A stretch of 64,000 nt of DNA. Source: Thomasclavelia sp. Its GTDB lineage: Bacteria; Bacillota_I; Bacilli_A; Erysipelotrichales; Coprobacillaceae. Shown piece by piece: positions 1 through 64,000 of the stretch. The stretch is from positions 1 to 64,000 of the forward strand of contig JAQVWN010000008.1 of the NCBI GenBank assembly GCA_028749475.1. The letters are read 5' to 3'. Made by a program: the position numbers and the translations under genes. How positions within the stretch are numbered: position 1 is the first letter of the stretch; each line of letters opens with the position of its first letter. The notes under the pieces were generated by a model that searched no databases, was not told where the DNA came from, and worked only from the letters and a program-made list of their open reading frames with translations.

Positions 1-127
1 AGTATATATATTATTACAATAATAAACGTCCTGCTTGTGCATTAAATTATAAAACCCCTGTGCAATATAGAATTGAACAAGGGTTCTATTGATTCTTTTT
101 TGTGTCTACTTTGAGTTGACAACTGCA
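1..127 (+). mobile_element. Right end of an IS3-family insertion sequence, cut by the window edge
   Basis: The last 29 codons of a transposase are followed by a non-coding tail ending in CA at about 127. The tail (about 103-127) holds an inverted GTTGAC-type sequence and would form the right terminal repeat; read on the other strand it begins TG, as IS3-group ends do. The element lies just downstream of coaX. The left end and target duplication are outside the window, so the exact boundary is an estimate. Confidence 0.6.
3..92 (+). CDS. IS3-family transposase OrfB, C-terminal fragment (5' end outside window)
   Basis: An open frame enters from the left edge and stops at TGA 90-92. Its visible residues include YYNNKRPACALNYKTPVQYR. 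The pattern YYN-x-x-R-x-x-x-ALxYxTPxxY is the typical end of the DDE integrase domain (rve_3 region) of IS3-family OrfB proteins, which catalyse strand transfer during transposition. Only the extreme C-terminus is present, after the catalytic residues, so activity cannot be judged. The assignment rests on this short motif and on the terminal-repeat-like sequence behind it. Confidence 0.72.
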   Translation, partial: YIYYYNNKRPACALNYKTPVQYRIEQGFY

Positions 128-144
128 CTTATCTAATAAGTCTC

Positions 145-909
145 TCATTTATTTAAATCATAGATTATTTTTAATCCTTTAAATGTTAATTCCTGATCAT
201 AAGTATCTATTAAATCTGTTTCGTTAGAAATGATTTTTCCAAGTCCACCTGTGCTAATTACTTTTAAATCAGAACCATATTCTTTCTTCAATTCAGTGAT
301 GATTTTTTCTGTTAGACCAATGTAACCATATACAACTCCAGCTTGCATAGAACTAATGGTGTTCTTTCCAATAATTGATTTAGGTTTCCTGATTGATATC
401 TCAGGTAATTGTGCAGCCATATTAGATAAGGCATTAGTAGATATTCCGATACCAGGAGCAGTTGCTCCTCCAATAAAAGTTCCGTTTTCATCGACAATAT
501 CAAATGTAGTTGCGGTTCCAAAATCAATGGCAATACATGGACCACCGTAAAGGTTATATGCTCCAACAGCATCTACCAATCTGTCGCCACCTAATGATTT
601 AGGGTTTTCTATTTTTAATGAAATACCAGTTTTGATACCAGGACCAATAATAATTGGTTCTTTTTTTAAATACTTATAAATTGCGTTATTAAATGAATAC
701 ATAATTTTAGGAACTACAGTAGAAATAATTATATCTTCGATATCTTCAGACTTTATTCCAGAACTTTGAATAAAAGTTAGTATAAATGAACCATATTCAT
801 CAGAAGTTCTTTGTGAATTAGTTGTTAGTCTAAATGTGGATATAATTTTATCTTTCTTAAAAATTGCTAGGGTAATATTTGTATTACCTATATCTATAGC
901 TAGTAACAT
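145..909 (-). CDS. coaX: Type III pantothenate kinase
   Basis: Phosphorylates pantothenate, the first step of coenzyme A synthesis. The 254 residues match the usual CoaX length. The ASKHA-fold motifs are visible: the N-terminal phosphate loop DIGNTN (6-11), GGDR (107-110, with the likely catalytic Asp109), and the second nucleotide loop DFGTATTFD (129-137), followed by a glycine-rich GGATAPGIGIS stretch. The start ATG lies 1 nt after the coaBC stop, so the two genes form one CoA operon read leftward. Type III kinases need a monovalent cation and are not feedback-inhibited by CoA (family knowledge). The gene ends 18 bp before the IS3 end and appears intact. Confidence 0.96.
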   Translation of the reverse strand: MLLAIDIGNTNITLAIFKKDKIISTFRLTTNSQRTSDEYGSFILTFIQSSGIKSEDIEDIIISTVVPKIMYSFNNAIYKYLKKEPIIIGPGIKTGISLKIENPKSLGGDRLVDAVGAYNLYGGPCIAIDFGTATTFDIVDENGTFIGGATAPGIGISTNALSNMAAQLPEISIRKPKSIIGKNTISSMQAGVVYGYIGLTEKIITELKKEYGSDLKVISTGGLGKIISNETDLIDTYDQELTFKGLKIIYDLNK

Positions 910-910
910 A

Positions 911-2089
911 TTATTCTCCTTTTATTTTAAGTAATTTATCCATGATTAATTCACCAAGATATTCTTTTGACATTAACGCTTTGGATTCTGTGAAGTTTTT
1001 AGTGATAAAGGTAACTTTATTCGTGTCTTTTTTAAAACCGGCACCTTCTTCAAATAAATCATTTACTACTAGTAAATCACAATTTTTCTTTTCGAATTTA
1101 GTTTTAGCATTGCCCATTACATTTTCAGTTTCCATGGCAAATCCACATAATGTTTGAGTTGTTTTGTGTGCTCCTAAATAAGCTAGAATATCATCATTCT
1201 GCTCTAATTCGATATTTATTAATTGATTTTGTTTTTTGATTTTTTGATCATGCATAACTTTAGGACGATAATCACTTACTGCAGCAGACATCACAACATA
1301 ATCGGCATCATCATATAATTCTTTAATCACCGTTTCCATTGATTTAGCACTTTCCACTTTAACTGTTTCAATTCCGTAAGGATCTTTTAAAGTGGTTGGA
1401 CCGGTAATCAAAGTGACATTGGCCCCAAGCCGAAATGCGGCTTTAGCTACTGCATATCCCATTTTTCCACTTGAATGGTTAGTAATATAGCGAACAGGAT
1501 CTATTTTCTCAATAGTTGGTCCAGCAGTTACTATAACATTTTTATGAGCTAATGGCTTTGGATGTAAGCCATATTCAATCATATCTACTATGTCATCAAT
1601 ATCAGCAAGTTTTCCTCTTCCAGTATCCCCACAGGCTAGTTTTCCACTAGCTGGATCAACGAATTTAATGCCATCTTTTTTACATTTTTCAATGTTTCTT
1701 TGTGTAACGATATTTTCATACATATTAACGTTCATTGCAGGAGCGATAATCTTATTGCAAGTAGCTGCTAGAAAAGAAGATGTTAAAGTACTATCAGCAA
1801 TTCCGTTAGCAACTTTGGCAATTGTATTGGCGCTTGCGGGTACGATGATATAGCAATCAGCGTCCTTAACCAAATTTATATGAGTAATGCTTTCATAACC
1901 TTCTTCGAATTCATCAACATTTACTTTTTTGTTGATAAGAGCTCCTATAGTGACCGGGCTAATAAATTTAGCAGCTGCTTCACTCATAAATACTTCAATG
2001 TCATATTCTTTCTTTTTAAGTTTGCTTATTACATCACATACTTTATAAGCTGCAATACTTCCTGTGACTCCAATTATTACCTTTTTCAT
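911..2089 (-). CDS. coaBC: Bifunctional phosphopantothenoylcysteine decarboxylase / phosphopantothenate-cysteine ligase
   Basis: Carries out the second and third steps of CoA synthesis: ligation of cysteine to 4'-phosphopantothenate (CoaB) and decarboxylation of the product (CoaC). CoaC fills residues 1-180, with GSIAAYK near the N-terminus, the catalytic His70, the PAMN motif (117-120) and the substrate-clamp Cys153 in LACGDTGRG. CoaB follows from about 183, with VTAGPT and NHSSGKMG (204-211). A longer start six codons upstream exists, but the Shine-Dalgarno AAAGGA lies inside that extension and is well spaced for the ATG at 2089, so I use the shorter form of 392 residues. A 15-bp inverted repeat lies in its leader (2108-2149). 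Confidence 0.95.
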   Translation of the reverse strand: MKKVIIGVTGSIAAYKVCDVISKLKKKEYDIEVFMSEAAAKFISPVTIGALINKKVNVDEFEEGYESITHINLVKDADCYIIVPASANTIAKVANGIADSTLTSSFLAATCNKIIAPAMNVNMYENIVTQRNIEKCKKDGIKFVDPASGKLACGDTGRGKLADIDDIVDMIEYGLHPKPLAHKNVIVTAGPTIEKIDPVRYITNHSSGKMGYAVAKAAFRLGANVTLITGPTTLKDPYGIETVKVESAKSMETVIKELYDDADYVVMSAAVSDYRPKVMHDQKIKKQNQLINIELEQNDDILAYLGAHKTTQTLCGFAMETENVMGNAKTKFEKKNCDLLVVNDLFEEGAGFKKDTNKVTFITKNFTESKALMSKEYLGELIMDKLLKIKGE

Positions 2090-2107
2090 AAAAATCCTTT
2101 CTTTCAT

Positions 2108-2149
2108 AAATAAACCAGTTATTGTTTAAAGAACATAACTGGTTTATTT
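2108..2149 (-). promoter_or_regulatory. 15-bp perfect inverted repeat in the coaBC leader
   Basis: Arms at 2108-2122 and 2135-2149 are exact complements around a 12-nt loop. Read on the minus strand, the hairpin ends a few bases before the coaBC ribosome-binding site, with no U-tract directly after it. It does not look like an ordinary terminator because no plus-strand gene ends here. An RNA leader structure or operator controlling coaBC-coaX is possible; no known riboswitch fold was recognised. Confidence 0.55.
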
Positions 2150-2294
2150 ATATATATTAATCTTTAATAATATATAAAGTGATATTTTACTGTTATTTCT
2201 CTTTACTGTCGTTCAAATTGATACAACGTATTATAAGATTTATACAATGATTATAATATTTATTATTTTATAAGTAAATATTTTCATTTTTGGT

Positions 2295-2300
2295 TATAAT
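2295..2300 (+). promoter_or_regulatory. -10 box of the lipoprotein gene
   Basis: A perfect TATAAT lies 18 bp before the start codon at 2319. No convincing -35 box is seen. The region 2150-2294 holds no gene and is AT-rich. Confidence 0.5.
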
Positions 2301-2318
2301 ATAAAAAAGGGTGGTTTT

Positions 2319-3002
2319 ATGAAAAAGGTTCACAATATTATTTTGTTTACAATTTCACTATTCTTAATTGTTAGTCTCATTGGTTGTAGCACTAAACAAA
2401 ATAGTAAGGCAAAAAAGAAACACGATATAGATATAGATGATGCATTAATTCTTAATAATAGTTATACGACCAAAACAAATAAATTTAATCCTGTAACACC
2501 TATTTATTCTTTTTCTTACCCTGATGGGTATAGAATTTTTAAAGACAGTGACTATTATGTAGAAATAAAGAATAATAATGGTTTAAGTCTTAGACTAATG
2601 CATTATAGTGTTGGAATGAATGATTTGTCAGATAATGTTAATGATGTATCACTAAGATATAGCATAACTTATGAAGGTGAATGCTTTTTTAAACCAACAG
2701 TATTTAATAATGTTGATTATTCTTCTTTAGGGGATTTTATGATAGGTAAAGTAAAAATAACTGGACAACAGACAGGTAGTGGTTATGAAGATCTTGATGG
2801 AGATACATGTTATTGCATTCTGCCAACTTCTAGAGTAGGGGAATATGAGTCTAATAAAATTTTAGATAATTTCAATACTTTTGATTACGCTGGAGCCGTT
2901 TCTATATATGTTACTACAAGCACTGGAACTTTTACGAAACAACAAAAAAGGGAAGCGTTAGCTCTATTATATTCGTTTAAAGAAGTTAGAAGAGGCAAAT
3001 AA
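2319..3002 (+). CDS. Predicted lipoprotein of unknown function
   Basis: A 227-residue protein with a lipoprotein signal: basic MKK start, hydrophobic stretch to about residue 20, then the lipobox LIGC with Cys23 as the lipidated residue. The mature part begins with a polar, Lys-rich linker and continues as a mixed alpha/beta sequence with many Asp and Tyr and no motif I recognise. A GGGTGG ribosome-binding site precedes the ATG. It is divergent from coaBC and 46 bp upstream of the DJ-1-like gene on the same strand. Membrane anchoring on the outer face is well supported; the role is unknown. Confidence 0.8.
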   Translation: MKKVHNIILFTISLFLIVSLIGCSTKQNSKAKKKHDIDIDDALILNNSYTTKTNKFNPVTPIYSFSYPDGYRIFKDSDYYVEIKNNNGLSLRLMHYSVGMNDLSDNVNDVSLRYSITYEGECFFKPTVFNNVDYSSLGDFMIGKVKITGQQTGSGYEDLDGDTCYCILPTSRVGEYESNKILDNFNTFDYAGAVSIYVTTSTGTFTKQQKREALALLYSFKEVRRGK

Positions 3003-3048
3003 ATTGTAATAGAATTCTAAATAATTATAATAACTTAGAGGTGATAAA

Positions 3049-3603
3049 ATGAAAACACTAGCAGTGCTATGTAAAAATGGATTTGAAACTATTGAAGCAT
3101 TATCAACAGTTGATGTATTTAGAAGAGCAGGATTAGATGTAAGAATTGTTGGAATGGACTCAATTGAAGTAGTTACTTCACAAAAAATAACTATCAAAGC
3201 GGATGAAGTTTTCTCTGATAAGATTTATCAATATGATGGAGTTTTTGTACCTGGAGGTCTTCCCGGAGCTAGAGATCTTAGAGATGATAAAAGAGCAATT
3301 GATTTAATATCTAAGTTTAATGAAGAAGGTAAAATAATTGCCGCAATTTGTGCTGGGCCTATAGTTTTAGAAAAAGCTCGAGTTATAGACAATAAAAAAG
3401 TCACATGTTTTCCTGGATTTGAAAAGGAACTAGAACACGCTAACTTTGTAGATGGATTAGTTGTTAGTGATGGGAATATTATTACTGGTAAAGGACCTGG
3501 AGCTTCTCTTGAAATCGGATATACTTTATGTGAGGCTTTTGGTAAAGACAGTTCTTCTATTAGAGAAGGTATGCAATATAATTATTTAATGAAGACTAGA
3601 TAG
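3049..3603 (+). CDS. DJ-1/PfpI family protein (YajL/ThiJ-like)
   Basis: A 184-residue single-domain member of the DJ-1/PfpI superfamily. The nucleophile elbow AICAGP places the reactive Cys at position 101, and the conserved Glu16 (in FETIEA) is the residue that tunes that cysteine in this family. The loop GVFVPGG(LPGARDL) and the late GPGAS stretch are also typical. Relatives act as oxidative-stress chaperones or glyoxalase/deglycase enzymes; the substrate cannot be decided from sequence. GAGGTG lies upstream of the ATG. The 3' end overlaps a convergent membrane-protein gene by 18 bp. Confidence 0.88.
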   Translation: MKTLAVLCKNGFETIEALSTVDVFRRAGLDVRIVGMDSIEVVTSQKITIKADEVFSDKIYQYDGVFVPGGLPGARDLRDDKRAIDLISKFNEEGKIIAAICAGPIVLEKARVIDNKKVTCFPGFEKELEHANFVDGLVVSDGNIITGKGPGASLEIGYTLCEAFGKDSSSIREGMQYNYLMKTR

Positions 3604-4098
3604 AGTATGAATTACATATATATTAAGGATTATAAATAATCCTTCTATAATTCCATTAATAGAAGTAAAAATGAATCCTAAAATACATATTGTTATTAAA
3701 GAATAATTAAATATATTATTTAAAGTTAATGCTGTAGACGATCCTTTTAGGATTTCTTCTTGGATTAACTTTTTTATTATTAAAACATCAAGAATACAAC
3801 CAATTAAACTACCTAAAGTATGGATTTGATTAAATAATGTTTCTATTTTTAAACTATAAGGCATCATTGTTCCAATGATAAAACAACTAAAAGCTATGAT
3901 GCATAATACTTTTAGTGAATTATCATTATTGTTTTTTGATAAATTATAATAACTATATAGTAAATAAATACTTAAAATTAGAAAATATGCATAATACAAA
4001 AACACATATTTAGTACTCATCAAATGAGTAAAATTATCATTTATTGGTGAGTAAAGAGAAGATAATATGATTGTCATAATAGTTAATAAGATATCCAT
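3586..4098 (-). CDS. Hypothetical multi-pass membrane protein
   Basis: A 170-residue, strongly hydrophobic frame with about five membrane segments (roughly 2-18, 31-50, 63-82, 130-147 and 150-167) separated by short polar loops such as NLSKNNNDNS. I do not recognise a family, although the layout resembles small DUF998-type membrane proteins. No good Shine-Dalgarno precedes the ATG, and the 3' end overlaps the end of the DJ-1-like gene by 18 bp. The regular alternation of hydrophobic and polar segments argues that it is a real gene, but less surely than its neighbours. Confidence 0.6.
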   Translation of the reverse strand: MDILLTIMTIILSSLYSPINDNFTHLMSTKYVFLYYAYFLILSIYLLYSYYNLSKNNNDNSLKVLCIIAFSCFIIGTMMPYSLKIETLFNQIHTLGSLIGCILDVLIIKKLIQEEILKGSSTALTLNNIFNYSLITICILGFIFTSINGIIEGLFIILNIYVIHTLSSLH

Positions 4099-4170
4099 AT
4101 CTACAAATTCTACTTAAAAAAAAGAGTAAATCAAATATTTAATTAATATAAGTAGATAGGAGGGTAAATA

Positions 4171-4500
4171 ATGGATAAAATTATTAATGGTTTTAGATTG
4201 ATATCAATTAACAGTAATACTAGCAGTGAAAGACTAAAGAATATTCCTATAAGAGATATCAAATGTACAATAACTCATGAGGATTGCTTAAAGACAAATC
4301 CTAAAATAATTACCTATAATGTTGAGGTAACAGCAAAAGAAAAAGAAGCAATGAATATCGAATTGGTATATGAATTTGATAGTGATATTAAAGAAAGTGA
4401 AATACAAATAATGATGCCTGACATTCATGGAGGTCGTAGTGAAAATCTTTCAAAATTAATAAATGTTATTGTGTATGAAAGTGGAATACTTTGTAAGTAA
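4171..4500 (+). CDS. Hypothetical protein, 109 residues
   Basis: A small soluble protein with a very strong ribosome-binding site (AGGAGGG) before the ATG and an intrinsic terminator 11 bp after its stop, so it is probably an expressed single gene. It has no signal peptide or membrane segment. The sequence alternates beta-strand-like stretches (CTITHED, ITYNVEVTAK, MNIELVYEFD) with charged loops, suggesting a small all-beta or alpha/beta fold. No family recognised. Confidence 0.7.
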   Translation: MDKIINGFRLISINSNTSSERLKNIPIRDIKCTITHEDCLKTNPKIITYNVEVTAKEKEAMNIELVYEFDSDIKESEIQIMMPDIHGGRSENLSKLINVIVYESGILCK

Positions 4501-4510
4501 TATAAATTAT

Positions 4511-4540
4511 AAAAAAGGTGATTGTTTAATCGCCTTTTTT
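4511..4540 (+). terminator. Intrinsic terminator after the 109-residue protein gene
   Basis: Stem AAAGGTGATT / AATCGCCTTT with a GTTT loop and one G-U pair, followed by a run of T. Confidence 0.85.
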
Positions 4541-4575
4541 AACATTCTTTTTCTCATAATTATATGGTTATATCA

Positions 4576-4604
4576 TTGTTTAAATACTTTTTAAGTACTA
4601 TAAT
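4576..4604 (+). promoter_or_regulatory. Sigma-A-type promoter of the surface protein gene
   Basis: TTGTTT at 4576-4581, a 17-bp spacer and a perfect TATAAT at 4599-4604. The leader to the ATG at 4631 is about 20 nt and contains AAAGGGG. Confidence 0.8.
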
Positions 4605-4630
4605 TAATAGTATATGAAAGGGGATTCAAT

Positions 4631-7348
4631 ATGAAGAAAATAAAGAATGTTTTAGCTTTATTTTTAGCTGTAATGATGTGTGTGTGTTATAATCCCGTTG
4701 CTGTAAATGCAACTGATGAAATAAGTAATGATGAATCAACTGAAACAACACAAACACAAGATCCAATAAACACTACTGAGGAAACAACTGAAAATACAGA
4801 AAACAAAACTGTAGAGTCTGAAAATAATACAGAAACAAAAGAAACAGAAACTACAAAAACTAAAGATGTAGAAAAGGTTTCTACACCTAGTACTAAAGAA
4901 GTGCCAGCTGCAAAAGCAACATCTGTTACTGATGAAGCAACTTTAGATGCTGCAATTGCTGCTGTTAATGCTGGAACTGAAAATGAAATTACTATTGCAA
5001 ATAGTTTTGCAGTAACGGCTACTAAAAGTATTACCAAGGATTGTACTATTAATGGTGCAAATTCTAATATTGTAATTACTAGTCCGGTTCAGTTATTTAC
5101 CATAAATGGTAACGCTAATGTTACGCTTAGTAATTTTATTATTGATGGTACTGCTAGCACTGATGCATGTGGGCTAAGCGTTAATTCAGGAGTGCTTAAT
5201 CTGAATAAAGGTTTAATAATTCAAAATTATGGTATTTTTGACAAGGATCACGATAGAAGTACTGTAAATCCTTCTTGTGGTGGTGTATATGTTTCCGGCG
5301 CTTCCACTTTAAACATTAATGATGGTTCAGTAATTAAAAATTGTTTTGGACAAATTGCAGGTGGAGTACAGGCAAGAGGAAGTTTAACTCGTGTAAATGT
5401 TAATGGTACATTAACCGGCAATACTTCTACTGGAGATGCTAATAATGGTGGCGCACTCCAAACCTATGATGGAACAATTGTGCTTTATGATGATTGTATT
5501 ATCGATAATAATAAGACACTATTTACTGGTGGGAGTGGATCAGGTGGTGCTATCAATATTAGTTCTATAGCAGATTCCGGATGTAAACCTGGTAAATTAA
5601 TTATGTACGGTGGATTTATAACTGGTAATGAAGCAGATGCAGTAAATCCGAATCCACTTCCTGGGCAATCTGCTCAAGGAACAAAAAAGTTTGCTAAAGA
5701 TGCTGGTGGTGGTGGTATAGCTATCTGCCGTGGCGATTTTGTAATGTATGGTGGAACAATCTCTTACAACACTGCATCTTATGGTGGTGGTGTTAGTGTT
5801 AATAATGAAGGAAGTAGAAAAGATTATGCTGGCTATTTCTATGGCTTAGGTGGTGCTATTGTAAATAATCATACTTGGGCTACAGAAACTAAACTAGGTG
5901 ATGGTGATGATGTACCAATTATTAATAATGCACCTAACGTTTCGGCGCAAGCATGGGGTAAAGTTGTTTTATCAAAGAATATAAATGTAGGTGATTCAAC
6001 TAGAGTTGGTTTGCCATTTAAGGCTGATATTAACGTGGATACAATTACTACTCCGTCTGGAACTAATCTTGAAGTTCGTAATGCTCATGAATTATACGTT
6101 GCCAGGGATACCATTGAAGAAGAGGATGCTCTAAACAGTGCTTATAAAACACTATCTTCTACTGGTGGAGAACTAGAAAATTATTATCAAATTGGTTTCC
6201 ATTCTACTGATAAAACAAACTATACAACTGGTAGAGAAACAAGATGGTTTATGGGAACTGTTTCTACAGCTGAATATGAGAAATATTCAACACCTACAGA
6301 AGCTAATATTGCAAATATTATAACTGCAATGAACACTAATAATGGTTATACTGCTGATAAACATAACACTTCATTATCGGCACCTAAAACTGGAACTGGA
6401 ACTACTACTGTAAGAATCAGCTATCCAGATTATACTTCTGACGATACTCATGACTATAAAATATTATATTTACCTTATGATGAAGTATATGGTACTGCAG
6501 GTACTCCTCAAGTACTTGATTGTGAATTAAAATCAGATGGTATTTATGTAACTGTTAAAGGTGAATGTTTTGGTGTCTTTGAAGTTGAAAAGAAGGCTAA
6601 TCCAGCTACTGTAATCTTTAAAGCTAATGGTGGTACAGGAACAATGGCTAATATGACTATTAATAACGTTATAGATTATGACAATACTAGAACACCAATT
6701 AACATTGTTGAGGGTACTCCTTTAACAGCTAATAGTTTTACTGCTCCAGAAGGCTATGAATTTGCTGGTTGGTCTACTGAACCTTATGGCTTAGATGGCT
6801 TAACTACTACTCCTGGTGCTGGTAAAGATTATGCTGATCAAGAAAAAATTCGTCCAAATGCTGCGGAAACAATTACTTTATATGCTAAATGGATTGCTAA
6901 GGCTAATGAAAATGGTAATCCAGCAACAGTAACATTCCATGCAAATTATGATCAACCAACTGTTGAACAATATTTACAATCTGTACCTGCAAAAGTAGAT
7001 ACACATTTAAATGATAATTACTTTACAAGAGATGGATATGATTTCGTTGAATGGAATACTAATCCTGGCGGTTCCGGAACTACATATAAGAATGAAGATG
7101 TTGTTAATTTAGAGGCTGAAGCAAACCTTGATTTATATGCTATTTGGTCTGAACATGTGGAACCAGAAGAACCTGTAACTCCAGATACTCCAAAACCGGT
7201 TAATCCAACTACTAATACTTCTAACAAAACTACTAGTACTAAGTCTGTTAAAACTGGTGATGAAACAAATATTTCATTATTTGGAATTACTCTTGTAATA
7301 GCTGCTGTTGGAATCTTATCTTTATTAAAAAAGAAAAAGGAAAATTAA
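4631..7348 (+). CDS. Large cell-surface protein: signal peptide, beta-helix-like region, two Listeria-Bacteroides repeats, VKTGD-type anchor
   Basis: A 905-residue exported protein. A signal peptide spans residues 1-27 (likely cleavage after VNA). A Thr/Glu/Asn-rich low-complexity stalk follows to about 95. Residues 100-520 show repeating short strands with Gly-rich turns (GGVYVSG, GGVQARG, GGALQTYDG, GGGIAIC, GGGVSVNN), typical of a right-handed parallel beta-helix adhesin or carbohydrate-binding domain. Two InlB/Flg_new-type repeats lie near 655-757 and 762-845 (EGYEFAGWST and DGYDFVEWNT, each ending in LYAKW/LYAIW). The C-terminus has SVKTGD (872-877), a hydrophobic helix and KKKK, a sortase-like sorting signal lacking the LP of LPXTG. 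Probably a wall-attached adhesin; the ligand is unknown. Confidence 0.88.
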   Translation: MKKIKNVLALFLAVMMCVCYNPVAVNATDEISNDESTETTQTQDPINTTEETTENTENKTVESENNTETKETETTKTKDVEKVSTPSTKEVPAAKATSVTDEATLDAAIAAVNAGTENEITIANSFAVTATKSITKDCTINGANSNIVITSPVQLFTINGNANVTLSNFIIDGTASTDACGLSVNSGVLNLNKGLIIQNYGIFDKDHDRSTVNPSCGGVYVSGASTLNINDGSVIKNCFGQIAGGVQARGSLTRVNVNGTLTGNTSTGDANNGGALQTYDGTIVLYDDCIIDNNKTLFTGGSGSGGAINISSIADSGCKPGKLIMYGGFITGNEADAVNPNPLPGQSAQGTKKFAKDAGGGGIAICRGDFVMYGGTISYNTASYGGGVSVNNEGSRKDYAGYFYGLGGAIVNNHTWATETKLGDGDDVPIINNAPNVSAQAWGKVVLSKNINVGDSTRVGLPFKADINVDTITTPSGTNLEVRNAHELYVARDTIEEEDALNSAYKTLSSTGGELENYYQIGFHSTDKTNYTTGRETRWFMGTVSTAEYEKYSTPTEANIANIITAMNTNNGYTADKHNTSLSAPKTGTGTTTVRISYPDYTSDDTHDYKILYLPYDEVYGTAGTPQVLDCELKSDGIYVTVKGECFGVFEVEKKANPATVIFKANGGTGTMANMTINNVIDYDNTRTPINIVEGTPLTANSFTAPEGYEFAGWSTEPYGLDGLTTTPGAGKDYADQEKIRPNAAETITLYAKWIAKANENGNPATVTFHANYDQPTVEQYLQSVPAKVDTHLNDNYFTRDGYDFVEWNTNPGGSGTTYKNEDVVNLEAEANLDLYAIWSEHVEPEEPVTPDTPKPVNPTTNTSNKTTSTKSVKTGDETNISLFGITLVIAAVGILSLLKKKKEN

Positions 7349-7356
7349 TTTTAAAT

Positions 7357-7393
7357 AAGTAGAAGTATACTAAAGACTTCTACTTTTTATTTT
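7357..7393 (+). terminator. Intrinsic terminator after the surface protein gene
   Basis: Ten-bp perfect stem AAGTAGAAGT / ACTTCTACTT around a 9-nt loop, followed by a T-rich tract. Confidence 0.85.
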
Positions 7394-7430
7394 GTTAATT
7401 TATTTATCTTTTTTATTCCTTGTATTCATT

Positions 7431-7440
7431 GTGTTATAAT
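7431..7440 (+). promoter_or_regulatory. Extended -10 promoter of the RNase J-like gene
   Basis: TGTTATAAT (TG at 7432-7433, TATAAT at 7435-7440) about 72 bp before the start codon. No clear -35 box, as allowed for extended -10 promoters. Confidence 0.6.
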
Positions 7441-7512
7441 GGTAAAGTAAGTTGTCATTAATTCATAACATAATTGTAAATTAATAAATAATAATATAAA
7501 GGAGAATAATAG

Positions 7513-9204
7513 ATGAGTGATTCAGTTAAAATTCTACCATTAGGTGGACAAGCTGAAATGGGTAAAAGCACTTACTGCGTCGAAATTAATGAAAAAATAT
7601 TCATTATTGATGTAGGCTTTAGATTCCCAGAAGTAAATAAACTTGGAGTTGATATAATAATACCAAGTTATGAATATTTAGTTGAGAATAAAGATAGGGT
7701 AGCAGCTATTATCATCACACATGGACATGATGATGTAATGGGCGGACTTCCATATTTATTAAGAGAAGTAAATGCACCAATTTATGCACCAAACCTAACT
7801 GCTGATTTGATTGATCAGATGCTTAGTATTCATAAGCATAGAAATGGTTTTAATGTTAAATATAAACTTAATAGAGTAAAGAGAAATGAGAAAGTTAATA
7901 TATCTGGAGTAGATGTTCAGTTCTTCCCAGTTACTCATTCAATACCAGGCAGTGTTGGATGTGCTTTACTTTCTAATCAAGGGTATGTTGTTTATAGTGG
8001 TGAGTTTATTATTGATTTTGGAGCTCCAGCTGGCTTTAAATGTGATTTACCAACAATGATGGAAATAGGTAAACATGGAGTATTAGCTTTACTTTGTGAA
8101 AGTAATTATGCTAAAAACCCTGGTTATACTTCACCTAAACATAAATTAACAAGTAAAATCGAGCATGTATTTGAAGATTCAGAAGGAAGAATTATTATTT
8201 CTTCTTATGCTCAAAACATTTTTAGAACCAAAGAAATAGTTGAACTTAGTAAAAAATATGGTAGAAAGATCTGCTTCTATGGAAGAGATAAATATGATTC
8301 TACTAATAGTATTGTAAGAATAGGTCAACAACTTAAGAAGAGTTTTATCACAATCCCTAAAGAAATTATTGCATTTGAAGATGATATTCCTAAGGATGAT
8401 AATTTAGTAATCTTATTAAGCGGAACTCCTCAAAGAATTTATCATGATATTTTAGATATTATTGATGGAGGAGATGAATTCTTAAAATTAAGAGATACTG
8501 ATGATTTTATTGTTGCAAGTCCTGTTTTACCTGGGACAGAGAAATTAGCAACTAAAGCAGTTGATGAGTTGTATAAGACAGATACTAATATTACTCACTT
8601 AAAGAATCGTGATTTATCATCAATGCATGCTAGTGAAGAAGATATAAAAGTTATTCTACAAATGTTTGCTCCAAACTATTTCATTCCTATGAAAGGTCAA
8701 TATCAAGATTTCATAGCAGCAGCAGATATAGCTAAGAGTATGACAATGAAAGATGATCATATTATCATTGCAGATAATGGCGAAACAATTTCTTTTAAGA
8801 AAGGCCGTGTTCAAAATTATCGTGATACTATTACTGTAGAAGATGTAATGATTGATGGTATTGGGGTTGGAGATGTTGGTGTTAAAGTAATAGATGATCG
8901 AATTCAATTATCTAATGATGGTGTTTTAATTATCGGAATGACTATTGATTCAAAAACTAGAGAACTAGTTTGTAATACTGATATCCAAAGTAGAGGCTTC
9001 GTTTATTTGAAAGAGTCAGAAGCTATTATTGATGAAGTTATGAAAATTGCTGAAAATGAATTGGTAGCTCTAACAAAGGATAAAGATTTAGAAACTGTAG
9101 AAGTTAGAGGATCTATTAGAGATAAAGTGAATAGATATTTAACTAAAACTACTGGTAAAAGACCAGTTGTATTACCAGTAATAATTGAAGTAGAAAGCAA
9201 GTAG
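7513..9204 (+). CDS. RNase J family protein with a degenerate active site (RNase J2-like)
   Basis: A 563-residue metallo-beta-lactamase/beta-CASP protein with the RNase J domain order and length; such enzymes mature and degrade RNA, often as J1/J2 pairs. The sequence departs from the catalytic consensus. Motif HGHEDH reads HGHDDV (70-75), so the fourth metal ligand is Val. The TGDF motif reads SGEF (162-165), with Glu164 for Asp. The late HGEYR motif reads KGQYQ (394-398), with Lys for His. His142 and His372 remain. This pattern recalls Bacillus RNase J2, which has little activity alone. It may be a structural partner of a J1 encoded elsewhere. GGAG precedes the ATG. Confidence 0.88.
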   Translation: MSDSVKILPLGGQAEMGKSTYCVEINEKIFIIDVGFRFPEVNKLGVDIIIPSYEYLVENKDRVAAIIITHGHDDVMGGLPYLLREVNAPIYAPNLTADLIDQMLSIHKHRNGFNVKYKLNRVKRNEKVNISGVDVQFFPVTHSIPGSVGCALLSNQGYVVYSGEFIIDFGAPAGFKCDLPTMMEIGKHGVLALLCESNYAKNPGYTSPKHKLTSKIEHVFEDSEGRIIISSYAQNIFRTKEIVELSKKYGRKICFYGRDKYDSTNSIVRIGQQLKKSFITIPKEIIAFEDDIPKDDNLVILLSGTPQRIYHDILDIIDGGDEFLKLRDTDDFIVASPVLPGTEKLATKAVDELYKTDTNITHLKNRDLSSMHASEEDIKVILQMFAPNYFIPMKGQYQDFIAAADIAKSMTMKDDHIIIADNGETISFKKGRVQNYRDTITVEDVMIDGIGVGDVGVKVIDDRIQLSNDGVLIIGMTIDSKTRELVCNTDIQSRGFVYLKESEAIIDEVMKIAENELVALTKDKDLETVEVRGSIRDKVNRYLTKTTGKRPVVLPVIIEVESK

Positions 9205-9222
9205 AGTAATACTTGCTTTTTT
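9194..9222 (+). terminator. Intrinsic terminator overlapping the RNase J-like stop codon
   Basis: Stem AAAGCAAGTA / TACTTGCTTT with a 6-nt loop and a T-run; the stop codon lies at the end of the left arm and in the loop. Confidence 0.85.
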
Positions 9223-9251
9223 GCGAATTTATATGAAAGATATGATATAAT
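9221..9251 (+). promoter_or_regulatory. Extended -10 promoter of ftsK/spoIIIE
   Basis: TGATATAAT with a perfect TATAAT at 9246-9251 and a weak TTGCGA at 9221-9226 (19-bp spacer). It begins where the preceding terminator ends. Confidence 0.65.
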
Positions 9252-9267
9252 ATGCAATGAGGTATTT

Positions 9268-11538
9268 ATGGCTAAAAAAGGAAAAAATAAAAAAAATAAT
9301 AATGAATTAATAACTAATGAATTAAAAATTAGAATCGGCATGGTTATAATAGTTTTTTTAATTGTTGTTTCAGCATTAAAACTAGGAATAATCGGTGAAG
9401 GTTTTAGTTACTTCTTTAACTATTTGTTTGGTTATTTTACAGTTGTAATTTATATAGCAATAATCCTTTTATGTGCTTATATATTTTATTATACTAAGTT
9501 ACCTAGATTTGGTGGACCTAAAGGGGTAGGGATATATTGCTGTAGTATTGGTGTTATTACAATTTTAGCGTCAAATGTTAGTGTTGTTGGAATTGATGCA
9601 ATTACTACTTATACTAAAAATCCTACTCTAGTTAATGGAGGATTAATCGGTTCTATTTTATATGGTGTTTTTAGTGCTTTATTTTCTAAGGGTGGTGCAA
9701 TAGGAGCCGGAGCTATATTTATAATAATTGGATTAGCGTTATTACTAAGTAAGTATTATATAGAGCATAAACAATCACTTCAATTAAAACAAGAAAGAGC
9801 GCAAGTTAATGCGAGTCGTTTTGCAGACTTTTTTAATGGACGGAAAGCAAGAAGAGGAGTTCCACTTCCTGAAAACTATTTTAATGATTTGGATTTTGAT
9901 CCAAGTAGTTCTAAACAATCAAAAAGAAAACCAAAACCTACAAAGGCGAAAATCCATAATACATTTGAAGAAGATGATTCTCTTCCAACAAAATTTGAAT
10001 TTAATGATAATGCGAGTGAACTTGAAATCGTTGACAAGAAGCCGGAAGTTAAATCTAAAGTTGTAAATGGTCCCAAAGCACCTGCTACAAACAAGAATTA
10101 TAAATTACCTACTACTAGATTGTTAAACAGATCTGTAAATAAAAATTCTGCCGGAAACAAAAGCTTTGCTATTGAAAATGCAGATAGATTGACTAATGTA
10201 TTAAAACAATTTGGAGTTAATGCATCAGTTAATGATATATTTATTGGTCCTACTATCACTAAATATGAACTTAAACTATCTACTGGGACTAGAGTAAATC
10301 GTATTATGCAACTTCAAGATGATATAAAACTAGCTTTAGCTAGTAAAGATATTAGGATTGAGGCGCCAATACCTGGTAAGCCAGCTGTTGGTGTTGAAGT
10401 TCCTAATAAAGAAGCTGGAATGGTTACTTTTAGAGATGTTTTTGAAAAGATTCCTGGAAAATATGAATCTAATAAACTGGCTATTCCTCTTGGAAGAGAT
10501 ATTGCTGGTAAAACAATAATTATGGAATTAAACAACATGCCTCACTTATTGATTGCTGGTGCTACTGGCTCTGGGAAATCGGTTTGTGTAAATACTATAA
10601 TTTGTAGTATTTTAATGCGTGCTAAACCAGAAGAAGTTAAGCTTATATTAGTTGACCCTAAAAAAGTTGAATTATCGAATTATAATGGAATACCTCATTT
10701 ACTTGCGCCAGTAGTTACTGATCCTAAAAAAGCAGCTGCTACACTTAGGCAAGTAGTTGCGGAGATGGAAGAACGTTATGATTTATTTGCGGAGGCTAAT
10801 GTTCGTAATATTAAGTCTTACAATGAATATGTCGATAGTCACAATGCTGGAGTTGATGATGAAAACGATAAACTAGCTAGATTGCCTTTTATTGTCGTTA
10901 TTCTAGATGAAGTCGCTGATTTAATGCTTGTAGCTAGTAAAGATGTAGAAGACTGTATTATGCGTCTTGCTCAAATGGCCAGAGCAGCCGGTATTCATAT
11001 GATTGTCGCTACTCAAAGACCTTCAACAGATATTATTACTGGAGTTATTAAAGCTAATATTCCTTCTAGAATTGCTTTTGCAGTATCTTCAAGTATTGAC
11101 TCAAGAACAATTCTTGATACTTCTGGAGCTGAAAAACTTCTAGGTAAAGGTGACATGTTATATTCTCCAATGGGAGATTCATCACCAACAAGAATTCAAG
11201 GAGCGTTTGTTAGTGATCAAGAAGTGGAAAAGATTACTGATTATGTAACTAGACAACAGGCAGCTCAATATGATGAAAAATTTGAAAATGTAAAACCTGG
11301 TGAGAGTGGAATTGGTCCTTCAAGTGATGACTTAGATGATGAGTATGAAGAATGTCGAGCTTTTGTAATTCAAGAACAAAAAGCGTCTACTTCATTACTT
11401 CAAAGACATTTTAGAATTGGTTACAATAAAGCTGCTCGGATTATTGATCAACTTGAAGAAAACGGGGTTATTGGACCGCAACTTGGTTCAAAACCAAGAG
11501 AAGTATATATTCGTGGATACGAAGAGGAAGACATTTAG
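9268..11538 (+). CDS. FtsK/SpoIIIE family DNA translocase
   Basis: A 756-residue septal DNA pump that moves chromosome ends out of the closing division site. About four membrane segments lie in residues 25-165, followed by a charged linker to about 290. The motor domain has Walker A GATGSGKS (431-438), a Walker B-like VVILDEVADL and the family signature RAAGIHMIVATQRPS. A winged-helix gamma domain closes the protein (STSLLQRHFRIGYNKAARIIDQLEENGVIGP), which in relatives reads polar DNA signals and can activate Xer recombination. It lies upstream of ymfF-ymfH, as spoIIIE does in Bacillus. Here it also shares the window with a dif-like site and a Xer gene. FtsK and SpoIIIE cannot be told apart by sequence alone. 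Confidence 0.94.
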   Translation: MAKKGKNKKNNNELITNELKIRIGMVIIVFLIVVSALKLGIIGEGFSYFFNYLFGYFTVVIYIAIILLCAYIFYYTKLPRFGGPKGVGIYCCSIGVITILASNVSVVGIDAITTYTKNPTLVNGGLIGSILYGVFSALFSKGGAIGAGAIFIIIGLALLLSKYYIEHKQSLQLKQERAQVNASRFADFFNGRKARRGVPLPENYFNDLDFDPSSSKQSKRKPKPTKAKIHNTFEEDDSLPTKFEFNDNASELEIVDKKPEVKSKVVNGPKAPATNKNYKLPTTRLLNRSVNKNSAGNKSFAIENADRLTNVLKQFGVNASVNDIFIGPTITKYELKLSTGTRVNRIMQLQDDIKLALASKDIRIEAPIPGKPAVGVEVPNKEAGMVTFRDVFEKIPGKYESNKLAIPLGRDIAGKTIIMELNNMPHLLIAGATGSGKSVCVNTIICSILMRAKPEEVKLILVDPKKVELSNYNGIPHLLAPVVTDPKKAAATLRQVVAEMEERYDLFAEANVRNIKSYNEYVDSHNAGVDDENDKLARLPFIVVILDEVADLMLVASKDVEDCIMRLAQMARAAGIHMIVATQRPSTDIITGVIKANIPSRIAFAVSSSIDSRTILDTSGAEKLLGKGDMLYSPMGDSSPTRIQGAFVSDQEVEKITDYVTRQQAAQYDEKFENVKPGESGIGPSSDDLDDEYEECRAFVIQEQKASTSLLQRHFRIGYNKAARIIDQLEENGVIGPQLGSKPREVYIRGYEEEDI

Positions 11539-11547
11539 AGGTTTATA

Positions 11548-12816
11548 ATGGAAGAAAAAATAGTCGAATTAAATGGATATAAACTTCATTTAATTAAAAC
11601 AAATAAATTTAAAGATATTAGTATTTCAGTTAGGTATAAAGGTAATCTTACAGAGCATTCTGCTGCTTGTAAGAGCCTTTTAGCTAATGTTTTACTAGCG
11701 GGAACTAAAAGCCATCCTACAAGTAAAGATATAGCTCGTTACTGTGAAGAGTTATACGGATTAAAAATAGGAGCAGGCGTTAGTTCTTTTGGTAAAGCGA
11801 TTATTCTTAGAATTGCTAGTATATGTGTAAATGAAGAATTTTTACCTTTAAAAGATGATGTAATTGTTAAACAAATCAAATTAATAAATGAAGTCATTAA
11901 TAATCCTTTAATTGAAAATGAAATGTTTAAACAGAGTTATTTTGATCTTAAGCAAAAAGATTATATCGATAATTTGATTACAATGTATGATGATAAATTC
12001 ACTTATTCTTTAGATAAGTTATTTACTAATATGGGTAAAGGCCAAGCCTTAGGTATAGCTTCTAATTCTACCGTTGATAATATCAAAGCAATCACTAATG
12101 AAATGTTATTTGAAGAATATAAACAAATTCTAAAGAATGATGAAAAAGATGTTTTTGTTGTCGGAGACTTTAATGATTCAATTATCGATATATTTAGAGA
12201 CAACCTTACTCTAATTAAAACAAATAATAATTATGATTCATATTATTCTTTTAGATCAGAAAGAAAAGAAGTTTTAGAAATAATTGAGAAACAAGATATT
12301 ACTCAAGCAAAAATGGTTTTAGGATATAAAACTGATATTTGTATAGAGGATGATGATTATTTTTCTCTTAAATTATTGAATGATATTTTTGGGGGTAATT
12401 CTCAATCAAGATTATTTTTAAATATTAGAGAAAAAAATAGTATGTGTTATTTTATAAATTCATTTTATGATTCATTTAACGGTATACTTGGAGTATTAGC
12501 TGGTATTAATGACGAAGACTATCATAAAGTGAAAGAAATGGTTAAAGAAGAATTGAATGATTTAAAACAAGGAAATATAAGTGATGATGAAATTGCTTTA
12601 TCTAAAAATAATCTTATAAACAACTTTTTAAAAGGATTTGATAACCCAGCAGGAATAATGTCAAACTATTATTCTGAAGAATTATCTGGTACTCCTATTA
12701 TGGAGAAAAGTATTGAATTAATTAATAATGTTAGTAGAGAAGATCTAATTAGGGTTGCTAGTAAACTTGAATTAGATACCATCTATTTACTTAGTGGTGG
12801 TGATATAAATGGATAA
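11548..12816 (+). CDS. ymfF: M16 family peptidase homologue without the HxxEH motif (YmfF-like)
   Basis: A 422-residue member of the pitrilysin/insulinase fold. Where an active subunit carries HxxEH, this one has only a non-catalytic stretch (AACKSLLANVLLAGTKSH), as in Bacillus YmfF. The family works as pairs of one active and one inactive subunit that form a closed chamber. Its stop overlaps the start of the active partner by 8 nt (ATGGATAA), so translation is probably coupled. It follows the FtsK/SpoIIIE gene by 9 bp. The physiological substrate is not known from sequence; peptide export or processing has been proposed for related pairs. Confidence 0.87.
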   Translation: MEEKIVELNGYKLHLIKTNKFKDISISVRYKGNLTEHSAACKSLLANVLLAGTKSHPTSKDIARYCEELYGLKIGAGVSSFGKAIILRIASICVNEEFLPLKDDVIVKQIKLINEVINNPLIENEMFKQSYFDLKQKDYIDNLITMYDDKFTYSLDKLFTNMGKGQALGIASNSTVDNIKAITNEMLFEEYKQILKNDEKDVFVVGDFNDSIIDIFRDNLTLIKTNNNYDSYYSFRSERKEVLEIIEKQDITQAKMVLGYKTDICIEDDDYFSLKLLNDIFGGNSQSRLFLNIREKNSMCYFINSFYDSFNGILGVLAGINDEDYHKVKEMVKEELNDLKQGNISDDEIALSKNNLINNFLKGFDNPAGIMSNYYSEELSGTPIMEKSIELINNVSREDLIRVASKLELDTIYLLSGGDING

Positions 12817-14092
12817 GAAATATTATAAAACTTTAAAAGAAACTTTATATCATCAAAAGATGGATAATGGATTAGAAGTTTATATAATGCCAAAAAAAGG
12901 TTTTAATAAAAGTTATGGTTTATTTACCACTGATTTTGGTTCTATTGACAATACTTTTATTCCTCTGGGTGAAAAGGATTATATAAAAGTAAATGATGGA
13001 ATAGCTCACTTTTTAGAACATAAAATGTTTGATATGAAAGATGGTAAAGATGCTTCTAGTGAGTTTGCTAAACTAGGCGCTTCATCAAATGCTTTTACAA
13101 GTACTACTAGAACTGCTTATCTATTTTCTACTGTTGAACACGAAAAAGAATGTGTCAATTTATTATTGGATTTTGTTCAAGAATTAAATATTACGCACGA
13201 AAGTGTTGAAAAAGAAAAAGGAATCATCAAACAAGAAATTAAGATGTATGATGATGATCCTGATTGGTTATCATATTTTGGTAGTATAAGTAATCTATAT
13301 CAAAAACATCCTATTAATAAAGATATTGCTGGAGATTGTGAGTCAGTAGATGCTATTAGTTTAGAGGAATTATATAAATGCTATAATACTTTTTATCATC
13401 CAAGTAATATGGTCTTATTTATTGTTGGTAATGTTGATCCTACAGAGATTATGAATAGTGTTGTTGCTAACCAAAACAACAAAGACTTTAAAGATGCTAA
13501 ATCTATTATGAAAAAAAAGGTAATTGAACCTAGTGAAGTTGCTGTAGCTAGAGTTGAGAAAAAAGCGAATGTCTTAATGAATAAAGTTATTACGGCTATT
13601 AAAATCAATGATATATATACTGACCCTCAAAAGAACTTAAAACGAGAATTATCGATGAATATATTACTTGATTGTTTATTCTCTAAATCTTCTGATTTAT
13701 ATGATAGATTAATAAATGAGGGTAAGATTAATTCTTCATTTAGTGCTAATTATACCCAAACTAAAGATGTTGCATATATTCAACTAGGTGGCTCTCAAAA
13801 TGACTACAGTTTATTAGAAAAGACTATCATGAATATTATTGAAAATATTGATGATATTGAGATCACTGAAGATAATTTTAAACGAATTCAAAAGAAAAAC
13901 ATTGGTTCATTTATAGAAATGTTTAACAGTATGGAAAGTGTAGCTAATTTATTTAGTAGATACTATTTTGAAGGTATTAATGCTTTAGATATTGTTGATG
14001 AATTTGTTAATATTTCTTTAGAAGATATTAATAATTGCAAGAAGTATTTTAATTCAAAATTAACAAGTACTTATATTTTAAAAAATGATTAA
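12809..14092 (+). CDS. ymfH: M16 family zinc peptidase (YmfH-like), active subunit
   Basis: A 427-residue pitrilysin-type metallopeptidase. The inverted zinc motif is present as HFLEH, in the stretch DGIAHFLEHKMFD, giving two His ligands and the catalytic Glu. The downstream Glu ligand is probably in EKEKGIIKQEIKMYDDDPDW, the usual position. It is translationally coupled to the inactive homologue upstream (8-nt overlap), and the two should form a heterodimer in the cytoplasm. No signal peptide. The gene ends 42 bp before the structured RNA. The pair and its neighbour ftsK match the Bacillus order. Confidence 0.9.
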   Translation: MDKKYYKTLKETLYHQKMDNGLEVYIMPKKGFNKSYGLFTTDFGSIDNTFIPLGEKDYIKVNDGIAHFLEHKMFDMKDGKDASSEFAKLGASSNAFTSTTRTAYLFSTVEHEKECVNLLLDFVQELNITHESVEKEKGIIKQEIKMYDDDPDWLSYFGSISNLYQKHPINKDIAGDCESVDAISLEELYKCYNTFYHPSNMVLFIVGNVDPTEIMNSVVANQNNKDFKDAKSIMKKKVIEPSEVAVARVEKKANVLMNKVITAIKINDIYTDPQKNLKRELSMNILLDCLFSKSSDLYDRLINEGKINSSFSANYTQTKDVAYIQLGGSQNDYSLLEKTIMNIIENIDDIEITEDNFKRIQKKNIGSFIEMFNSMESVANLFSRYYFEGINALDIVDEFVNISLEDINNCKKYFNSKLTSTYILKND

Positions 14093-14118
14093 TCTTCATA
14101 TAAAGTTAGATATTTATA

Positions 14119-14127
14119 TGATATAAT
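14119..14127 (+). promoter_or_regulatory. Extended -10 promoter of the structured RNA
   Basis: TGATATAAT, with TATAAT at 14122-14127. A start 7 bp downstream falls at G14134, the first base of the RNA's closing stem, which supports the 5' end proposed here. Confidence 0.65.
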
Positions 14128-14133
14128 CTATTT

Positions 14134-14284
14134 GCTAGAAGGATAATAAATTTCCTACAATTTTGATTTGGGATTCTGATCTAAAGATACCGTGTTGAAG
14201 ACCTATTAATTTAGGGATCCTAAAGTATTTTTAAAGAAACCCACCTGTACATAACAGGGATATCATGATGCCTTCTAGCTTTTA
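14134..14284 (+). ncRNA. Structured small RNA, possibly 6S RNA
   Basis: About 150 nt between a promoter and the DUF896 ribosome-binding site. The ends pair perfectly (GCTAGAAGG at 14134-14142 with CCTTCTAGC at 14271-14279). An inner stem pairs TGGGATTC with GAAACCCA (7 of 8). A terminal hairpin has stem TTTAGG/CCTAAA, and a small hairpin CCTGT/ACAGG lies on the 3' side. A closed rod with a large internal bubble and a 3'-side hairpin is the layout of Firmicutes 6S RNA, the RNA polymerase regulator. It is shorter than most 6S RNAs, and I could not check it against a covariance model. A 5'-UTR regulator of DUF896-tkt is the main alternative. Confidence 0.5.
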
Positions 14285-14298
14285 TATAGGAGAAAAAT

Positions 14299-14517
14299 AT
14301 GGCTATTGATAAAAAGCTAATTAATAGAATTAATGAACTTTCAAAAAAGAAAAAGGAAGGTACTCTTACAAAGGAAGAACTTTCTGAGCAAAAACTTTTA
14401 AGAGAAGAATACTTAAAGGCCTTTCGAAAAGGTTTTAAAGAAAGATTAGAAACTGTAGAAGTTGTTGACTCTAAAGGAAATAATGTGACTCCCAAAAAGA
14501 AAATAAAAGTTAATTAA
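14299..14517 (+). CDS. DUF896 family protein (YnzC-like)
   Basis: A 72-residue, highly charged helical protein. The stretch RINELSKKKKEGTLTKEELSEQKLLREEYLKAFRKGFKERLE is the DUF896 signature, a two-helix hairpin. Bacillus YnzC belongs to this family and sits directly upstream of tkt, as here. The function is unknown; the family is small, soluble and widespread in Firmicutes. AGGAG lies upstream of the ATG, immediately after the structured RNA. Confidence 0.9.
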   Translation: MAIDKKLINRINELSKKKKEGTLTKEELSEQKLLREEYLKAFRKGFKERLETVEVVDSKGNNVTPKKKIKVN

Positions 14518-14564
14518 ATTAATAAATATATTAATAAACTAGTTTTAATTTACACATAATTGTG

Positions 14565-14570
14565 TATAAT
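14565..14570 (+). promoter_or_regulatory. -10 box of tkt
   Basis: Perfect TATAAT, 30 bp before the start codon; the -35 region is poor. AGGGGGA is the ribosome-binding site. Confidence 0.5.
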
Positions 14571-14600
14571 AAAATTAGTTTTTTTGTTTAGGGGGACATT

Positions 14601-16574
14601 ATGGAAAAATCAGAACTTTCAATTGCTACAATTAGATCACTTGGCATTGATACTATTAATAAAGCTAATTCAGGACATCCTGGAATGGTACTTGGATCTA
14701 CACCTGCTTTATATACTTTATTTACTAAGGAGCTTAATAACTATAATAAAGATAGTAAATGGTTTAATAGAGATAGATTTGTTTTAGCATCAGGACATGC
14801 TTCAGCACTTTTGTATTCTATTTTGCACTTAGGTGGTTTTGATATTTCACTTGATGATCTTAAAGAATTCAGACAATGGAAATCTAATACTCCTGGTCAT
14901 CCAGAAGTATTACTAACTGATGGAGTAGATGCTTCTTCAGGGCCTTTAGGTCAAGGTATTTCAACAGCAGTAGGGATGGCTATCGCTGAAAAATTCTTAA
15001 GTACTAAATATAATAAAGACGGATATGATATTGTTGATCATTATACTTATGCATTATGTGGAGATGGTGATTTACAAGAAGGTGTTTGCTATGAAGCGAG
15101 TAGTATTGCTGGACATCTTTCACTTGGAAAATTAATTGTAATATATGATGCAAATGATGTTACTCTAGATGGTCCACTTTGTGATTCTTTCTCTGAAAAT
15201 GTTAAGAAAAGATATGAAGCATGTGGTTGGCAAGTAATTGAAGTTAAAGATGGTAATGATACTGCTTCAATTCACAAAGCAATTAAAAAAGGTAAAAGAG
15301 AAAAATTTAAACCAACAATTATTATAATGAAAACAGTTATTGGATATGGTTCAAAAAATCAAGGTACTAACGCTGTACATGGTGCTCCACTTGGAAAAGA
15401 AGATGGAAAACAAGCTAAAAAATCTTATGGCTTTGACCATGATGAATTCCATATTGATAAAGAAGTATATGAAGACTTTGAGAATTCTCTTACTAAACGT
15501 TCTAAAAGACAATATAAAAAATGGAATAAATTAATGAAGGATTATTCTACTAAATATCCTAAACTTGCTAAGTCATTGAATGATGCTCTTAATGATGAAT
15601 ATAAATTAGATATATCTGAATTAATTAAAAAATATAAAGCAGGTGATTCTATTGCTACTAGAAATGCTAGTAATGATTGCGTACAAGAAGTAGCAAAACA
15701 AAATCCTAATTATTTATCAGGAGTGGCTGATCTTGGTGGATCTGTTAAAACGGCAATTAATGGTGAAAATAAATTCTCCATTGATCACTATGATGGTCGA
15801 AACATTGCCTTTGGAATTAGAGAGTTTGCAATGGCTGGTATCGTTAATGGGATGACTTTACATAAAGGTGTTAAAGTTAGTGCTGGTGAGTTCTTAGTCT
15901 TTGCTGATTACTTAAAAGGAGCACTAAGAATGGCTGCTCTTCAAGAATTACCAATTACAATGGTGTTCTCTCATGATAGTATTGCTGTTGGTGAAGATGG
16001 ACCAACTCATCAACCTATTGAACAACTTACTATGCTTAGATCTATCCCTAATTTTAATGTGGTTAGACCTTGTGATGCAATTGAAACTGCTGCTGCATGG
16101 AAACTTGCTATTGAATCAAAAACAACACCAACAGCTATTATTTTAACTAGACAAAATGTTGAAGTTGAAAAAGGAACTTCAATTGAAGGCGTAAATAAAG
16201 GAGCTTATATTATTTCTAAAGAAAACAATAAACTTGATGGAATTATTATTGCTGCTGGTAGTGAAGTAGAACTTGCTGTAAAAGCTCAAAAAGAATTATT
16301 AAAAGATAATATTGATATTAGAGTTGTTTCTATGCCTTGCCAAGAAATCTTTAATCAACAAGACAAATCATACAGAGAAGAAATACTTCCAACCTCTATT
16401 ACTAGAAGAATGGCAATTGAAATGGGTTCTCCAATGTCTTGGTATCGTTATGTTGGTTTAGACGGTAAAGTTATGGGAATTGATAAATTTGGTGAATCTG
16501 CACCAGCATCTGATGTTATAACAAACTATGGTTTCACAGTTGAAAATGTAGTTAATAGTTTTAAAGAAATCTAA
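14601..16574 (+). CDS. tkt: Transketolase
   Basis: Moves two-carbon units between sugar phosphates in the non-oxidative pentose phosphate pathway, using thiamine diphosphate and Mg2+. The 657 residues match the family length. Visible motifs are GHPGM near the start, the cofactor motif GDGDLQEGVCYEA through the Asn in YDANDVTLDG, the GAPLGKEDG substrate loop, and the transketolase signature GEDGPTHQPIEQL in the pyrimidine domain. The order DUF896-tkt-yneF is the Bacillus ynzC-tkt-yneF arrangement with ManA inserted. It has its own promoter and terminator, so it is likely monocistronic. Confidence 0.97.
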   Translation: MEKSELSIATIRSLGIDTINKANSGHPGMVLGSTPALYTLFTKELNNYNKDSKWFNRDRFVLASGHASALLYSILHLGGFDISLDDLKEFRQWKSNTPGHPEVLLTDGVDASSGPLGQGISTAVGMAIAEKFLSTKYNKDGYDIVDHYTYALCGDGDLQEGVCYEASSIAGHLSLGKLIVIYDANDVTLDGPLCDSFSENVKKRYEACGWQVIEVKDGNDTASIHKAIKKGKREKFKPTIIIMKTVIGYGSKNQGTNAVHGAPLGKEDGKQAKKSYGFDHDEFHIDKEVYEDFENSLTKRSKRQYKKWNKLMKDYSTKYPKLAKSLNDALNDEYKLDISELIKKYKAGDSIATRNASNDCVQEVAKQNPNYLSGVADLGGSVKTAINGENKFSIDHYDGRNIAFGIREFAMAGIVNGMTLHKGVKVSAGEFLVFADYLKGALRMAALQELPITMVFSHDSIAVGEDGPTHQPIEQLTMLRSIPNFNVVRPCDAIETAAAWKLAIESKTTPTAIILTRQNVEVEKGTSIEGVNKGAYIISKENNKLDGIIIAAGSEVELAVKAQKELLKDNIDIRVVSMPCQEIFNQQDKSYREEILPTSITRRMAIEMGSPMSWYRYVGLDGKVMGIDKFGESAPASDVITNYGFTVENVVNSFKEI

Positions 16575-16600
16575 CAGTAAGTAATTACTGTTTTTTCTTT
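16573..16600 (+). terminator. Intrinsic terminator of tkt
   Basis: Stem AACAGTAA / TTACTGTT, 4-nt loop, then TTTTCTTTT. Confidence 0.82.
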
Positions 16601-16682
16601 TGAAATTAATTTTCATAAAAATTAAATATCATAAAAACTAAAGAAATATATTTTTTTATTAAGTATCAGTTATATACGGGTG

Positions 16683-16688
16683 TATAAT
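16683..16688 (+). promoter_or_regulatory. -10 box of manA
   Basis: Perfect TATAAT preceded directly by TG, 31 bp before the chosen ATG. No clear -35 box. The preceding region 16601-16682 is AT-rich and empty. Confidence 0.5.
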
Positions 16689-16719
16689 AATTTTGTATGA
16701 TATCAAAGGAGGAATTGAT

Positions 16720-17682
16720 ATGGAAATAATAAAACTTGCACCAGCCTTTAAAGATTATTTATGGGGTGGTAGAAAATTAGTAACTGAATTTAAAAAAGAT
16801 TGTGATTTTGAAAAAGTAGCTGAAAGTTGGGAACTTTCTTGTCATAAAGACGGACCAAGTACTGTTTTAAATGGTCAATACAAGGGTAAGACTTTCACTG
16901 AATACTTAAATGGTAAAGGAAAAGAATGTTGGGGAACTGATTGTAAAAATTATGAAACATTCCCAATCTTAATTAAGTTTATTGATGCTAAACAAGCATT
17001 AAGTATTCAAGTTCATCCTGATGATGAATATGCTTTAAAAAATGAACATGAATATGGTAAAAATGAATTTTGGTATGTTTTAGAAGCTGAACCTGATGCT
17101 TTTTTATACTATGGTGTAAATAAGGAAATGACAAAAGATGAATTTAGAGCATCAATTGAAAATGATACTGTATGCGATAATTTAAAGAAAGTTAATGTAA
17201 AAAAAGGTGATTGTTTCTATATTCAAGCAGGTACTATCCACGCTATTGGGGCTGGTACTTTAATTGCTGAAATACAACAAACTTCTAATTCTACTTATCG
17301 TGTATATGATTTTAAAAGATTAGGTGTTGATGGTAAACCACGTGAACTTCATATTGATAAAGCAGTAGCCGTAGCTAATCTTGTACCTAATGCTAAAAAT
17401 GGTGAAGCTGAAGGTAAACTAGAAGTTAAAGATGGTTACGATGAATTACTTCTTACTAATAATAATTATTTCAATTGTACTAGATATGACGTAAAAGATG
17501 CTGTAACTTTAAAAGTTAATAATAATACATTCCAAGGTCTTACAATCTTAGAAGGAAACGGGAAAATATTATTTGATAATCAAGAATTAGATCTTGTTAA
17601 AGGTGATAGTGTATTTGTACCAGCTGACGAAGGTGAATATACAGTTAAAGGAAATATTTCATTTATTGTCTCTAAAGTTTAA
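16720..17682 (+). CDS. manA: Mannose-6-phosphate isomerase, class I
   Basis: Interconverts mannose-6-phosphate and fructose-6-phosphate with a zinc ion. The ATG at 16720 is preferred over one nine codons upstream because a full AAAGGAGG lies between them with correct spacing; this gives 320 residues, the usual length for Firmicutes ManA. The zinc-binding cupin motifs are present: QVHPDDEYA, then NEFWYVLEAE (Glu ligand), and later AGTIHAIG (His ligand). The substrate Arg is probably in STYRVYDF. The gene stands alone with its own promoter; no mannose PTS is next to it. Confidence 0.95.
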   Translation: MEIIKLAPAFKDYLWGGRKLVTEFKKDCDFEKVAESWELSCHKDGPSTVLNGQYKGKTFTEYLNGKGKECWGTDCKNYETFPILIKFIDAKQALSIQVHPDDEYALKNEHEYGKNEFWYVLEAEPDAFLYYGVNKEMTKDEFRASIENDTVCDNLKKVNVKKGDCFYIQAGTIHAIGAGTLIAEIQQTSNSTYRVYDFKRLGVDGKPRELHIDKAVAVANLVPNAKNGEAEGKLEVKDGYDELLLTNNNYFNCTRYDVKDAVTLKVNNNTFQGLTILEGNGKILFDNQELDLVKGDSVFVPADEGEYTVKGNISFIVSKV

Positions 17683-17710
17683 ATTAATATTATGAAATCA
17701 TAGTAACATG

Positions 17711-17719
17711 TGTTATACT
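17711..17719 (+). promoter_or_regulatory. Extended -10 promoter of the YneF-like gene
   Basis: TGTTATACT (TATACT at 17714-17719), 32 bp before the start codon. Confidence 0.5.
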
Positions 17720-17750
17720 AGAATAGTCTATTTTAGGAGGAATTATATAA

Positions 17751-17951
17751 ATGTTATATGGTATTATAGGTGCCGTTATTGGTGCTATTATTGGTTTCTT
17801 TTTAGCTCGTTATACATTTAAAAAACAAATGAAAAAGAATCCACCAATTAATGAAAAAATGATTAGAGCGATGTATTCAGAAATGGGCCGCAAACCTAGT
17901 GAAGCACAAGTTGTAAGAATCATGAATTCAATTAATAAACAATATAAATAA
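17751..17951 (+). CDS. yneF: UPF0154 family small membrane protein (YneF-like)
   Basis: A 66-residue protein with one N-terminal membrane helix (residues 3-22, Gly/Ile-rich) and a conserved basic, soluble tail. The tail motif KNPPINEKMIRAMYSEMGRKPSEAQV is the hallmark of UPF0154/YneF. A strong AGGAGG precedes the ATG. It lies near tkt as in Bacillus. The function is unknown; its location is the cytoplasmic membrane. Confidence 0.93.
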   Translation: MLYGIIGAVIGAIIGFFLARYTFKKQMKKNPPINEKMIRAMYSEMGRKPSEAQVVRIMNSINKQYK

Positions 17952-17968
17952 GGCTATGCCTTATTTTT
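17946..17968 (+). terminator. Intrinsic terminator after the YneF-like gene
   Basis: Stem AAATAAGGC / GCCTTATTT with a 3-nt loop and T-run, beginning inside the stop region. The next gene starts 4 bp later. Confidence 0.75.
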
Positions 17969-17972
17969 ATTT

Positions 17973-18602
17973 ATGAAGATATTTGTGACAAGACATTCCA
18001 AAACTATTTGGAATGAAGAAATGCGGCTCCAAGGATGGAAAGATTCTAATTTAACTAGGCAAGGAATTAAAGATTGCAAAGATTTAAGTGAATATATGAA
18101 GAATATTCATATAGATCAAGTCTACTCCAGTCCTTTAAATAGGGCGGTTCAAACAACAAATCTAATATTTAAGCAAGATTATATTGTTGATGATCGGCTA
18201 AAGGAAATGAATTTTGGTGATTACGAAGGTAAGTTGATACCTTTTTTAAAAGAAAATAAAAAGGATTATTATGATTTATGGAATAATCCTACTGATAATT
18301 CAAGACTTCCTGGTGGCGAATCTTACAAAGAAGTAAAAGCTCGATTAAATGATTTTATAAAGGATGTTTATAAACAACATTCAAATGATTCTATATTTAT
18401 TACAATTCATGGAATGTTATTTAATGTTTTAATGCTTATTGTAAAAGACATTCCAACTGAAAGATTAGTTGAAATCAATAATACAGTGGTTAAAGGGTGT
18501 TCACTTACTGAGGTTAACTATGATGGAAAAGAATTTGATATTGTTAGGTTAGGTGATGATTCTTTTCTTAAAAATAAAACTAAAGAAAATAGTTATAAAT
18601 AA
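17973..18602 (+). CDS. Histidine phosphatase family protein (phosphoglycerate mutase-like)
   Basis: A 209-residue branch-1 histidine phosphatase. The phosphohistidine is His8 in TRHSKTIWN (Ser replaces the usual Gly after RH). Further landmarks are VYSSPLNRAVQTT (Arg pocket), the acid-base region EMNFGDYEG, and the second His in ITIHGMLFN. Members act on phosphosugars, phosphoglycerate or cobalamin intermediates; the substrate here is open. The start is only 5 nt from a terminator stem and has no clear Shine-Dalgarno, so its expression may depend on readthrough. Confidence 0.87.
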   Translation: MKIFVTRHSKTIWNEEMRLQGWKDSNLTRQGIKDCKDLSEYMKNIHIDQVYSSPLNRAVQTTNLIFKQDYIVDDRLKEMNFGDYEGKLIPFLKENKKDYYDLWNNPTDNSRLPGGESYKEVKARLNDFIKDVYKQHSNDSIFITIHGMLFNVLMLIVKDIPTERLVEINNTVVKGCSLTEVNYDGKEFDIVRLGDDSFLKNKTKENSYK

Positions 18603-18630
18603 AAAAGGCAATCTAATGATTGCCTTTTAA
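18601..18630. terminator. Bidirectional terminator between the histidine phosphatase gene and plsY
   Basis: Stem AAAAGGCAATC / GATTGCCTTTT with a TAAT loop, flanked by A and T runs on both sides. It serves two convergent genes and overlaps the stop of plsY. Confidence 0.88.
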
Positions 18631-19238
18631 ATCCAAGATACTTTATTTTCTGTGCCATTCTTAATTTTGTTTATATTTGATTTATGTCTATAAACAATTA
18701 GAAAAACTATTAAAAAATTAATGATTTTTCCTTCAATTGAGATAGGCATTAGTAGTGTCAGTACACCACAACAAATTGCTGCACAAATTGAAGAAAGAGA
18801 GACATATTTAGATATTTTCAATACCAATAAGAATATTACTAAGGCTATTAAAGCTCCAATAGGGTTTATTACCAGGAAGTATCCAAATGATGAAGCAACT
18901 GCTTTACCTCCTTTAAACCCTGCAAATATTGGATAACAGTGCCCAATAATACAACATAAAGCTGCTAGATAAATTATGTCATAGTTTAAACTAAATATTT
19001 TAGCCATTAAACCAGCTAGAACAGTTGTTACAATAGCTTTAGAAGCATCTAACGCTATTACAATAAAACCGGCTTTTTTTCCAAGGACTCTTCCAGCATT
19101 ACTGCCACCTAGATTACCAGAACCATAGTCTCTAACATCAGTATGATAGAAGACTTTTCCAATTACTAAAGCAAAAGGAATTGAGCCATATAAATATGAA
19201 ATAATTAATATTAAAATTGTTAAAATTATCTTTATCAT
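18627..19238 (-). CDS. plsY: Acyl-phosphate:glycerol-3-phosphate acyltransferase
   Basis: Transfers an acyl group from acyl-phosphate to glycerol-3-phosphate, the first step of phospholipid synthesis, in the membrane. The 203-residue protein has about five membrane helices and the PlsY loops: motif 1 YGSIPFALVIGK, then SGNLGGSNAGRVLGKK (motif 2, acyl/phosphate binding), and FKGGKAVASSFG. The ATG at 19238 is chosen because GGTGA lies before it, while the upstream ATG has no ribosome-binding site. It is divergent from parE, the same neighbourhood as plsY-parE-parC in Bacillus but with plsY inverted. Confidence 0.95.
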   Translation of the reverse strand: MIKIILTILILIISYLYGSIPFALVIGKVFYHTDVRDYGSGNLGGSNAGRVLGKKAGFIVIALDASKAIVTTVLAGLMAKIFSLNYDIIYLAALCCIIGHCYPIFAGFKGGKAVASSFGYFLVINPIGALIALVIFLLVLKISKYVSLSSICAAICCGVLTLLMPISIEGKIINFLIVFLIVYRHKSNINKIKNGTENKVSWI

Positions 19239-19288
19239 TTTATCACCAAGAAACATTATAAATAATTATGACTAAAAAGCAATTATCT

Positions 19289-19317
19289 TTGATAAATAGG
19301 CATGGTTTAAGTATAAT
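19289..19317 (+). promoter_or_regulatory. Sigma-A-type promoter of parE-parC
   Basis: TTGATA (19289-19294), 17-bp spacer and TATAAT (19312-19317). The start codon follows after about 26 bp with AAAGGAG between. Confidence 0.82.
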
Positions 19318-19343
19318 ATAGGAACGTAAAGGAGTGTATTATT

Positions 19344-21275
19344 TTGGCAAAAACTAATAATTACGATGAGTCAAATATTCAAATATTAGAAGGACTTGAA
19401 GCTGTTAGAAAAAGACCAGGAATGTATATTGGTTCTACTGATGGTAGAGGGCTACATCATCTAGTATGGGAAATAGTTGATAATGCTGTAGACGAAGCAT
19501 TATCTGGCTATGGTGACTTAATTGAAGTAACTATAAATAAAGACAATAGTATTAGAGTAGAGGATCATGGACGTGGTATGCCTACTGGAATGCATGCATC
19601 TGGTAAGCCTACAACTGAAGTAATCCTTACAATTTTACATGCTGGTGGTAAATTTAATGAAGATGGTGGATATAAAACGTCTGGTGGTCTTCATGGAGTT
19701 GGTGCTAGTGTTGTTAACGCATTAAGTAAGTGGTTAGAAGTGACCGTTTATCGTGATGGAAAGATCTGTAGTCAACGTTTTGAAGATGGTGCTAAAAAAA
19801 TAGGAAAACTTAAAACTATCGGTAAAACTAATAAAACTGGAACAGTCATTGAGTTTATGCCTGATGATAGTATTTTTTCAACTACAAATTTTGATTATAA
19901 CATTATTAATGAAAGACTTAGAGAGACTTCATATTTATTAAGCGGAGTTCAAATTGATATTGAAGATAAAAGGACTAATAAAAAAGCTAGTTATAAATTT
20001 GATAATGGACTAGAATCATTTATTCAATATTTAAACCTTAATAAAACTCCAATTAATAATAAACCTATTTTCTTTACAGGAGAATCTAAGGGAATTGAAG
20101 CTGAAATTGCTATGCAATTTACAACTACATATCAAGATACAACAATTAGCTTTGTAAACCTTGTAAGGACTGGTGATGGGGGAACTCATGAAACTGGTTT
20201 TAGATCTGGACTAACGAAAGCAATTAATGAATATGCTCGTAAATATGGTTTATTAAAACCTAAAGATAAGAACTTAGAAGGTACTGATGTTAGAGAAGGA
20301 ATGACAGCAATAATTTCTGCCAAAGTTCCTGAACATTTACTTCAATTTGAAGGACAAACAAAAGGAAAACTTGGGACACCTGATGCGAGACCAGTTTTAG
20401 ATGCTATCGTCTATGAAAATATGACATATTATCTTGAGGAAAATAAAGAAACTGCTGATGCTTTAGTTACTAAAATGATTAAAGCTTCACAGGTTAGAGA
20501 AGCAACAAGAAAAGCAAGAGAAACTGCTCGTAAGGGTAAAACTGCAAGACAAGAGCGTATTTTAAGTGGAAAACTTGCCCCAGCTCAATCTAAAGATAGT
20601 TCTAAAAAAGAATTATACCTTGTCGAAGGAGACTCTGCTGGAGGTAGTGCTAAGCAAGGAAGAGATCGTAAATATCAAGCTATTCTTCCTCTTAGAGGAA
20701 AAGTACTAAATAGTGAAAAGTCTAATATTGAAGATATTTTAAAGAATGAAGAATTATCAACCCTAGTTAACACTATTGGAGCTGGAGTTGATACTGATTT
20801 CCATGTGAAAGATTCTCACTATGATAAAATCATTATTATGACCGATGCCGATACTGATGGAGCTCATATTCAAATATTATTACTTACTTTCTTTTACCGT
20901 CACATGCGTGACCTTATTAAAGCAGGTAAGGTATATATCGCTATGCCTCCACTTTATAAAGTATCTAAAAAAAGTGGTAAAAGTGAAGATCATATTTATG
21001 CTTGGGAAGATGATGAATTAGAAGCAGCAAAAAAGAAAATCGGACGAGGATATGGTGTTCAAAGATATAAAGGATTAGGGGAAATGAACTCTGATCAACT
21101 TTGGGAAACAACAATGAATCCTGAAACTAGAACCCTTATTCAAGTAACGATTGATGACCCAACAATGGCTGAAAGAAGAGTTTCAGTTTTGATGGGAGAT
21201 AAAGTTGAACCAAGAAGAGAATGGATTGAAGATAATGTTCAATTCACTTTAGAAGATAATTTTAAAATAGATTAG
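19344..21275 (+). CDS. parE: DNA topoisomerase IV subunit B
   Basis: ATPase subunit of the enzyme that unlinks replicated chromosomes. Residues 1-220 form the GHKL ATPase domain (VDNAVDEAL, EDHGRGMPTG, GGLHGVGASVVNALS). The TOPRIM region has VEGDSAGGSAKQGRDR and DADTDGAHI, and the C-terminal region RYKGLGEMN...QLWETTMNPETR is typical of type IIA B subunits. The length of 643 residues fits ParE or a short GyrB; adjacency to plsY and parC points to ParE. Translation starts at TTG (19344), with GGAG 9 nt upstream; no closer ATG is in frame. It is followed by parC after 9 bp. Confidence 0.93.
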   Translation: MAKTNNYDESNIQILEGLEAVRKRPGMYIGSTDGRGLHHLVWEIVDNAVDEALSGYGDLIEVTINKDNSIRVEDHGRGMPTGMHASGKPTTEVILTILHAGGKFNEDGGYKTSGGLHGVGASVVNALSKWLEVTVYRDGKICSQRFEDGAKKIGKLKTIGKTNKTGTVIEFMPDDSIFSTTNFDYNIINERLRETSYLLSGVQIDIEDKRTNKKASYKFDNGLESFIQYLNLNKTPINNKPIFFTGESKGIEAEIAMQFTTTYQDTTISFVNLVRTGDGGTHETGFRSGLTKAINEYARKYGLLKPKDKNLEGTDVREGMTAIISAKVPEHLLQFEGQTKGKLGTPDARPVLDAIVYENMTYYLEENKETADALVTKMIKASQVREATRKARETARKGKTARQERILSGKLAPAQSKDSSKKELYLVEGDSAGGSAKQGRDRKYQAILPLRGKVLNSEKSNIEDILKNEELSTLVNTIGAGVDTDFHVKDSHYDKIIIMTDADTDGAHIQILLLTFFYRHMRDLIKAGKVYIAMPPLYKVSKKSGKSEDHIYAWEDDELEAAKKKIGRGYGVQRYKGLGEMNSDQLWETTMNPETRTLIQVTIDDPTMAERRVSVLMGDKVEPRREWIEDNVQFTLEDNFKID

Positions 21276-21284
21276 GAGAGTATA

Positions 21285-23903
21285 ATGTCAGATAATAAAA
21301 TAGAAATGAATCTCGAGACTATTATGGGTGACCGTTTTAGTAAATACTCTAAATATATAATTCAAGAAAGAGCCTTACCAGACGTTCGTGATGGCCTAAA
21401 ACCAGTTCAAAGAAGAATTCTTTATGCTATGTTTAAAGAAGGAAACACTTTTAATAAACCATACCGTAAATCTGCTAAAACTGTTGGTAACGTTATTGGT
21501 AATTATCACCCTCATGGTGATACTTCTGTCTATGATGCAATGGTAAGATTGTCACAAGAATGGAAAATGAGAATTCCACTTGTTGATATGCAAGGTAATA
21601 ATGGGTCAATAGATAATGATCCAGCAGCTGCAATGCGTTACACTGAAGCTAGACTTGCACCAATTGCTAATGAATTACTTACTAATTTAGATAAAGATAC
21701 AGTTTTAATGTCTTTAAACTTTGATGATACTGAGTATGAACCAACTGTATTACCTGCAGGTTATCCAAATTTAATTGTTAATGGAGCAACTGGTATCTCA
21801 GCTGGGTATGCAACTGATATTCCACCTCATAATTTTGAGGAAGTTATAGATGCAACAGTTTATAAAATAAAACATCCAGAAGCTACTTTATCTAGACTTA
21901 TGAATTATATTAAAGGCCCTGATTTTCCAACAGGAGCAATAGTTGAGGGAAGAGAAGGAATTGTTAAAGCTTTAAAAACTGGACGTGGAAAAGTAATTGT
22001 TCGTTCTAAAACCGAAATAGTTGAATCTAAAAATATGAATCAAATCGTCGTTACGGAAATACCATATGAAGTTAATAAAGCTGATATGGTAAGAAAAATT
22101 GATGAAATTAGATTTAATAAAGATATTGATGGAATTATCGAAGTTAGGGATGAGTCTGATCGTAAAGGACTTAGAGTTGTAATTGATTTAAAGAAAACAG
22201 TTGATATAAATAACACTTTAAATTATTTTTATAAAAACACTGATCTTCAAAAAAATTATAATTACAACATGGTAGCTATTAAAGATAAAAGACCAGTTCA
22301 AATGGGCGTTGTCGAAATGATTGAAGGCTATATTGCTCATGAAGTAGATGTTACTACAAGAGCTGCCAATTATGATTTAAATCAAGCTACAGGTCGTAAA
22401 CATATTATTGATGGACTTATTAAAGCAATATCAATTTTAGATGAAGTTGTTGCTACAATCCGTAAATCTAAGGACAAAGGTGATGCAAAAAATAACTTAG
22501 TTAACAAATATGATTTTACTGAAAAGCAAGCAGAAGCAATTGTAATGTTACAATTATATCGTTTAACTAATACGGATATTGTTTCTTTAGAAGATGAAAA
22601 TAAAGAATTGAGTGAAAAAATAGCTTATTTAAATGAAATATTAAATAATCCAGAAAAACTTAATCAAGTTATTATTGATAGATTGGTTTCCCTTAAAAAG
22701 AAATATCCAATGCCTCGATTAACTGAAATTAAGGATGAAATTACTGATACTTCAGTAAATGAAAAAGCAATGATTATTGAAGAAGATATTAATGTTTCTA
22801 TCACTAAAGATGGTTATGTTAAAAGAATATCTAATCGCTCACTTAAAGCTAGTGAGAATACCCCATTTGGTAAGAAAGATGATGACTTATTATTATCTTT
22901 ATATCAATGTTCTACTTTAGATCACTTATTGTTGTTTACTAATAAAGGTAATTATTTATATATTCCAACTTATAAATTAGAAGAATTTAAATGGAAAGAT
23001 GCTGGTAAACATATTAGTTATTTAACTAAGATGGATCCTAGTGAAAAAATCATTGAAACAATTCTAGTTAAGGACTTTAACAAAGACTTATATGTAATGA
23101 TAGCTTCCAAAAATGGACAAATCAAAAGAACTGCTTTGAAAGATTTTGAAGTTAGTAGATACACTAAAGAATATAAATGCATGGGACTTAAAAAAGATGA
23201 TGAAGTAGTTGGCGTTAAGCTTACAGATGATAATTTAGGTGTTATCTTAACTACTAGAGCTGGTTATGCAACAATGTATTCTGAAAAAGAAGTATCAATA
23301 ATTGGAGTAAAAGCCTCAGGAATTAAATCCATTAGATTAAATAATGATCATGTTGTTTCACTATCTACTTTTGATCCTATGGTAAATAGTTCATTAATAG
23401 TCGTAACGGAAGTTGGTTCTGTTAAAAGAGTAAAAATAGAAGATATTCCAGCTTGCAATAGGACTAATAAAGGAACTCTCTTATATAAGAATCCTAAATC
23501 TAAAGCGATTTATGTCTATAAATCTTTAATTGCTGAAAATAGTGATGAAATAACTATTTTAACTTCACTTAAAAATAGTAAAACATTTAAAACTACTGAA
23601 TTTTCTTTTGGTAGCGATACGCAAAAACCTACTCCTTATATCAAAATAGGTGCTGATGAAAGAATTATCAATGTATCTAAAGATAATCATATTTCAACTG
23701 ATGACTTTAAAAATATTAAAGAAAATAAAAACACTAAAATATTTGAAGAAAAGAGAGAAGAAGAAGTTACTCTTTTAGATGAATTAGAACCAGTAAAAGA
23801 AGTAGAAGTTGTTGAATCAAAAAAAGAAACAAAGCCTAAAAAGAAAAAGGAAGAATTTGAAAAAATTACTTTAGAAGATATTTTAAATGAAGATGATTTT
23901 TAG
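21285..23903 (+). CDS. parC: DNA topoisomerase IV subunit A
   Basis: DNA-cleaving subunit paired with ParE. The N-terminal breakage-reunion domain has YHPHGDTSVYDAMVRLSQ and the catalytic Tyr in MRYTEARL. The quinolone-contact position following HGD is Thr, a natural state in several genera. A C-terminal beta-propeller with repeating GYxK/GQIKRT-type strands fills about residues 500-800. The protein ends in a charged tail (about 810-872) rich in Lys and Glu that is not part of the enzyme fold. Length 872. AGGAGAG precedes the ATG. Confidence 0.93.
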   Translation: MSDNKIEMNLETIMGDRFSKYSKYIIQERALPDVRDGLKPVQRRILYAMFKEGNTFNKPYRKSAKTVGNVIGNYHPHGDTSVYDAMVRLSQEWKMRIPLVDMQGNNGSIDNDPAAAMRYTEARLAPIANELLTNLDKDTVLMSLNFDDTEYEPTVLPAGYPNLIVNGATGISAGYATDIPPHNFEEVIDATVYKIKHPEATLSRLMNYIKGPDFPTGAIVEGREGIVKALKTGRGKVIVRSKTEIVESKNMNQIVVTEIPYEVNKADMVRKIDEIRFNKDIDGIIEVRDESDRKGLRVVIDLKKTVDINNTLNYFYKNTDLQKNYNYNMVAIKDKRPVQMGVVEMIEGYIAHEVDVTTRAANYDLNQATGRKHIIDGLIKAISILDEVVATIRKSKDKGDAKNNLVNKYDFTEKQAEAIVMLQLYRLTNTDIVSLEDENKELSEKIAYLNEILNNPEKLNQVIIDRLVSLKKKYPMPRLTEIKDEITDTSVNEKAMIIEEDINVSITKDGYVKRISNRSLKASENTPFGKKDDDLLLSLYQCSTLDHLLLFTNKGNYLYIPTYKLEEFKWKDAGKHISYLTKMDPSEKIIETILVKDFNKDLYVMIASKNGQIKRTALKDFEVSRYTKEYKCMGLKKDDEVVGVKLTDDNLGVILTTRAGYATMYSEKEVSIIGVKASGIKSIRLNNDHVVSLSTFDPMVNSSLIVVTEVGSVKRVKIEDIPACNRTNKGTLLYKNPKSKAIYVYKSLIAENSDEITILTSLKNSKTFKTTEFSFGSDTQKPTPYIKIGADERIINVSKDNHISTDDFKNIKENKNTKIFEEKREEEVTLLDELEPVKEVEVVESKKETKPKKKKEEFEKITLEDILNEDDF

Positions 23904-23915
23904 AAAGGATAATTA

Positions 23916-25007
23916 ATGAAAGAAATACGTTGTTATGGCTGTGGAGCAATTATTCAAAGTGATGATGAAAAAAAAGTTGGATATGTTCCAAAAAATGCTA
24001 AAGACAAAGATAATATTTTATGTCAAAGATGTTTTAAACTTAAAAATTATCATGAATTACAAAACAGTAACCTTACTAAAGATGACTTTTTAAGAATCTT
24101 AGATTCTTTAGGTAATAAAGATTGCTTAATAGTTTATATAATTGATTTATTTGATTTTAATGGAAGTATGATAACTGGTTTAAATAGACATGTAAATAAT
24201 GATAATATTGTTGTCGTGGCTAATAAAAGGGATATTCTTCCAAAGATTACTAATGATAATAAAATTATCAATTGGTTACAACATCAACTTAAAAATCAAG
24301 GATTGATTTATAAAGATATAGTTCTTACTAGTTCTAAAAAGGGATATCACTTAAATGAACTAATAGATATGATAGAGACTTATCGAAATGGTAAAGATGT
24401 TTATGTGGTAGGGGTAACCAATGTTGGTAAATCATCAGTTATTAATGCCTTACTTAAGAAATATGGCAATAGCGATAACTTGATTACAACAAGTGAATTC
24501 CCTGGTACTACATTGGATATGATTGAAATACCATTAGATGATGATAGTGCAATATTTGATACTCCCGGTATAGTAAATGAAAACCAATTTGCTCACTATG
24601 CATCTAAAGAAACTTTGAAGTATTTCCTTCCTCAAAGTGAACTTAAACCAATGACTTTTCAATTAAATAGCAATCAGTCAATATATATTGGGGGAGTTGC
24701 TAGAATGGATTTTATAAGTGGTAATAAATGTTCATTTACTTTTTATGTAAATAAACAATTAAAACTTAATCGTTGTAAACTAGAAAATGCTGACAAAAAT
24801 TATGAGAATGATCAAGTTATTAATGGAAAATTAGATATTATAAAAACAGCTAGTGATTTTAAAACAATATCTTTTGATTTACCTAATTATAAATGTGATA
24901 TAGTTATTTCAGGTTTAGGGTTTATATCTGTTAAGAACCCTGGAGCTAAAATTAGTATTAAAGTACCTGAAGGAGTTGGGGTATTTATTAGAGAAGCAAT
25001 AATATAG
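23916..25007 (+). CDS. yqeH: Ribosome biogenesis GTPase YqeH
   Basis: A circularly permuted GTPase needed for 30S subunit assembly in Firmicutes. An N-terminal zinc finger uses Cys6, Cys9, Cys36 and Cys39. The G motifs occur in permuted order: NKRD (103-106, G4), then the P-loop GVTNVGKSS (166-174, G1), FPGTT (G2/G3 region) and DTPG (215-218). A C-terminal domain of about 130 residues follows, as in the family. Length 363. It opens an operon that continues with yhbY, nadD-yqeK, rsfS and yqeM, the Bacillus yqeH-yqeM order without aroE. Confidence 0.96.
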   Translation: MKEIRCYGCGAIIQSDDEKKVGYVPKNAKDKDNILCQRCFKLKNYHELQNSNLTKDDFLRILDSLGNKDCLIVYIIDLFDFNGSMITGLNRHVNNDNIVVVANKRDILPKITNDNKIINWLQHQLKNQGLIYKDIVLTSSKKGYHLNELIDMIETYRNGKDVYVVGVTNVGKSSVINALLKKYGNSDNLITTSEFPGTTLDMIEIPLDDDSAIFDTPGIVNENQFAHYASKETLKYFLPQSELKPMTFQLNSNQSIYIGGVARMDFISGNKCSFTFYVNKQLKLNRCKLENADKNYENDQVINGKLDIIKTASDFKTISFDLPNYKCDIVISGLGFISVKNPGAKISIKVPEGVGVFIREAII

Positions 25008-25021
25008 AAAGCAGGTTAATA

Positions 25022-25309
25022 ATGTTAACAGGAAAACAAAAAAGATATTTACGATCAGAAGCAAATGGTTTAAAAGCAATATTTCAAGTTGGAAAAGATG
25101 GAATTCATCAAACTCAAATTGAATCAATAAATGATGCTTTAAAAGCCAAAGAATTAATTAAAATTAAGATTTTAGAAACTTGTGATGCATCTAAGAATGA
25201 AATTGCAATTGAACTTTCTATGAAAACAAAGGCGGAAGTTGTTCAAATACTTGGTAGAACTATTATTCTTTATAAACAATCTGAAAAGGAAATCTATAAA
25301 CTTCCATGA
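25022..25309 (+). CDS. yhbY: YhbY family RNA-binding protein (CRM domain)
   Basis: A 95-residue CRM-domain protein associated with pre-50S particles in relatives; Bacillus calls it YqeI. The start LTGKQKRYLRSEANGLKAIFQVGKDGI is the conserved CRM opening with the GxxG-like loop, and TKAEVVQILGRTIILYK closes the domain. It overlaps nadD-yqeK by 4 nt (ATGA), so translation is likely coupled. It lies between two other ribosome or NAD genes of the same operon. Confidence 0.95.
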   Translation: MLTGKQKRYLRSEANGLKAIFQVGKDGIHQTQIESINDALKAKELIKIKILETCDASKNEIAIELSMKTKAEVVQILGRTIILYKQSEKEIYKLP

Positions 25310-26406
25310 GTAAAATAGGCATTTTTGGAGGAACTTTTGATCCCATTCATAAGGGGCATACCAAAATGATGGAAATAGCTATTGATAAACTGTCATTAGA
25401 TATGTTGTTAGTTATTCCAACGAAGAATAATCCTTGGAAAGACAGTTGCGAAGCAAGTAATGATAATCGGATTGAAATGATTAGTATTGCTCTTAGAAAT
25501 CTTAAGAAGGCTAAAATATCTAGAATCGAAATAGATGATAATAGTGATGATAAAAGCTATACAACTTATACCATCGATAAATTAAAGAAGTTATATCCAA
25601 ATGATGAACTATATTATATTGTTGGTATGGATCAAGCATCATCATTCGATAAATGGTTTGAAGCAAAAAAGATAGCTAATAATGTTCAAATGGTTGTTTG
25701 TAATCGTAAAGGTTATCAACCCAATGACAATATTAAAAAATTTAATTTTATTGAATTAGAAAATGATTATGAAGATGGATCATCGACTGGGTTTAAAGAT
25801 GGTAATATTGAATATGTTGATAAAGAAGTGTTAAGATATGCAACTAATCATGGTTTATATTTAGAATATATGATTAAATGTCAAATGAAGGATAAACGAT
25901 ATAAACATTCTTTATCAGTTGCATCACTTTGCAAAGAATTTGCATTATCTAATAATGTAAATCCTTTGAAGGCTTATATTGCTGGGATGATGCATGATGT
26001 TGCTAAAGAAATGGATGATAGTAAAGCGGAAGAATTAATGAATAAATATTATCCTAATTATGTAGCTAAACCTCGCCCAATATGGCATCAATGGTTATCA
26101 AGTTATATGTGTAAAAATGTTTATTTAATTGATGATGATGATATTTTAAAAGCCATTGAAGATCACACGACTGGGAGTACTTCTATGAGTAAACTTGGTA
26201 AATGTTTATATTGTGCTGATAAATATGATCCTACTAGAGGTTATGATTCATCAAAGGAAATACAGTTATGCAAAGAAAACATTGATGAAGGATTTAAACA
26301 ATCATTAATTGATTTTTATAACTTTTCAAAAGAAAAACATCGCGATATTGATGAAGTGTTCTTTGGAATATACGATAAATATGTAAAAGGAGAATTTAAT
26401 GGATAA
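25306..26406 (+). CDS. Fused nicotinate-nucleotide adenylyltransferase (NadD) and YqeK HD-domain hydrolase
   Basis: A 366-residue fusion. Residues 1-185 are NadD, which makes deamido-NAD from nicotinate mononucleotide and ATP: the nucleotidyltransferase motif GGTFDPIHKGH (8-18), the substrate region GMDQASSFDKWF, and SSTGF (159-163) where most NadD have SSTxIR. Residues 190-366 are a YqeK-type HD hydrolase, with His201, His230-Asp231, His287 and Asp305 as likely metal ligands; relatives split diadenosine tetraphosphate. Bacillus has two separate genes, nadD and yqeK. Fusions of this pair are known in some Mollicutes. No frameshift is involved. It overlaps rsfS by 8 nt. Confidence 0.93.
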   Translation: MSKIGIFGGTFDPIHKGHTKMMEIAIDKLSLDMLLVIPTKNNPWKDSCEASNDNRIEMISIALRNLKKAKISRIEIDDNSDDKSYTTYTIDKLKKLYPNDELYYIVGMDQASSFDKWFEAKKIANNVQMVVCNRKGYQPNDNIKKFNFIELENDYEDGSSTGFKDGNIEYVDKEVLRYATNHGLYLEYMIKCQMKDKRYKHSLSVASLCKEFALSNNVNPLKAYIAGMMHDVAKEMDDSKAEELMNKYYPNYVAKPRPIWHQWLSSYMCKNVYLIDDDDILKAIEDHTTGSTSMSKLGKCLYCADKYDPTRGYDSSKEIQLCKENIDEGFKQSLIDFYNFSKEKHRDIDEVFFGIYDKYVKGEFNG

Positions 26407-26743
26407 AAAGTTAGAAATTATTGTAAAGGCATTAGATGAAAAATTTGGTAAGGATATTGTAGCCATTGATATGAAAGAATCTAGTGCGTTATTTGATACA
26501 TTTGTGATTTGTAGTACTGATAACGAAAGAACTTTAGAAGCTATATGTGATAATGTTGAAGATTTAATGTTTAAAGCAGGTTATAAACCTCGTAAGATAG
26601 AAGGGGCTAAAAGCAGTAAATGGGTTTTAATGGATTATGGAGACATTATTGTTCACGTATTTGATAAAGATGCTAGAAATAACTATAATTTAGAAAAATT
26701 ATGGTCAGATATGCCATTAATTAATATAGAAGGTATAATTTAA
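26399..26743 (+). CDS. rsfS: Ribosome silencing factor
   Basis: A 114-residue RsfS/YbeB/YqeL protein. It binds ribosomal protein uL14 and blocks subunit joining when nutrients fall. The conserved stretches are ESSALFDTFVICSTDNERTLEAI and GAKSSKWVLMDYGDIIVHVFDKDARNNYNLEKLW, the classic Oligomerisation/DUF143 signature. Start overlaps nadD-yqeK by 8 nt (ATGGATAA), and its stop overlaps yqeM by 1 nt. The position in the yqeH operon is as in Bacillus. Confidence 0.96.
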   Translation: MDKKLEIIVKALDEKFGKDIVAIDMKESSALFDTFVICSTDNERTLEAICDNVEDLMFKAGYKPRKIEGAKSSKWVLMDYGDIIVHVFDKDARNNYNLEKLWSDMPLINIEGII

Positions 26744-27456
26744 TGTCTTATGAAAATTTTGCATATTATTATGATAGTTTAATGGATCAAAAGTTTTATG
26801 ATGATTATAATAACTTCATAAATACGCATACAACGGCTTTTAAAACAGTACTTGAAATTGGTTGTGGTACTGGTGAAACTGCTATTAGACTCGCTAAAAA
26901 TGGTAAAAAAGTATATGCTACTGATTTATCTCAAGATATGATTGATGTTTGTAGACTTAAAGCTATGAATGAAAACGTGGAATTAATGCTAGCTAGAATT
27001 GATATGACTGATTTTCAAATTAATCAAGAAGTAGATTTAGTTTTATGCTTATGCGATTCTTTAAATTATGTATTAAATAAAAAAGCTGTAAAACAAACAT
27101 TTAAAAATGTTTTTGATGCACTTAAACATAATGGAACGTTTATTTTTGATGTCGATAGTTTATATAAAATGGATAATTTACTAAATAATTATAATGAAGA
27201 ACAAGATGATCCTGACTTTTATTTTTATTGGCATGTCGATAATATAGGGCCTGGGGAAGTAAAACATCATGTAGTTATTAAAGATAAAGAAAATAATGAC
27301 TCAGTTGATGAAATACATCATCAAAAGACATTAAAGTTAGAAATATATGTTGAAATGTTAAAGGAAGTAGGATTTACTAAAATTGATTATTACTCAGATT
27401 TTTTAGAGTATAAAGAAAAATGTGAAAGAATCATATTTGTATGTAGAAAGGATTAA
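26743..27456 (+). CDS. SAM-dependent methyltransferase, YqeM-like
   Basis: A 237-residue class I methyltransferase. The SAM-binding motif I is VLEIGCGTGETAIRLAKNG near residue 40, followed by the acidic YATDLSQDMI and the motif IV region VDLVLCLCDSLNYV. The position after rsfS matches Bacillus yqeM. The substrate is unknown. The ATG shares one base with the rsfS stop (TAATG). Its end carries the AAAGGA Shine-Dalgarno of mtnN, 2 bp downstream. Confidence 0.9.
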   Translation: MSYENFAYYYDSLMDQKFYDDYNNFINTHTTAFKTVLEIGCGTGETAIRLAKNGKKVYATDLSQDMIDVCRLKAMNENVELMLARIDMTDFQINQEVDLVLCLCDSLNYVLNKKAVKQTFKNVFDALKHNGTFIFDVDSLYKMDNLLNNYNEEQDDPDFYFYWHVDNIGPGEVKHHVVIKDKENNDSVDEIHHQKTLKLEIYVEMLKEVGFTKIDYYSDFLEYKEKCERIIFVCRKD

Positions 27457-27458
27457 TT

Positions 27459-28160
27459 ATGATCGGAATAATTGGAGCAATGGATGAAGAAGTAAATGCT
27501 ATTAAAGAATATATGAAAGTACTAAATGAGAATAAAGTAAATGATATTATTTTTTATGAAGGTAGTATAGAAAATAAAGATGTAGTTTTACTTTTAGGTG
27601 GTATTGGTAAAGTAAATGCTGCTGTTTGTAGTGCTCTATTATTTGAAAACTATGATATTGATTATTTGATAAATGTTGGTTCTTCTGGGGGACTAGATAA
27701 ATTTCAAAATGTTGGTGATATTGTGATTTCGGATAAAGTGGTTCATCATGATGTAGATTTAGTTGGTTTTAATTATCCTTATGGACAATTACCTCAAATG
27801 CCTCTTTTCTTTGAATCTAATAAAACATTAGTAAAATGTGTAAAGGATATCATCGATGAAGATAACTTTAATGCTAGAATAGGTTTAATAGCTTCTGGTG
27901 ATCAATTTGTTTGCACTAAAGGACAGGTTGATACTATATTAGAACATTTTCCTAATGCTTTATGTGCTGAAATGGAAGCAGCTTCTATTGCTCAGGTAGC
28001 TTATAAATATAAAAAGCCATTCATTATACTTAGATCACTATCTGATGTATTTGGAAAAGGCGATAATAATATTCAATTTGATGAATATCTTAAAAAAGCA
28101 AGCAAAGAATCAGCAAATATTACTCGCAAACTAATAATGAAGGTTGATAAATTATGTTAA
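27459..28160 (+). CDS. mtnN: 5'-methylthioadenosine/S-adenosylhomocysteine nucleosidase
   Basis: Cleaves adenine from methylthioadenosine and S-adenosylhomocysteine, clearing by-products of methylation and polyamine synthesis. The 233-residue protein has the family start IGIIGAMDEEV (acidic catalytic Glu11), the phosphorylase-fold loop NVGSSGGL, the region ALCAEMEAASIAQVA that binds ribose, and the catalytic Asp in RSLSDVFG. It follows a methyltransferase directly, a sensible partner, and overlaps the U32 gene by 7 nt. Confidence 0.95.
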   Translation: MIGIIGAMDEEVNAIKEYMKVLNENKVNDIIFYEGSIENKDVVLLLGGIGKVNAAVCSALLFENYDIDYLINVGSSGGLDKFQNVGDIVISDKVVHHDVDLVGFNYPYGQLPQMPLFFESNKTLVKCVKDIIDEDNFNARIGLIASGDQFVCTKGQVDTILEHFPNALCAEMEAASIAQVAYKYKKPFIILRSLSDVFGKGDNNIQFDEYLKKASKESANITRKLIMKVDKLC

Positions 28161-30409
28161 ATAATGATGTTGAACTTTTAGCTCCTGCTGGTAGCTATGA
28201 AGCTATGGTGGCGGCAATAGAAAATGGTTGCAATGCTGTATACTTATCTGGTCAGATGTATGGAGCAAGAGCTTTTGCAACCAATTTTTCTTTGCAAGAA
28301 TTAAAGGAAGCTGTTAAATTCGCTCATTTAAGAAATGTAAAAATCTATGTCACTGTTAATACTTTATATGATAATAAACAAATTCAAGGCTTATTATCTT
28401 ATCTTGATTATTTAAATAGTATTAATGTTGATGGATTACTCATTCAAGATATGGGAATAGTTAATATTGTTAAAAGCAGATATCCAAATATTGAATTACA
28501 TCTCTCGACTCAATGCTCTATTCATAATTTGGAGGGGATAAAGTACTTTGAAAAACAAGGTGTTAAAAGAATTGTTTTAGCTAGAGAAAATAATATTAGT
28601 GAAATAAGAAATATTTGTAAAAATACTGATATTGATATTGAAGTCTTTGTCCATGGTGCTTTATGTATTAGTTGCTCCGGACAATGTTTAATGAGCAGTG
28701 AGGTCACTGCAAGAAGTGGAAATAAAGGCGAATGTGCTCAGTTATGTCGATTACCATATAATTTAATGAAGGATAATAAAATCATTTCATATAATGACTA
28801 TTTACTTTCTCCTAAAGATCTATGTAGTATTGATAATATTGGGCAATTAATTGATGCTGGTGTTAAATCCTTTAAAATAGAGGGAAGAATGAAATCTCCT
28901 CAGTATGTAGCTGCAACTACCAAGGCTTATAGAAGAGCTATTGATAATTATTTAAGTAAATTAAAAGCAAATTACGATAAAGAAATACTAGTTATGAAAC
29001 AAATGTTTAATCGAGATTATACATCTGGCTTATTAATGAATAATTATAAAGATTTTATTACTCATACTTATTCAGGTAATACCGGTATTCAAATTGGAAT
29101 GATTACCAATTATGATAATCGAAATCATCAAATATCAATTAAACTTACTAATACTCTTCATCAAAATGATCGAATTGGCTTTGAAAAGCATGATTTTTTA
29201 CGCACTATTACTAAACTTTATTTAAATGGTAAATTAGTAAATCAGGCTGATGCTGGAGATATTGTTAAAATAGATCTAGATAGGCATGTAAAGAAAGATT
29301 TGAAGGTATTTAAAATTATTGATTATAAACTTAATAACGAAATCGAAAATTCATATAAAGGAGAAAACATCCATCTACCTTTAAATATGCTTTTTAGTGC
29401 TCATAAAGGAACAAAACCATCTCTTACGATAAATTATAAAGACTTACAAATAAACGTTACTCATAATCAAATTATGGAAGAATCTTTAAAACATCCTGCA
29501 ACTTATGAATCAATTTTTAAACAATTATCAAAGTTAGGAGATACTCCTTTTAGTTTATCTTCTTTAGAAACTGATATGGATAATGATTTGTTTATTCCAG
29601 TTTCTCTTTTAAACAATATTAGAAGAGAAGGAATTGCATTATTAGAAGAAAAAGTACTTTCTTTTGACAATAAAGTTACTGATGAAAAGATAACAATAAA
29701 GAATAAACAACATTATATTAAACATTTAGATATTAAAATCACTGATATTAGACAACTAAATAATATTGATTTATCTAAGGCTGATAGAATTTATTATCCT
29801 TTTAATATAAACGACAAAATGATGAATGATGAAAAATTTGTTCCATATACTAACTATTGGGAAGATAGTCAAAAACTACAAAACTATAAAGATTCTTCAA
29901 AATATCTACACTCTAAAAATGTTTTAGTTTCTGATTTTGGAGCTTTAAATACATTTATTGATAAGAATACAATTATTAACTATAACTTTAATGTTTATAA
30001 TGACTATGCTTTAGATTATTTTCATAATGAAGTTGTACTGTCACTAGAATTAAGTAAAAAAGAAATAAATAAATTAAAATGTGATAATGATTTAACATTA
30101 TTAGCTTATGGTAAGCCAAGAAATATGAATCTAAGACATTGTATTATTAGTGATTATTACTTCCAGGATAAAAAAGAGGGTTGTAATAAATGTAAAACTG
30201 GTCATTATTCGATAGTGGACAGGAAAAACGAAAGATTTGATATTATTACTGATACAAATTGTAATAATTATGTTTTAAATAATAAACCAATATTAATTAA
30301 AGATATTAACGATTATAATGTTGATCGTATATTACTTGATTTTACTAATGAAGACAGCAACAGAATTAATGAAATTATAAATGAATATCTAAATATCATA
30401 AATTTATAA
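28154..30409 (+). CDS. Peptidase U32 family protein (RlhA/YrrO-like)
   Basis: A 751-residue U32 protein. The N-terminal TIM-barrel-like domain begins LLAPAGSYEAMVAAIENGCNAVYLSG. The family signature is clear: EVFVHGALCISCSGQCLMSSEVTARSGNKGECAQLCRLPY, with four cysteines, then KIEGRMKSPQYVA. A long C-terminal extension (about 400-751) ends with a Cys-containing segment (GCNKCKTGHY). E. coli RlhA of this class hydroxylates 23S rRNA C2501; other members were described as collagenases. An RNA-modification role is the best inference, given its place behind ribosome-related genes. The four signature Cys suggest an iron-sulfur cluster. Confidence 0.88.
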   Translation: MLNNDVELLAPAGSYEAMVAAIENGCNAVYLSGQMYGARAFATNFSLQELKEAVKFAHLRNVKIYVTVNTLYDNKQIQGLLSYLDYLNSINVDGLLIQDMGIVNIVKSRYPNIELHLSTQCSIHNLEGIKYFEKQGVKRIVLARENNISEIRNICKNTDIDIEVFVHGALCISCSGQCLMSSEVTARSGNKGECAQLCRLPYNLMKDNKIISYNDYLLSPKDLCSIDNIGQLIDAGVKSFKIEGRMKSPQYVAATTKAYRRAIDNYLSKLKANYDKEILVMKQMFNRDYTSGLLMNNYKDFITHTYSGNTGIQIGMITNYDNRNHQISIKLTNTLHQNDRIGFEKHDFLRTITKLYLNGKLVNQADAGDIVKIDLDRHVKKDLKVFKIIDYKLNNEIENSYKGENIHLPLNMLFSAHKGTKPSLTINYKDLQINVTHNQIMEESLKHPATYESIFKQLSKLGDTPFSLSSLETDMDNDLFIPVSLLNNIRREGIALLEEKVLSFDNKVTDEKITIKNKQHYIKHLDIKITDIRQLNNIDLSKADRIYYPFNINDKMMNDEKFVPYTNYWEDSQKLQNYKDSSKYLHSKNVLVSDFGALNTFIDKNTIINYNFNVYNDYALDYFHNEVVLSLELSKKEINKLKCDNDLTLLAYGKPRNMNLRHCIISDYYFQDKKEGCNKCKTGHYSIVDRKNERFDIITDTNCNNYVLNNKPILIKDINDYNVDRILLDFTNEDSNRINEIINEYLNIINL

Positions 30410-30593
30410 AATCAAAGAATGGAAAATGGGATTATTACGTTATATTTGTAATATAACTAAAATATATTTAGTAATTAGATAAAATTATTCGATAATTTAA
30501 AAAAATATTAATATAAAATACTGAAAATGCTAAAAAACAATTGTGTTAAATTACGGAAAATGCTAAACTTTCTAATATAGGAGGAAGTTTATT
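30410..30593 (+). promoter_or_regulatory. Regulatory region of the XRE gene with a 12-bp direct repeat
   Basis: GAAAATGCTAAA occurs at 30523-30534 and again at 30556-30567, 33 bp apart (about three helical turns). The second copy overlaps a possible promoter (TTGTGT at 30541-30546, TAAACT at 30564-30569, 17-bp spacer). The repeats may be operators bound by the regulator encoded just downstream. Confidence 0.5.
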
Positions 30594-30938
30594 ATGAGTG
30601 TAGATTTAGATTTAGCACACAGATTGAAATCCTACCGCAATTTTAAACACATGACTCAAAAAGATGTTGCTAAGCATCTTCAAGTACCACATTCAGCGAT
30701 TTCGGATATTGAAAATGGTAAAAGAGACGTGACTGTTGGAGAATTAAAAATCTTTTCAGCACTATATGGAAGAAGCGTTGAAGAAATTATTAGTGGGAAA
30801 AAATATGATTATTATAATATAGCTAATATTGCAAGATTGCTTTCTGAATTAAATGAAGATGATCTTAAAGAAGTTATGTTTATAATCGAATATAAGAGAA
30901 AAAGAAGCGAAGAAAAAGCCGAAAATAATAAACAATAA
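30594..30938 (+). CDS. XRE-family transcriptional regulator
   Basis: A 114-residue protein with a helix-turn-helix of the Cro/XRE class in residues 8-63: LKSYRNFKHMTQKDVAKHLQVPHSAISDIENGKRDVTVGELKIFSALY. The recognition helix is around VPHSAISDIENGKR. A short C-terminal helical region with a basic end (EYKRKRSEEKAENNKQ) may serve dimerisation. GGAGGA lies before the ATG. It is followed by its own strong terminator, so it is not cotranscribed with the lactate permease, although it could still regulate it. Direct repeats upstream suggest autoregulation. Confidence 0.9.
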   Translation: MSVDLDLAHRLKSYRNFKHMTQKDVAKHLQVPHSAISDIENGKRDVTVGELKIFSALYGRSVEEIISGKKYDYYNIANIARLLSELNEDDLKEVMFIIEYKRKRSEEKAENNKQ

Positions 30939-30968
30939 TATCAAGGAAAAATCCTTGATATTTTTTTA
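30937..30968 (+). terminator. Strong intrinsic terminator after the XRE gene
   Basis: Eleven-bp perfect stem AATATCAAGGA / TCCTTGATATT, 4-nt loop, then a run of T. It starts at the stop codon. Confidence 0.92.
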
Positions 30969-31058
30969 TTTTTAAATGGAAGGGCATTCATTAATTTAGT
31001 TATTTACAACGTTGTTTTTAAAGAATAAAATATTTAATGTTTGTAAGGGAGAAAAGAA

Positions 31059-32600
31059 ATGTTCAAATTATTTTTTATGTTTTTACTTGCCTTAATGCCA
31101 ATCATCTGGTTAATAATTTCATTATGTATATTTAAGATGGAAGCATATAAAGCAAGTGTCGGTGCACTGATAGTTGCAATTATTGAAGCAATGGCTATTT
31201 GGGGTATGAATGTAGTCAATGTTTCTACAGCGGCTTTAGAAGGAATTGCAATGGCTATTTGGCCAATTGTTATTGTTATAATAGCTGCAGTATTTACTTA
31301 TAATCTTACTGTTCATACTAAAGCAATGGATGTTATTAAAAGAATGATTACATCTGTTAGTAACGATAAACGAGTTTTAGTATTACTAGTAGGATGGTGT
31401 TTTGGAGGATTTTTAGAGGGAATGGCTGGTTTTGGTGTTGCAATCGCAATTCCTGCTAGTATGTTATATGCTTTAGGTTTTAATCCAGTAACTGCCATTT
31501 TAGCTTGTTTAATAGCTAATGGATGTCCAACTATGTTTGGAAGTATTGGAATTCCAACAACTACTTTAGCGAGTGTAACAGGATTAGATCCAACTAATCT
31601 TGCATTTATTCAAACATTACAAGTAGGAATAATTGAATTTGCATGTCCATTTTTAATGGTTACTTTAGTTTCCAAAGGTTTAAAAGGTCTTAAAGGAATG
31701 ATACCTACTATATTAATAGCTAGTCTAAGTTTTGTTGTTCCCGAAATTCTTACTGCTAAGTTTGTTGGGGCTGATCTTGCTGTAATAGTAGCTGCAGTAT
31801 GTTCATTAATTATTACATTTGTGTGGTGCTTAAGAGATACAAAAGTACCAGAGGAATATGCAATGAATATTTCTCATGATGATAGCGAACCAATTACACT
31901 GTCTAGAGCTTTAGTAGCTTGGTCACCATTCATCTTAATATTTGTTGTTTTATTAGTTACAAGTAAATTAGTTCCATTTATCAATCAACCTTTAGACAGC
32001 ATTCAAAGTACTATTAATATCTATCAAGGTAATCCGGATGCTACACTCACATTTAAATGGGTTAACACCCCAGGTGTACTAATAATGATTTGTGGTTTAA
32101 TCGGAGGATTTATTCAAAAATGTCCATTTAAAGAGATGATGGGTGTTTTATGGGATACAGTTAAACAAATGGCTAAGACTATTATTACTATGATGGGAGT
32201 ATTAGCCACTGCAAAAATTATGGGATATAGTGGTATGATTAGCAGTATTGCTTTATTCTTTGTTAATGCTTTAGGTGATTTTTATCCATTAGTTGCCCCA
32301 TTACTTGGAGCATTAGGAACATTTGTTACTGGTTCAGGAACAAGCTCTGAAGTACTATTTGGTAATGTACAATTAGAAGCAGCTAAATCAATTGCTGTTG
32401 ATCCATATTGGTTGGTTGCAGCCAATTCTCTTGGAACAGCTGCCGGTAAAATGCTTGCTCCTCAAAGTATTGCTATTGGTACAGCTGCTTGTGCTCTTGA
32501 AGGCAAAGATGGAGAAATATTAAGTAAAATATTTAAATATGCTGCTGCATTTATTGTTGTTATGGCAATAATTGTCTATGCTGGAACATTCTTTATATAA
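31059..32600 (+). CDS. lctP: L-lactate permease (LctP family)
   Basis: A 513-residue integral membrane transporter with about 12-14 hydrophobic segments. Family hallmarks are GFLEGMAGFGVAIAIPASMLYALGFNP, the loop ANGCPTMFGSIGIPT, and the late GALGTFVTGSGTSSEVLFGNVQ, all typical of LctP/GlcA-type lactate or glycolate:proton symporters. Lactate versus glycolate cannot be separated by sequence. No lactate dehydrogenase or utilisation operon is adjacent. AAGGGAG lies 8 bp before the ATG. The region 30969-31058 upstream holds no gene. Confidence 0.93.
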   Translation: MFKLFFMFLLALMPIIWLIISLCIFKMEAYKASVGALIVAIIEAMAIWGMNVVNVSTAALEGIAMAIWPIVIVIIAAVFTYNLTVHTKAMDVIKRMITSVSNDKRVLVLLVGWCFGGFLEGMAGFGVAIAIPASMLYALGFNPVTAILACLIANGCPTMFGSIGIPTTTLASVTGLDPTNLAFIQTLQVGIIEFACPFLMVTLVSKGLKGLKGMIPTILIASLSFVVPEILTAKFVGADLAVIVAAVCSLIITFVWCLRDTKVPEEYAMNISHDDSEPITLSRALVAWSPFILIFVVLLVTSKLVPFINQPLDSIQSTINIYQGNPDATLTFKWVNTPGVLIMICGLIGGFIQKCPFKEMMGVLWDTVKQMAKTIITMMGVLATAKIMGYSGMISSIALFFVNALGDFYPLVAPLLGALGTFVTGSGTSSEVLFGNVQLEAAKSIAVDPYWLVAANSLGTAAGKMLAPQSIAIGTAACALEGKDGEILSKIFKYAAAFIVVMAIIVYAGTFFI

Positions 32601-32603
32601 TAA

Positions 32604-32645
32604 AAAAGCATCAGTCATTTAACTAATGACTCGATGCTTTATTTA
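32604..32645. terminator. Bidirectional terminator between lctP and the YfcE-like gene
   Basis: Stem AAAGCATC plus AGTCATT pairs with AATGACT and GATGCTTT, one bulged C, short loop, T-rich on one side and A-rich on the other. Confidence 0.85.
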
Positions 32646-32646
32646 T

Positions 32647-33186
32647 TTATTTTAATAATTCTTTATATTCTTCTAAAATAGCTGCATTTTTAATTATGTC
32701 TTTTAGTGGGACTGCTTCAAATGTTTCACTGCTATAATATGTAATAGATAAATTCTTACCATCTATTATGACTATCGCGTATGTACCAAATCCAATTTCT
32801 CCACGATTCATCATTGTGCTGCCGGGATTTATAATATATTTATTATTTTTATGAATAAAGTTTGGAACATGGGTATGGCCATGAAAACAAACATCCAAAT
32901 TGTTCATTTCCATATATTCTAGAATCTCTTCTTCGCCATAATAAATATTAAAATCATTACCATGGGTTATTAAAACATTCATATCTTCTATTTTTTTTAC
33001 TATAAGACGAGGAAAAGTATCTTGATCATGATTGCCATTTACAGTTAAGAATTTCTTTATTAATTCATCATTTGGATCCATTGATGAATCTCCACAATGA
33101 ATTAAGTAATCAAAGTCATTAAAGTTAAAATGATCAAAAATATCGTTATATAAATGAGTATCACTAAGTACAAGTATTTTTTTCAT
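32647..33186 (-). CDS. YfcE/MJ0936-type metallophosphoesterase
   Basis: A 179-residue calcineurin-like phosphodiesterase. The five metal motifs are all present: D-x-H (SDTHLYND), GD (IHCGDSS), GNHD (VNGNHDQD), an isolated His (LITHGND) and GHTH (CFHGHTHVPN), followed by the NPGS turn. Relatives hydrolyse phosphodiesters in vitro with Mn2+; the natural substrate is unknown. A terminator lies between its end and lctP. GAGGTG precedes the ATG on the minus strand. Confidence 0.93.
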   Translation of the reverse strand: MKKILVLSDTHLYNDIFDHFNFNDFDYLIHCGDSSMDPNDELIKKFLTVNGNHDQDTFPRLIVKKIEDMNVLITHGNDFNIYYGEEEILEYMEMNNLDVCFHGHTHVPNFIHKNNKYIINPGSTMMNRGEIGFGTYAIVIIDGKNLSITYYSSETFEAVPLKDIIKNAAILEEYKELLK

Positions 33187-33334
33187 AGTACACCTCTTAT
33201 TAAGTATAAAATAAATGTTATCTAAAATCTATCAACATATGTTGATTATATCGATAAAATATTGAATTAATATTCAGTTCATTTTCTAAAATGGAAAAGA
33301 AAGTGTTTACATATGGACACTAAATTGGTAAAAT
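33187..33334 (+). promoter_or_regulatory. Promoter and palindromic operator candidates of the PTS IIB pair
   Basis: The promoter is TTTACA (33306-33311), 17-bp spacer, TGGTAAAAT with the hexamer at 33329-33334. Overlapping the -35 box is an inverted repeat AGTGT-N10-ACACT (33302-33321). Further upstream lies a perfect 16-bp palindrome ATCAACATATGTTGAT at 33231-33246. Both may bind regulators. Confidence 0.65.
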
Positions 33335-33364
33335 AAATATATATTAAAGAAGGAGTATATTATA

Positions 33365-33682
33365 ATGAAAACTATTTTATTAGTATGTTCAGCTGGTATG
33401 TCAACAAGCTTACTAGTTACAAAAATGGAAGCAGCAGCTAAAGAAGCAAATTATGAATGTAAAATCTTTGCTTTACCTTTCTCTGATGCACCAAGAGTAT
33501 TAGAAGAAGTTGATATTATTTTACTTGGCCCACAAGTAAGATTCCAAAAAGCTGCAATTGAAAAATTAGCTGCAGGACGTAAAGCTGGTCCTATCCCTGT
33601 TGATATTATCGATATGAGAGATTACGGTACTATGAACGGTAAAGCTGTATTTGATTTTGCTCTAAAAAAATTAGGAGAATAA
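33365..33682 (+). CDS. PTS IIB component, lactose/cellobiose family (first of two)
   Basis: A 105-residue cytoplasmic phosphocarrier domain. The phosphocysteine is Cys8 in the P-loop-like LLVCSAGMSTSLLVTKM, and the motif LLGPQVRFQ near residue 60 is typical of cellobiose/chitobiose IIB. In a full system IIB takes phosphate from IIA and hands it to sugar held by IIC. No IIA or IIC gene is in the window. It has a strong AAGGAG site and its own terminator, so it may be expressed separately from the second copy. Confidence 0.93.
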   Translation: MKTILLVCSAGMSTSLLVTKMEAAAKEANYECKIFALPFSDAPRVLEEVDIILLGPQVRFQKAAIEKLAAGRKAGPIPVDIIDMRDYGTMNGKAVFDFALKKLGE

Positions 33683-33694
33683 AATTTAAAGAAT

Positions 33695-33726
33695 AAATAA
33701 AAAGAACTATAAGTTCTTTTTATTTA
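33695..33726 (+). terminator. Terminator between the two IIB genes
   Basis: Thirteen-bp perfect stem AAATAAAAAGAAC / GTTCTTTTTATTT around a 5-nt loop. U-rich right arm. It could attenuate rather than stop transcription into the second copy, as no separate promoter is obvious in 33727-33744. Confidence 0.8.
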
Positions 33727-33744
33727 AGTTGTAGGAGATTAGTT

Positions 33745-34059
33745 ATGAAAAAAATAATGTTAGTTTGTGCTGCTGGTATGTCTACTAGTTTATTAGTAAC
33801 AAAAATGAAAAAGGCTGCCGAAGCAAAAGGTGAAGAAGTAGAAATCTTTGCTTTACCAATTAGTGAAGGTGAAAAACAATTAGCTTCTGTAGATTGTGTT
33901 TTACTTGGCCCACAAGTAAGATATCAAAAATCTGAAGTTGAAAGACTAATTAGTGAAACTGGTAAAAACATTCCTTGTGATGTAATCAATATGAAAGATT
34001 ATGGTATGATGAATGGCGAAGCAGTTTATACATTCGCTAAACAATTAATGGGTGAATAA
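33745..34059 (+). CDS. PTS IIB component, lactose/cellobiose family (second of two)
   Basis: A 104-residue paralogue of the gene 62 bp upstream, with phosphocysteine Cys8 in MLVCAAGMSTSLLVTKM and the same FALP and LLGPQVRYQ motifs. The two proteins are about equally long and clearly similar but differ at many positions, so the duplication is not recent. Both keep the active-site cysteine. As with the first copy, no IIA or IIC is near. They may pair with a permease elsewhere or act as signalling phosphoproteins. Confidence 0.93.
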   Translation: MKKIMLVCAAGMSTSLLVTKMKKAAEAKGEEVEIFALPISEGEKQLASVDCVLLGPQVRYQKSEVERLISETGKNIPCDVINMKDYGMMNGEAVYTFAKQLMGE

Positions 34060-34061
34060 TT

Positions 34062-34089
34062 AAAAAGGTTAAGAAATTAACCTTTTTTT
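34062..34089 (+). terminator. Terminator after the second IIB gene
   Basis: Stem AAAAAGGTTAA / TTAACCTTTTT with a GAAA loop followed by T residues. Confidence 0.88.
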
Positions 34090-34109
34090 CTTTCTCCTTA
34101 AAATATCTA

Positions 34110-34118
34110 TGCTATAAT
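34110..34118 (+). promoter_or_regulatory. Extended -10 promoter of the ACT/UPF0210 operon
   Basis: TGCTATAAT with a perfect TATAAT (34113-34118), 27 bp before the ATG. Confidence 0.65.
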
Positions 34119-34144
34119 ACTTAAAAATAGGAGGATTCTTTTAA

Positions 34145-34417
34145 ATGGAAAAGGGTATTATTACAGTTGTAGGAAAAGATAGAGTAGGGATTATTTCTAA
34201 TATTTGTAGCTTTTTAGCTAGTAAAAATATTAATATTTTAGATATCTCACAAACTATTATTGATGATTATTTCAACATGATGATGATTGTTGATATTACT
34301 AATATGAATGAAACTATGGGTGCAGTATGCAAGGAATTAGATGTTATTGGAGATGAAATGGGTGTATCTATTAAACTTCAACATGAAAATATATTTGCAA
34401 AAATGCATAGAATTTAG
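34145..34417 (+). CDS. ACT domain protein (UPF0237 family)
   Basis: A 90-residue single ACT domain. The beginning [33 protein letters not shown] is the ACT signature with the Gly loop that binds small ligands, most often amino acids. This stand-alone form is known as UPF0237 and is regularly encoded next to UPF0210, as here (11 bp apart). A sensor or regulatory subunit for the neighbouring protein is a fair inference. AGGAGG precedes the ATG. Confidence 0.93.
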
Positions 34418-34428
34418 AGGAAATAATA

Positions 34429-35793
34429 ATGATTAATAACTTAGAAGTTGCTGAAACAAATAAAATGATTGAACAAGAAAACCTTGATGTTAGAACTATA
34501 ACTCTTGGTATTAGTTTACTTGATTGTATGGATGAAAATGTTGATAAGGTATGTGAAAACATTTTCAATAAAATAACTACAGTCGCAAAAGATCTTGTAT
34601 CTACAGGTAAAGATATTGAAACTAAATATGGTATTCCAATTGTAAATAAAAGAGTTTCGATAACTCCTATTGGAATTGTTGGAAGTAGTTGTTGTAAAAG
34701 TACTGATGATTTTGTCAAAATTGCTAAAACTCTAGATAAATGTGCTCATATAATAGGAGTGAATTTTATTGGTGGATATAGTGCAATCGTTTCTAAAGGA
34801 ATGACAAAATCTGATCGTTTATTAATTGAATCTATTCCTCAAGCTATGAAAGAAACTGAACTTGTTTGCTCTTCTGTTGTAGTTGGTTCTAGTAAAATTG
34901 GTATTAATATGGATGCTGTAAAGTTAATGGGGGAAATCGTTAAAAAAGCAGCTGAGTATACCAAAGAAATAGAATCTATAGGATGTGCCAAAATTGTTGT
35001 TTTATGTAATGCTCCCGATGATAATCCATTTATGGCTGGTGCTTTCCATGGGGTAAGTGAAGCTGATGCTATAATAAACGTTGGTGTTAGTGGACCGGGA
35101 GTTGTTAATAATGCTATAAAAGGTGCTAAAGGTAAAGATTTTGGTGAACTATGCGAAATAGTTAAGAAAACTGCATTTAAAATTACTAGAGTAGGTCAAT
35201 TAGTGGCTTTAGAGGCTTCTGAGCGCTTAAATATTCCTTTTGGAATAATTGACTTAAGTTTAGCTCCAACACCTGCTGTAGGAGATAGTATTGCTGATTG
35301 CCTTGAAGGTATGGGGCTAGATAGTGTTGGTGCTCCTGGAACCACAGCTGCACTTGCAATTTTAAATGACCAAGTTAAAAAAGGTGGGGTTATGGCATCT
35401 TCATATGTTGGTGGATTGTCTGGTGCTTTTATTCCAGTTAGTGAAGATCAAGGAATGATTAATGCTGTATTGAATGATGCTTTATCATTAGAAAAGTTAG
35501 AAGCTATGACTTGTGTTTGTTCAGTAGGACTTGACATGATAGCAATCCCTGGCGATACTCCAGATACAACAATTTCTGGTATTATAGCAGATGAAATGGC
35601 TATTGGAATGGTTAACCAAAAGACTACTGCTGTACGTATTATTCCTGTTATTGGTAGATCAGTAGGGGAGAACGTTGAATTTGGTGGACTTCTTGGCTAT
35701 GCACCGATTATGCCTGTTAATAAATACGGATGTAAGGAATTTATTGATCGTGGTGGAAGAATTCCCGCTCCAATCCATAGTTTTAAAAACTAA
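34429..35793 (+). CDS. UPF0210 (DUF711) family protein
   Basis: A 454-residue protein, full length for UPF0210. Conserved features include the early [14 protein letters not shown], the Gly/Cys-containing [11 protein letters not shown], and late [15 protein letters not shown] and [20 protein letters not shown]. Streptococcal relatives have solved structures, but no activity is established to my knowledge. The fold shows similarity to ribonucleotide-reductase-like or pyruvate-formate-lyase-like barrels. It is translated after the ACT protein with a clear AGAGGAAA site. A ligand-controlled metabolic enzyme is likely, but the reaction is unknown. Confidence 0.92.
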
Positions 35794-35813
35794 AGAGACG
35801 ATAGTCTCTTTTT
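35792..35813 (+). terminator. Terminator after the UPF0210 gene
   Basis: Stem AAAGAGAC / GTCTCTTT with a GATA loop and T-run, starting inside the stop codon. Confidence 0.85.
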
Positions 35814-35871
35814 AAATGCATTTAATTTTATTAAAAAAACTATTTTTGGTATTATATACACAAGAGGACTT

Positions 35872-37578
35872 ATGAAAAAAATAAAATTATCGGACTATAA
35901 AGAATTAAAACATTATTTTGATGAAGCTAATTATGAAGGTTATAATAGTAATTTTGTAAATATTATGATGTGGGATCATGAATATGATGCTTATTATTAC
36001 AATAATGAACATTATTTAGTAATTCTTCATAAATATTTAAACCAACATATTTTTGCAATGCCATTTTGTAAAAAAGAATATATTCCCGAAGCTTTAGAAT
36101 ATATGATTCAATATTGTAAAAAAGAAAATATTCCTTTTAAAATGTCACAAGTATTGCCTGAAGTTAAAGATGTTGTGGAAAGCATATATAAAGATGAATA
36201 TATCTATTTAGCAGATAGGGATAATTATGACTATATTTATACAAAACAATCTTTAATGACTCTTTCTGGGAAGAAGATGCAAAAAAGAAGGAATCATTAT
36301 AATGCTTTTATTAATCAAAATTACAATTATATCTATAAAGAAATTGATAATGATGATATTGATAATGTTTTAGCTTTTTTAAAGGAATGGGATGATGATC
36401 ATGATAATACATCATCAGTTAATAGTGAGTTTCAAGCAATAATGTATTTGTTGTTTAATAAAGATAGTCTTTCAATTAAAACTGGTTGTATTTACATAGA
36501 TAATAAGTTAGAAGCGTTTACTATTGCTTCACCTTTAAATCATAATACAATTGAAATCCATATTGAAAAAGCTAATAAAAATATAAGAGGATTATATGTT
36601 GCAATTGGAAAGATGTTCTTAGAAAATAATTACCATGATTATGAGCTTGTAAATAGGGAAGAAGACATGGGAATGTTCTCATTACGTAAATCAAAAATGA
36701 ATTTGCATCCTTGTAAATTTGTTGAAAAATATATTATTGAGCCATTAAATATTACCTATCAGTTAGCTTTAGAGGAAGACAAGTATTTTATTAAAGAACT
36801 ATGGGTTAGGGCTTTTGAAGATGAAACAAAAGCATCAACAAGTTTTTATTTTAATAATTTATATAAGACAAACTATACTTATACAGTAAAGAATAATAAT
36901 TATGTTATTGGTTCACTACAAATTCTTCCTAAAACAATTGTATTAAATAATAAAAAAGTAGACGTTTATTTTATAGAAGGTGTAAATATTGCTAGTGTTT
37001 ATCAACATCACCATTTAATGACTGAACTATTAAATTATGTATTAAAAAAATATAAAGATAAAAGAATGGTATTACAAGCTTATACGCCATCTTTATATTA
37101 TAAGTTTGGGTTTAAAGAAGCTATTTATAGTTATGAATATGAAGTGAGTGAAATACTTCAAAATGAGACATTGGAATTAAAAAATGACTATTCTTGTGAA
37201 CAACTTTTAGAATTATACAATTCCTTTACTAGTAATTATTCTGGCTATCAGTATCGGGATTTAGATTATTATAAAGATTACTATTTAGTAAGACAAAAAC
37301 CTTTGGATACAGAAACTAATTTGATAATAAAAAACAATGAGCCAATAGGCTATTTTGAATATGAAGAGTATAACAAAATAATTATTGTTACAGAATTAAT
37401 TCTTAAAGAGAAATATGTCTCAACCTTTATCGATACTCTTATTAAGAAATTTAAGAAAACTATTGTATTTAATTATCCAAACGAGTTAAAAGAGTACAAG
37501 TATTCTAAGTTGAATTGTACATTAATGACTAATTTTGATATTAATGAAAACAAACTATTTTTCAATGAAATATACTAA
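35872..37578 (+). CDS. Two-domain acyltransferase-fold protein: DUF2156 plus GNAT
   Basis: A 568-residue cytoplasmic protein. Residues 1-290 resemble DUF2156, a double-GNAT fold related to MprF-type lysyltransferases (YNSNFVNIMMWDHEYDAYYY near the start; MQKRRNHYNAFINQ; GLYVAIGKMFLENNYHDYELVNREEDMGMFSLRKSKMNLHPCKFVEKY). Residues 300-430 look like a GNAT N-acetyltransferase domain (ITYQLALEEDKYFIKELW, YVIGSLQILPKTI, FIEGVNIASVYQHHHLMTELLNYVLKKY, YTPSLYYKFGFKEA). The last 130 residues are unassigned, possibly a third fold module. No membrane helix, unlike MprF. Substrate unknown. It has a weak promoter upstream and stands alone. Confidence 0.75.
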   Translation: MKKIKLSDYKELKHYFDEANYEGYNSNFVNIMMWDHEYDAYYYNNEHYLVILHKYLNQHIFAMPFCKKEYIPEALEYMIQYCKKENIPFKMSQVLPEVKDVVESIYKDEYIYLADRDNYDYIYTKQSLMTLSGKKMQKRRNHYNAFINQNYNYIYKEIDNDDIDNVLAFLKEWDDDHDNTSSVNSEFQAIMYLLFNKDSLSIKTGCIYIDNKLEAFTIASPLNHNTIEIHIEKANKNIRGLYVAIGKMFLENNYHDYELVNREEDMGMFSLRKSKMNLHPCKFVEKYIIEPLNITYQLALEEDKYFIKELWVRAFEDETKASTSFYFNNLYKTNYTYTVKNNNYVIGSLQILPKTIVLNNKKVDVYFIEGVNIASVYQHHHLMTELLNYVLKKYKDKRMVLQAYTPSLYYKFGFKEAIYSYEYEVSEILQNETLELKNDYSCEQLLELYNSFTSNYSGYQYRDLDYYKDYYLVRQKPLDTETNLIIKNNEPIGYFEYEEYNKIIIVTELILKEKYVSTFIDTLIKKFKKTIVFNYPNELKEYKYSKLNCTLMTNFDINENKLFFNEIY

Positions 37579-37581
37579 TGA

Positions 37582-37609
37582 TTGACTACAATTTTATATC
37601 AATTATAAT
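37582..37609 (+). promoter_or_regulatory. Sigma-A-type promoter of purF
   Basis: TTGACT (37582-37587), 16-bp spacer, TATAAT (37604-37609). The leader to the ATG is only about 16 nt, too short for a purine riboswitch. Confidence 0.8.
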
Positions 37610-37631
37610 ACTAGTATAAACGGAGGATATG

Positions 37632-39044
37632 ATGAAATTAGATGATCGTGAATTACATGAAGAATGTGGCGTTTTTGGAGTATATGGCTATAAAAATGCA
37701 GCATCAATGTGCTACTATGGACTTCATAGTTTACAACATAGAGGTCAAGAAGCTGCCGGAATCATTGTCAGCAATGGTACTAGATTAGCTGTTCAAAAAG
37801 GAGAGGGATTAGTCTCTGAAATATTTGATAATAATAAATTAACTAAAATGACCGGTGAATACGCAATTGGTCATGTTAGATATTCTACTGCTGGTGGAGG
37901 AGGAATAGAAAATGTTCAACCTTTACTATTTAGAACATTTAATGGTTCAATGGGAATTGCTCATAATGGAAATATCGTTAATGCTAATAATTTAAAGAAG
38001 GAGTTAGAGGATAAAGGATCAATATTTAATTCTACTTCTGATACTGAAATACTAGGTCATTTAATGATGCGTGAAAATGGGCGTATGATAGATAGAATAT
38101 GTCATTCATTAGATAAACTAGATGGAGCATTTGCATTTATAATAATGATAGAAAACGCTATGTATGCAGCTAGAGATAAATATGGACTCAGACCTTTATC
38201 AATTGGTCAACTTCCTAATGGAGCTTATATATTTTCATCAGAAACATGTGCATTTGAGGTTATTAATGCAAAATTTGTTAGAGATTTAGAACCTGGTGAA
38301 GTAGTTAGAGTAAAAGATGGTAAATTGTTAAGTACAAAATATACTGATGATATAACTGACAGGATTTGTGCTATGGAGTATATTTACTTTTCAAGACCTG
38401 ATAGTAATTTAGATGGTATAAATGTTCATACGACAAGAAAAAATGCCGGGAAACAGTTATTTAAAGAGGCACCTGTTGATGCTGATTTAGTAATTGGTGT
38501 TCCTGATTCATCATTATCTGCAGCCATTGGGTACTCAGAAGCTAGTGGAATACCGTACGAGATGGGCCTAATTAAGAACAAATATGTTGGTCGTACTTTT
38601 ATCCAACCTACTCAAGAAATGAGAGAGCAGGGGGTTAAAATGAAACTTTCTGCAGTAAGTAGTATTGTCAATGGAAAAAGAGTAATTATGATCGATGATA
38701 GTATTGTTAGAGGAACAACTTCAAAAAGGATCGTAACTTTATTAAAGGAATCTGGAGCAAAAGAAGTTCATGTTAGAATTGCTTCTCCAGCAATTAAGTA
38801 TCCTTGTTTTTATGGGGTAGATACCTCAACTAAAAAAGAATTAATATCTAACAGAATGAGTGTTGATGAATTATGTGATTATATAAACGCCGACTCTTTA
38901 GCTTTTATATCTGAAGATGGTATTAATGATGCAATTCATTACGATAAAGAAAAACATAAATGTGGTTTATGTCTTGCTTGTTTCAATGGTAAATATTTAA
39001 CTGATTTATATGATGAAACTGATAATGTAATGAAAGAAAAATAA
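37632..39044 (+). CDS. purF: Amidophosphoribosyltransferase
   Basis: First committed step of purine synthesis: transfers ammonia from glutamine to PRPP. The protein starts with an 11-residue propeptide before the catalytic Cys12 in HEECGVFGVYG; this depends on using the second of two adjacent ATGs (37632), which is correctly spaced from GGAGG and gives the same propeptide length as Bacillus PurF. The glutaminase loop VRYSTAGGGG and the PRPP-binding VIMIDDSIVRGTTSKR are present. The late CGLCLACF cysteines fit the [4Fe-4S] ligands of Bacillus-type enzymes. Length 470. No other pur gene is in the window. It is the last plus-strand gene before the dif-like site. Confidence 0.96.
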   Translation: MKLDDRELHEECGVFGVYGYKNAASMCYYGLHSLQHRGQEAAGIIVSNGTRLAVQKGEGLVSEIFDNNKLTKMTGEYAIGHVRYSTAGGGGIENVQPLLFRTFNGSMGIAHNGNIVNANNLKKELEDKGSIFNSTSDTEILGHLMMRENGRMIDRICHSLDKLDGAFAFIIMIENAMYAARDKYGLRPLSIGQLPNGAYIFSSETCAFEVINAKFVRDLEPGEVVRVKDGKLLSTKYTDDITDRICAMEYIYFSRPDSNLDGINVHTTRKNAGKQLFKEAPVDADLVIGVPDSSLSAAIGYSEASGIPYEMGLIKNKYVGRTFIQPTQEMREQGVKMKLSAVSSIVNGKRVIMIDDSIVRGTTSKRIVTLLKESGAKEVHVRIASPAIKYPCFYGVDTSTKKELISNRMSVDELCDYINADSLAFISEDGINDAIHYDKEKHKCGLCLACFNGKYLTDLYDETDNVMKEK

Positions 39045-39046
39045 AT

Positions 39047-39078
39047 AAAAAAGGCGAGTATATTATTACTTGCCTTTT
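39047..39078. terminator. Terminator after purF
   Basis: Stem AAAAGGCGAGTA / TACTTGCCTTTT with one G-U pair and a short loop; A-run before and T-run after, so it may work in both directions. Confidence 0.82.
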
Positions 39079-39098
39079 AATATCTTTATATATATCCA

Positions 39099-39126
39099 AG
39101 TTCGCATAATGTATATTATGTAATTT
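39099..39126 (+). other. dif: dif-like site for XerC/XerD chromosome dimer resolution
   Basis: A 28-bp site made of an 11-bp left arm AGTTCGCATAA, a 6-bp centre TGTATA, and an 11-bp right arm TTATGTAATTT. It matches E. coli dif at 23 of 28 positions, including 19 identical bases in a row and the same central hexamer. It matches B. subtilis dif at 21 of 28. The inner arms are inverted repeats (CATAAT and ATTATG). It lies in the 124-bp gap between purF (last plus-strand gene) and the first minus-strand gene, where gene direction converges. A Xer recombinase is encoded 1.5 kb to the right. The comparisons are from memory of the published sites. Confidence 0.85.
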
Positions 39127-39168
39127 TTATAGAAGCGAAAATGTTAATTTTACCGTGAATAAGTGTCT

Positions 39169-39444
39169 TTAAACGATTAAATTATTAATTGTTGCTATTG
39201 TTATTAATGCCATTAACATTACACCAATTAGAGTTAAAAATAGAAATATCTTCTTATTCTTTTCTTTTTGATATCCTTTAAATAAAGCTAATGTGCTAGA
39301 TAACATAAGAGCTAAACTAATAATATAAAATAACACTAATAAAGGAATACTTTTTGTGGAGATTGCAATATAGTACATAAAACCAGCAAAAGTATATGAA
39401 CATAATGATATAGTTAATAATCTTTTATTTTCTTCTGTTTGCAT
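39169..39444 (-). CDS. Small three-helix membrane protein of unknown function
   Basis: A 91-residue hydrophobic protein with three predicted membrane segments (about 10-28, 32-55 and 66-88), separated by a KGYQKEKNKK basic loop, so the loop is probably cytoplasmic. A strong AGAAGGAG precedes the ATG, which supports a real gene. It is the gene closest to the dif-like site on the right side, 43 bp away, and lies 26 bp downstream of deoB, probably the last gene of that operon. No family recognised. Confidence 0.7.
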   Translation of the reverse strand: MQTEENKRLLTISLCSYTFAGFMYYIAISTKSIPLLVLFYIISLALMLSSTLALFKGYQKEKNKKIFLFLTLIGVMLMALITIATINNLIV

Positions 39445-39470
39445 TTTAATATTCTCCTTCTAATAAATAA

Positions 39471-40646
39471 TTACACTAATTGATCCAATATTGAATCACT
39501 TTCACAATTGTATACAATTTTAAAGTTCTCTACAATTGTTTTGCCTATAGTCATAAAACCGTTCATATCAGATAACTGTTTATGATTAATCATCTGTTTT
39601 GAATAAACTAATAATGGAACTTGTTCTCTTGTATGATCAGTACCTTTAAATGTTGGATCATTTCCGTGATCAGCCGTAATCATAAGTAAATCATCATTTT
39701 TTAATTTTGATATTAATACGGCCAATTGTTTGTCAAATTCATCGATTGCTTTTCCATAACCGATAGGATCTCTTCTATGACCATATAAAGAATCAAAATC
39801 AACAAGATTTGTAAATACTAATCCATTAAAGTCCTGGTTTGTTAGATCAATTGTTTTATTCATACCATCTAGATTACTAACTGTATGAATTGATTTTGTA
39901 ATGCCTTGACTAGAAAATATGTCGTTTATCTTTCCAATAGCGATAACATCTTTGTTATTATCTTTTAAAGCATCTAGAATTGTCTTTTTAAATGGTTTTA
40001 AGGCATAATCATGACGATTGCTGGTTCTAACAAACTCCCCTACTTTTGTTCCTTTATATGGCCTAGCAATGATTCTTCCAACTCGATATTCTGGCCTATT
40101 TGCCATTTCACGAGCAATTTCACAGGCGTTGTAAAGTTCTTCTAAAGGTATTATATCTTCATTTGCTGCAATTTGAAATACAGAATCAGCTGAAGTATAT
40201 ACTATCCAATCGCCAGTTCTGATTTGATGTTCTCCGTACATATCTAAGATTTTTGTTCCACTACAAGCAATATTTCCAATTGTTTTACGATGAGTTCGAT
40301 TTTCAAATTCCTCAATAAATTCTTTAGGAAAGCCTTCATCCGTAAATGTTTTCATAGGAGTATTAGAATTTAAACCCATCATTTCCCAATGACCTGTTAA
40401 AGTATCTTTACTTGCAGATATTTCATTTAATCGTAGACAATAGCCTAAAGAGAATGGCTTTTCAATGATATTTGATAAATTGTCTATTATTCCTAAACCT
40501 AATTTAGTTAAATTAGTAATGTTCAATTTATAATTATCAGAAATGTGTTTTAGAGTATTACTGTTTTCGTCGTTAAATTCTTTAGCATCTATGGCGTTTC
40601 CTATTCCCATAGAGTCACAAACAATTAAAAATATTCTTTTAAACAT
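39471..40646 (-). CDS. deoB: Phosphopentomutase
   Basis: Interconverts ribose-1-phosphate and ribose-5-phosphate (and the deoxy forms) in nucleoside salvage. The 391-residue alkaline-phosphatase-fold enzyme starts FLIVCDSMGIGNA, with metal Asp11, and has the phosphorylated Thr region KDTLTGHWEMMG (80-91). The C-terminal metal sites are in MITADHGNDPTFKGTDHTREQVPLLVYS. Its start shares one base with the xerD stop (TAATG). The order xerD-deoB is also found in Bacillus. Coupling to purF across the dif site is not implied. Confidence 0.96.
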   Translation of the reverse strand: MFKRIFLIVCDSMGIGNAIDAKEFNDENSNTLKHISDNYKLNITNLTKLGLGIIDNLSNIIEKPFSLGYCLRLNEISASKDTLTGHWEMMGLNSNTPMKTFTDEGFPKEFIEEFENRTHRKTIGNIACSGTKILDMYGEHQIRTGDWIVYTSADSVFQIAANEDIIPLEELYNACEIAREMANRPEYRVGRIIARPYKGTKVGEFVRTSNRHDYALKPFKKTILDALKDNNKDVIAIGKINDIFSSQGITKSIHTVSNLDGMNKTIDLTNQDFNGLVFTNLVDFDSLYGHRRDPIGYGKAIDEFDKQLAVLISKLKNDDLLMITADHGNDPTFKGTDHTREQVPLLVYSKQMINHKQLSDMNGFMTIGKTIVENFKIVYNCESDSILDQLV

Positions 40647-41551
40647 TATTTATCTCCTTTTGTATTTCTAGGATGAAATTTATTATAGTCAGCAACCATT
40701 TTTTTATTTGAAACATGAGTGTATATCGTTGTAGTACTAATATCACTATGGCCTAATAATTCTTGAATTGATCTTAAATCAGCTCCATTTTCAAGCAAAT
40801 GAGTTGCAAATGTATGTCTAAGTGTATGCGGTGTAATATGTTTCGTAATATTAGTGTTATTGCAGATCTTTTCTAAAATTTCATAGAAATTTTCTCTTGA
40901 GAGTGGTTCCATTTTTTTAGTTAAAAATAAATAATTTGTATTATTAAAATCCACAAAATCTCTTCGATAGTTGTTAATATACATTCTCAGTAATTCACAA
41001 ATATAATCAGATAAAGGAAGGAGTCTTTCTTTGTCGCCCTTACCTATTATCTTAATATACTCCATATTTACATTCACGTCCTGTAATTTGATGTTTACAA
41101 GTTCAGAAACTCTTATTCCCGTTGCATATAATAACTCAACCATTACTCTATTACGGCAACTATAATAATCTTCTATTTTTATTGATTCCAATAACTTAGA
41201 TATTTCTTCATAACTTAAAACTACTGGTAGTTTTTTATCTTGTTTTGGCATATCTATTTTAACCATTGGATTTACATTTATGATATTTTCTTTCATTAGA
41301 AATTTAAAATAGTTTCTAAAAGATACAATCTTTCTTGAAATAGAAGCTTTAGATAGCGTTTTAATGCTTCTTAGATACGAATTTATGTCATCAGCAGTAA
41401 TTGACTCAATTTTGCTAATTTGTCGCTTAGATTGCAAATAATTGCTTAAATGAATAACATCGTTTAAATATGCTTTTGTAGTATTCTTAGAGGATACTTT
41501 TTCAACTAATAAATATTCTTTATATTCTCTAATTCCATCAATGTGTCTCAT
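40646..41551 (-). CDS. xerD: Tyrosine recombinase XerD/XerC-like
   Basis: A 301-residue site-specific recombinase for chromosome dimer resolution. An N-terminal SAM-like DNA-binding domain (1-100) precedes the catalytic domain. The active-site set is complete: Arg147 (ATGIRVSEL), Lys171 (GKGDKER), His242 and Arg245 (PHTLRHTFATHLL), His268 (LLGHSDIST) and the nucleophile Tyr277 (TTIYTHV). Its position before deoB matches Bacillus xerD. It overlaps dinB by 4 nt (ATGA). A dif-like target lies 1.5 kb downstream. XerC or XerD identity rests on context; a second Xer gene is expected elsewhere. Confidence 0.92.
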   Translation of the reverse strand: MRHIDGIREYKEYLLVEKVSSKNTTKAYLNDVIHLSNYLQSKRQISKIESITADDINSYLRSIKTLSKASISRKIVSFRNYFKFLMKENIINVNPMVKIDMPKQDKKLPVVLSYEEISKLLESIKIEDYYSCRNRVMVELLYATGIRVSELVNIKLQDVNVNMEYIKIIGKGDKERLLPLSDYICELLRMYINNYRRDFVDFNNTNYLFLTKKMEPLSRENFYEILEKICNNTNITKHITPHTLRHTFATHLLENGADLRSIQELLGHSDISTTTIYTHVSNKKMVADYNKFHPRNTKGDK

Positions 41552-42726
41552 TTTTTATCCTTCATAATACTAGATGCAGTAGTTAAAACATTACTATTAA
41601 ATTCATTGTTCAAATCATTAATAATTTCATTAATATTGCTTTTTTCTATTTCATCATTTGTTTTGTCAAAAATACTAATTTGTTTTAACACTTCATTTCT
41701 AGGTAAAAGATTACTTAACTCTATTGATATTAGGCGAATCTTTTGATCTAGATACATTTCATCAAATAACATCATAACATTACCTAAGATTTTATCAAAA
41801 TCTATAGTATAAGAACCAAGTTTTTTTTGATGAGATTTTGATTTTTTATCATATTTTAATGTTAAAGAGACAGTGTTACAAACAAGATTATTGGAACTGG
41901 CTCTATTTACACAGTTTCTTGTTAGATCACTTATAACCCTAGATAATACATCAATATTAGATTCATCGTATTCAAAAGTAGTTGCATTAGAAATGGATTT
42001 ATTGTCGGTACTTTCAGTAATTAGTTTACTGTTATCAATACCATTAGCGTGGCGATATGCGATTAATGCTCCATTACCCAATACTGCTTTTAGATTAGTA
42101 TAATTATTTTTAGAGGCAATATCACCAATTATATTAAAACCTGCTAAATGTAGTTTTGGAGCAGTTTGTTTGCCTATTCCAAACATTTTTTCTATTTCAA
42201 TTGGCCATAAAATTTCTCTAAAATTATTCTTTGTAAGAATTGTAATTCCATGAGGTTTTTTAATGTCACTAGCCATTTTAGATAAGAATTTGTTTGGAGA
42301 TACTCCAATTGAACAAGATAATTGGAGTTTGTTTAAAACAGTATCTTGAATAGTTTTAGCTAAAGTTAAAGGACTAACCTTATTATTTACAATATACTCA
42401 GTTACATCCATATAGCATTCATCAATACTTGCAATTTGGATCTTGTTAGTAAATGTTTCAAGATAAGTAAAGAACTTATTGGAAAGTTCTTTATACAAAT
42501 CATAGTGAACAGGCACAACCACAAGGTTTTTACACAATTCTTTTGCTTTATAAAGAGGCATAGCTGAATGAATACCAAACTTTCTAGCTTCATAGCTTGC
42601 CGTAGAAACTATAGCCCTTCTACTGGTACCGGCAACAACTAATGGTTTACCTTTTAAAGAAGGATCTCTAATAATTTCACAACTAGCAAAAAATGCATCT
42701 AAATCAATATGAAATATAATTTGCAT
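41548..42726 (-). CDS. dinB: DNA polymerase IV (Y-family)
   Basis: A 392-residue translesion polymerase. Palm acidic residues are Asp8 (FHIDLDAFFASCE) and Asp102-Glu103 (SIDECYMDV). The fingers motif STASYEARKFGIHSAMPLYKA and the thumb helix-hairpin-helix MFGIGKQTAPKL are present, and the little-finger domain follows to about 345. The last 30 residues form an extra tail without a clear beta-clamp motif, though KQISIFD (around 360) resembles a clamp-binding peptide. A strong AAGGAGGA precedes the ATG. It lies between recN and xerD in what looks like a DNA-repair run. Confidence 0.94.
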   Translation of the reverse strand: MQIIFHIDLDAFFASCEIIRDPSLKGKPLVVAGTSRRAIVSTASYEARKFGIHSAMPLYKAKELCKNLVVVPVHYDLYKELSNKFFTYLETFTNKIQIASIDECYMDVTEYIVNNKVSPLTLAKTIQDTVLNKLQLSCSIGVSPNKFLSKMASDIKKPHGITILTKNNFREILWPIEIEKMFGIGKQTAPKLHLAGFNIIGDIASKNNYTNLKAVLGNGALIAYRHANGIDNSKLITESTDNKSISNATTFEYDESNIDVLSRVISDLTRNCVNRASSNNLVCNTVSLTLKYDKKSKSHQKKLGSYTIDFDKILGNVMMLFDEMYLDQKIRLISIELSNLLPRNEVLKQISIFDKTNDEIEKSNINEIINDLNNEFNSNVLTTASSIMKDKK

Positions 42727-42744
42727 AAGATCCTCCTTTATTAA

Positions 42745-44400
42745 TTAATTCTTTGCTCTAGCTTCTTCAATCAATTGTTTTGCATGCGATAATGATTCAT
42801 CAGTTATCTTTGTACCTGATATTAATCTAGCTATTTGTTTAATACTATCTTCATCATTCAATTTAGAAACACTTACTGAAGTATTACTAGTAGTATTAGA
42901 TTTAGAAATTAGGTAATGATGATCATAGAAAGCAGCTACCTGAGCTAAATGAGTTATACATATAATTTGATTGTTTGTAGCTAATTCTTTCATTTTATTT
43001 CCCATACTAAATGCTACTTTACCAGAGACACCAGTATCAGCTTCGTCAAATATCATTGTTTGATTAATCAATGGATTATTAAACAATACTTTAATAGCCA
43101 TCATAATACGAGAAACTTCTCCTCCAGAAGCAATGTCTTTTAGAGGCTTTAATGATTCTCCAGGATTAGTACTAATCATAAACTTAACATCATCATAACC
43201 ATTAATATTTGGTTCAACTTCCTTGATGATGATATCGAAGACTACATTTTTAAGATATAAAGAGGATAATTCTTTTGTAATCTGCTTTATAAATGTTTCT
43301 TTTCCCTTAATTCGATTATTATGTATTTTTTTAGCAAGGCTATCTAAATTATCTTTTAAAGAAGATAATTCCTTATTTAAATCATTAATGTATTGTTCTC
43401 TATTAGAAAAATTATCGATTTTTTTCATTAATTCTTCTTTCGATTCTAAAATGGTTTCAACAGAATTACCATACTTTCTTTTTAAAGTATTAAATGAAGT
43501 AATAGTATCAAATATTTCTTCTTCTCGTTCTTTAGAAAAAGATAAATTATATTTATATGAATCTATCTCATTATCTATGTCTGTTAATGCATAATATATA
43601 TCGTTGATTTTTTCATCTAATTCTTTAAAATCCTCGTTATCAATATTATCTAAATAGCTGATTGCTTCTTTTAGATTAGATAAAACTCTTGCTTCCATTA
43701 AACTATGATAACTATTCAATAATTCATTGTTTTTGGCTAAATCTTTTAGATTTTTTCTTTCCTCTAAAAGCTTATCTTCATCAAAATTATCAAAATCAAA
43801 ACTTTCAATCTCTTTTAATTGAGTATTATAAAAGTCTAATTGTTCATCTGACATTTCTTCACTAATCAAATTAGACAATTCTTTTTCCTTTGATTTGTAT
43901 TTATTAAAGATATCCAAGTATTCTTTTTTCAAATTGGCCATTGATTTTCCAATATAATTATCTAAATAACCAATATGCAATTTTTCATTAAATAGTAATT
44001 GGTTATCAAATTGATTATGAATATCTATTAAATTACTCATTATAATTTTTAACAAAGATAATGACACAGTTCGATAATTAATTTTAATGGTAGTGTTACC
44101 ATTTCCGTTCATTTTTTTAGATACAATTAGTTGATTATCATCTAAATTAATATCATTTTCTTTTAATAAATTAATAGTATTTATATTATCAATATAAAAA
44201 TTACCTTCAATAAAGAAATAATCTTTATTATCTTTAATTAAATCAGTATTGCTTCTATTACCACTTAATTGCCCTATTGCATCAATAACTATTGATTTAC
44301 CAGCTCCAGTTTCACCACTTAATACATTCATACCATCAGAAAAATCAATTTCTAATTTATCGATAATTGTAAAGTTTTCTATATATAAACTGTTTAACAT
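42745..44400 (-). CDS. recN: DNA repair protein RecN
   Basis: SMC-like ATPase that acts early at double-strand breaks. Length 551, typical for RecN. Walker A GETGAGKS is at 29-36 and the ABC signature is near LKDIASGGEVSRIMMAIK. Walker B with TMIFDEADTGVSGKVA follows, then the ITHLAQVAAFYDHHYLISK D/H-loop. A long coiled-coil arm spans about 150-380. It lies 6 bp after tlyA, as in Bacillus where argR sits between them; here argR is absent. Confidence 0.96.
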   Translation of the reverse strand: MLNSLYIENFTIIDKLEIDFSDGMNVLSGETGAGKSIVIDAIGQLSGNRSNTDLIKDNKDYFFIEGNFYIDNINTINLLKENDINLDDNQLIVSKKMNGNGNTTIKINYRTVSLSLLKIIMSNLIDIHNQFDNQLLFNEKLHIGYLDNYIGKSMANLKKEYLDIFNKYKSKEKELSNLISEEMSDEQLDFYNTQLKEIESFDFDNFDEDKLLEERKNLKDLAKNNELLNSYHSLMEARVLSNLKEAISYLDNIDNEDFKELDEKINDIYYALTDIDNEIDSYKYNLSFSKEREEEIFDTITSFNTLKRKYGNSVETILESKEELMKKIDNFSNREQYINDLNKELSSLKDNLDSLAKKIHNNRIKGKETFIKQITKELSSLYLKNVVFDIIIKEVEPNINGYDDVKFMISTNPGESLKPLKDIASGGEVSRIMMAIKVLFNNPLINQTMIFDEADTGVSGKVAFSMGNKMKELATNNQIICITHLAQVAAFYDHHYLISKSNTTSNTSVSVSKLNDEDSIKQIARLISGTKITDESLSHAKQLIEEARAKN

Positions 44401-44406
44401 ATAATA

Positions 44407-45207
44407 TTATCCTTTCAAACTTAAATGCGCTGCTTCTACAACGCTTTTAACATTAATTGGAGCATTTATACCACTTTTTGTAAATAACGCTATAAACTCA
44501 ATATTTCCTTCTCCACCGGTGATTGGTGAAAAATCTAAGTTTTGAATATAAAAATCAAATTTATTAGCAAAGTTAATTACATTATTAATAACTTTTTCAT
44601 GGACTAAAGGGTCTTTAACAATACCTTTTTTCCCGACTTCGTCTCTCCCAGCTTCAAATTGAGGCTTGATCAAGGTCATAATTTGATTACCAGGAAGGAA
44701 TATATCTTTTAATGGTTCAAAGATATGGGATAAGGAAATAAAACTAACATCACATGTTGCAAAAGTAGGCATTTCTTCGGTAAAAAAGTCTTTTGTGACA
44801 TATCTAAAGTTTGTTTTTTCTTTTACTATTACTCTTTCATCACTTCTAAGTTTCCAAACGAGTTGATTGGTTCCGACATCTATAGCGTATACTTTCTTAG
44901 CACCATTTTGGAGAGCACAATCAGTAAATCCTCCAGTAGAAGAACCAATATCAACCATAATTACATCTTTTAGATCTAACTTAAATGATTTAATAGCTTT
45001 TTCAAGTTTTAATCCACCTCTTGATACATATGGTAAAACTTGTCCTTTAACATGTAAATTACTATCAACAGGAATTTTAGTTCCTGGTTTATCAATTCGA
45101 TCGTAATCATCGTGAACGATTCCAGCCATAATTGCTCTTTTAGCTTTTTCTCTAGAGTCGAAAAAACCTTGTTCAACTAATAAAACATCAATTCTTTCCT
45201 TTTTCAC
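44407..45207 (-). CDS. tlyA: TlyA family rRNA 2'-O-methyltransferase (YqxC-like)
   Basis: A 267-residue protein with an N-terminal S4 RNA-binding domain (ERIDVLLVEQGFFDSREKAKRAIMAGIV) and an FtsJ-type methyltransferase domain (VMVDIGSSTGGFTDCALQNGAKKVYAIDVG). Relatives methylate 2'-hydroxyls of rRNA; older literature calls them haemolysins. I choose the GTG at 45207 (with GAGGA upstream) because the S4 domain begins there, giving the usual length. An upstream ATG adds 17 residues without homology. The gene overlaps the dxs end by 20 nt. Confidence 0.92.
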   Translation of the reverse strand: MKKERIDVLLVEQGFFDSREKAKRAIMAGIVHDDYDRIDKPGTKIPVDSNLHVKGQVLPYVSRGGLKLEKAIKSFKLDLKDVIMVDIGSSTGGFTDCALQNGAKKVYAIDVGTNQLVWKLRSDERVIVKEKTNFRYVTKDFFTEEMPTFATCDVSFISLSHIFEPLKDIFLPGNQIMTLIKPQFEAGRDEVGKKGIVKDPLVHEKVINNVINFANKFDFYIQNLDFSPITGGEGNIEFIALFTKSGINAPINVKSVVEAAHLSLKG

Positions 45208-47068
45208 TAACAATTTCCTCGATTCTTTTCTTAAAAGTAGCCATATCAAGATGTTCATCTTTTAAAACTTCATTAATAGACCCTTGTTTGGAATAATGAT
45301 CATTAATTCCAAAACTATAATAGTCATTTTTTATTTCGTTGTTCATATAATATGATGAAATTTGATATCCTAATGAATTAGTTTTAATATCTGTTTCATA
45401 TACAACAATTGGAGTATTATAAGCAGCTATTTCAATAAGCATATTGTTATCCATTGGTTTAATAAATCTCGCATTTATTAAACAATATTTAATATTAGTA
45501 TCTTTTAAAGCCTTGTTTATTCTATTTAAATTATAACTATAACTAATAATACAAATATCAGGGTTTTCATCTTTATGTTCATAAGTCCAAGTCCCAATTT
45601 TTAAAGTGCTTGTAATAGAAACTTCTTTATTTAGAATACAGCCTTTAGGTATTCTCATAATATAAGGATATTTATAATCTTTGAAAGCTGTATTAATAAA
45701 TTGCTTGGTTTCAACTGCATCTTTAGGTGTAAATAATATTATATTAGGTAATGGAGTTATAAATCCAATATCAAATACCCCATTATGAGTTGGGCCATCA
45801 TTACCAACTATTCCACTACGATCAATTGAGATTAGACAAGGAAGATTCATTCTAGCAATATCGTGATTAAGTTGATCATATCCTCTTTGAAGAAAAGAAG
45901 AATAAATAGATAAAAATGGTTTCTTATGATTTAAAGACAATCCTGCCATAAAAGTAACTGCATGTTCCTCCGCAATTCCTACGTCAAAAGCTCTGTTGGG
46001 ATACTTTTTAAATATGTTTTGTAAACAAGAGCCATTAATCATAGCAGGTGTTATAGCTACGATATCTTTATCTTTATTCATGTGTAGTTCTACTTGATCA
46101 GCAACAACTTTACTCCAAGATATTTTATCTTTATTATCTACTAAACTAATTCCTGATTTAATATCGAATGGACCAACACCATGCCATTTACCAATTGTAT
46201 CAACTTCAGCATATTTATAACCCATTCCTTTATTTGTTACTACATGAACTACCACGCTTTTATCATTTTCTTTAGCAAGATTTAAGACTCTATTAAGTTC
46301 ATGAATATTGTGACCATCAACTGGCCCTAGATAATCTAAACCAAAATCTTCAAATATTGTTTTATTAATAAATCCGTGCTTAAAGAAATCTTTTACAGAT
46401 TTAGTAGCTGAATAAACAGCACTTCCTACTTTTCCTTGATGTTTTAAGGCATCTTTATAATTCTTCTTAAAATGATTATAAGTATCTGAAATTCGAATAT
46501 TACTTAAAAATTCTGCAAAGCCACCTACTGGCTTTGTAATTGCCATTTGGTTATCGTTTAAAATTACAATTACTTTATTGTTTAGGTACCCTAAATGATT
46601 TAAGGCTTCAAATGTCTCACCGCCAACTATTGATGCATCACCTATAATACTAATAATAGAATAATCATCTTTATTTAAATCTCTAGCTACAGCCATACCG
46701 ATAGCACCGGAAAGAGCTGTGGAAGAATGTCCGGCTTCAAAACAATCATGAATGCTTTCTTTTCTTTTTTGAAAGCCACTAATGCCACCAAACTTTCTTA
46801 AGGAATCAAAGTCTTTGGCACGTCCAGTTAATATTTTATGGACGTAAGATTGATGTCCAACATCAAATAAGAATTTATCATTTGGAGAATCAAATACATA
46901 ATGCAAAGCTATTGTTAATTCAACAACACCTAAATTACTAGAAAGATGTCCTCCAGTTTTAGATATTTTTGTAATTAAAAATCTTCTAATATCAGAGGCT
47001 AAAATATTTAATTGTTCTTCATTAAGACCTTTAATATCTTCAGGTCCTCTAATATCTTCTACCTTCAT
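45188..47068 (-). CDS. dxs: 1-deoxy-D-xylulose-5-phosphate synthase
   Basis: Condenses pyruvate and glyceraldehyde-3-phosphate to start the MEP isoprenoid pathway, with thiamine diphosphate. Length 626. The cofactor motif reads GDASIVGGETFEALNHLGYLNNKVIVILNDNQMAI; most relatives have GDG at its start, so an Ala replaces the Gly. Later stretches IAEEHAVTFMAGL (catalytic Glu) and DRSGIVGNDGPTHNG are standard. The ATG follows the ispA stop without a gap (GGGAG overlaps the ispA end). This organism thus uses the MEP route, at least for its first step. Confidence 0.95.
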   Translation of the reverse strand: MKVEDIRGPEDIKGLNEEQLNILASDIRRFLITKISKTGGHLSSNLGVVELTIALHYVFDSPNDKFLFDVGHQSYVHKILTGRAKDFDSLRKFGGISGFQKRKESIHDCFEAGHSSTALSGAIGMAVARDLNKDDYSIISIIGDASIVGGETFEALNHLGYLNNKVIVILNDNQMAITKPVGGFAEFLSNIRISDTYNHFKKNYKDALKHQGKVGSAVYSATKSVKDFFKHGFINKTIFEDFGLDYLGPVDGHNIHELNRVLNLAKENDKSVVVHVVTNKGMGYKYAEVDTIGKWHGVGPFDIKSGISLVDNKDKISWSKVVADQVELHMNKDKDIVAITPAMINGSCLQNIFKKYPNRAFDVGIAEEHAVTFMAGLSLNHKKPFLSIYSSFLQRGYDQLNHDIARMNLPCLISIDRSGIVGNDGPTHNGVFDIGFITPLPNIILFTPKDAVETKQFINTAFKDYKYPYIMRIPKGCILNKEVSITSTLKIGTWTYEHKDENPDICIISYSYNLNRINKALKDTNIKYCLINARFIKPMDNNMLIEIAAYNTPIVVYETDIKTNSLGYQISSYYMNNEIKNDYYSFGINDHYSKQGSINEVLKDEHLDMATFKKRIEEIVSEKGKN

Positions 47069-47914
47069 TTATTTCTCCCGTTTCTCAATCATTTGGATTA
47101 TAGATATAATTAATCCGTGATTAATTTTCATAGAATATACTTCTTCTAGAGATTTATTTATAAGTCGTTTTACTTCAGACTTTGATTTATCAATAGATGT
47201 TAAAGAAACATACGTTGATTTATTATTCTCAATGTCAGAATTACTTTTACCAAGTTCTTCTTTTGTCTTAGTAACATCTAAAATATCATCTTGAATTTGA
47301 AAGGCCAAGCCTACATCCATTCCAATTTTATGCCAAGAAGTTGTATTAGTTTTATCAGCTATAACTGCAGCCATTTCAAATGATGCAGCAATTAGAGCAC
47401 CTGTTTTATAATGATGAATCTTTTTAACTTCATCCAATGAAATTTGTCTATTTTCTGATTCCATGTCTAATTCTTGGCCATATATCATGCCTTTTATCCC
47501 AGCGGCATCTAATAGAATTTTTAAAGTTTCACATTTAACATCATTAGATACGTTACTATGCATAATGACATTGCTTGCTTCAGTAAGTAATCCATCCCCC
47601 GCAAGTAAGGCTATAGGTTCATTAAATTCTTTATGACAAGTATTTTTCCCTCTTCTTAAATCATCATTATCCATACATGGTAAATCGTCATGAATTAATG
47701 AATAAGTATGGATCATCTCTAGAGCACAAGCAATATCAAGATAATCATGATAATCTATTTGATAAGATCTTAATACTTGGATAAAGATTAAAGGACGAAG
47801 TCTCTTACCACCAGCCATTAATGAATAATTCATAGCATTTTTTACATTACTAGAAGGATAAGAATCAATAATCTTTTTAAGATTTTCATTTATCTCATCA
47901 ATTATATTATTCAC
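47069..47914 (-). CDS. ispA: Farnesyl/geranyl diphosphate synthase
   Basis: Elongates isoprenyl diphosphates. The 281-residue helical enzyme has the first Asp-rich motif DDLPCMD (76-82), the second DDILD (209-213), the substrate motif GGKRLRP (35-41), and KTGALI. Two residues between Asp and Asp in the first motif and the length suggest a short-chain enzyme, C15 product likely. Translation begins at GTG (47914), overlapping the xseB stop by 8 nt. It sits between xseB and dxs as in Bacillus. Confidence 0.93.
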   Translation of the reverse strand: MNNIIDEINENLKKIIDSYPSSNVKNAMNYSLMAGGKRLRPLIFIQVLRSYQIDYHDYLDIACALEMIHTYSLIHDDLPCMDNDDLRRGKNTCHKEFNEPIALLAGDGLLTEASNVIMHSNVSNDVKCETLKILLDAAGIKGMIYGQELDMESENRQISLDEVKKIHHYKTGALIAASFEMAAVIADKTNTTSWHKIGMDVGLAFQIQDDILDVTKTKEELGKSNSDIENNKSTYVSLTSIDKSKSEVKRLINKSLEEVYSMKINHGLIISIIQMIEKREK

Positions 47915-48131
47915 CTAAATCATCTTCCTTAATATCTTCTAGTTGTCCATCATTCATGATTTTAGCAACTTTCTTTTCGATTCCTTCAATTTTTTTGTTA
48001 CAAATTTTTGTGAGGTTCATACCTTCTTGAAATAAATCAATACTTTCATCTAATGATACTTCATTGCTTTCTAGTTTTTCTACTATTTCTTCGAGTCTTT
48101 TCATTGCTTGTTCATATGTAATATTTTCCAT
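47907..48131 (-). CDS. xseB: Exodeoxyribonuclease VII small subunit
   Basis: A 74-residue helical-hairpin protein that packs on XseA. The signature is TYEQAMKRLEEIVEKLESNEVSLDESIDLFQEGMNL. GGAGGAG precedes the ATG. It lies 9 bp after xseA and overlaps the GTG start of ispA, so expression is coupled. Confidence 0.95.
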   Translation of the reverse strand: MENITYEQAMKRLEEIVEKLESNEVSLDESIDLFQEGMNLTKICNKKIEGIEKKVAKIMNDGQLEDIKEDDLGE

Positions 48132-48140
48132 AAACTCCTC

Positions 48141-49457
48141 CTATTTGACAACTGCTTTTTTATTACCATCTTTAAATTTTAAGGAAATTTCATCACCAGA
48201 AACTAAATCATCTTTTGATGAAATTACTTTTTTATCTTTAAATACAACACTATATCCTCTTTCGAGAGTTTTCATAGGGCTTAGAGTATTTAATCTAGCA
48301 ATTATGTTTGCAAAGTTTTTCCCTTCATTATTAAATTTTATATTTTCATTTCTTCTCAATTGATTATTTAAACTACTGATTTTGTTTTTTTCGAATTTTA
48401 TAAACATATCAGTTTTATTCATCAAACTATTATTTAACTCTTTATAACTATTGCTTCTTTCTTGTAAAAATCCTTTAAAATATAGTTGAAGTTTTTGATA
48501 ATTTAAATCTAATGTTGATAATTCATCTTGATAGAGTTTACGAGGATTTTTAAATAAATAGAAGTCCTCTATTTTTAATAGCTTTTGTTTATTAGTGTGT
48601 AAAATATTTGAAATAGATTTTTTAAGTCTTATTTCTACTTGATTGATATCAATGCTCATTTGAGTCATATCAGGTGTAGCTTTAACAGCGGCTGCTGTTG
48701 GAGTTGCTGCTCGGTAATCAGCAACGAAGTCTGTTATTGTAAAATCTATCTCATGCCCTACTCCACTGATTACTGGAGTTTTACATTCATAAATTGCTCT
48801 AGCAACTTCTTCTTCGTTAAAATTCCATAAATCTTCTAAAGATCCACCACCACGCGATATGATCATAGTTGAAAAATGATAAGTATCAACTTCTCTAATC
48901 GTCTTTACTATTTGTTTATAAGCATCATTTCCCTGAACAGGTATTTTAAATATCACTACCCTTGCAACAGGATATCGATTACTAATCGTTCTTAAAATAT
49001 CACTAGCTGCAGCACTGGGATATGCTGTTAGAACTGCAATTTTTCCAGGATAACTAGGTATCTCTTTTTTATGAAATTCATCAAATAATCCTTCTTTTGA
49101 TAATTTCTTTTTTAACGCTTCAAATTTTAGATATAAGTCACCTAATCCCTCTGGTTCAATCGTATTGATATATAACTGATATACACCAGTATTTGGATAT
49201 ACAGAAACATATCCATTTATATGAACCTTTTGGCCATTATCTAAATTAAAATTTATTTTGCTAGCATTGCTTTTCCAAATGACACATGATATAGATGATT
49301 TCTCGTCTTTTAAGGTCAAATATATGTGGCCACTAGCAGATCTTTTAAGATTAGAAATTTCCCCTTTTATTAAAATTGATTGCAAATTATTATCGCAATC
49401 AAGTTTACTTTTAATGTAATTATTTAAAGCTGATACAGTTAAATATCTTTTATCCAT
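48141..49457 (-). CDS. xseA: Exodeoxyribonuclease VII large subunit
   Basis: Catalytic subunit of the single-strand exonuclease that trims DNA to oligonucleotides. An OB-fold domain (about 1-110, LTVSALNNYIKSKLD...ILIKGEISNLKRSASGHIYLTLKDEKSSISCVIW) precedes the catalytic region with ISRGGGSLEDLWNFNEEEVARAI and PVISGVGHEIDFTITDFVADYRAATPTAAA. A coiled coil follows at about 260-390. Length 438. The ATG overlaps the nusB stop by 8 nt (ATGGATAA). Confidence 0.96.
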   Translation of the reverse strand: MDKRYLTVSALNNYIKSKLDCDNNLQSILIKGEISNLKRSASGHIYLTLKDEKSSISCVIWKSNASKINFNLDNGQKVHINGYVSVYPNTGVYQLYINTIEPEGLGDLYLKFEALKKKLSKEGLFDEFHKKEIPSYPGKIAVLTAYPSAAASDILRTISNRYPVARVVIFKIPVQGNDAYKQIVKTIREVDTYHFSTMIISRGGGSLEDLWNFNEEEVARAIYECKTPVISGVGHEIDFTITDFVADYRAATPTAAAVKATPDMTQMSIDINQVEIRLKKSISNILHTNKQKLLKIEDFYLFKNPRKLYQDELSTLDLNYQKLQLYFKGFLQERSNSYKELNNSLMNKTDMFIKFEKNKISSLNNQLRRNENIKFNNEGKNFANIIARLNTLSPMKTLERGYSVVFKDKKVISSKDDLVSGDEISLKFKDGNKKAVVK

Positions 49458-49860
49458 TTATTAAATTATTTAAAACTCCGTTAATAAACTTATAAGAGTC
49501 TGCATCTGAATACTTTTTAGTAATTTCTACAGCTTCATTGATGATTACAGTTTTAGGGTTTAAATTATTTTCATATTCATAACAAGCCACCAATAAAATA
49601 GCTTGCTCTATTTTAGTAATACGTTCCATAGTCCAACCAGATTTTAAATACTTGCTGATTTCATTAGAATATTTATCAATATTAATAATTGTATTATTAA
49701 TCATCTCTAAACAATAATTATATTCATCTCCATCAATCTTAAAAGAATTATCATCTTTTAAGTAGTTAGCAATGTCTTCTTTATTACAGTTAGAAATAAG
49801 AAATTGATAAACACCAATTATTGCTTTTTCTCTAACTAATCGTTTTCTAATCTTTTCCAT
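49450..49860 (-). CDS. nusB: Transcription antitermination factor NusB
   Basis: A 136-residue all-helical RNA-binding protein for rRNA antitermination with NusE. The N-terminal REKAIIGVYQFLIS, the central WTMERITKIEQAILLVACYE and the C-terminal PKTVIINEAVEITKKYSDADSYKFINGVLNNLI are the usual family stretches, including the motif that contacts BoxA RNA. AAGGAT before the ATG. It lies between the Asp23 gene and xseA; folD, found there in Bacillus, is missing. Confidence 0.95.
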   Translation of the reverse strand: MEKIRKRLVREKAIIGVYQFLISNCNKEDIANYLKDDNSFKIDGDEYNYCLEMINNTIINIDKYSNEISKYLKSGWTMERITKIEQAILLVACYEYENNLNPKTVIINEAVEITKKYSDADSYKFINGVLNNLING

Positions 49861-49942
49861 TTATTGAATCCTTTCATACTAGTAAATTCTACCATATTAC
49901 GGTTAAAATGTATAAAAAAATAATTACAAATATTGTAATTAT

Positions 49943-50287
49943 TTAAAAATTTATATTTTTAACATTCACGTTAATTTTAACGTTTCTAATATCAATCATA
50001 GCACTAATTTCATTTAAAATAGCTGTTTGTAATTCTTCTACTATTTTATTGACATTAATCCCATAATCAATCACCACATCCATTAGGATTATAATTTGAT
50101 TATTATCATTAATTTTAACTGATAAAGGGCCTTTAGTCCCAGGAATCATATCTAATGAACCACCTTCAAAATCTATCCCTTTTTTATCTTTCATTACGTG
50201 AATAGCGATAGAACTGAAACTTTTGGTACTGATAAATTGATTACCATAATTATTTTCTTTTTGTATTTGATAATATTCTGTGCTCAT
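49943..50287 (-). CDS. Asp23/Gls24 family protein (YqhY-like)
   Basis: A 114-residue Asp23-fold protein. The region PLSVKINDNNQIIILMDVVIDYGINVNKIVEELQTAILNEISAMIDIRNVKINVNVKNI is the typical DUF322 core. Bacillus YqhY lies before nusB, as here, and is tied to acetyl-CoA carboxylase control, but accB and accC are absent next to this gene. GGAGAC precedes the ATG. 82 bp of AT-rich sequence separate it from nusB. Confidence 0.92.
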   Translation of the reverse strand: MSTEYYQIQKENNYGNQFISTKSFSSIAIHVMKDKKGIDFEGGSLDMIPGTKGPLSVKINDNNQIIILMDVVIDYGINVNKIVEELQTAILNEISAMIDIRNVKINVNVKNINF

Positions 50288-50360
50288 AATTGTCTCCTTT
50301 ATACTATTTTATTAATTTATAGGCATTAATGCAAGTAATAAAAAACCACAGTTAAGTGGT

Positions 50361-50918
50361 TTAAGCACGACCTTGGTATTTTCCATCAACTGTGTTGACA
50401 ATAACCATTTCACCTTCATCAATGAAAAGAGGCACTTTAATTTGGTAACCAGTTTCAATTGTTGCATATTTAGTAGCTCCAGTAGCTGTATCACCTTTAA
50501 CAGCAGGTTCAGTTTCAGTAATTTTGAAAGGAACATTAATTGGTAAAGCAACACCAAGTACTTCACCTTCAAAACTTGTTACTTCAACTTCATCGCTTTC
50601 TTTTAAGAAATTCATTTCCCAAGTAAGATTTTCTTCTGGGATTTCAATTTGTTCATAAGTAGCATTATCCATGAAAACTAAAGATTCACCAGCATTATAT
50701 AAATATTGCATTTTATTTTTATCAATGTGAGCTCTTTGTACTTTTTCACTATTACCAAAAGTCATTTCAGTAGTAGATCCAGTTCTCATGTTTTTCATTT
50801 TAATTTTAATGTTAGCTGCAGCTCTTGCAGTTTTATTATGCGAATAATCTAACACTACAAATAAATTACCATCATATTGAAATGTTGTGCCAGGTCTTAA
50901 ATCAGATACACTAATCAT
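50361..50918 (-). CDS. efp: Elongation factor P with an atypical loop
   Basis: Rescues ribosomes stalled at polyproline. The 185-residue three-domain protein aligns end to end with the family (MISVSDLRPGTTFQYDGNLFVVLDYSHNKT; late GYQIKVPLFIDEGEMVIVNTVDGKYQGRA). The tip that reaches the P-site is unusual: positions 29-33 read K-T-A-R-A where Bacillus has K-P-G-K-G, so residue 32 is Arg rather than the modified Lys. Beta-proteobacterial EF-P also uses Arg32 (rhamnosylated by EarP), but no EarP gene is in the window. Promoter at 50950-50978. Confidence 0.95.
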   Translation of the reverse strand: MISVSDLRPGTTFQYDGNLFVVLDYSHNKTARAAANIKIKMKNMRTGSTTEMTFGNSEKVQRAHIDKNKMQYLYNAGESLVFMDNATYEQIEIPEENLTWEMNFLKESDEVEVTSFEGEVLGVALPINVPFKITETEPAVKGDTATGATKYATIETGYQIKVPLFIDEGEMVIVNTVDGKYQGRA

Positions 50919-50949
50919 TATTATCTCTCCTTTTAAAAATTCCTTAAAG

Positions 50950-50978
50950 ATAATAACACAATTAACTGCCTTTGTACA
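50950..50978 (-). promoter_or_regulatory. Promoter of efp
   Basis: Read on the minus strand: TGTACA, 17-bp spacer, extended -10 TGTTATTAT. It lies in the 62-bp gap between comGG and efp, so efp can be transcribed apart from comG. Confidence 0.5.
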
Positions 50979-50980
50979 TA

Positions 50981-51358
50981 CTATAAATCTTTAATTTCTT
51001 TGATTATTACAGCATCTTTGTCCAATTTAAAAGATGATTCATATCTATTGTTTAAATACTGATAGCTAAGTTGAATATAATAATCATCTCCATAATCATC
51101 AACACTAAAACTTACTTCATATTCCTGATAAGTAAACTCATCCGAAAATAAAATATCATTAGCTTGATTGTATTTAATATGAGCAATAGTCATTACTTCA
51201 ATAGTTCTAGTAATATTATTAATTTTTGCTTGTTTAATTCGATTATAATTAATATTTAATACAGTAAGACATATTAAAATATTAACTGTTAAAGCCATAA
51301 ATATTACAAGCACTATTTGTAATATAGATCCTTTTTTATTATTAAGAAAACTATTCAT
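50981..51358 (-). CDS. comGG: ComGG-like minor pseudopilin
   Basis: Last gene of the competence pilus operon. The 125-residue protein has a basic start MNSFLNNKKGS and one hydrophobic helix (about 11-33), the type IV prepilin layout, but lacks the Glu at +5 of the mature form (SILQI follows the Gly), a feature shared with Bacillus ComGG. The rest is a Tyr/Asp-rich globular part. Its ATG overlaps the comGF stop by 8 nt (ATGAATAG). Assignment depends on position; sequence similarity in this subunit is weak across genera. Confidence 0.8.
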   Translation of the reverse strand: MNSFLNNKKGSILQIVLVIFMALTVNILICLTVLNINYNRIKQAKINNITRTIEVMTIAHIKYNQANDILFSDEFTYQEYEVSFSVDDYGDDYYIQLSYQYLNNRYESSFKLDKDAVIIKEIKDL

Positions 51359-51794
51359 TACCTTTAACCTCTTTTTGAAAATCAGATCCTATTATAAATG
51401 AATAATTCTTAGCATTTATTTTTATCTTGATATAGATTAGATTATTCTTTTTTATAAAACTACAATCATCTACATCTCTTAGGAATATTATGTGTCCAGG
51501 TGTCATAACTATTCTATTATTATCAAGTTTTATTTCACAATCTTCGTCTTTTGAGTTTTTAAATAATAAGGATTCACCATAATTAATATCTTTTGCATCT
51601 ATTAGATATCTACTAAGTGAATGAAGACCACTACTATAAGAAGTATCAATAGTATTTATTCTATTTGGTGTATTTAAAACCTTAGTAATACTTACAATAT
51701 TGATTACTATAAGTAAAGTTATAAATAAAGAAAATAATACTTCAATTAAGGTAAAACCTTTATTATTGTATTTGTAAGATACTCGTCGTAACAT
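51351..51794 (-). CDS. comGF: ComGF-like minor pseudopilin
   Basis: A 147-residue prepilin-like protein. The cleavage motif NNKGFTLIEVLFSLFITLLI has Gly at -1 and Glu at +5 and lies behind a 13-residue leader, longer than in the other comG subunits. The body has conserved-looking Cys residues (DCEIKLDN, DDCSFIKK). The start overlaps the end of comGE by 49 nt; it is the only usable start before the cleavage site, and both genes keep intact ends, so this is true overlap and not a frameshift. ComGF stabilises the pseudopilus in relatives. Confidence 0.85.
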   Translation of the reverse strand: MLRRVSYKYNNKGFTLIEVLFSLFITLLIVINIVSITKVLNTPNRINTIDTSYSSGLHSLSRYLIDAKDINYGESLLFKNSKDEDCEIKLDNNRIVMTPGHIIFLRDVDDCSFIKKNNLIYIKIKINAKNYSFIIGSDFQKEVKGNE

Positions 51795-51967
51795 ATGTTA
51801 TTTTCTCTTTCTATTTGGGTGTTAATATACTTGTCGTAATCTTTCATAGCTTTTTCTTCTCTATGAATAGAAAAAGAATAAATCGAAATAAATACCACAA
51901 TACATGTGATATAAATAGAAAAAGCTAGTAATGTTTCTATAAGTGTAAAACCTTTTTTATTTAACAT
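51746..51967 (-). CDS. comGE: ComGE-like minor pseudopilin
   Basis: A 73-residue prepilin-like protein, short for ComGE. It has the motif MLNKKGFTLIETLLAFSIYITCIVVFISIYS: basic leader, Gly at -1 and Glu at +5. I choose the ATG at 51967, which overlaps the comGD stop by 11 nt (ATGTTAAATAA), the same length seen at other comG junctions; a GTG four codons upstream is the alternative. The C-terminal half is charged (EEKAMKDYDKYINTQIERENN). Confidence 0.8.
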   Translation of the reverse strand: MLNKKGFTLIETLLAFSIYITCIVVFISIYSFSIHREEKAMKDYDKYINTQIERENNICYDEYLTNTIIKVLP

Positions 51968-52361
51968 AATAACTACCACTTCCTAAATTAAAGATAATTT
52001 GTTTTGTACTTGTGGAACTACAAAGATTAATATGATTAGCTTCATTTATATTTCCTTTATCGTTATAATATATTTCTTTAATATCATCAAAATAATAGTC
52101 TCCATCAAGGTTTAAAACTTTATTAATACTTTTTGATTTAATTGTTAGTGACTTAGTTTTAAATATCAAATCCACCTTTTCATATTTAGTAAGTGATACT
52201 GTTCTCGCTTCGTCAATCAGTTGAAGTACTTCCCCAATAATTACATTATCATATTTACTTTTACTCATTTGAATTGTGGTAAGTGAAAGTATTGAAATGG
52301 TTACAATGATAGAAATCACAAATATCATTTCTATCATTGTAAAACCTTTCTTATTTGGCAT
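51957..52361 (-). CDS. comGD: ComGD-like minor pseudopilin
   Basis: A 134-residue prepilin-like protein with leader MPNKKG, then FTMIEMIFVISIIVTISILSL (Glu at +5). The ATG at 52361 gives a six-residue leader and an 11-nt overlap with comGC (ATGCCAAATAA); an ATG four codons earlier is possible. After the helix the protein has the usual variable domain with a GNINEANHINLCSS stretch and a single Cys. It should be cleaved by a prepilin peptidase not encoded in this window. Confidence 0.85.
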   Translation of the reverse strand: MPNKKGFTMIEMIFVISIIVTISILSLTTIQMSKSKYDNVIIGEVLQLIDEARTVSLTKYEKVDLIFKTKSLTIKSKSINKVLNLDGDYYFDDIKEIYYNDKGNINEANHINLCSSTSTKQIIFNLGSGSYYVK

Positions 52362-52653
52362 AAGCCTGTCCATCAGAAATACTAATTGAAAGACCAGAAG
52401 GACAAACAGTTTGTTTCTCCTTTAAATAAGGATGTGAACCACTTGTTAAATCAGAAATTGAAGTAGGAAGTTTCCCATTTTCAATCTCATAAAGAGTAAT
52501 TTGCGAGTTTACCACTTCAACCTGGGCATCACAACTTTTTTCTTTTACAACAGAGTTCTTTTGAGTTACGTTTGGTATAACCAGAAGTAGAATAACCAAG
52601 ATAACGCTGATACAAAATATCATTTCAATTAATGTAAATCCTTTTTTGTTCAT
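52351..52653 (-). CDS. comGC: ComGC major pseudopilin
   Basis: The main subunit of the competence pilus that draws DNA to the surface. The 100-residue protein has the leader MNKKG, then FTLIEMIFCISVILVILLLVIPNVTQKN, the clearest class III signal in the operon. Two Cys (Cys40 and Cys88 region) could form the stabilising disulphide seen in Gram-positive ComGC. AGGAGG precedes the ATG on the minus strand. It lies 11 bp after comGB. Confidence 0.92.
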   Translation of the reverse strand: MNKKGFTLIEMIFCISVILVILLLVIPNVTQKNSVVKEKSCDAQVEVVNSQITLYEIENGKLPTSISDLTSGSHPYLKEKQTVCPSGLSISISDGQAYAK

Positions 52654-52664
52654 TAAGTACCTCC

Positions 52665-53666
52665 TTATAAAGATCCAACTACATTCATCATTGGAATAAT
52701 AATTGATATATAAATAGTTATTACAAATGTACCAACAAATATATAGATTAAGGGTATTATTATTTTAATTATTTTATTAATTTTCTCTTCAATACTAGAT
52801 AATGAAAGATCAACATAATCATCTATGATTTTAGTTTTCTTATTAGTTTCAAGCATAAAGGTGAAAGTTACTTTAAAGAGTTTTTCAAAATAAGGGAATG
52901 AATCAATTATATCTTTTAAATTCTCACCTTTTTTTAAATGATTATCTATTTCATAAATAACCATTTTTAAAGAATTATCATCTATGTAGTTAAATAGAAT
53001 ATGCATTATTGAAGTAGCATCATAATTATTTCGAAGAAGTTCGTTATAATATAAAGCAAACTTCAAAGAATAATATTTTCTCAAGTATTCATTAATAATG
53101 GGGATTTTATTAATTTTATTAATCATTTGAAATTCATTATTTGTAATAGCTTTAATTATAAAAATCAAAGTGATAGCTAATGTTACAGACATAACAATAA
53201 CAAATGAGGGAATTAATTTGAAAGAGAAAAATATGATACGCGTGAATGTATTCATTTCAATATTGAAATCGTTAAATAAACTAATAACTGTTGGTAATAA
53301 TCCATAAACAACAAATAATGAAAAGAATACAAGAAATATAAGTAGAATTATTGGATATGTAAGTTTCTTTATTAATTTCTTTTTGAAACTTTCTATCAGT
53401 TTACAAATGTTTAAAGATTCATTTATTGCTTTGGATATATTATTATTTAAACGATAAAAATCAAAATATTCTTTAAATCTTTTATTATCTATAGTATTCA
53501 TTAAAGCTTGATCAAAGCTAATGCCATTTGATAACTCTGTTTCTAAATCATTTATAAAATGAGTATTATCTTGAAATTTAGAAATTTCGATAACCTTATC
53601 GGTTGGATAACCTTCTTCTAATAATGAGGATAAAATACTAAGTATTCGATAATTGTTAGATTTCAA
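52665..53666 (-). CDS. comGB: ComGB polytopic membrane platform protein
   Basis: A 333-residue GspF-type protein that anchors the pilus motor in the membrane. Two GspF-like halves are visible, with membrane segments near 102-127, 148-175 and 305-328. It starts with TTG (53666), overlapping the comGA stop by 11 nt (TTGAAATCTAA), with AAGGAA directly before it. Position between comGA and comGC is as in Bacillus. Confidence 0.9.
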   Translation of the reverse strand: MKSNNYRILSILSSLLEEGYPTDKVIEISKFQDNTHFINDLETELSNGISFDQALMNTIDNKRFKEYFDFYRLNNNISKAINESLNICKLIESFKKKLIKKLTYPIILLIFLVFFSLFVVYGLLPTVISLFNDFNIEMNTFTRIIFFSFKLIPSFVIVMSVTLAITLIFIIKAITNNEFQMINKINKIPIINEYLRKYYSLKFALYYNELLRNNYDATSIMHILFNYIDDNSLKMVIYEIDNHLKKGENLKDIIDSFPYFEKLFKVTFTFMLETNKKTKIIDDYVDLSLSSIEEKINKIIKIIIPLIYIFVGTFVITIYISIIIPMMNVVGSL

Positions 53667-54609
53667 TTCCTTGCTCCAATAGGACTAATCTATTATCTTC
53701 GAAACTTATATATTTAACTTCTTTGTTGCAAACACTTTGAATAATATTCCTCTTATCATAAAATTCACTTAAGACTACTGGTTTACTTTTAAAATAATGC
53801 ATCTGTTGACACAAAACACCAACAACAACATCTTCAATATCAATATTTTTGACACCAAGGTTTGAAAGTCTTTTTATTGTAGACTTTGCAGTACCAGCGT
53901 GTAAAGTGGTTACGACCAAGTGACCTGTTAAAGCACATGTTATGGCCATTTTTGCTGTTTCTGAGTCCCTTATTTCACCAATCATAATAACATCAGGGTC
54001 ATGTCTTAAAACTTGTCTAAGAGAACTTTTATAATCTATTCCACTATCTTTATTGATTTGAATTTGTAAACAAAAATCTTTTTTCATTTCGATTGGGTCT
54101 TCTAAAGTGACTATACTTTTTTGTGTTAAATAATTTATTTCTTCTAGTAAAGTATATAAAGTTGTAGATTTTCCGGCCCCAGTTGGACCAGATACAATAA
54201 ACAATCCCCAGTTATAATTAATAACTGTCCTTAGAAAGTCTCTTGTTGTTTTAATCATTGTTAGTTCATCAAAGGTCGCATGCTTTTTGTAAGAATTAAG
54301 AATTCTAATTACAATACTGTCCATATCATAACCTGGAAGACTAGATATTCTTAAATAATAAGTATGATTCTTATATTTGTATTCATAGCTTCCTGTTTGA
54401 GGCTTAATTAAGTAATTAATATCAATATTAGAAATATATCTAATATAATTAATTAACTTTACTCCTTCTTCGTATGATAGTTGTTGATATTTCGTTAGAT
54501 TTCCATTAATTCTAAATAAAATTACACATTCATTTTTAACTTGAACATGAATATCAGTAATCTTTTTATCTATTCCAACATCGATAATAGTATTAAATAT
54601 ATCTTCCAT
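53656..54609 (-). CDS. comGA: ComGA traffic ATPase
   Basis: Powers assembly of the competence pilus. The GspE-type ATPase has Walker A GPTGAGKS (143-150 in the longer frame), Asp box LEDPIE (171-176), Walker B DPDVIMIGEIRD (206-217) and His box GHLVVTTLHAGTA (231-243). I use the ATG at 54609, two codons inside the longest frame, because GAGGGG then has normal spacing; this gives 317 residues. First gene of the comG operon. The upstream region (54610-54659) has no clear ComK or SigX box that I can recognise. Confidence 0.93.
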   Translation of the reverse strand: MEDIFNTIIDVGIDKKITDIHVQVKNECVILFRINGNLTKYQQLSYEEGVKLINYIRYISNIDINYLIKPQTGSYEYKYKNHTYYLRISSLPGYDMDSIVIRILNSYKKHATFDELTMIKTTRDFLRTVINYNWGLFIVSGPTGAGKSTTLYTLLEEINYLTQKSIVTLEDPIEMKKDFCLQIQINKDSGIDYKSSLRQVLRHDPDVIMIGEIRDSETAKMAITCALTGHLVVTTLHAGTAKSTIKRLSNLGVKNIDIEDVVVGVLCQQMHYFKSKPVVLSEFYDKRNIIQSVCNKEVKYISFEDNRLVLLEQGIEI

Positions 54610-54659
54610 CTTCATCCCCTCATATATCTATACTAATAAAACAATCAAATTACTTTTAA

Positions 54660-54690
54660 TAAATTAAAAAAGTCATATATCTATGACTTT
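54660..54690 (-). terminator. Terminator between the MBL hydrolase gene and comGA
   Basis: Read on the minus strand: stem AAAGTCAT / ATGACTTT with a short loop and T-rich tail. It contains the stop of the hydrolase gene. Confidence 0.72.
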
Positions 54691-55292
54691 AAATAAACAT
54701 TGTTTTCTTTTTCATAATCTAGAGTCGTATATTCTCCATGTCCAGGATAGATAGTATAATTAGTTGCTAAATTTTTAATTATATTTAGACTACTTTTCAT
54801 ATCAGTATTACTAGATTTTGGGAAATCAGTGCGCCCTATTCCATCTTTAAATAAAGTGTCACCCGAAAACATAATATTTTTATTTAATAGAATGATTGAA
54901 GAACCAGGTGTATGTCCTGGTGTATGAATAAATTCAAAATCAAAATCACCATAATTATATTTTGATTCATTATTCATTTTAAGATTAATAACTTTTGGAG
55001 TAAGATTGAAGCTATTAGACAAATTTAAACTAGGATTAGTCAAAAATTCATTATCCTTTTCATTTATGTATACTGGGCAATTAAATGTATTATAAATCGA
55101 ATCCACTGCCCCAATATGGTCAATGTGGCCATGTGTTAGTAGTATTGCTTTTATGTTTAAATTATTATCTTTAACAAATTTTATTATTTTTTTACCATTA
55201 TCACCAGGATCAATAACAATTGCATAGTCATCTTGGTATATAACATAGCAATTTGTTTGAAATGGTGACACAATAAACCTTTTTATTTCCAT
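54681..55292 (-). CDS. Metallo-beta-lactamase fold hydrolase (glyoxalase II-like, YqgX-like)
   Basis: A 203-residue MBL-fold enzyme. The zinc motif THGHIDHIGA (HxHxDH), the His in IHTPGHTPGS, the Asp in FSGDTLFKDGIGRTDF and the last His in YPGHGEYTTLDYE give the full dinuclear site. The small size and the GRTD-F sequence suit the hydroxyacylglutathione hydrolase-like branch, called YqgX in Bacillus, where it also lies near comG. The substrate is a thioester or similar and not certain. GGAG precedes the ATG. Confidence 0.9.
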   Translation of the reverse strand: MEIKRFIVSPFQTNCYVIYQDDYAIVIDPGDNGKKIIKFVKDNNLNIKAILLTHGHIDHIGAVDSIYNTFNCPVYINEKDNEFLTNPSLNLSNSFNLTPKVINLKMNNESKYNYGDFDFEFIHTPGHTPGSSIILLNKNIMFSGDTLFKDGIGRTDFPKSSNTDMKSSLNIIKNLATNYTIYPGHGEYTTLDYEKENNVYLKS

Positions 55293-55305
55293 CTTAATCT
55301 CCTAT

Positions 55306-55335
55306 AAAAAAATAAGCCATTGGCTTATTTTTTTT
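55306..55335 (-). terminator. Terminator between rpmG and the MBL hydrolase gene
   Basis: Stem AAAAATAAGCC / GGCTTATTTTT with a 3-nt loop and long T-run on the minus strand; it begins at the rpmG stop. Confidence 0.85.
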
Positions 55336-55474
55336 CTTTATGAATTGTTTTTTTATTACATTTAGGACAGTATTTACTTACTTCCATTCTTTCAGGGTGA
55401 TTTCTTTTATTTTTTGTATTAATATAGTTTTCTTCACCACATTCAGTACATTTTAATATAATATTATCTCTCAT
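55325..55474 (-). CDS. rpmG: Ribosomal protein bL33, zinc form
   Basis: A 49-residue protein found by translating the gap between the MBL hydrolase and PBP genes. It reads [16 protein letters not shown], then [19 protein letters not shown], then [14 protein letters not shown]. This is bL33 of the large ribosomal subunit, with two CxxC pairs (Cys9/Cys12 and Cys36/Cys39) that hold zinc. GAGAGG lies 8 bp before the ATG. Bacteria often carry a second, zinc-free copy used under zinc limitation; none is seen here. It has its own terminator, so it is probably separate from the downstream gene. Confidence 0.95.
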
Positions 55475-55542
55475 GTTTATACCTCTCTTTAAACTTGCTA
55501 TGTTATATTAGCATAAATATTATTTAATTACTAGATAAAATA

Positions 55543-57633
55543 TTAATTTAGTCCATATTTTTGAACATATGCATCCATTATTTGATTTGAAATTAACGGA
55601 GCACTACTACTTCCAGCACTTCCTTGAGTTTCACGAACACAAATACAAGCAAATGCCATTGAAGCTTTACTATTTTCATCTTTAGCTATGTACCCTATTT
55701 GTAAATGGTTAGGATAGTCAGTGGTACTACCAGCATCATATAATTCAGCTGTACCAGTTTTTGCATAGGTAGTATAAGATTTAGTAGACCAATACGAATT
55801 ACAAGTACCATCGCTTCTAGTAACACATGCTCTCATACCTTGTTTAATCTGATTAAAAGCTGTGGTCTGGTCTGAATTATCATCCAATATATCTGTTTTT
55901 GCATTATTTAATGTTGTTGATGTTCCATCAGAATTATTACTTGTTGTCGAAAGCATTAATTGGGGTTTAACTCTTTTACCGCCATTAGCTAACGAACAAG
56001 CATATTGAACTAATTGAGCATTAGTATATGTATCAAATTGCCCTATACAAGCATCTAAGAAATGTCCAGATTGAGTACTATCACCATGATATCCAAGTTG
56101 TTCGTTAGGAATATCAATTCCAGTTTTAACACCTAACCCTAATTCACCGAAGTCTTTTCTAAGCAATGAGAAATATTTTGCATTAATTTTTAAAGATTCA
56201 TTAGGAACATAATTTACTCCGGCAACTTTCATACCAACCTTAAACATATAAACATTTGATGAATAAGCTAAAGCATCAACTTCGTTGATATTTCCCATCG
56301 TTTTCCATGACTTTTTAACTTTAGTTCCTTTAATTTTAATTGGCTCATCTACTTGATAAGTATTAGGAGTGATTGCGTTGTTTTTAAACCCCATATATAA
56401 CGTACCACCTTTTGATGTAGATCCAATCAAATATGCTGAAAGGTAATTACCAGCTGCATAATCTGTTACTTCGCCAGTTTGTTTATTGATTTGTTTACCA
56501 GACATTACTAACACCTGTCCAGTATTAGGATCCATCATCATAAAGAACATTTGTTCAAAATATTTATTTGAACTATTCATTTTTTTAAGCTCAGTTTCAA
56601 TTAAGTTATCTGCAAGGCTTTGTAAGTCCCAATCAATAGATAACTTTAAATTATTACCTGCTTGTCCTGTATTTTTGTTTACTATAATAGGATATCCATT
56701 AGCATCATAATTTAATGAATATGTAGTCTTTTCACCAGTTAATGTTTGTTCATATTGCTGTTCTAACCCACTAGTACCAACCCTTGAATTGTTATCATAA
56801 CCTTCAGCAAGCAATGCATCTTTCAAGGTTGAAGGTATACCTTGTTTCTTAGTAGTAACTTTTCCTAAAACTTGAGTAAAGTTATTGTTGGTATTATAAG
56901 TTCTTTGCCAATCGCTAGTAATTTTTATACCTTTTAATAGATTGGCATTCTCACCTATTAAACTCGCTTCTTCAACAGTTATATTTTCTGCGAGTATTGA
57001 AGACCCACTAGTGGTATTTTCCATTGTATACATAAAATGATAATATTCTAAATCCTCACTAGTCATATATTGGTTAATTAAATCATCGGTAATTCTCTCT
57101 AGAATTAATTTATTAATTTGGGCTGAAGCATTAACATTTCCTTTAACATCATTTCGTTCTTTTTGAGTAACGAGACTATCGGCTACTTTTTGATGGGCCA
57201 TTATAAAATAGTCTTTCTTATTCCTAGAAGTTAAATCATCCATATTTAATTTAATGTTTTTACTTAGGAATTTAGCTATAGTTTTAATTTCTCCACTAGT
57301 AATAGACTGAGGTGTGAAATAAGTAACAGTAATAATATTGTTATTAGCAGCTAATACAGTCCCATTTCGATCAGTAATTTTACCTCTAGGAGCATCTAAA
57401 GAATAAGTTGTTGAACCATAAGTATCCAAAGCTGTATTTAATACTTCATTTTGAGTAAACTGAATATAGGCAAATCTGGCAACAAGACTTAGAACTAAAC
57501 AAATTGATATACCAATAAGTATTATTATTCTTTTAGTAATTACGTATTGGTTAGAACTGTTTTTATATTCTACTTCTTGTTTATTACCATAGAATTTTAT
57601 ACTAGGAATTTTCTTTTTAAAATTGATTTTCAT
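55543..57633 (-). CDS. Class B penicillin-binding protein (PBP2/PbpA-like transpeptidase)
   Basis: Cross-links peptidoglycan during growth or division. After a cytoplasmic tail, one membrane helix (about 36-58) anchors a periplasm-facing body: a dimerisation domain (APRGKITDRNGTVLAANNN) and the transpeptidase with SxxK as STSK in IGSTSKGGTLYMGF, SxN as SSN in LAYSSNVYMFKVG, and KTG in TYAKTGTAELYD. The Gly after the SxxK Lys, rather than Pro, suggests the PbpA/PbpH (rod-type) branch. The ATG at 57633 is chosen since AAGGGG is well spaced there; length 696. It lies upstream of rpmG as in Bacillus pbpA-rpmGA. Confidence 0.92.
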   Translation of the reverse strand: MKINFKKKIPSIKFYGNKQEVEYKNSSNQYVITKRIIILIGISICLVLSLVARFAYIQFTQNEVLNTALDTYGSTTYSLDAPRGKITDRNGTVLAANNNIITVTYFTPQSITSGEIKTIAKFLSKNIKLNMDDLTSRNKKDYFIMAHQKVADSLVTQKERNDVKGNVNASAQINKLILERITDDLINQYMTSEDLEYYHFMYTMENTTSGSSILAENITVEEASLIGENANLLKGIKITSDWQRTYNTNNNFTQVLGKVTTKKQGIPSTLKDALLAEGYDNNSRVGTSGLEQQYEQTLTGEKTTYSLNYDANGYPIIVNKNTGQAGNNLKLSIDWDLQSLADNLIETELKKMNSSNKYFEQMFFMMMDPNTGQVLVMSGKQINKQTGEVTDYAAGNYLSAYLIGSTSKGGTLYMGFKNNAITPNTYQVDEPIKIKGTKVKKSWKTMGNINEVDALAYSSNVYMFKVGMKVAGVNYVPNESLKINAKYFSLLRKDFGELGLGVKTGIDIPNEQLGYHGDSTQSGHFLDACIGQFDTYTNAQLVQYACSLANGGKRVKPQLMLSTTSNNSDGTSTTLNNAKTDILDDNSDQTTAFNQIKQGMRACVTRSDGTCNSYWSTKSYTTYAKTGTAELYDAGSTTDYPNHLQIGYIAKDENSKASMAFACICVRETQGSAGSSSAPLISNQIMDAYVQKYGLN

Positions 57634-57721
57634 TAAACTACCCCTTAACATACAACATTTTACAACAAAGATTATTTTAAGTCTATAAACTCATGCTTTT
57701 CACATAATAATTATAATTATT

Positions 57722-57748
57722 AGAAAACGACTAGTTTTAACTAGTCGT
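57722..57748 (-). terminator. Terminator of lepA
   Basis: On the minus strand: stem ACGACTAGTT / AACTAGTCGT with a 2-nt loop and TTTTC tail; it begins in the last codons of lepA. Confidence 0.8.
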
Positions 57749-59552
57749 CATCTACAGAAAGAATAGCCATAAAGGCTTCCTGTGGTATTTCTACACTACC
57801 AACAGCCTTCATACGTTTTTTACCTTCTTTTTGTTTTTCTAAAAGTTTTTTCTTTCGGGTAATATCTCCACCGTAACATTTGGCTAAGACATTTTTGCGC
57901 ATTGCTTTAATAGTTGTCCTTGCAATGATTTTTCCTTGCAATGACGCTTGAATGGGAACTTCAAACATCTGCTTTGGAATAATCTCTTTAAGCTTTTCAC
58001 AAATAATTTTTCCTCTATTATAAGCAAAATCTTTATGAACAATTGTCGATAAAGCATCAACTGGTTCACCATTTAAAAGTATTTCCATTTTTAATAGTTT
58101 TGATTCTCTATACCCAACTAATTCATAGTCAAAAGATGCATAACCTTTAGTGTTAGACTTCAATTTATCAAAGAAGTCATAAACAATTTCAGATAAAGGC
58201 AAATAATAGATAATACTTTGTCTAGTTTCGTCGATATATTCAATATTGATATATTCACCACGTTTATTTTGACATAGTTCCATTACTGCGCCTACAAATT
58301 CATTAGGAGTCATGATAGATGCTTTTACATATGGTTCTTCAATATGATGTATTTCTTGTGGTTTAGGCATCATAGCAGGGTTATCAATTTTAATCATGCT
58401 TAAATCAGTTAAATAACAATGATATATAACTGAAGGGGCGGTAGCAATTAATTCTAGATTAAACTCCCTTTCTAATCGTTCTTGGACAACATCCATATGT
58501 AAAAGTCCAAGGAAACCACATCTAAAACCAAATCCTAATGCTTGAGAAGTTTCAGGCTCAAAGATAAGTGAAGAATCACTTAATTGCATTTTTTCTAAAG
58601 CTTCTCGTAAATCTTTATAACGTGCATTATCGACAGGATATAACCCACAATACACCATTGGGGTTAAAGGACGATAACCTGGCAGTTGATCAAAAGACTC
58701 GTTTTCTAAAGTAGTGATGGTATCACCAACATGAACATCTTTAATTGATTTTATAGAAGCAGCAATCCAGCCTACTTCTCCACAAACCAATTCGTCTTTT
58801 TTAACTTCTTTTGGAGTTCTAACTCCAACTTCTGTAACTTCATAGTCAACATTTGTAGCCATAAAGTGAATATGATCACCAACTTTAATACAACCCTCTT
58901 TTATCCTCACAAACACAACTACACCACGGTAGGAGTCATAGAACGAATCAAATATCAATGCTTGTGTCGGATTTGTGACACTACCCTGAGGCGCAGGGAA
59001 TTCCTTCACAATCATTTCTAAAACTTCTTCGACATTCAATCCTGTTTTAGCGGATATTAAGGGAGCATGGTCGGCCGGTAATCCTATTAAATCTTCAATT
59101 TCTTTAATAACACGTTGTGGATCTGCGCTTGGTAAATCCACTTTATTTATTACTGGTAAAATTTCAAGGTTGTTATCTAAAGCTAAATATACATTAGCTA
59201 AAGTTTGAGCTTCCACTCCTTGAGCTGCATCAACCACTAATACAGCTCCTTCACATGCCGCAAGTGACCTCGATACTTCATATGTAAAGTCAACATGGCC
59301 CGGAGTGTCTATCAAATGAAGAGTGTATAATTGACCATCCTTTGCTTTATATTCAAGTTGAACAGCATTTAATTTGATGGTAATTCCTCTTTCACGCTCT
59401 AAATCCATACTATCGAGAACTTGTTCTTTCATTTCTCTATTTTCAAGGGCACCAGTAATTTGTAAAATTCTATCAGCAAGTGTACTTTTCCCATGATCTA
59501 TATGAGCAATAATAGAAAAGTTTCTAATATTGCTTTGATTTAACTTTTTCAT
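57741..59552 (-). CDS. lepA: Elongation factor 4
   Basis: Ribosome-dependent GTPase thought to help 30S maturation or back-translocate stalled ribosomes. Length 603, typical. G1 is AHIDHGKST (16-24), G3 DTPGHVDF, G4 NKVD and G5 SAKTG. The LepA-specific C-terminal domain ends with [37 protein letters not shown] is upstream of the ATG. It is single, with its own terminator. Confidence 0.97.
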
Positions 59553-59613
59553 ACACTCACCTCTTTCGCTGCTTAATTATAGCAAAACTACAACTATGTT
59601 ACAAACTATAATA

Positions 59614-59940
59614 TTAGCGTAAGTAACGATCTAGAAAAGATACTTTCTCACAAACAACTTGATTGGAAGTAACCTTTATACCATCATCGTTTAAATAAGT
59701 ATAACTGGTAAGTCGTCCTTTTATGCTTATGATATTGCCGACTTCAGCAACATCAAGTAAATATTCACCAACACCATGCCATAAGACAACAGAAATTTGA
59801 TCATATTCAAATTCACCATTAACGTTTTTAAAAGCTTTTTCAACTTCTAGAAGCATTTTATATTCGTAGGGGGCATTTGGGACCAAAATCTTTGTAGGCA
59901 TCGTTAGTATTTTACCAACTAAAATAACCTCATTAATCAT
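59614..59940 (-). CDS. Small single-stranded-DNA-binding protein (OB fold)
   Basis: A 108-residue OB-fold protein. The start INEVILVGKILTMP, the central EYDQISVVLWHGVGEYLLDVAEVGNIISIKGRLTSYTY, and VVCEKVSFL match the SSB/primosomal family. It lacks the Gly-rich linker and acidic tail of the main SSB, so it is a short paralogue, comparable in size to Bacillus SsbB, which serves in competence. Whether it plays that role here is an inference. ATG at 59940 gives GGAGGA the right spacing; one codon pair upstream is another ATG touching the ribosome-binding site. Confidence 0.78.
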   Translation of the reverse strand: MINEVILVGKILTMPTKILVPNAPYEYKMLLEVEKAFKNVNGEFEYDQISVVLWHGVGEYLLDVAEVGNIISIKGRLTSYTYLNDDGIKVTSNQVVCEKVSFLDRYLR

Positions 59941-60120
59941 GTTCATTCCTCCAAATAATATTTACATTCGTCCTTAAATGTACTTATATAATACATAAAA
60001 TAAAATAAAAATGTGTGTTTTTTCTTATTTTGAAATACACTTTACAATTCTGTTTTTTTTAGGTATATATTAAATTATTTGTCGTTTTTCTTCTTTTTTT
60101 TAAAATAAAAAAAGAAGACC
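59941..60120. other. AT-rich gap without a gene
   Basis: Holds several T and A runs and a weak AT hairpin near 60091-60121 that may end the acpS transcript. I see no frame, RNA or repeat beyond this. Confidence 0.4.
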
Positions 60121-60441
60121 TTAGTCTTCAATTATCACAAATGCAATTGCGTATTCTTTTTCATGAGAGATTGAAATCTTAGCCTTATCATCATTTAAAT
60201 AAGGTGAACCGTCTTCTTTATTTAAGATTTCTATTTTTTTAAAATCTATATTACCTTGAAAAGCTTTAATATAGGCCTCTTTACCAGCAAATCGGCCACC
60301 TAGAAACTCTTTTTGTTGTTGAAGAGTCTTTTTTTCAAGGAATATAGATAACTCTTTTTGAGTTAAAATTTTTGCAGCTAAATGTTCAAGATCTTTAAAT
60401 CTTGTATAATTACAGATATCAACACCAATACCTTTAATCAT
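60121..60441 (-). CDS. acpS: Holo-acyl-carrier-protein synthase
   Basis: Attaches 4'-phosphopantetheine from CoA to acyl carrier protein. The 106-residue protein is a little short but complete: GIGVDICNYTRF with metal Asp8, and GGRFAGKEAYIKAF with Glu55, then KISISHEKEYAIAFVI. It consumes the CoA made by coaX-coaBC. The ATG shares one base with the stop of the acidic protein gene upstream. Confidence 0.94.
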   Translation of the reverse strand: MIKGIGVDICNYTRFKDLEHLAAKILTQKELSIFLEKKTLQQQKEFLGGRFAGKEAYIKAFQGNIDFKKIEILNKEDGSPYLNDDKAKISISHEKEYAIAFVIIED

Positions 60442-61181
60442 TAATCTTTAAACTTCTTTTCATACAAATTCATTAATTCATCAAGAGTCATATTATCATC
60501 AATTTCATCAATAAGTTCTTTATCTGTATCATCTTTTTTATTATTGATATCAAGTTTGAATTCGCCAGTTCTTTCTTCAATAATCTTTAATTCATCTTGT
60601 TCATCTGAAACAAGTTTTGAAATATTTCTAAGATTATCTTCTACTGTCGGAATTTCTTTAGTACTATCAATATCATCATCAACCTTAACATCTTTAATAT
60701 TTGTTAGTTTAGAACTAGTTTCAACTATTTCTTCATTATCAAAATTTCCATAATAAGGACTAATTACAGGAACCAAACTATTTTCATACTTCTTTTTGAC
60801 TATAGTTTTACGATTTGTTGAATTATTCTTATAGGTAGACGTTTTATTATAACCACTAATAGGAGAAATTACTTCACTAAAGCGATAAGCAGGAGCCTTT
60901 TTCTCTTCTTTTTCTTCTGGTTTTTTAGAAATTGGTTTTTTTATTTCTTTAGAGTCTATTTTAGTAAAAGTTGGTTCTTCAATTGAATGTTCAACTTCTT
61001 CATCTTGTAAATCTATTTGTTGAGCATCGATTTTTTCTTGAACAACTTCAAATTCATCATTATAAAAAGGTGCACTAAACTTTTCTTTACGTCTTTGTTC
61101 TAAAACTGGATCAATATTTTCATGATATTCTTCATCGTCATCATCATCTTCAAACTTTTTGATTAAATCTTTGATTTTCAT
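60441..61181 (-). CDS. Acidic, largely disordered protein with two VISPxxG motifs
   Basis: A 246-residue protein of unknown family. The N-terminus KIKDLIKKFEDDDDDEEY forms an amphipathic helix and an acid patch. Long Glu/Lys-rich segments look disordered. Two short motifs repeat: RFSEVISPISGYN (VISPISG at 104-110) and VPVISPYYGNF (VISPYYG at 139-145). A conserved-looking helix MTLDELMNLYEKKF ends the protein. This layout suggests a scaffold with docking peptides, but I cannot name a partner. ATG at 61181 is preferred over the upstream TTG because AGAGGAG fits it. It is cotranscribed with acpS (1-nt overlap) and ytpR (15 bp). Confidence 0.7.
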   Translation of the reverse strand: MKIKDLIKKFEDDDDDEEYHENIDPVLEQRRKEKFSAPFYNDEFEVVQEKIDAQQIDLQDEEVEHSIEEPTFTKIDSKEIKKPISKKPEEKEEKKAPAYRFSEVISPISGYNKTSTYKNNSTNRKTIVKKKYENSLVPVISPYYGNFDNEEIVETSSKLTNIKDVKVDDDIDSTKEIPTVEDNLRNISKLVSDEQDELKIIEERTGEFKLDINNKKDDTDKELIDEIDDNMTLDELMNLYEKKFKD

Positions 61182-61196
61182 ATACAATCTCCTCTC

Positions 61197-61802
61197 TTAA
61201 AAAAATGAATCCCCTATTTTATATTTATCATCTAAAACTAATATTCCTCTTTTTAAAGGTGCGTTAGGTAAATTTAATTCTCTAGCTGAACAAATCATTC
61301 CAGCTGAATCAACGCCTCTTAGTTTAGATGGCTTAATTATAAGTCCAGAAGGCATAACTGCACCAACTGTAGCCACTACTACTTTTTGTCCTTCTTCGAT
61401 ATTTGGAGCACCGCAAACTATATTCAAATTATTTTCTTTTCCAATGTTAATATCACATATATGCATATGATCACTATCAGGATGAACTTTCATACTATCA
61501 ACATGTCCAACAATGAATTTTTTGTCCATGTCTAAATCTTCAAGATTTATTTTTTCTTTAATAATTGAATTTAAATCACTAAGAAAACTTTCATCAATAG
61601 TAACTAACCCATTTACTAAATTATTAAAATAATTTGAGGCGTTTAAAACATTATAACCAATAATTTGATGCTTATCATTATATAGAGTAACTAAATCACC
61701 ATTTTTATCATAAGAATCAGTACTACCTTCTCCAAGTCTTATTAACAATATATCACCTATATTAGGTTTATTATAAAATCCATGTAACAAAATCTTACTC
61801 AT
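61197..61802 (-). CDS. ytpR: tRNA-binding domain protein (YtpR-like)
   Basis: A 201-residue protein. The C-terminal half is the EMAP/PheT-N OB fold: FIVGHVDSMKVHPDSDHMHICDINIGKENNLNIVCGAPNIEEGQKVVVATVGAVMPSGLIIKPSKLRGVDSAGMICSARELNL. The N-terminal part (DUF4479-like) is typical of the YtpR family. Free-standing proteins of this kind bind tRNA, with unclear function. It follows a thioredoxin-like gene with one base between (same Bacillus pair, ytpP-ytpR). Confidence 0.93.
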   Translation of the reverse strand: MSKILLHGFYNKPNIGDILLIRLGEGSTDSYDKNGDLVTLYNDKHQIIGYNVLNASNYFNNLVNGLVTIDESFLSDLNSIIKEKINLEDLDMDKKFIVGHVDSMKVHPDSDHMHICDINIGKENNLNIVCGAPNIEEGQKVVVATVGAVMPSGLIIKPSKLRGVDSAGMICSARELNLPNAPLKRGILVLDDKYKIGDSFF

Positions 61803-61803
61803 T

Positions 61804-62127
61804 TTAATCTCCTAAACTATCAATAAATTTTTGAATTTCTTCTTTTGTTTTCCGATTCTTAGACACAAACCTTCCAAGTTCCTTTGAATTATCGTATGCA
61901 ATAAAAGAAGGTATTCCAAAAACATCTAATTCTTTACATAAATCTATCATATCATCCCTATTTACATAATAAAAATCATATTGTTGATTGTTATTAATTA
62001 TCTCATTAATAAATTGTTTTAAAAACATACAATCAGGACACCAATCAGCACTAAAAATTAAAATGCTTTTAGTTTTAATTGCATCCAAATATTTATCTTT
62101 TGTATTTATACTATCTAATGTTTCCAT
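61804..62127 (-). CDS. Thioredoxin-like protein (YtpP-like)
   Basis: A 107-residue thioredoxin fold. The active site is ADWCPDCMFLKQF with Cys30 and Cys33, in place of the common CGPC. The cis-Pro loop appears as FGIPSFIAYD. Bacillus YtpP is the nearest by context. It probably works in disulphide reduction in the cytoplasm, with unknown targets. Strong AAAGGAG site before the ATG. Confidence 0.9.
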   Translation of the reverse strand: METLDSINTKDKYLDAIKTKSILIFSADWCPDCMFLKQFINEIINNNQQYDFYYVNRDDMIDLCKELDVFGIPSFIAYDNSKELGRFVSKNRKTKEEIQKFIDSLGD

Positions 62128-62143
62128 ATTTTTCTCCTTTAAA

Positions 62144-62217
62144 TGGCTGGGATACCTGGGATCGAACCAGGGATTGCAGAGCCAGAATCTACCGTCTTAC
62201 CGCTTGACCATATCCCA
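62144..62217 (-). tRNA. tRNA-Gln (anticodon CUG)
   Basis: Seventy-four bases on the minus strand, including encoded CCA. Acceptor arm TGGGATA / TATCCCA with discriminator G, D arm GTCAAGCGGTAAGAC, anticodon stem GTAGA / TCTGC around loop TTCTGGC (anticodon CTG, read as codon CAG), and T arm CCTGG TTCGATC CCAGG. Fold pairs completely apart from one G-U. In an AT-rich genome a UUG anticodon would be expected as the main Gln tRNA, so this is probably a second species. Confidence 0.93.
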
Positions 62218-62241
62218 ATAAGCCTAAACAATTATAACAAA

Positions 62242-62892
62242 TTATTTAGGGTAAGATATTATCATTTTATAAATTGGTCCATTTTTTGAAAATTTTCTTT
62301 CATATTCAGTTTGAATATTATCTTCATTTTCTTCTGAATTATGAAGATCTAGACTAACATTCTCTAAATTCATTGGATACTCATTGATTGAAAGCAATGA
62401 ATATTCAAATAATCCTCGATTATCAGTTTTAAATTCAATTTTTTCACCTTCTTTAAGAATCTCTCTATAAATATCTAAGAAATTTTTAGAAGTAAGTCTT
62501 CTCTTGGCATGTCTAGTTTTAGGCCATGGATCTGAAAAGTTTAAATAAATTTTATCAATACTATTTTTACTAAATAAATCTTTTAGGGTTATTGCATCGA
62601 AATGAATAATTCGAAGATTAGTTGGTATTTCATTATTTCTATTTTTCATTTTGTTTATAGCAGCAGCTAAAACACTAGAATACTTTTCAATTCCAATGAA
62701 GTTTATATTTGGATATTTTAAAGCATTTTCATATATAAAATCACCTTTACCCATTCCGACCTCAATATATATTGGATTATTGTTTCCAAATATTTTATTA
62801 ATATCATCTTTATATTCTAAAGGATTATTTATAACTAGTCCTTCATTTTCTTTTAATATGTCATACGCTTGGGGATTATTTCTTAATCTCAT
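62242..62892 (-). CDS. trmB: tRNA (guanine-46-N7)-methyltransferase
   Basis: Adds the m7G at position 46 of tRNA variable loops. The 216-residue protein begins with LRNNPQAYDIL as in the family. The SAM motif is IEVGMGKGDFI, then NFIGIEKYSSVL, and the catalytic signature is NFSDPWPKTRHAKRRLTSKNFLDIYREIL. It lies immediately downstream of rsuA and upstream of the tRNA gene, in the Bacillus ytpP/trmB neighbourhood. Confidence 0.96.
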   Translation of the reverse strand: MRLRNNPQAYDILKENEGLVINNPLEYKDDINKIFGNNNPIYIEVGMGKGDFIYENALKYPNINFIGIEKYSSVLAAAINKMKNRNNEIPTNLRIIHFDAITLKDLFSKNSIDKIYLNFSDPWPKTRHAKRRLTSKNFLDIYREILKEGEKIEFKTDNRGLFEYSLLSINEYPMNLENVSLDLHNSEENEDNIQTEYERKFSKNGPIYKMIISYPK

Positions 62893-62901
62893 CTTTATTA
62901 C

Positions 62902-63618
62902 CTACAAATCTTTCTTTAATAATTCTAATTCTTGTTCTGTTAATTCTCTATATTCACCAAGGGATAAATTCTCATCTAAATTAAGTCCCTTAATACTAAT
63001 TCTTTTTAAATATAAAACTTCCTTACCAATATAATGAAACATTCTTTTAATCTGATGAAATTTGCCTTCAAATATTTCCACTTCAACAATTGAACTATCA
63101 TCCTCATTAGATAAAACGGTTAGGTTACTACTTTGGGTTAATTTACCATCTAAAATAATTCCTTTTTTGAACACTTCAATATCTTCATTGTTTATTTTTC
63201 CATCAACTATAGCTTTATAAATTTTTGAATGATGTCTTTTGGGTGCCAGTAAATTATGAGCAAACTCACCATCGTTGGTAAGTATTAATAACCCCTCTGT
63301 ATCTTTATCTAATCTTCCGACAGGAAATAAATCATAATTATCATAATCTTGGATAAGATCAATCACCGTATCATGAGCGTTATCTTTTGTAGCACAAACG
63401 ACATCTTTTGGTTTATTAAGCATTAAATATACGAATTCTTTAAATGCAATCAATTCATCGTTAAGATACACTTTGTCGATGTTAGTATCTAACTTATAAT
63501 TATCTTTAATAATAATATCATTATTAACTTTAACCAATTTCTTTTTTATTATTTTTTTTACATCTTTTCTACTTCCTAGACCATATTTAGAAAGATATTT
63601 ATCTAATCTAATTTGCAT
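62902..63618 (-). CDS. rsuA: Pseudouridine synthase, RsuA family
   Basis: A 238-residue enzyme. An N-terminal S4 domain (IRLDKYLSKYGLGSRKDVKKIIKKKLVKVNND) is followed by the catalytic domain with YLMLNKPKDVVCAT and the catalytic Asp in GRLDKDTEGLLILTNDGEFAHNLLAPKRHHSKIYKA. RsuA makes pseudouridine 516 in 16S rRNA; the RluB/RluF branch acts on 23S rRNA, but the KPKDVVCA start and length support RsuA. It overlaps the upstream unknown gene by 11 nt. Confidence 0.93.
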   Translation of the reverse strand: MQIRLDKYLSKYGLGSRKDVKKIIKKKLVKVNNDIIIKDNYKLDTNIDKVYLNDELIAFKEFVYLMLNKPKDVVCATKDNAHDTVIDLIQDYDNYDLFPVGRLDKDTEGLLILTNDGEFAHNLLAPKRHHSKIYKAIVDGKINNEDIEVFKKGIILDGKLTQSSNLTVLSNEDDSSIVEVEIFEGKFHQIKRMFHYIGKEVLYLKRISIKGLNLDENLSLGEYRELTEQELELLKKDL

Positions 63619-64000
63619 TTAATTTAAAGTACCTTTCAAATGATTTGTTGTTACTAGTGTATTTTATAAATAAGATAATACTAATATTAGCTTCTTTTGT
63701 AATTCCAGAAAGATTAACACCTTTATAAATATTATTTGCTTTATCTATAACGCCTGGTTTCAAACTATATTTATTAGATTCCAAAATGCCAATAGAAGGA
63801 TAATTTTCATCATTAGAACCATTAACCATAGCAATGGCTTGAATATCTAACATTTCTATTTTAGGTGAATCAATAACTATATCGTATCTTACTTTTTTTG
63901 CTTTGAGTTTATTAGTTATGAGTTTAATATTAAAATCATCAGTTGTTTCCTCAAATTCTTTTCGAGAATTCATTTTTTCAATATAAGAGTCGTATATCTT
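63608..64000 (-). CDS. Unknown protein, 5' end beyond the window
   Basis: The frame is open through the right edge: codons before the internal ATG at 63973 read KIYDSYIEK, there is no Shine-Dalgarno before that ATG, and so the gene probably starts outside. The visible 130 residues are mostly beta-like with conserved-looking DIQAIAMVNG and IILFIKYTSNNKSFERYF. I do not recognise the family. It overlaps rsuA by 11 nt, so it is likely in one operon with rsuA-trmB. Confidence 0.62.
   Translation of the reverse strand, partial: KIYDSYIEKMNSRKEFEETTDDFNIKLITNKLKAKKVRYDIVIDSPKIEMLDIQAIAMVNGSNDENYPSIGILESNKYSLKPGVIDKANNIYKGVNLSGITKEANISIILFIKYTSNNKSFERYFKLNAN

Follow-up and report, generated by a model that had tools for sequence, protein, structure and literature searches.

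Joined circular chromosomes are untangled by bacteria at a site known as dif. The present locus raises the question of whether a 28-bp sequence between oppositely oriented genes of Thomasclavelia sp. is such a site, and how the recombinase gene close to it should be understood. The window, i.e. the whole stretch of DNA that was analysed, comprises 64,000 nucleotides; an earlier note had proposed from its letters that a dif site marks the replication terminus here. Sequence evidence indicates that the site is almost certainly the dif of this low-GC Firmicute's chromosome (the organism probably belonging to the family Coprobacillaceae, order Erysipelotrichales), at which XerCD and FtsK would resolve chromosome dimers. 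No earlier description of this lineage's dif was found in the literature searched. The relevant features are the following.

9268-11538, plus strand: ftsK/spoIIIE DNA translocase, 756 aa, with FtsK_alpha, FtsK_SpoIIIE and FtsK_gamma domains
37629-39044, plus strand: purF (TIGR01134), the last gene of the plus-strand replichore, ending 55 bp before dif
39049-39078, plus strand: intrinsic terminator downstream of purF whose 5' side is A-rich
39099-39126, plus strand: dif site, consisting of XerC arm AGTTCGCATAA (39099-39109), centre TGTATA (39110-39115) and XerD arm TTATGTAATTT (39116-39126)
39169-39444, minus strand: small ORF of 91 aa, conserved in a few close relatives
39471-40646, minus strand: deoB, phosphopentomutase, which in most relatives separates dif from xerD
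40646-41551, minus strand: xerD, tyrosine recombinase of 301 aa with intact RVSEL, HTLRH, LGH and IYTH motifs
41548-44400, minus strand: dinB and recN, which continue the conserved terminus block

The site has the 11-6-11 layout of dif. Its identities to the sites of E. coli (23 of 28 positions) and B. subtilis (21 of 28) were confirmed as first proposed. The proposal that all three share the same centre holds in part; TGTATA equals the E. coli centre, whereas the B. subtilis string used here has TATATA. In 100 simulated windows matched to this one in dinucleotide content, the top match to E. coli dif ranged from 18 to 22 positions, and 23 was never reached. With up to three mismatches allowed, the site occurs once in the window and once in the whole draft genome (1,838,230 bases, or 1.84 Mb, in 43 contigs; 97.9% complete), and no better match exists in either. 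A dif profile, built from 14 distinct sites (this one and those of relatives), scores 43.4 at the site versus 3.9 at the second-best place in the window.

With a short and AT-rich core, AATGTATATT, and a genomic GC content of 27-30%, the site could in principle be a chance palindrome, for example a divergent terminator or an operator. This is exceedingly improbable. Exactly one match (up to three mismatches) is present in 16 of 40 relatives, and a reversed-control sequence searched at the same threshold had no match in any of the 40. Across the 14 distinct sites, 19 of the 28 columns are invariant, a figure that is partly circular as evidence alone because the sites were picked within three mismatches. 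Of the order's 118 genomes, 111 give a profile match at E up to 0.1; matches below about 20 bits are doubtful. This conservation and the positions of dif in closed genomes (see below) refute a chance palindrome. The place is also kept: in close relatives, dif lies between the purF side and deoB-xerD, with the left flank far less conserved than the deoB-xerD side.

The link to the replication terminus is borne out by several observations. The cumulative GC skew of the window has its maximum at 39,209, only 97 bp from the dif centre. Gene orientation flips at dif as the earlier note had described, purF ending at 39,044 on the plus strand and an unbroken minus-strand run beginning at 39,169; for all convincing genes, this run extends to the end of the contig at 80,725. 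Genes to the left are mostly on the plus strand, yet those at 145-2107, 18627-19256 and 32647-33186 are real and lie on the minus strand. Elsewhere in the same genome, the contig bearing dnaA has a matching skew minimum just beside this gene. Since this genome is a draft, the position of dif opposite oriC in the organism itself is deduced from relatives and from the skew turnover. A two-armed 28-bp site, in single copy, at a skew switch and at a position kept in relatives, is a canonical dif, and the site is ordinary in kind: the dif of a low-GC Firmicute at its terminus. Replication forks have been argued to meet near dif and not at dif (Kono et al. 2011, PMC3025954); the statement that the site marks the terminus should thus be read as dif lying in the terminus region. 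Among octamers oriented towards dif (KOPS/SRS search, 80 kb), A/G-rich coding bias predominated; the motifs known from E. coli and B. subtilis are very rare in these 80 kb, too few to judge.

Closed genomes of relatives allow the position to be observed directly. In 13 of 14, the circular distance between dnaA and dif is 0.459-0.498 of the circle, for which the chance would be about 1e-13 if the genomes were independent. In closed genome G003, sampled at 20 points round the circle, the skew is positive on the arc that runs from dnaA to dif and negative on the arc leading back to dnaA, its sign thus differing between the two sides of dif. The exception among the 14 is G070, in which a strong dif match (G070:C1:1574986) lies only 0.16 (0.161) of the circle from dnaA. 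There too, the skew turns from rising to falling no more than about 4 kb from dif; a rearranged or misassembled chromosome is possible. With the terminus fixed for this lineage, draft assemblies become easier to orient.

The machinery expected to act at the site is encoded by intact genes. The Xer gene noted earlier at 1.5 kb from dif proves to be xerD by the NCBIfam equivalog cut-off: its product scores 333.8 bits with TIGR02225 (cut-off 329.6) and 312.5 with the XerC model, below the latter's cut-off of 335.15. The second recombinase (G000:C41) is XerC, scoring 346.6 bits, above the XerC cut-off and below that for XerD; its gene lies away from dif in the context topA-trmFO-xerC-rpsB-tsf. The two are separate, distinct genes, each with catalytic residues. 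The FtsK gene reported at about 28 kb from dif is likewise present and contains a gamma domain (PF09397, 96.8 bits). Judged from these genes, the locus belongs to a predicted classical two-recombinase XerCD/dif/FtsK system. A single-recombinase module of the XerS/difSL or XerH/difH type was also considered and rejected, because both XerC and XerD exist and the site is canonical.

A chromosome dimer arises from an odd number of crossovers. If XerC and XerD binding, the order of strand exchange and the control by FtsK follow those of E. coli and B. subtilis, the septal translocase FtsK would pump the terminus of such a dimer towards dif. The gamma domain of FtsK would then activate XerD, and strand exchange at the 6-bp centre, by XerD first and XerC second, would restore two monomers. 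The terminator sits between purF and dif, and minus-strand transcripts from the deoB side would therefore cross dif before reaching it; from its A-rich 5' side, it probably ends these transcripts as well.

Comparison with known systems brings out what is peculiar about the locus. The E. coli XerCD/dif/FtsK system shares the 28-bp 11-6-11 site, the TGTATA centre, separate XerC and XerD proteins, the FtsK gamma domain and the location at the terminus. Five bases of E. coli dif differ from the site described here, and E. coli xerD is located far from dif, in contrast to the 1.5 kb found in this genome. The RipX/CodV/dif/SpoIIIE system of B. subtilis resembles the present one in gene context: codV lies in a topA-trmFO-like setting and ripX next to drm, recalling topA-trmFO-xerC and deoB-xerD here. 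B. subtilis ripX is far from dif, whereas deoB-xerD adjoins it in this genome. A recombinase gene adjoining dif is found in XerS/difSL of streptococci and lactococci and in XerH/difH of epsilon-proteobacteria (PMC5357621, PMC2731167). These resemble the present locus in having a recombinase gene beside dif; they differ in relying on one recombinase and atypical sites, unlike the canonical 28 bp and two recombinases here.

Proximity of xerD and dif is widespread among relatives. Among the family's genomes whose dif scores 22.9 bits or more (n = 34), 30 have a xer gene 1.46-2.6 kb from dif, on the XerD-arm side and convergent in every linked case. In the order's second family, a xer gene occurs within 5.5 kb of dif in 31 of 54 genomes and within 15 kb in 41, all linked genes again being convergent and on the XerD-arm side; 10 of the 54 have no xer gene on the contig of dif. 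Six further families of the class (f7, f9, f10, f11, f16 and f18) have the same arrangement at 0.65-4.5 kb, taking every genome with dif and xerD on one contig, and in three others (f12, f13 and f17) dif and xerD are 59-236 kb apart. The class also includes genomes of 0.7-1.2 Mb, resembling mycoplasmas, without a strong XerD match. deoB usually lies between dif and xerD; it was not found there in G126, G145, G128 and G127, in which xerD is still 0.65-1.5 kb away. For a genome of about 2 Mb carrying two xer genes, the chance of one lying within 5 kb of dif is about 1%.

According to Kono et al. 2011 (PMC3025954), xerC usually lies close to dif and xerD close to the origin across bacteria. Linked modules are described for XerS/difSL and XerH/difH, canonical systems having scattered genes (Carnoy and Roten 2009, PMC2731167). 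The literature searched contained no account of dif-xerD linkage in a two-recombinase system. Keeping xerD beside dif is unusual for systems with two recombinases. The linkage is most simply explained as an ancestral arrangement that was never broken up, because terminus-centred rearrangements do not separate dif from the genes close to it. Selection for dif and xerD as a module is possible; the broader proposition, that two-recombinase systems across Bacilli-related lineages keep xerD attached to dif (XerD-arm side, convergent) as a selected module, is a tentative one that we regard as rather doubtful. Were it true, XerS/difSL and XerH/difH may owe their form as modules to a general advantage that extends beyond single-recombinase systems, such as recombinase supplied locally where replication ends or the joint transfer of enzyme and site. 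The linkage renders testable whether recombinase-site proximity is selected in two-recombinase systems, and it provides a usable terminus marker across the lineages in which it is kept.

Two relatives have peculiar arrangements at dif. In G045 (L099:6457-6484; G045:C1:82456), dif is almost perfectly palindromic, AGTTCGCATAATGTATATTATGCGACTT, each of its arms being of the XerC type; xerD ends about 27 bp away from it, and the genome has three Xer-type genes. In G041 (L098:7302-12856; G041:C3), the orientation of dif is inverted with respect to the neighbouring genes. Encoded beside it are two large proteins that match tyrosine recombinases weakly, and after them comes a third large ORF; the group resembles a recombinase-in-trio element inserted there.

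IMEX att and cer-like sites resemble dif; an Xer-dependent plasmid or phage attachment site is hence another conceivable identity for the sequence, the more so as an inovirus-like element does occupy dif in one relative (G061). For the window this is very unlikely. There are no mobile genes beside the site, housekeeping genes occupy both flanks, and the sequence is single-copy, at the skew peak and beside xerD in most of the family, so that synteny and skew largely refute an attachment site in favour of the chromosomal dif. The element in G061, a closed genome, is located as follows.

L095:7393-12239 (G061:C1:1605392-1610238): inovirus-like element inserted exactly at dif

Its 4,819 bp are bordered on one side by an intact dif and on the other by a further copy of XerC arm and centre, ACTTCGCATAATGTATA, which continues into a divergent right arm and adjoins purF; the flanks are thus 17-bp direct repeats (XerC arm plus centre). 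The element encodes a G2P-type rolling-circle Rep, a weakly Zot-like ATPase and small proteins that are probably membrane proteins, and no integrase gene was found in it. IMG/VR contains a predicted virus, likewise of exactly 4,819 bp, that is identical to it. Inovirus-type integration through host XerCD is described for XacF1 (PMC5666396). By analogy, the G061 element fits an inovirus-type element integrated via host XerCD, and this natural insertion therefore supports an active dif in the family. A dif-like sequence in opposite orientation is present about 240 bp inside the element (L095:7657).
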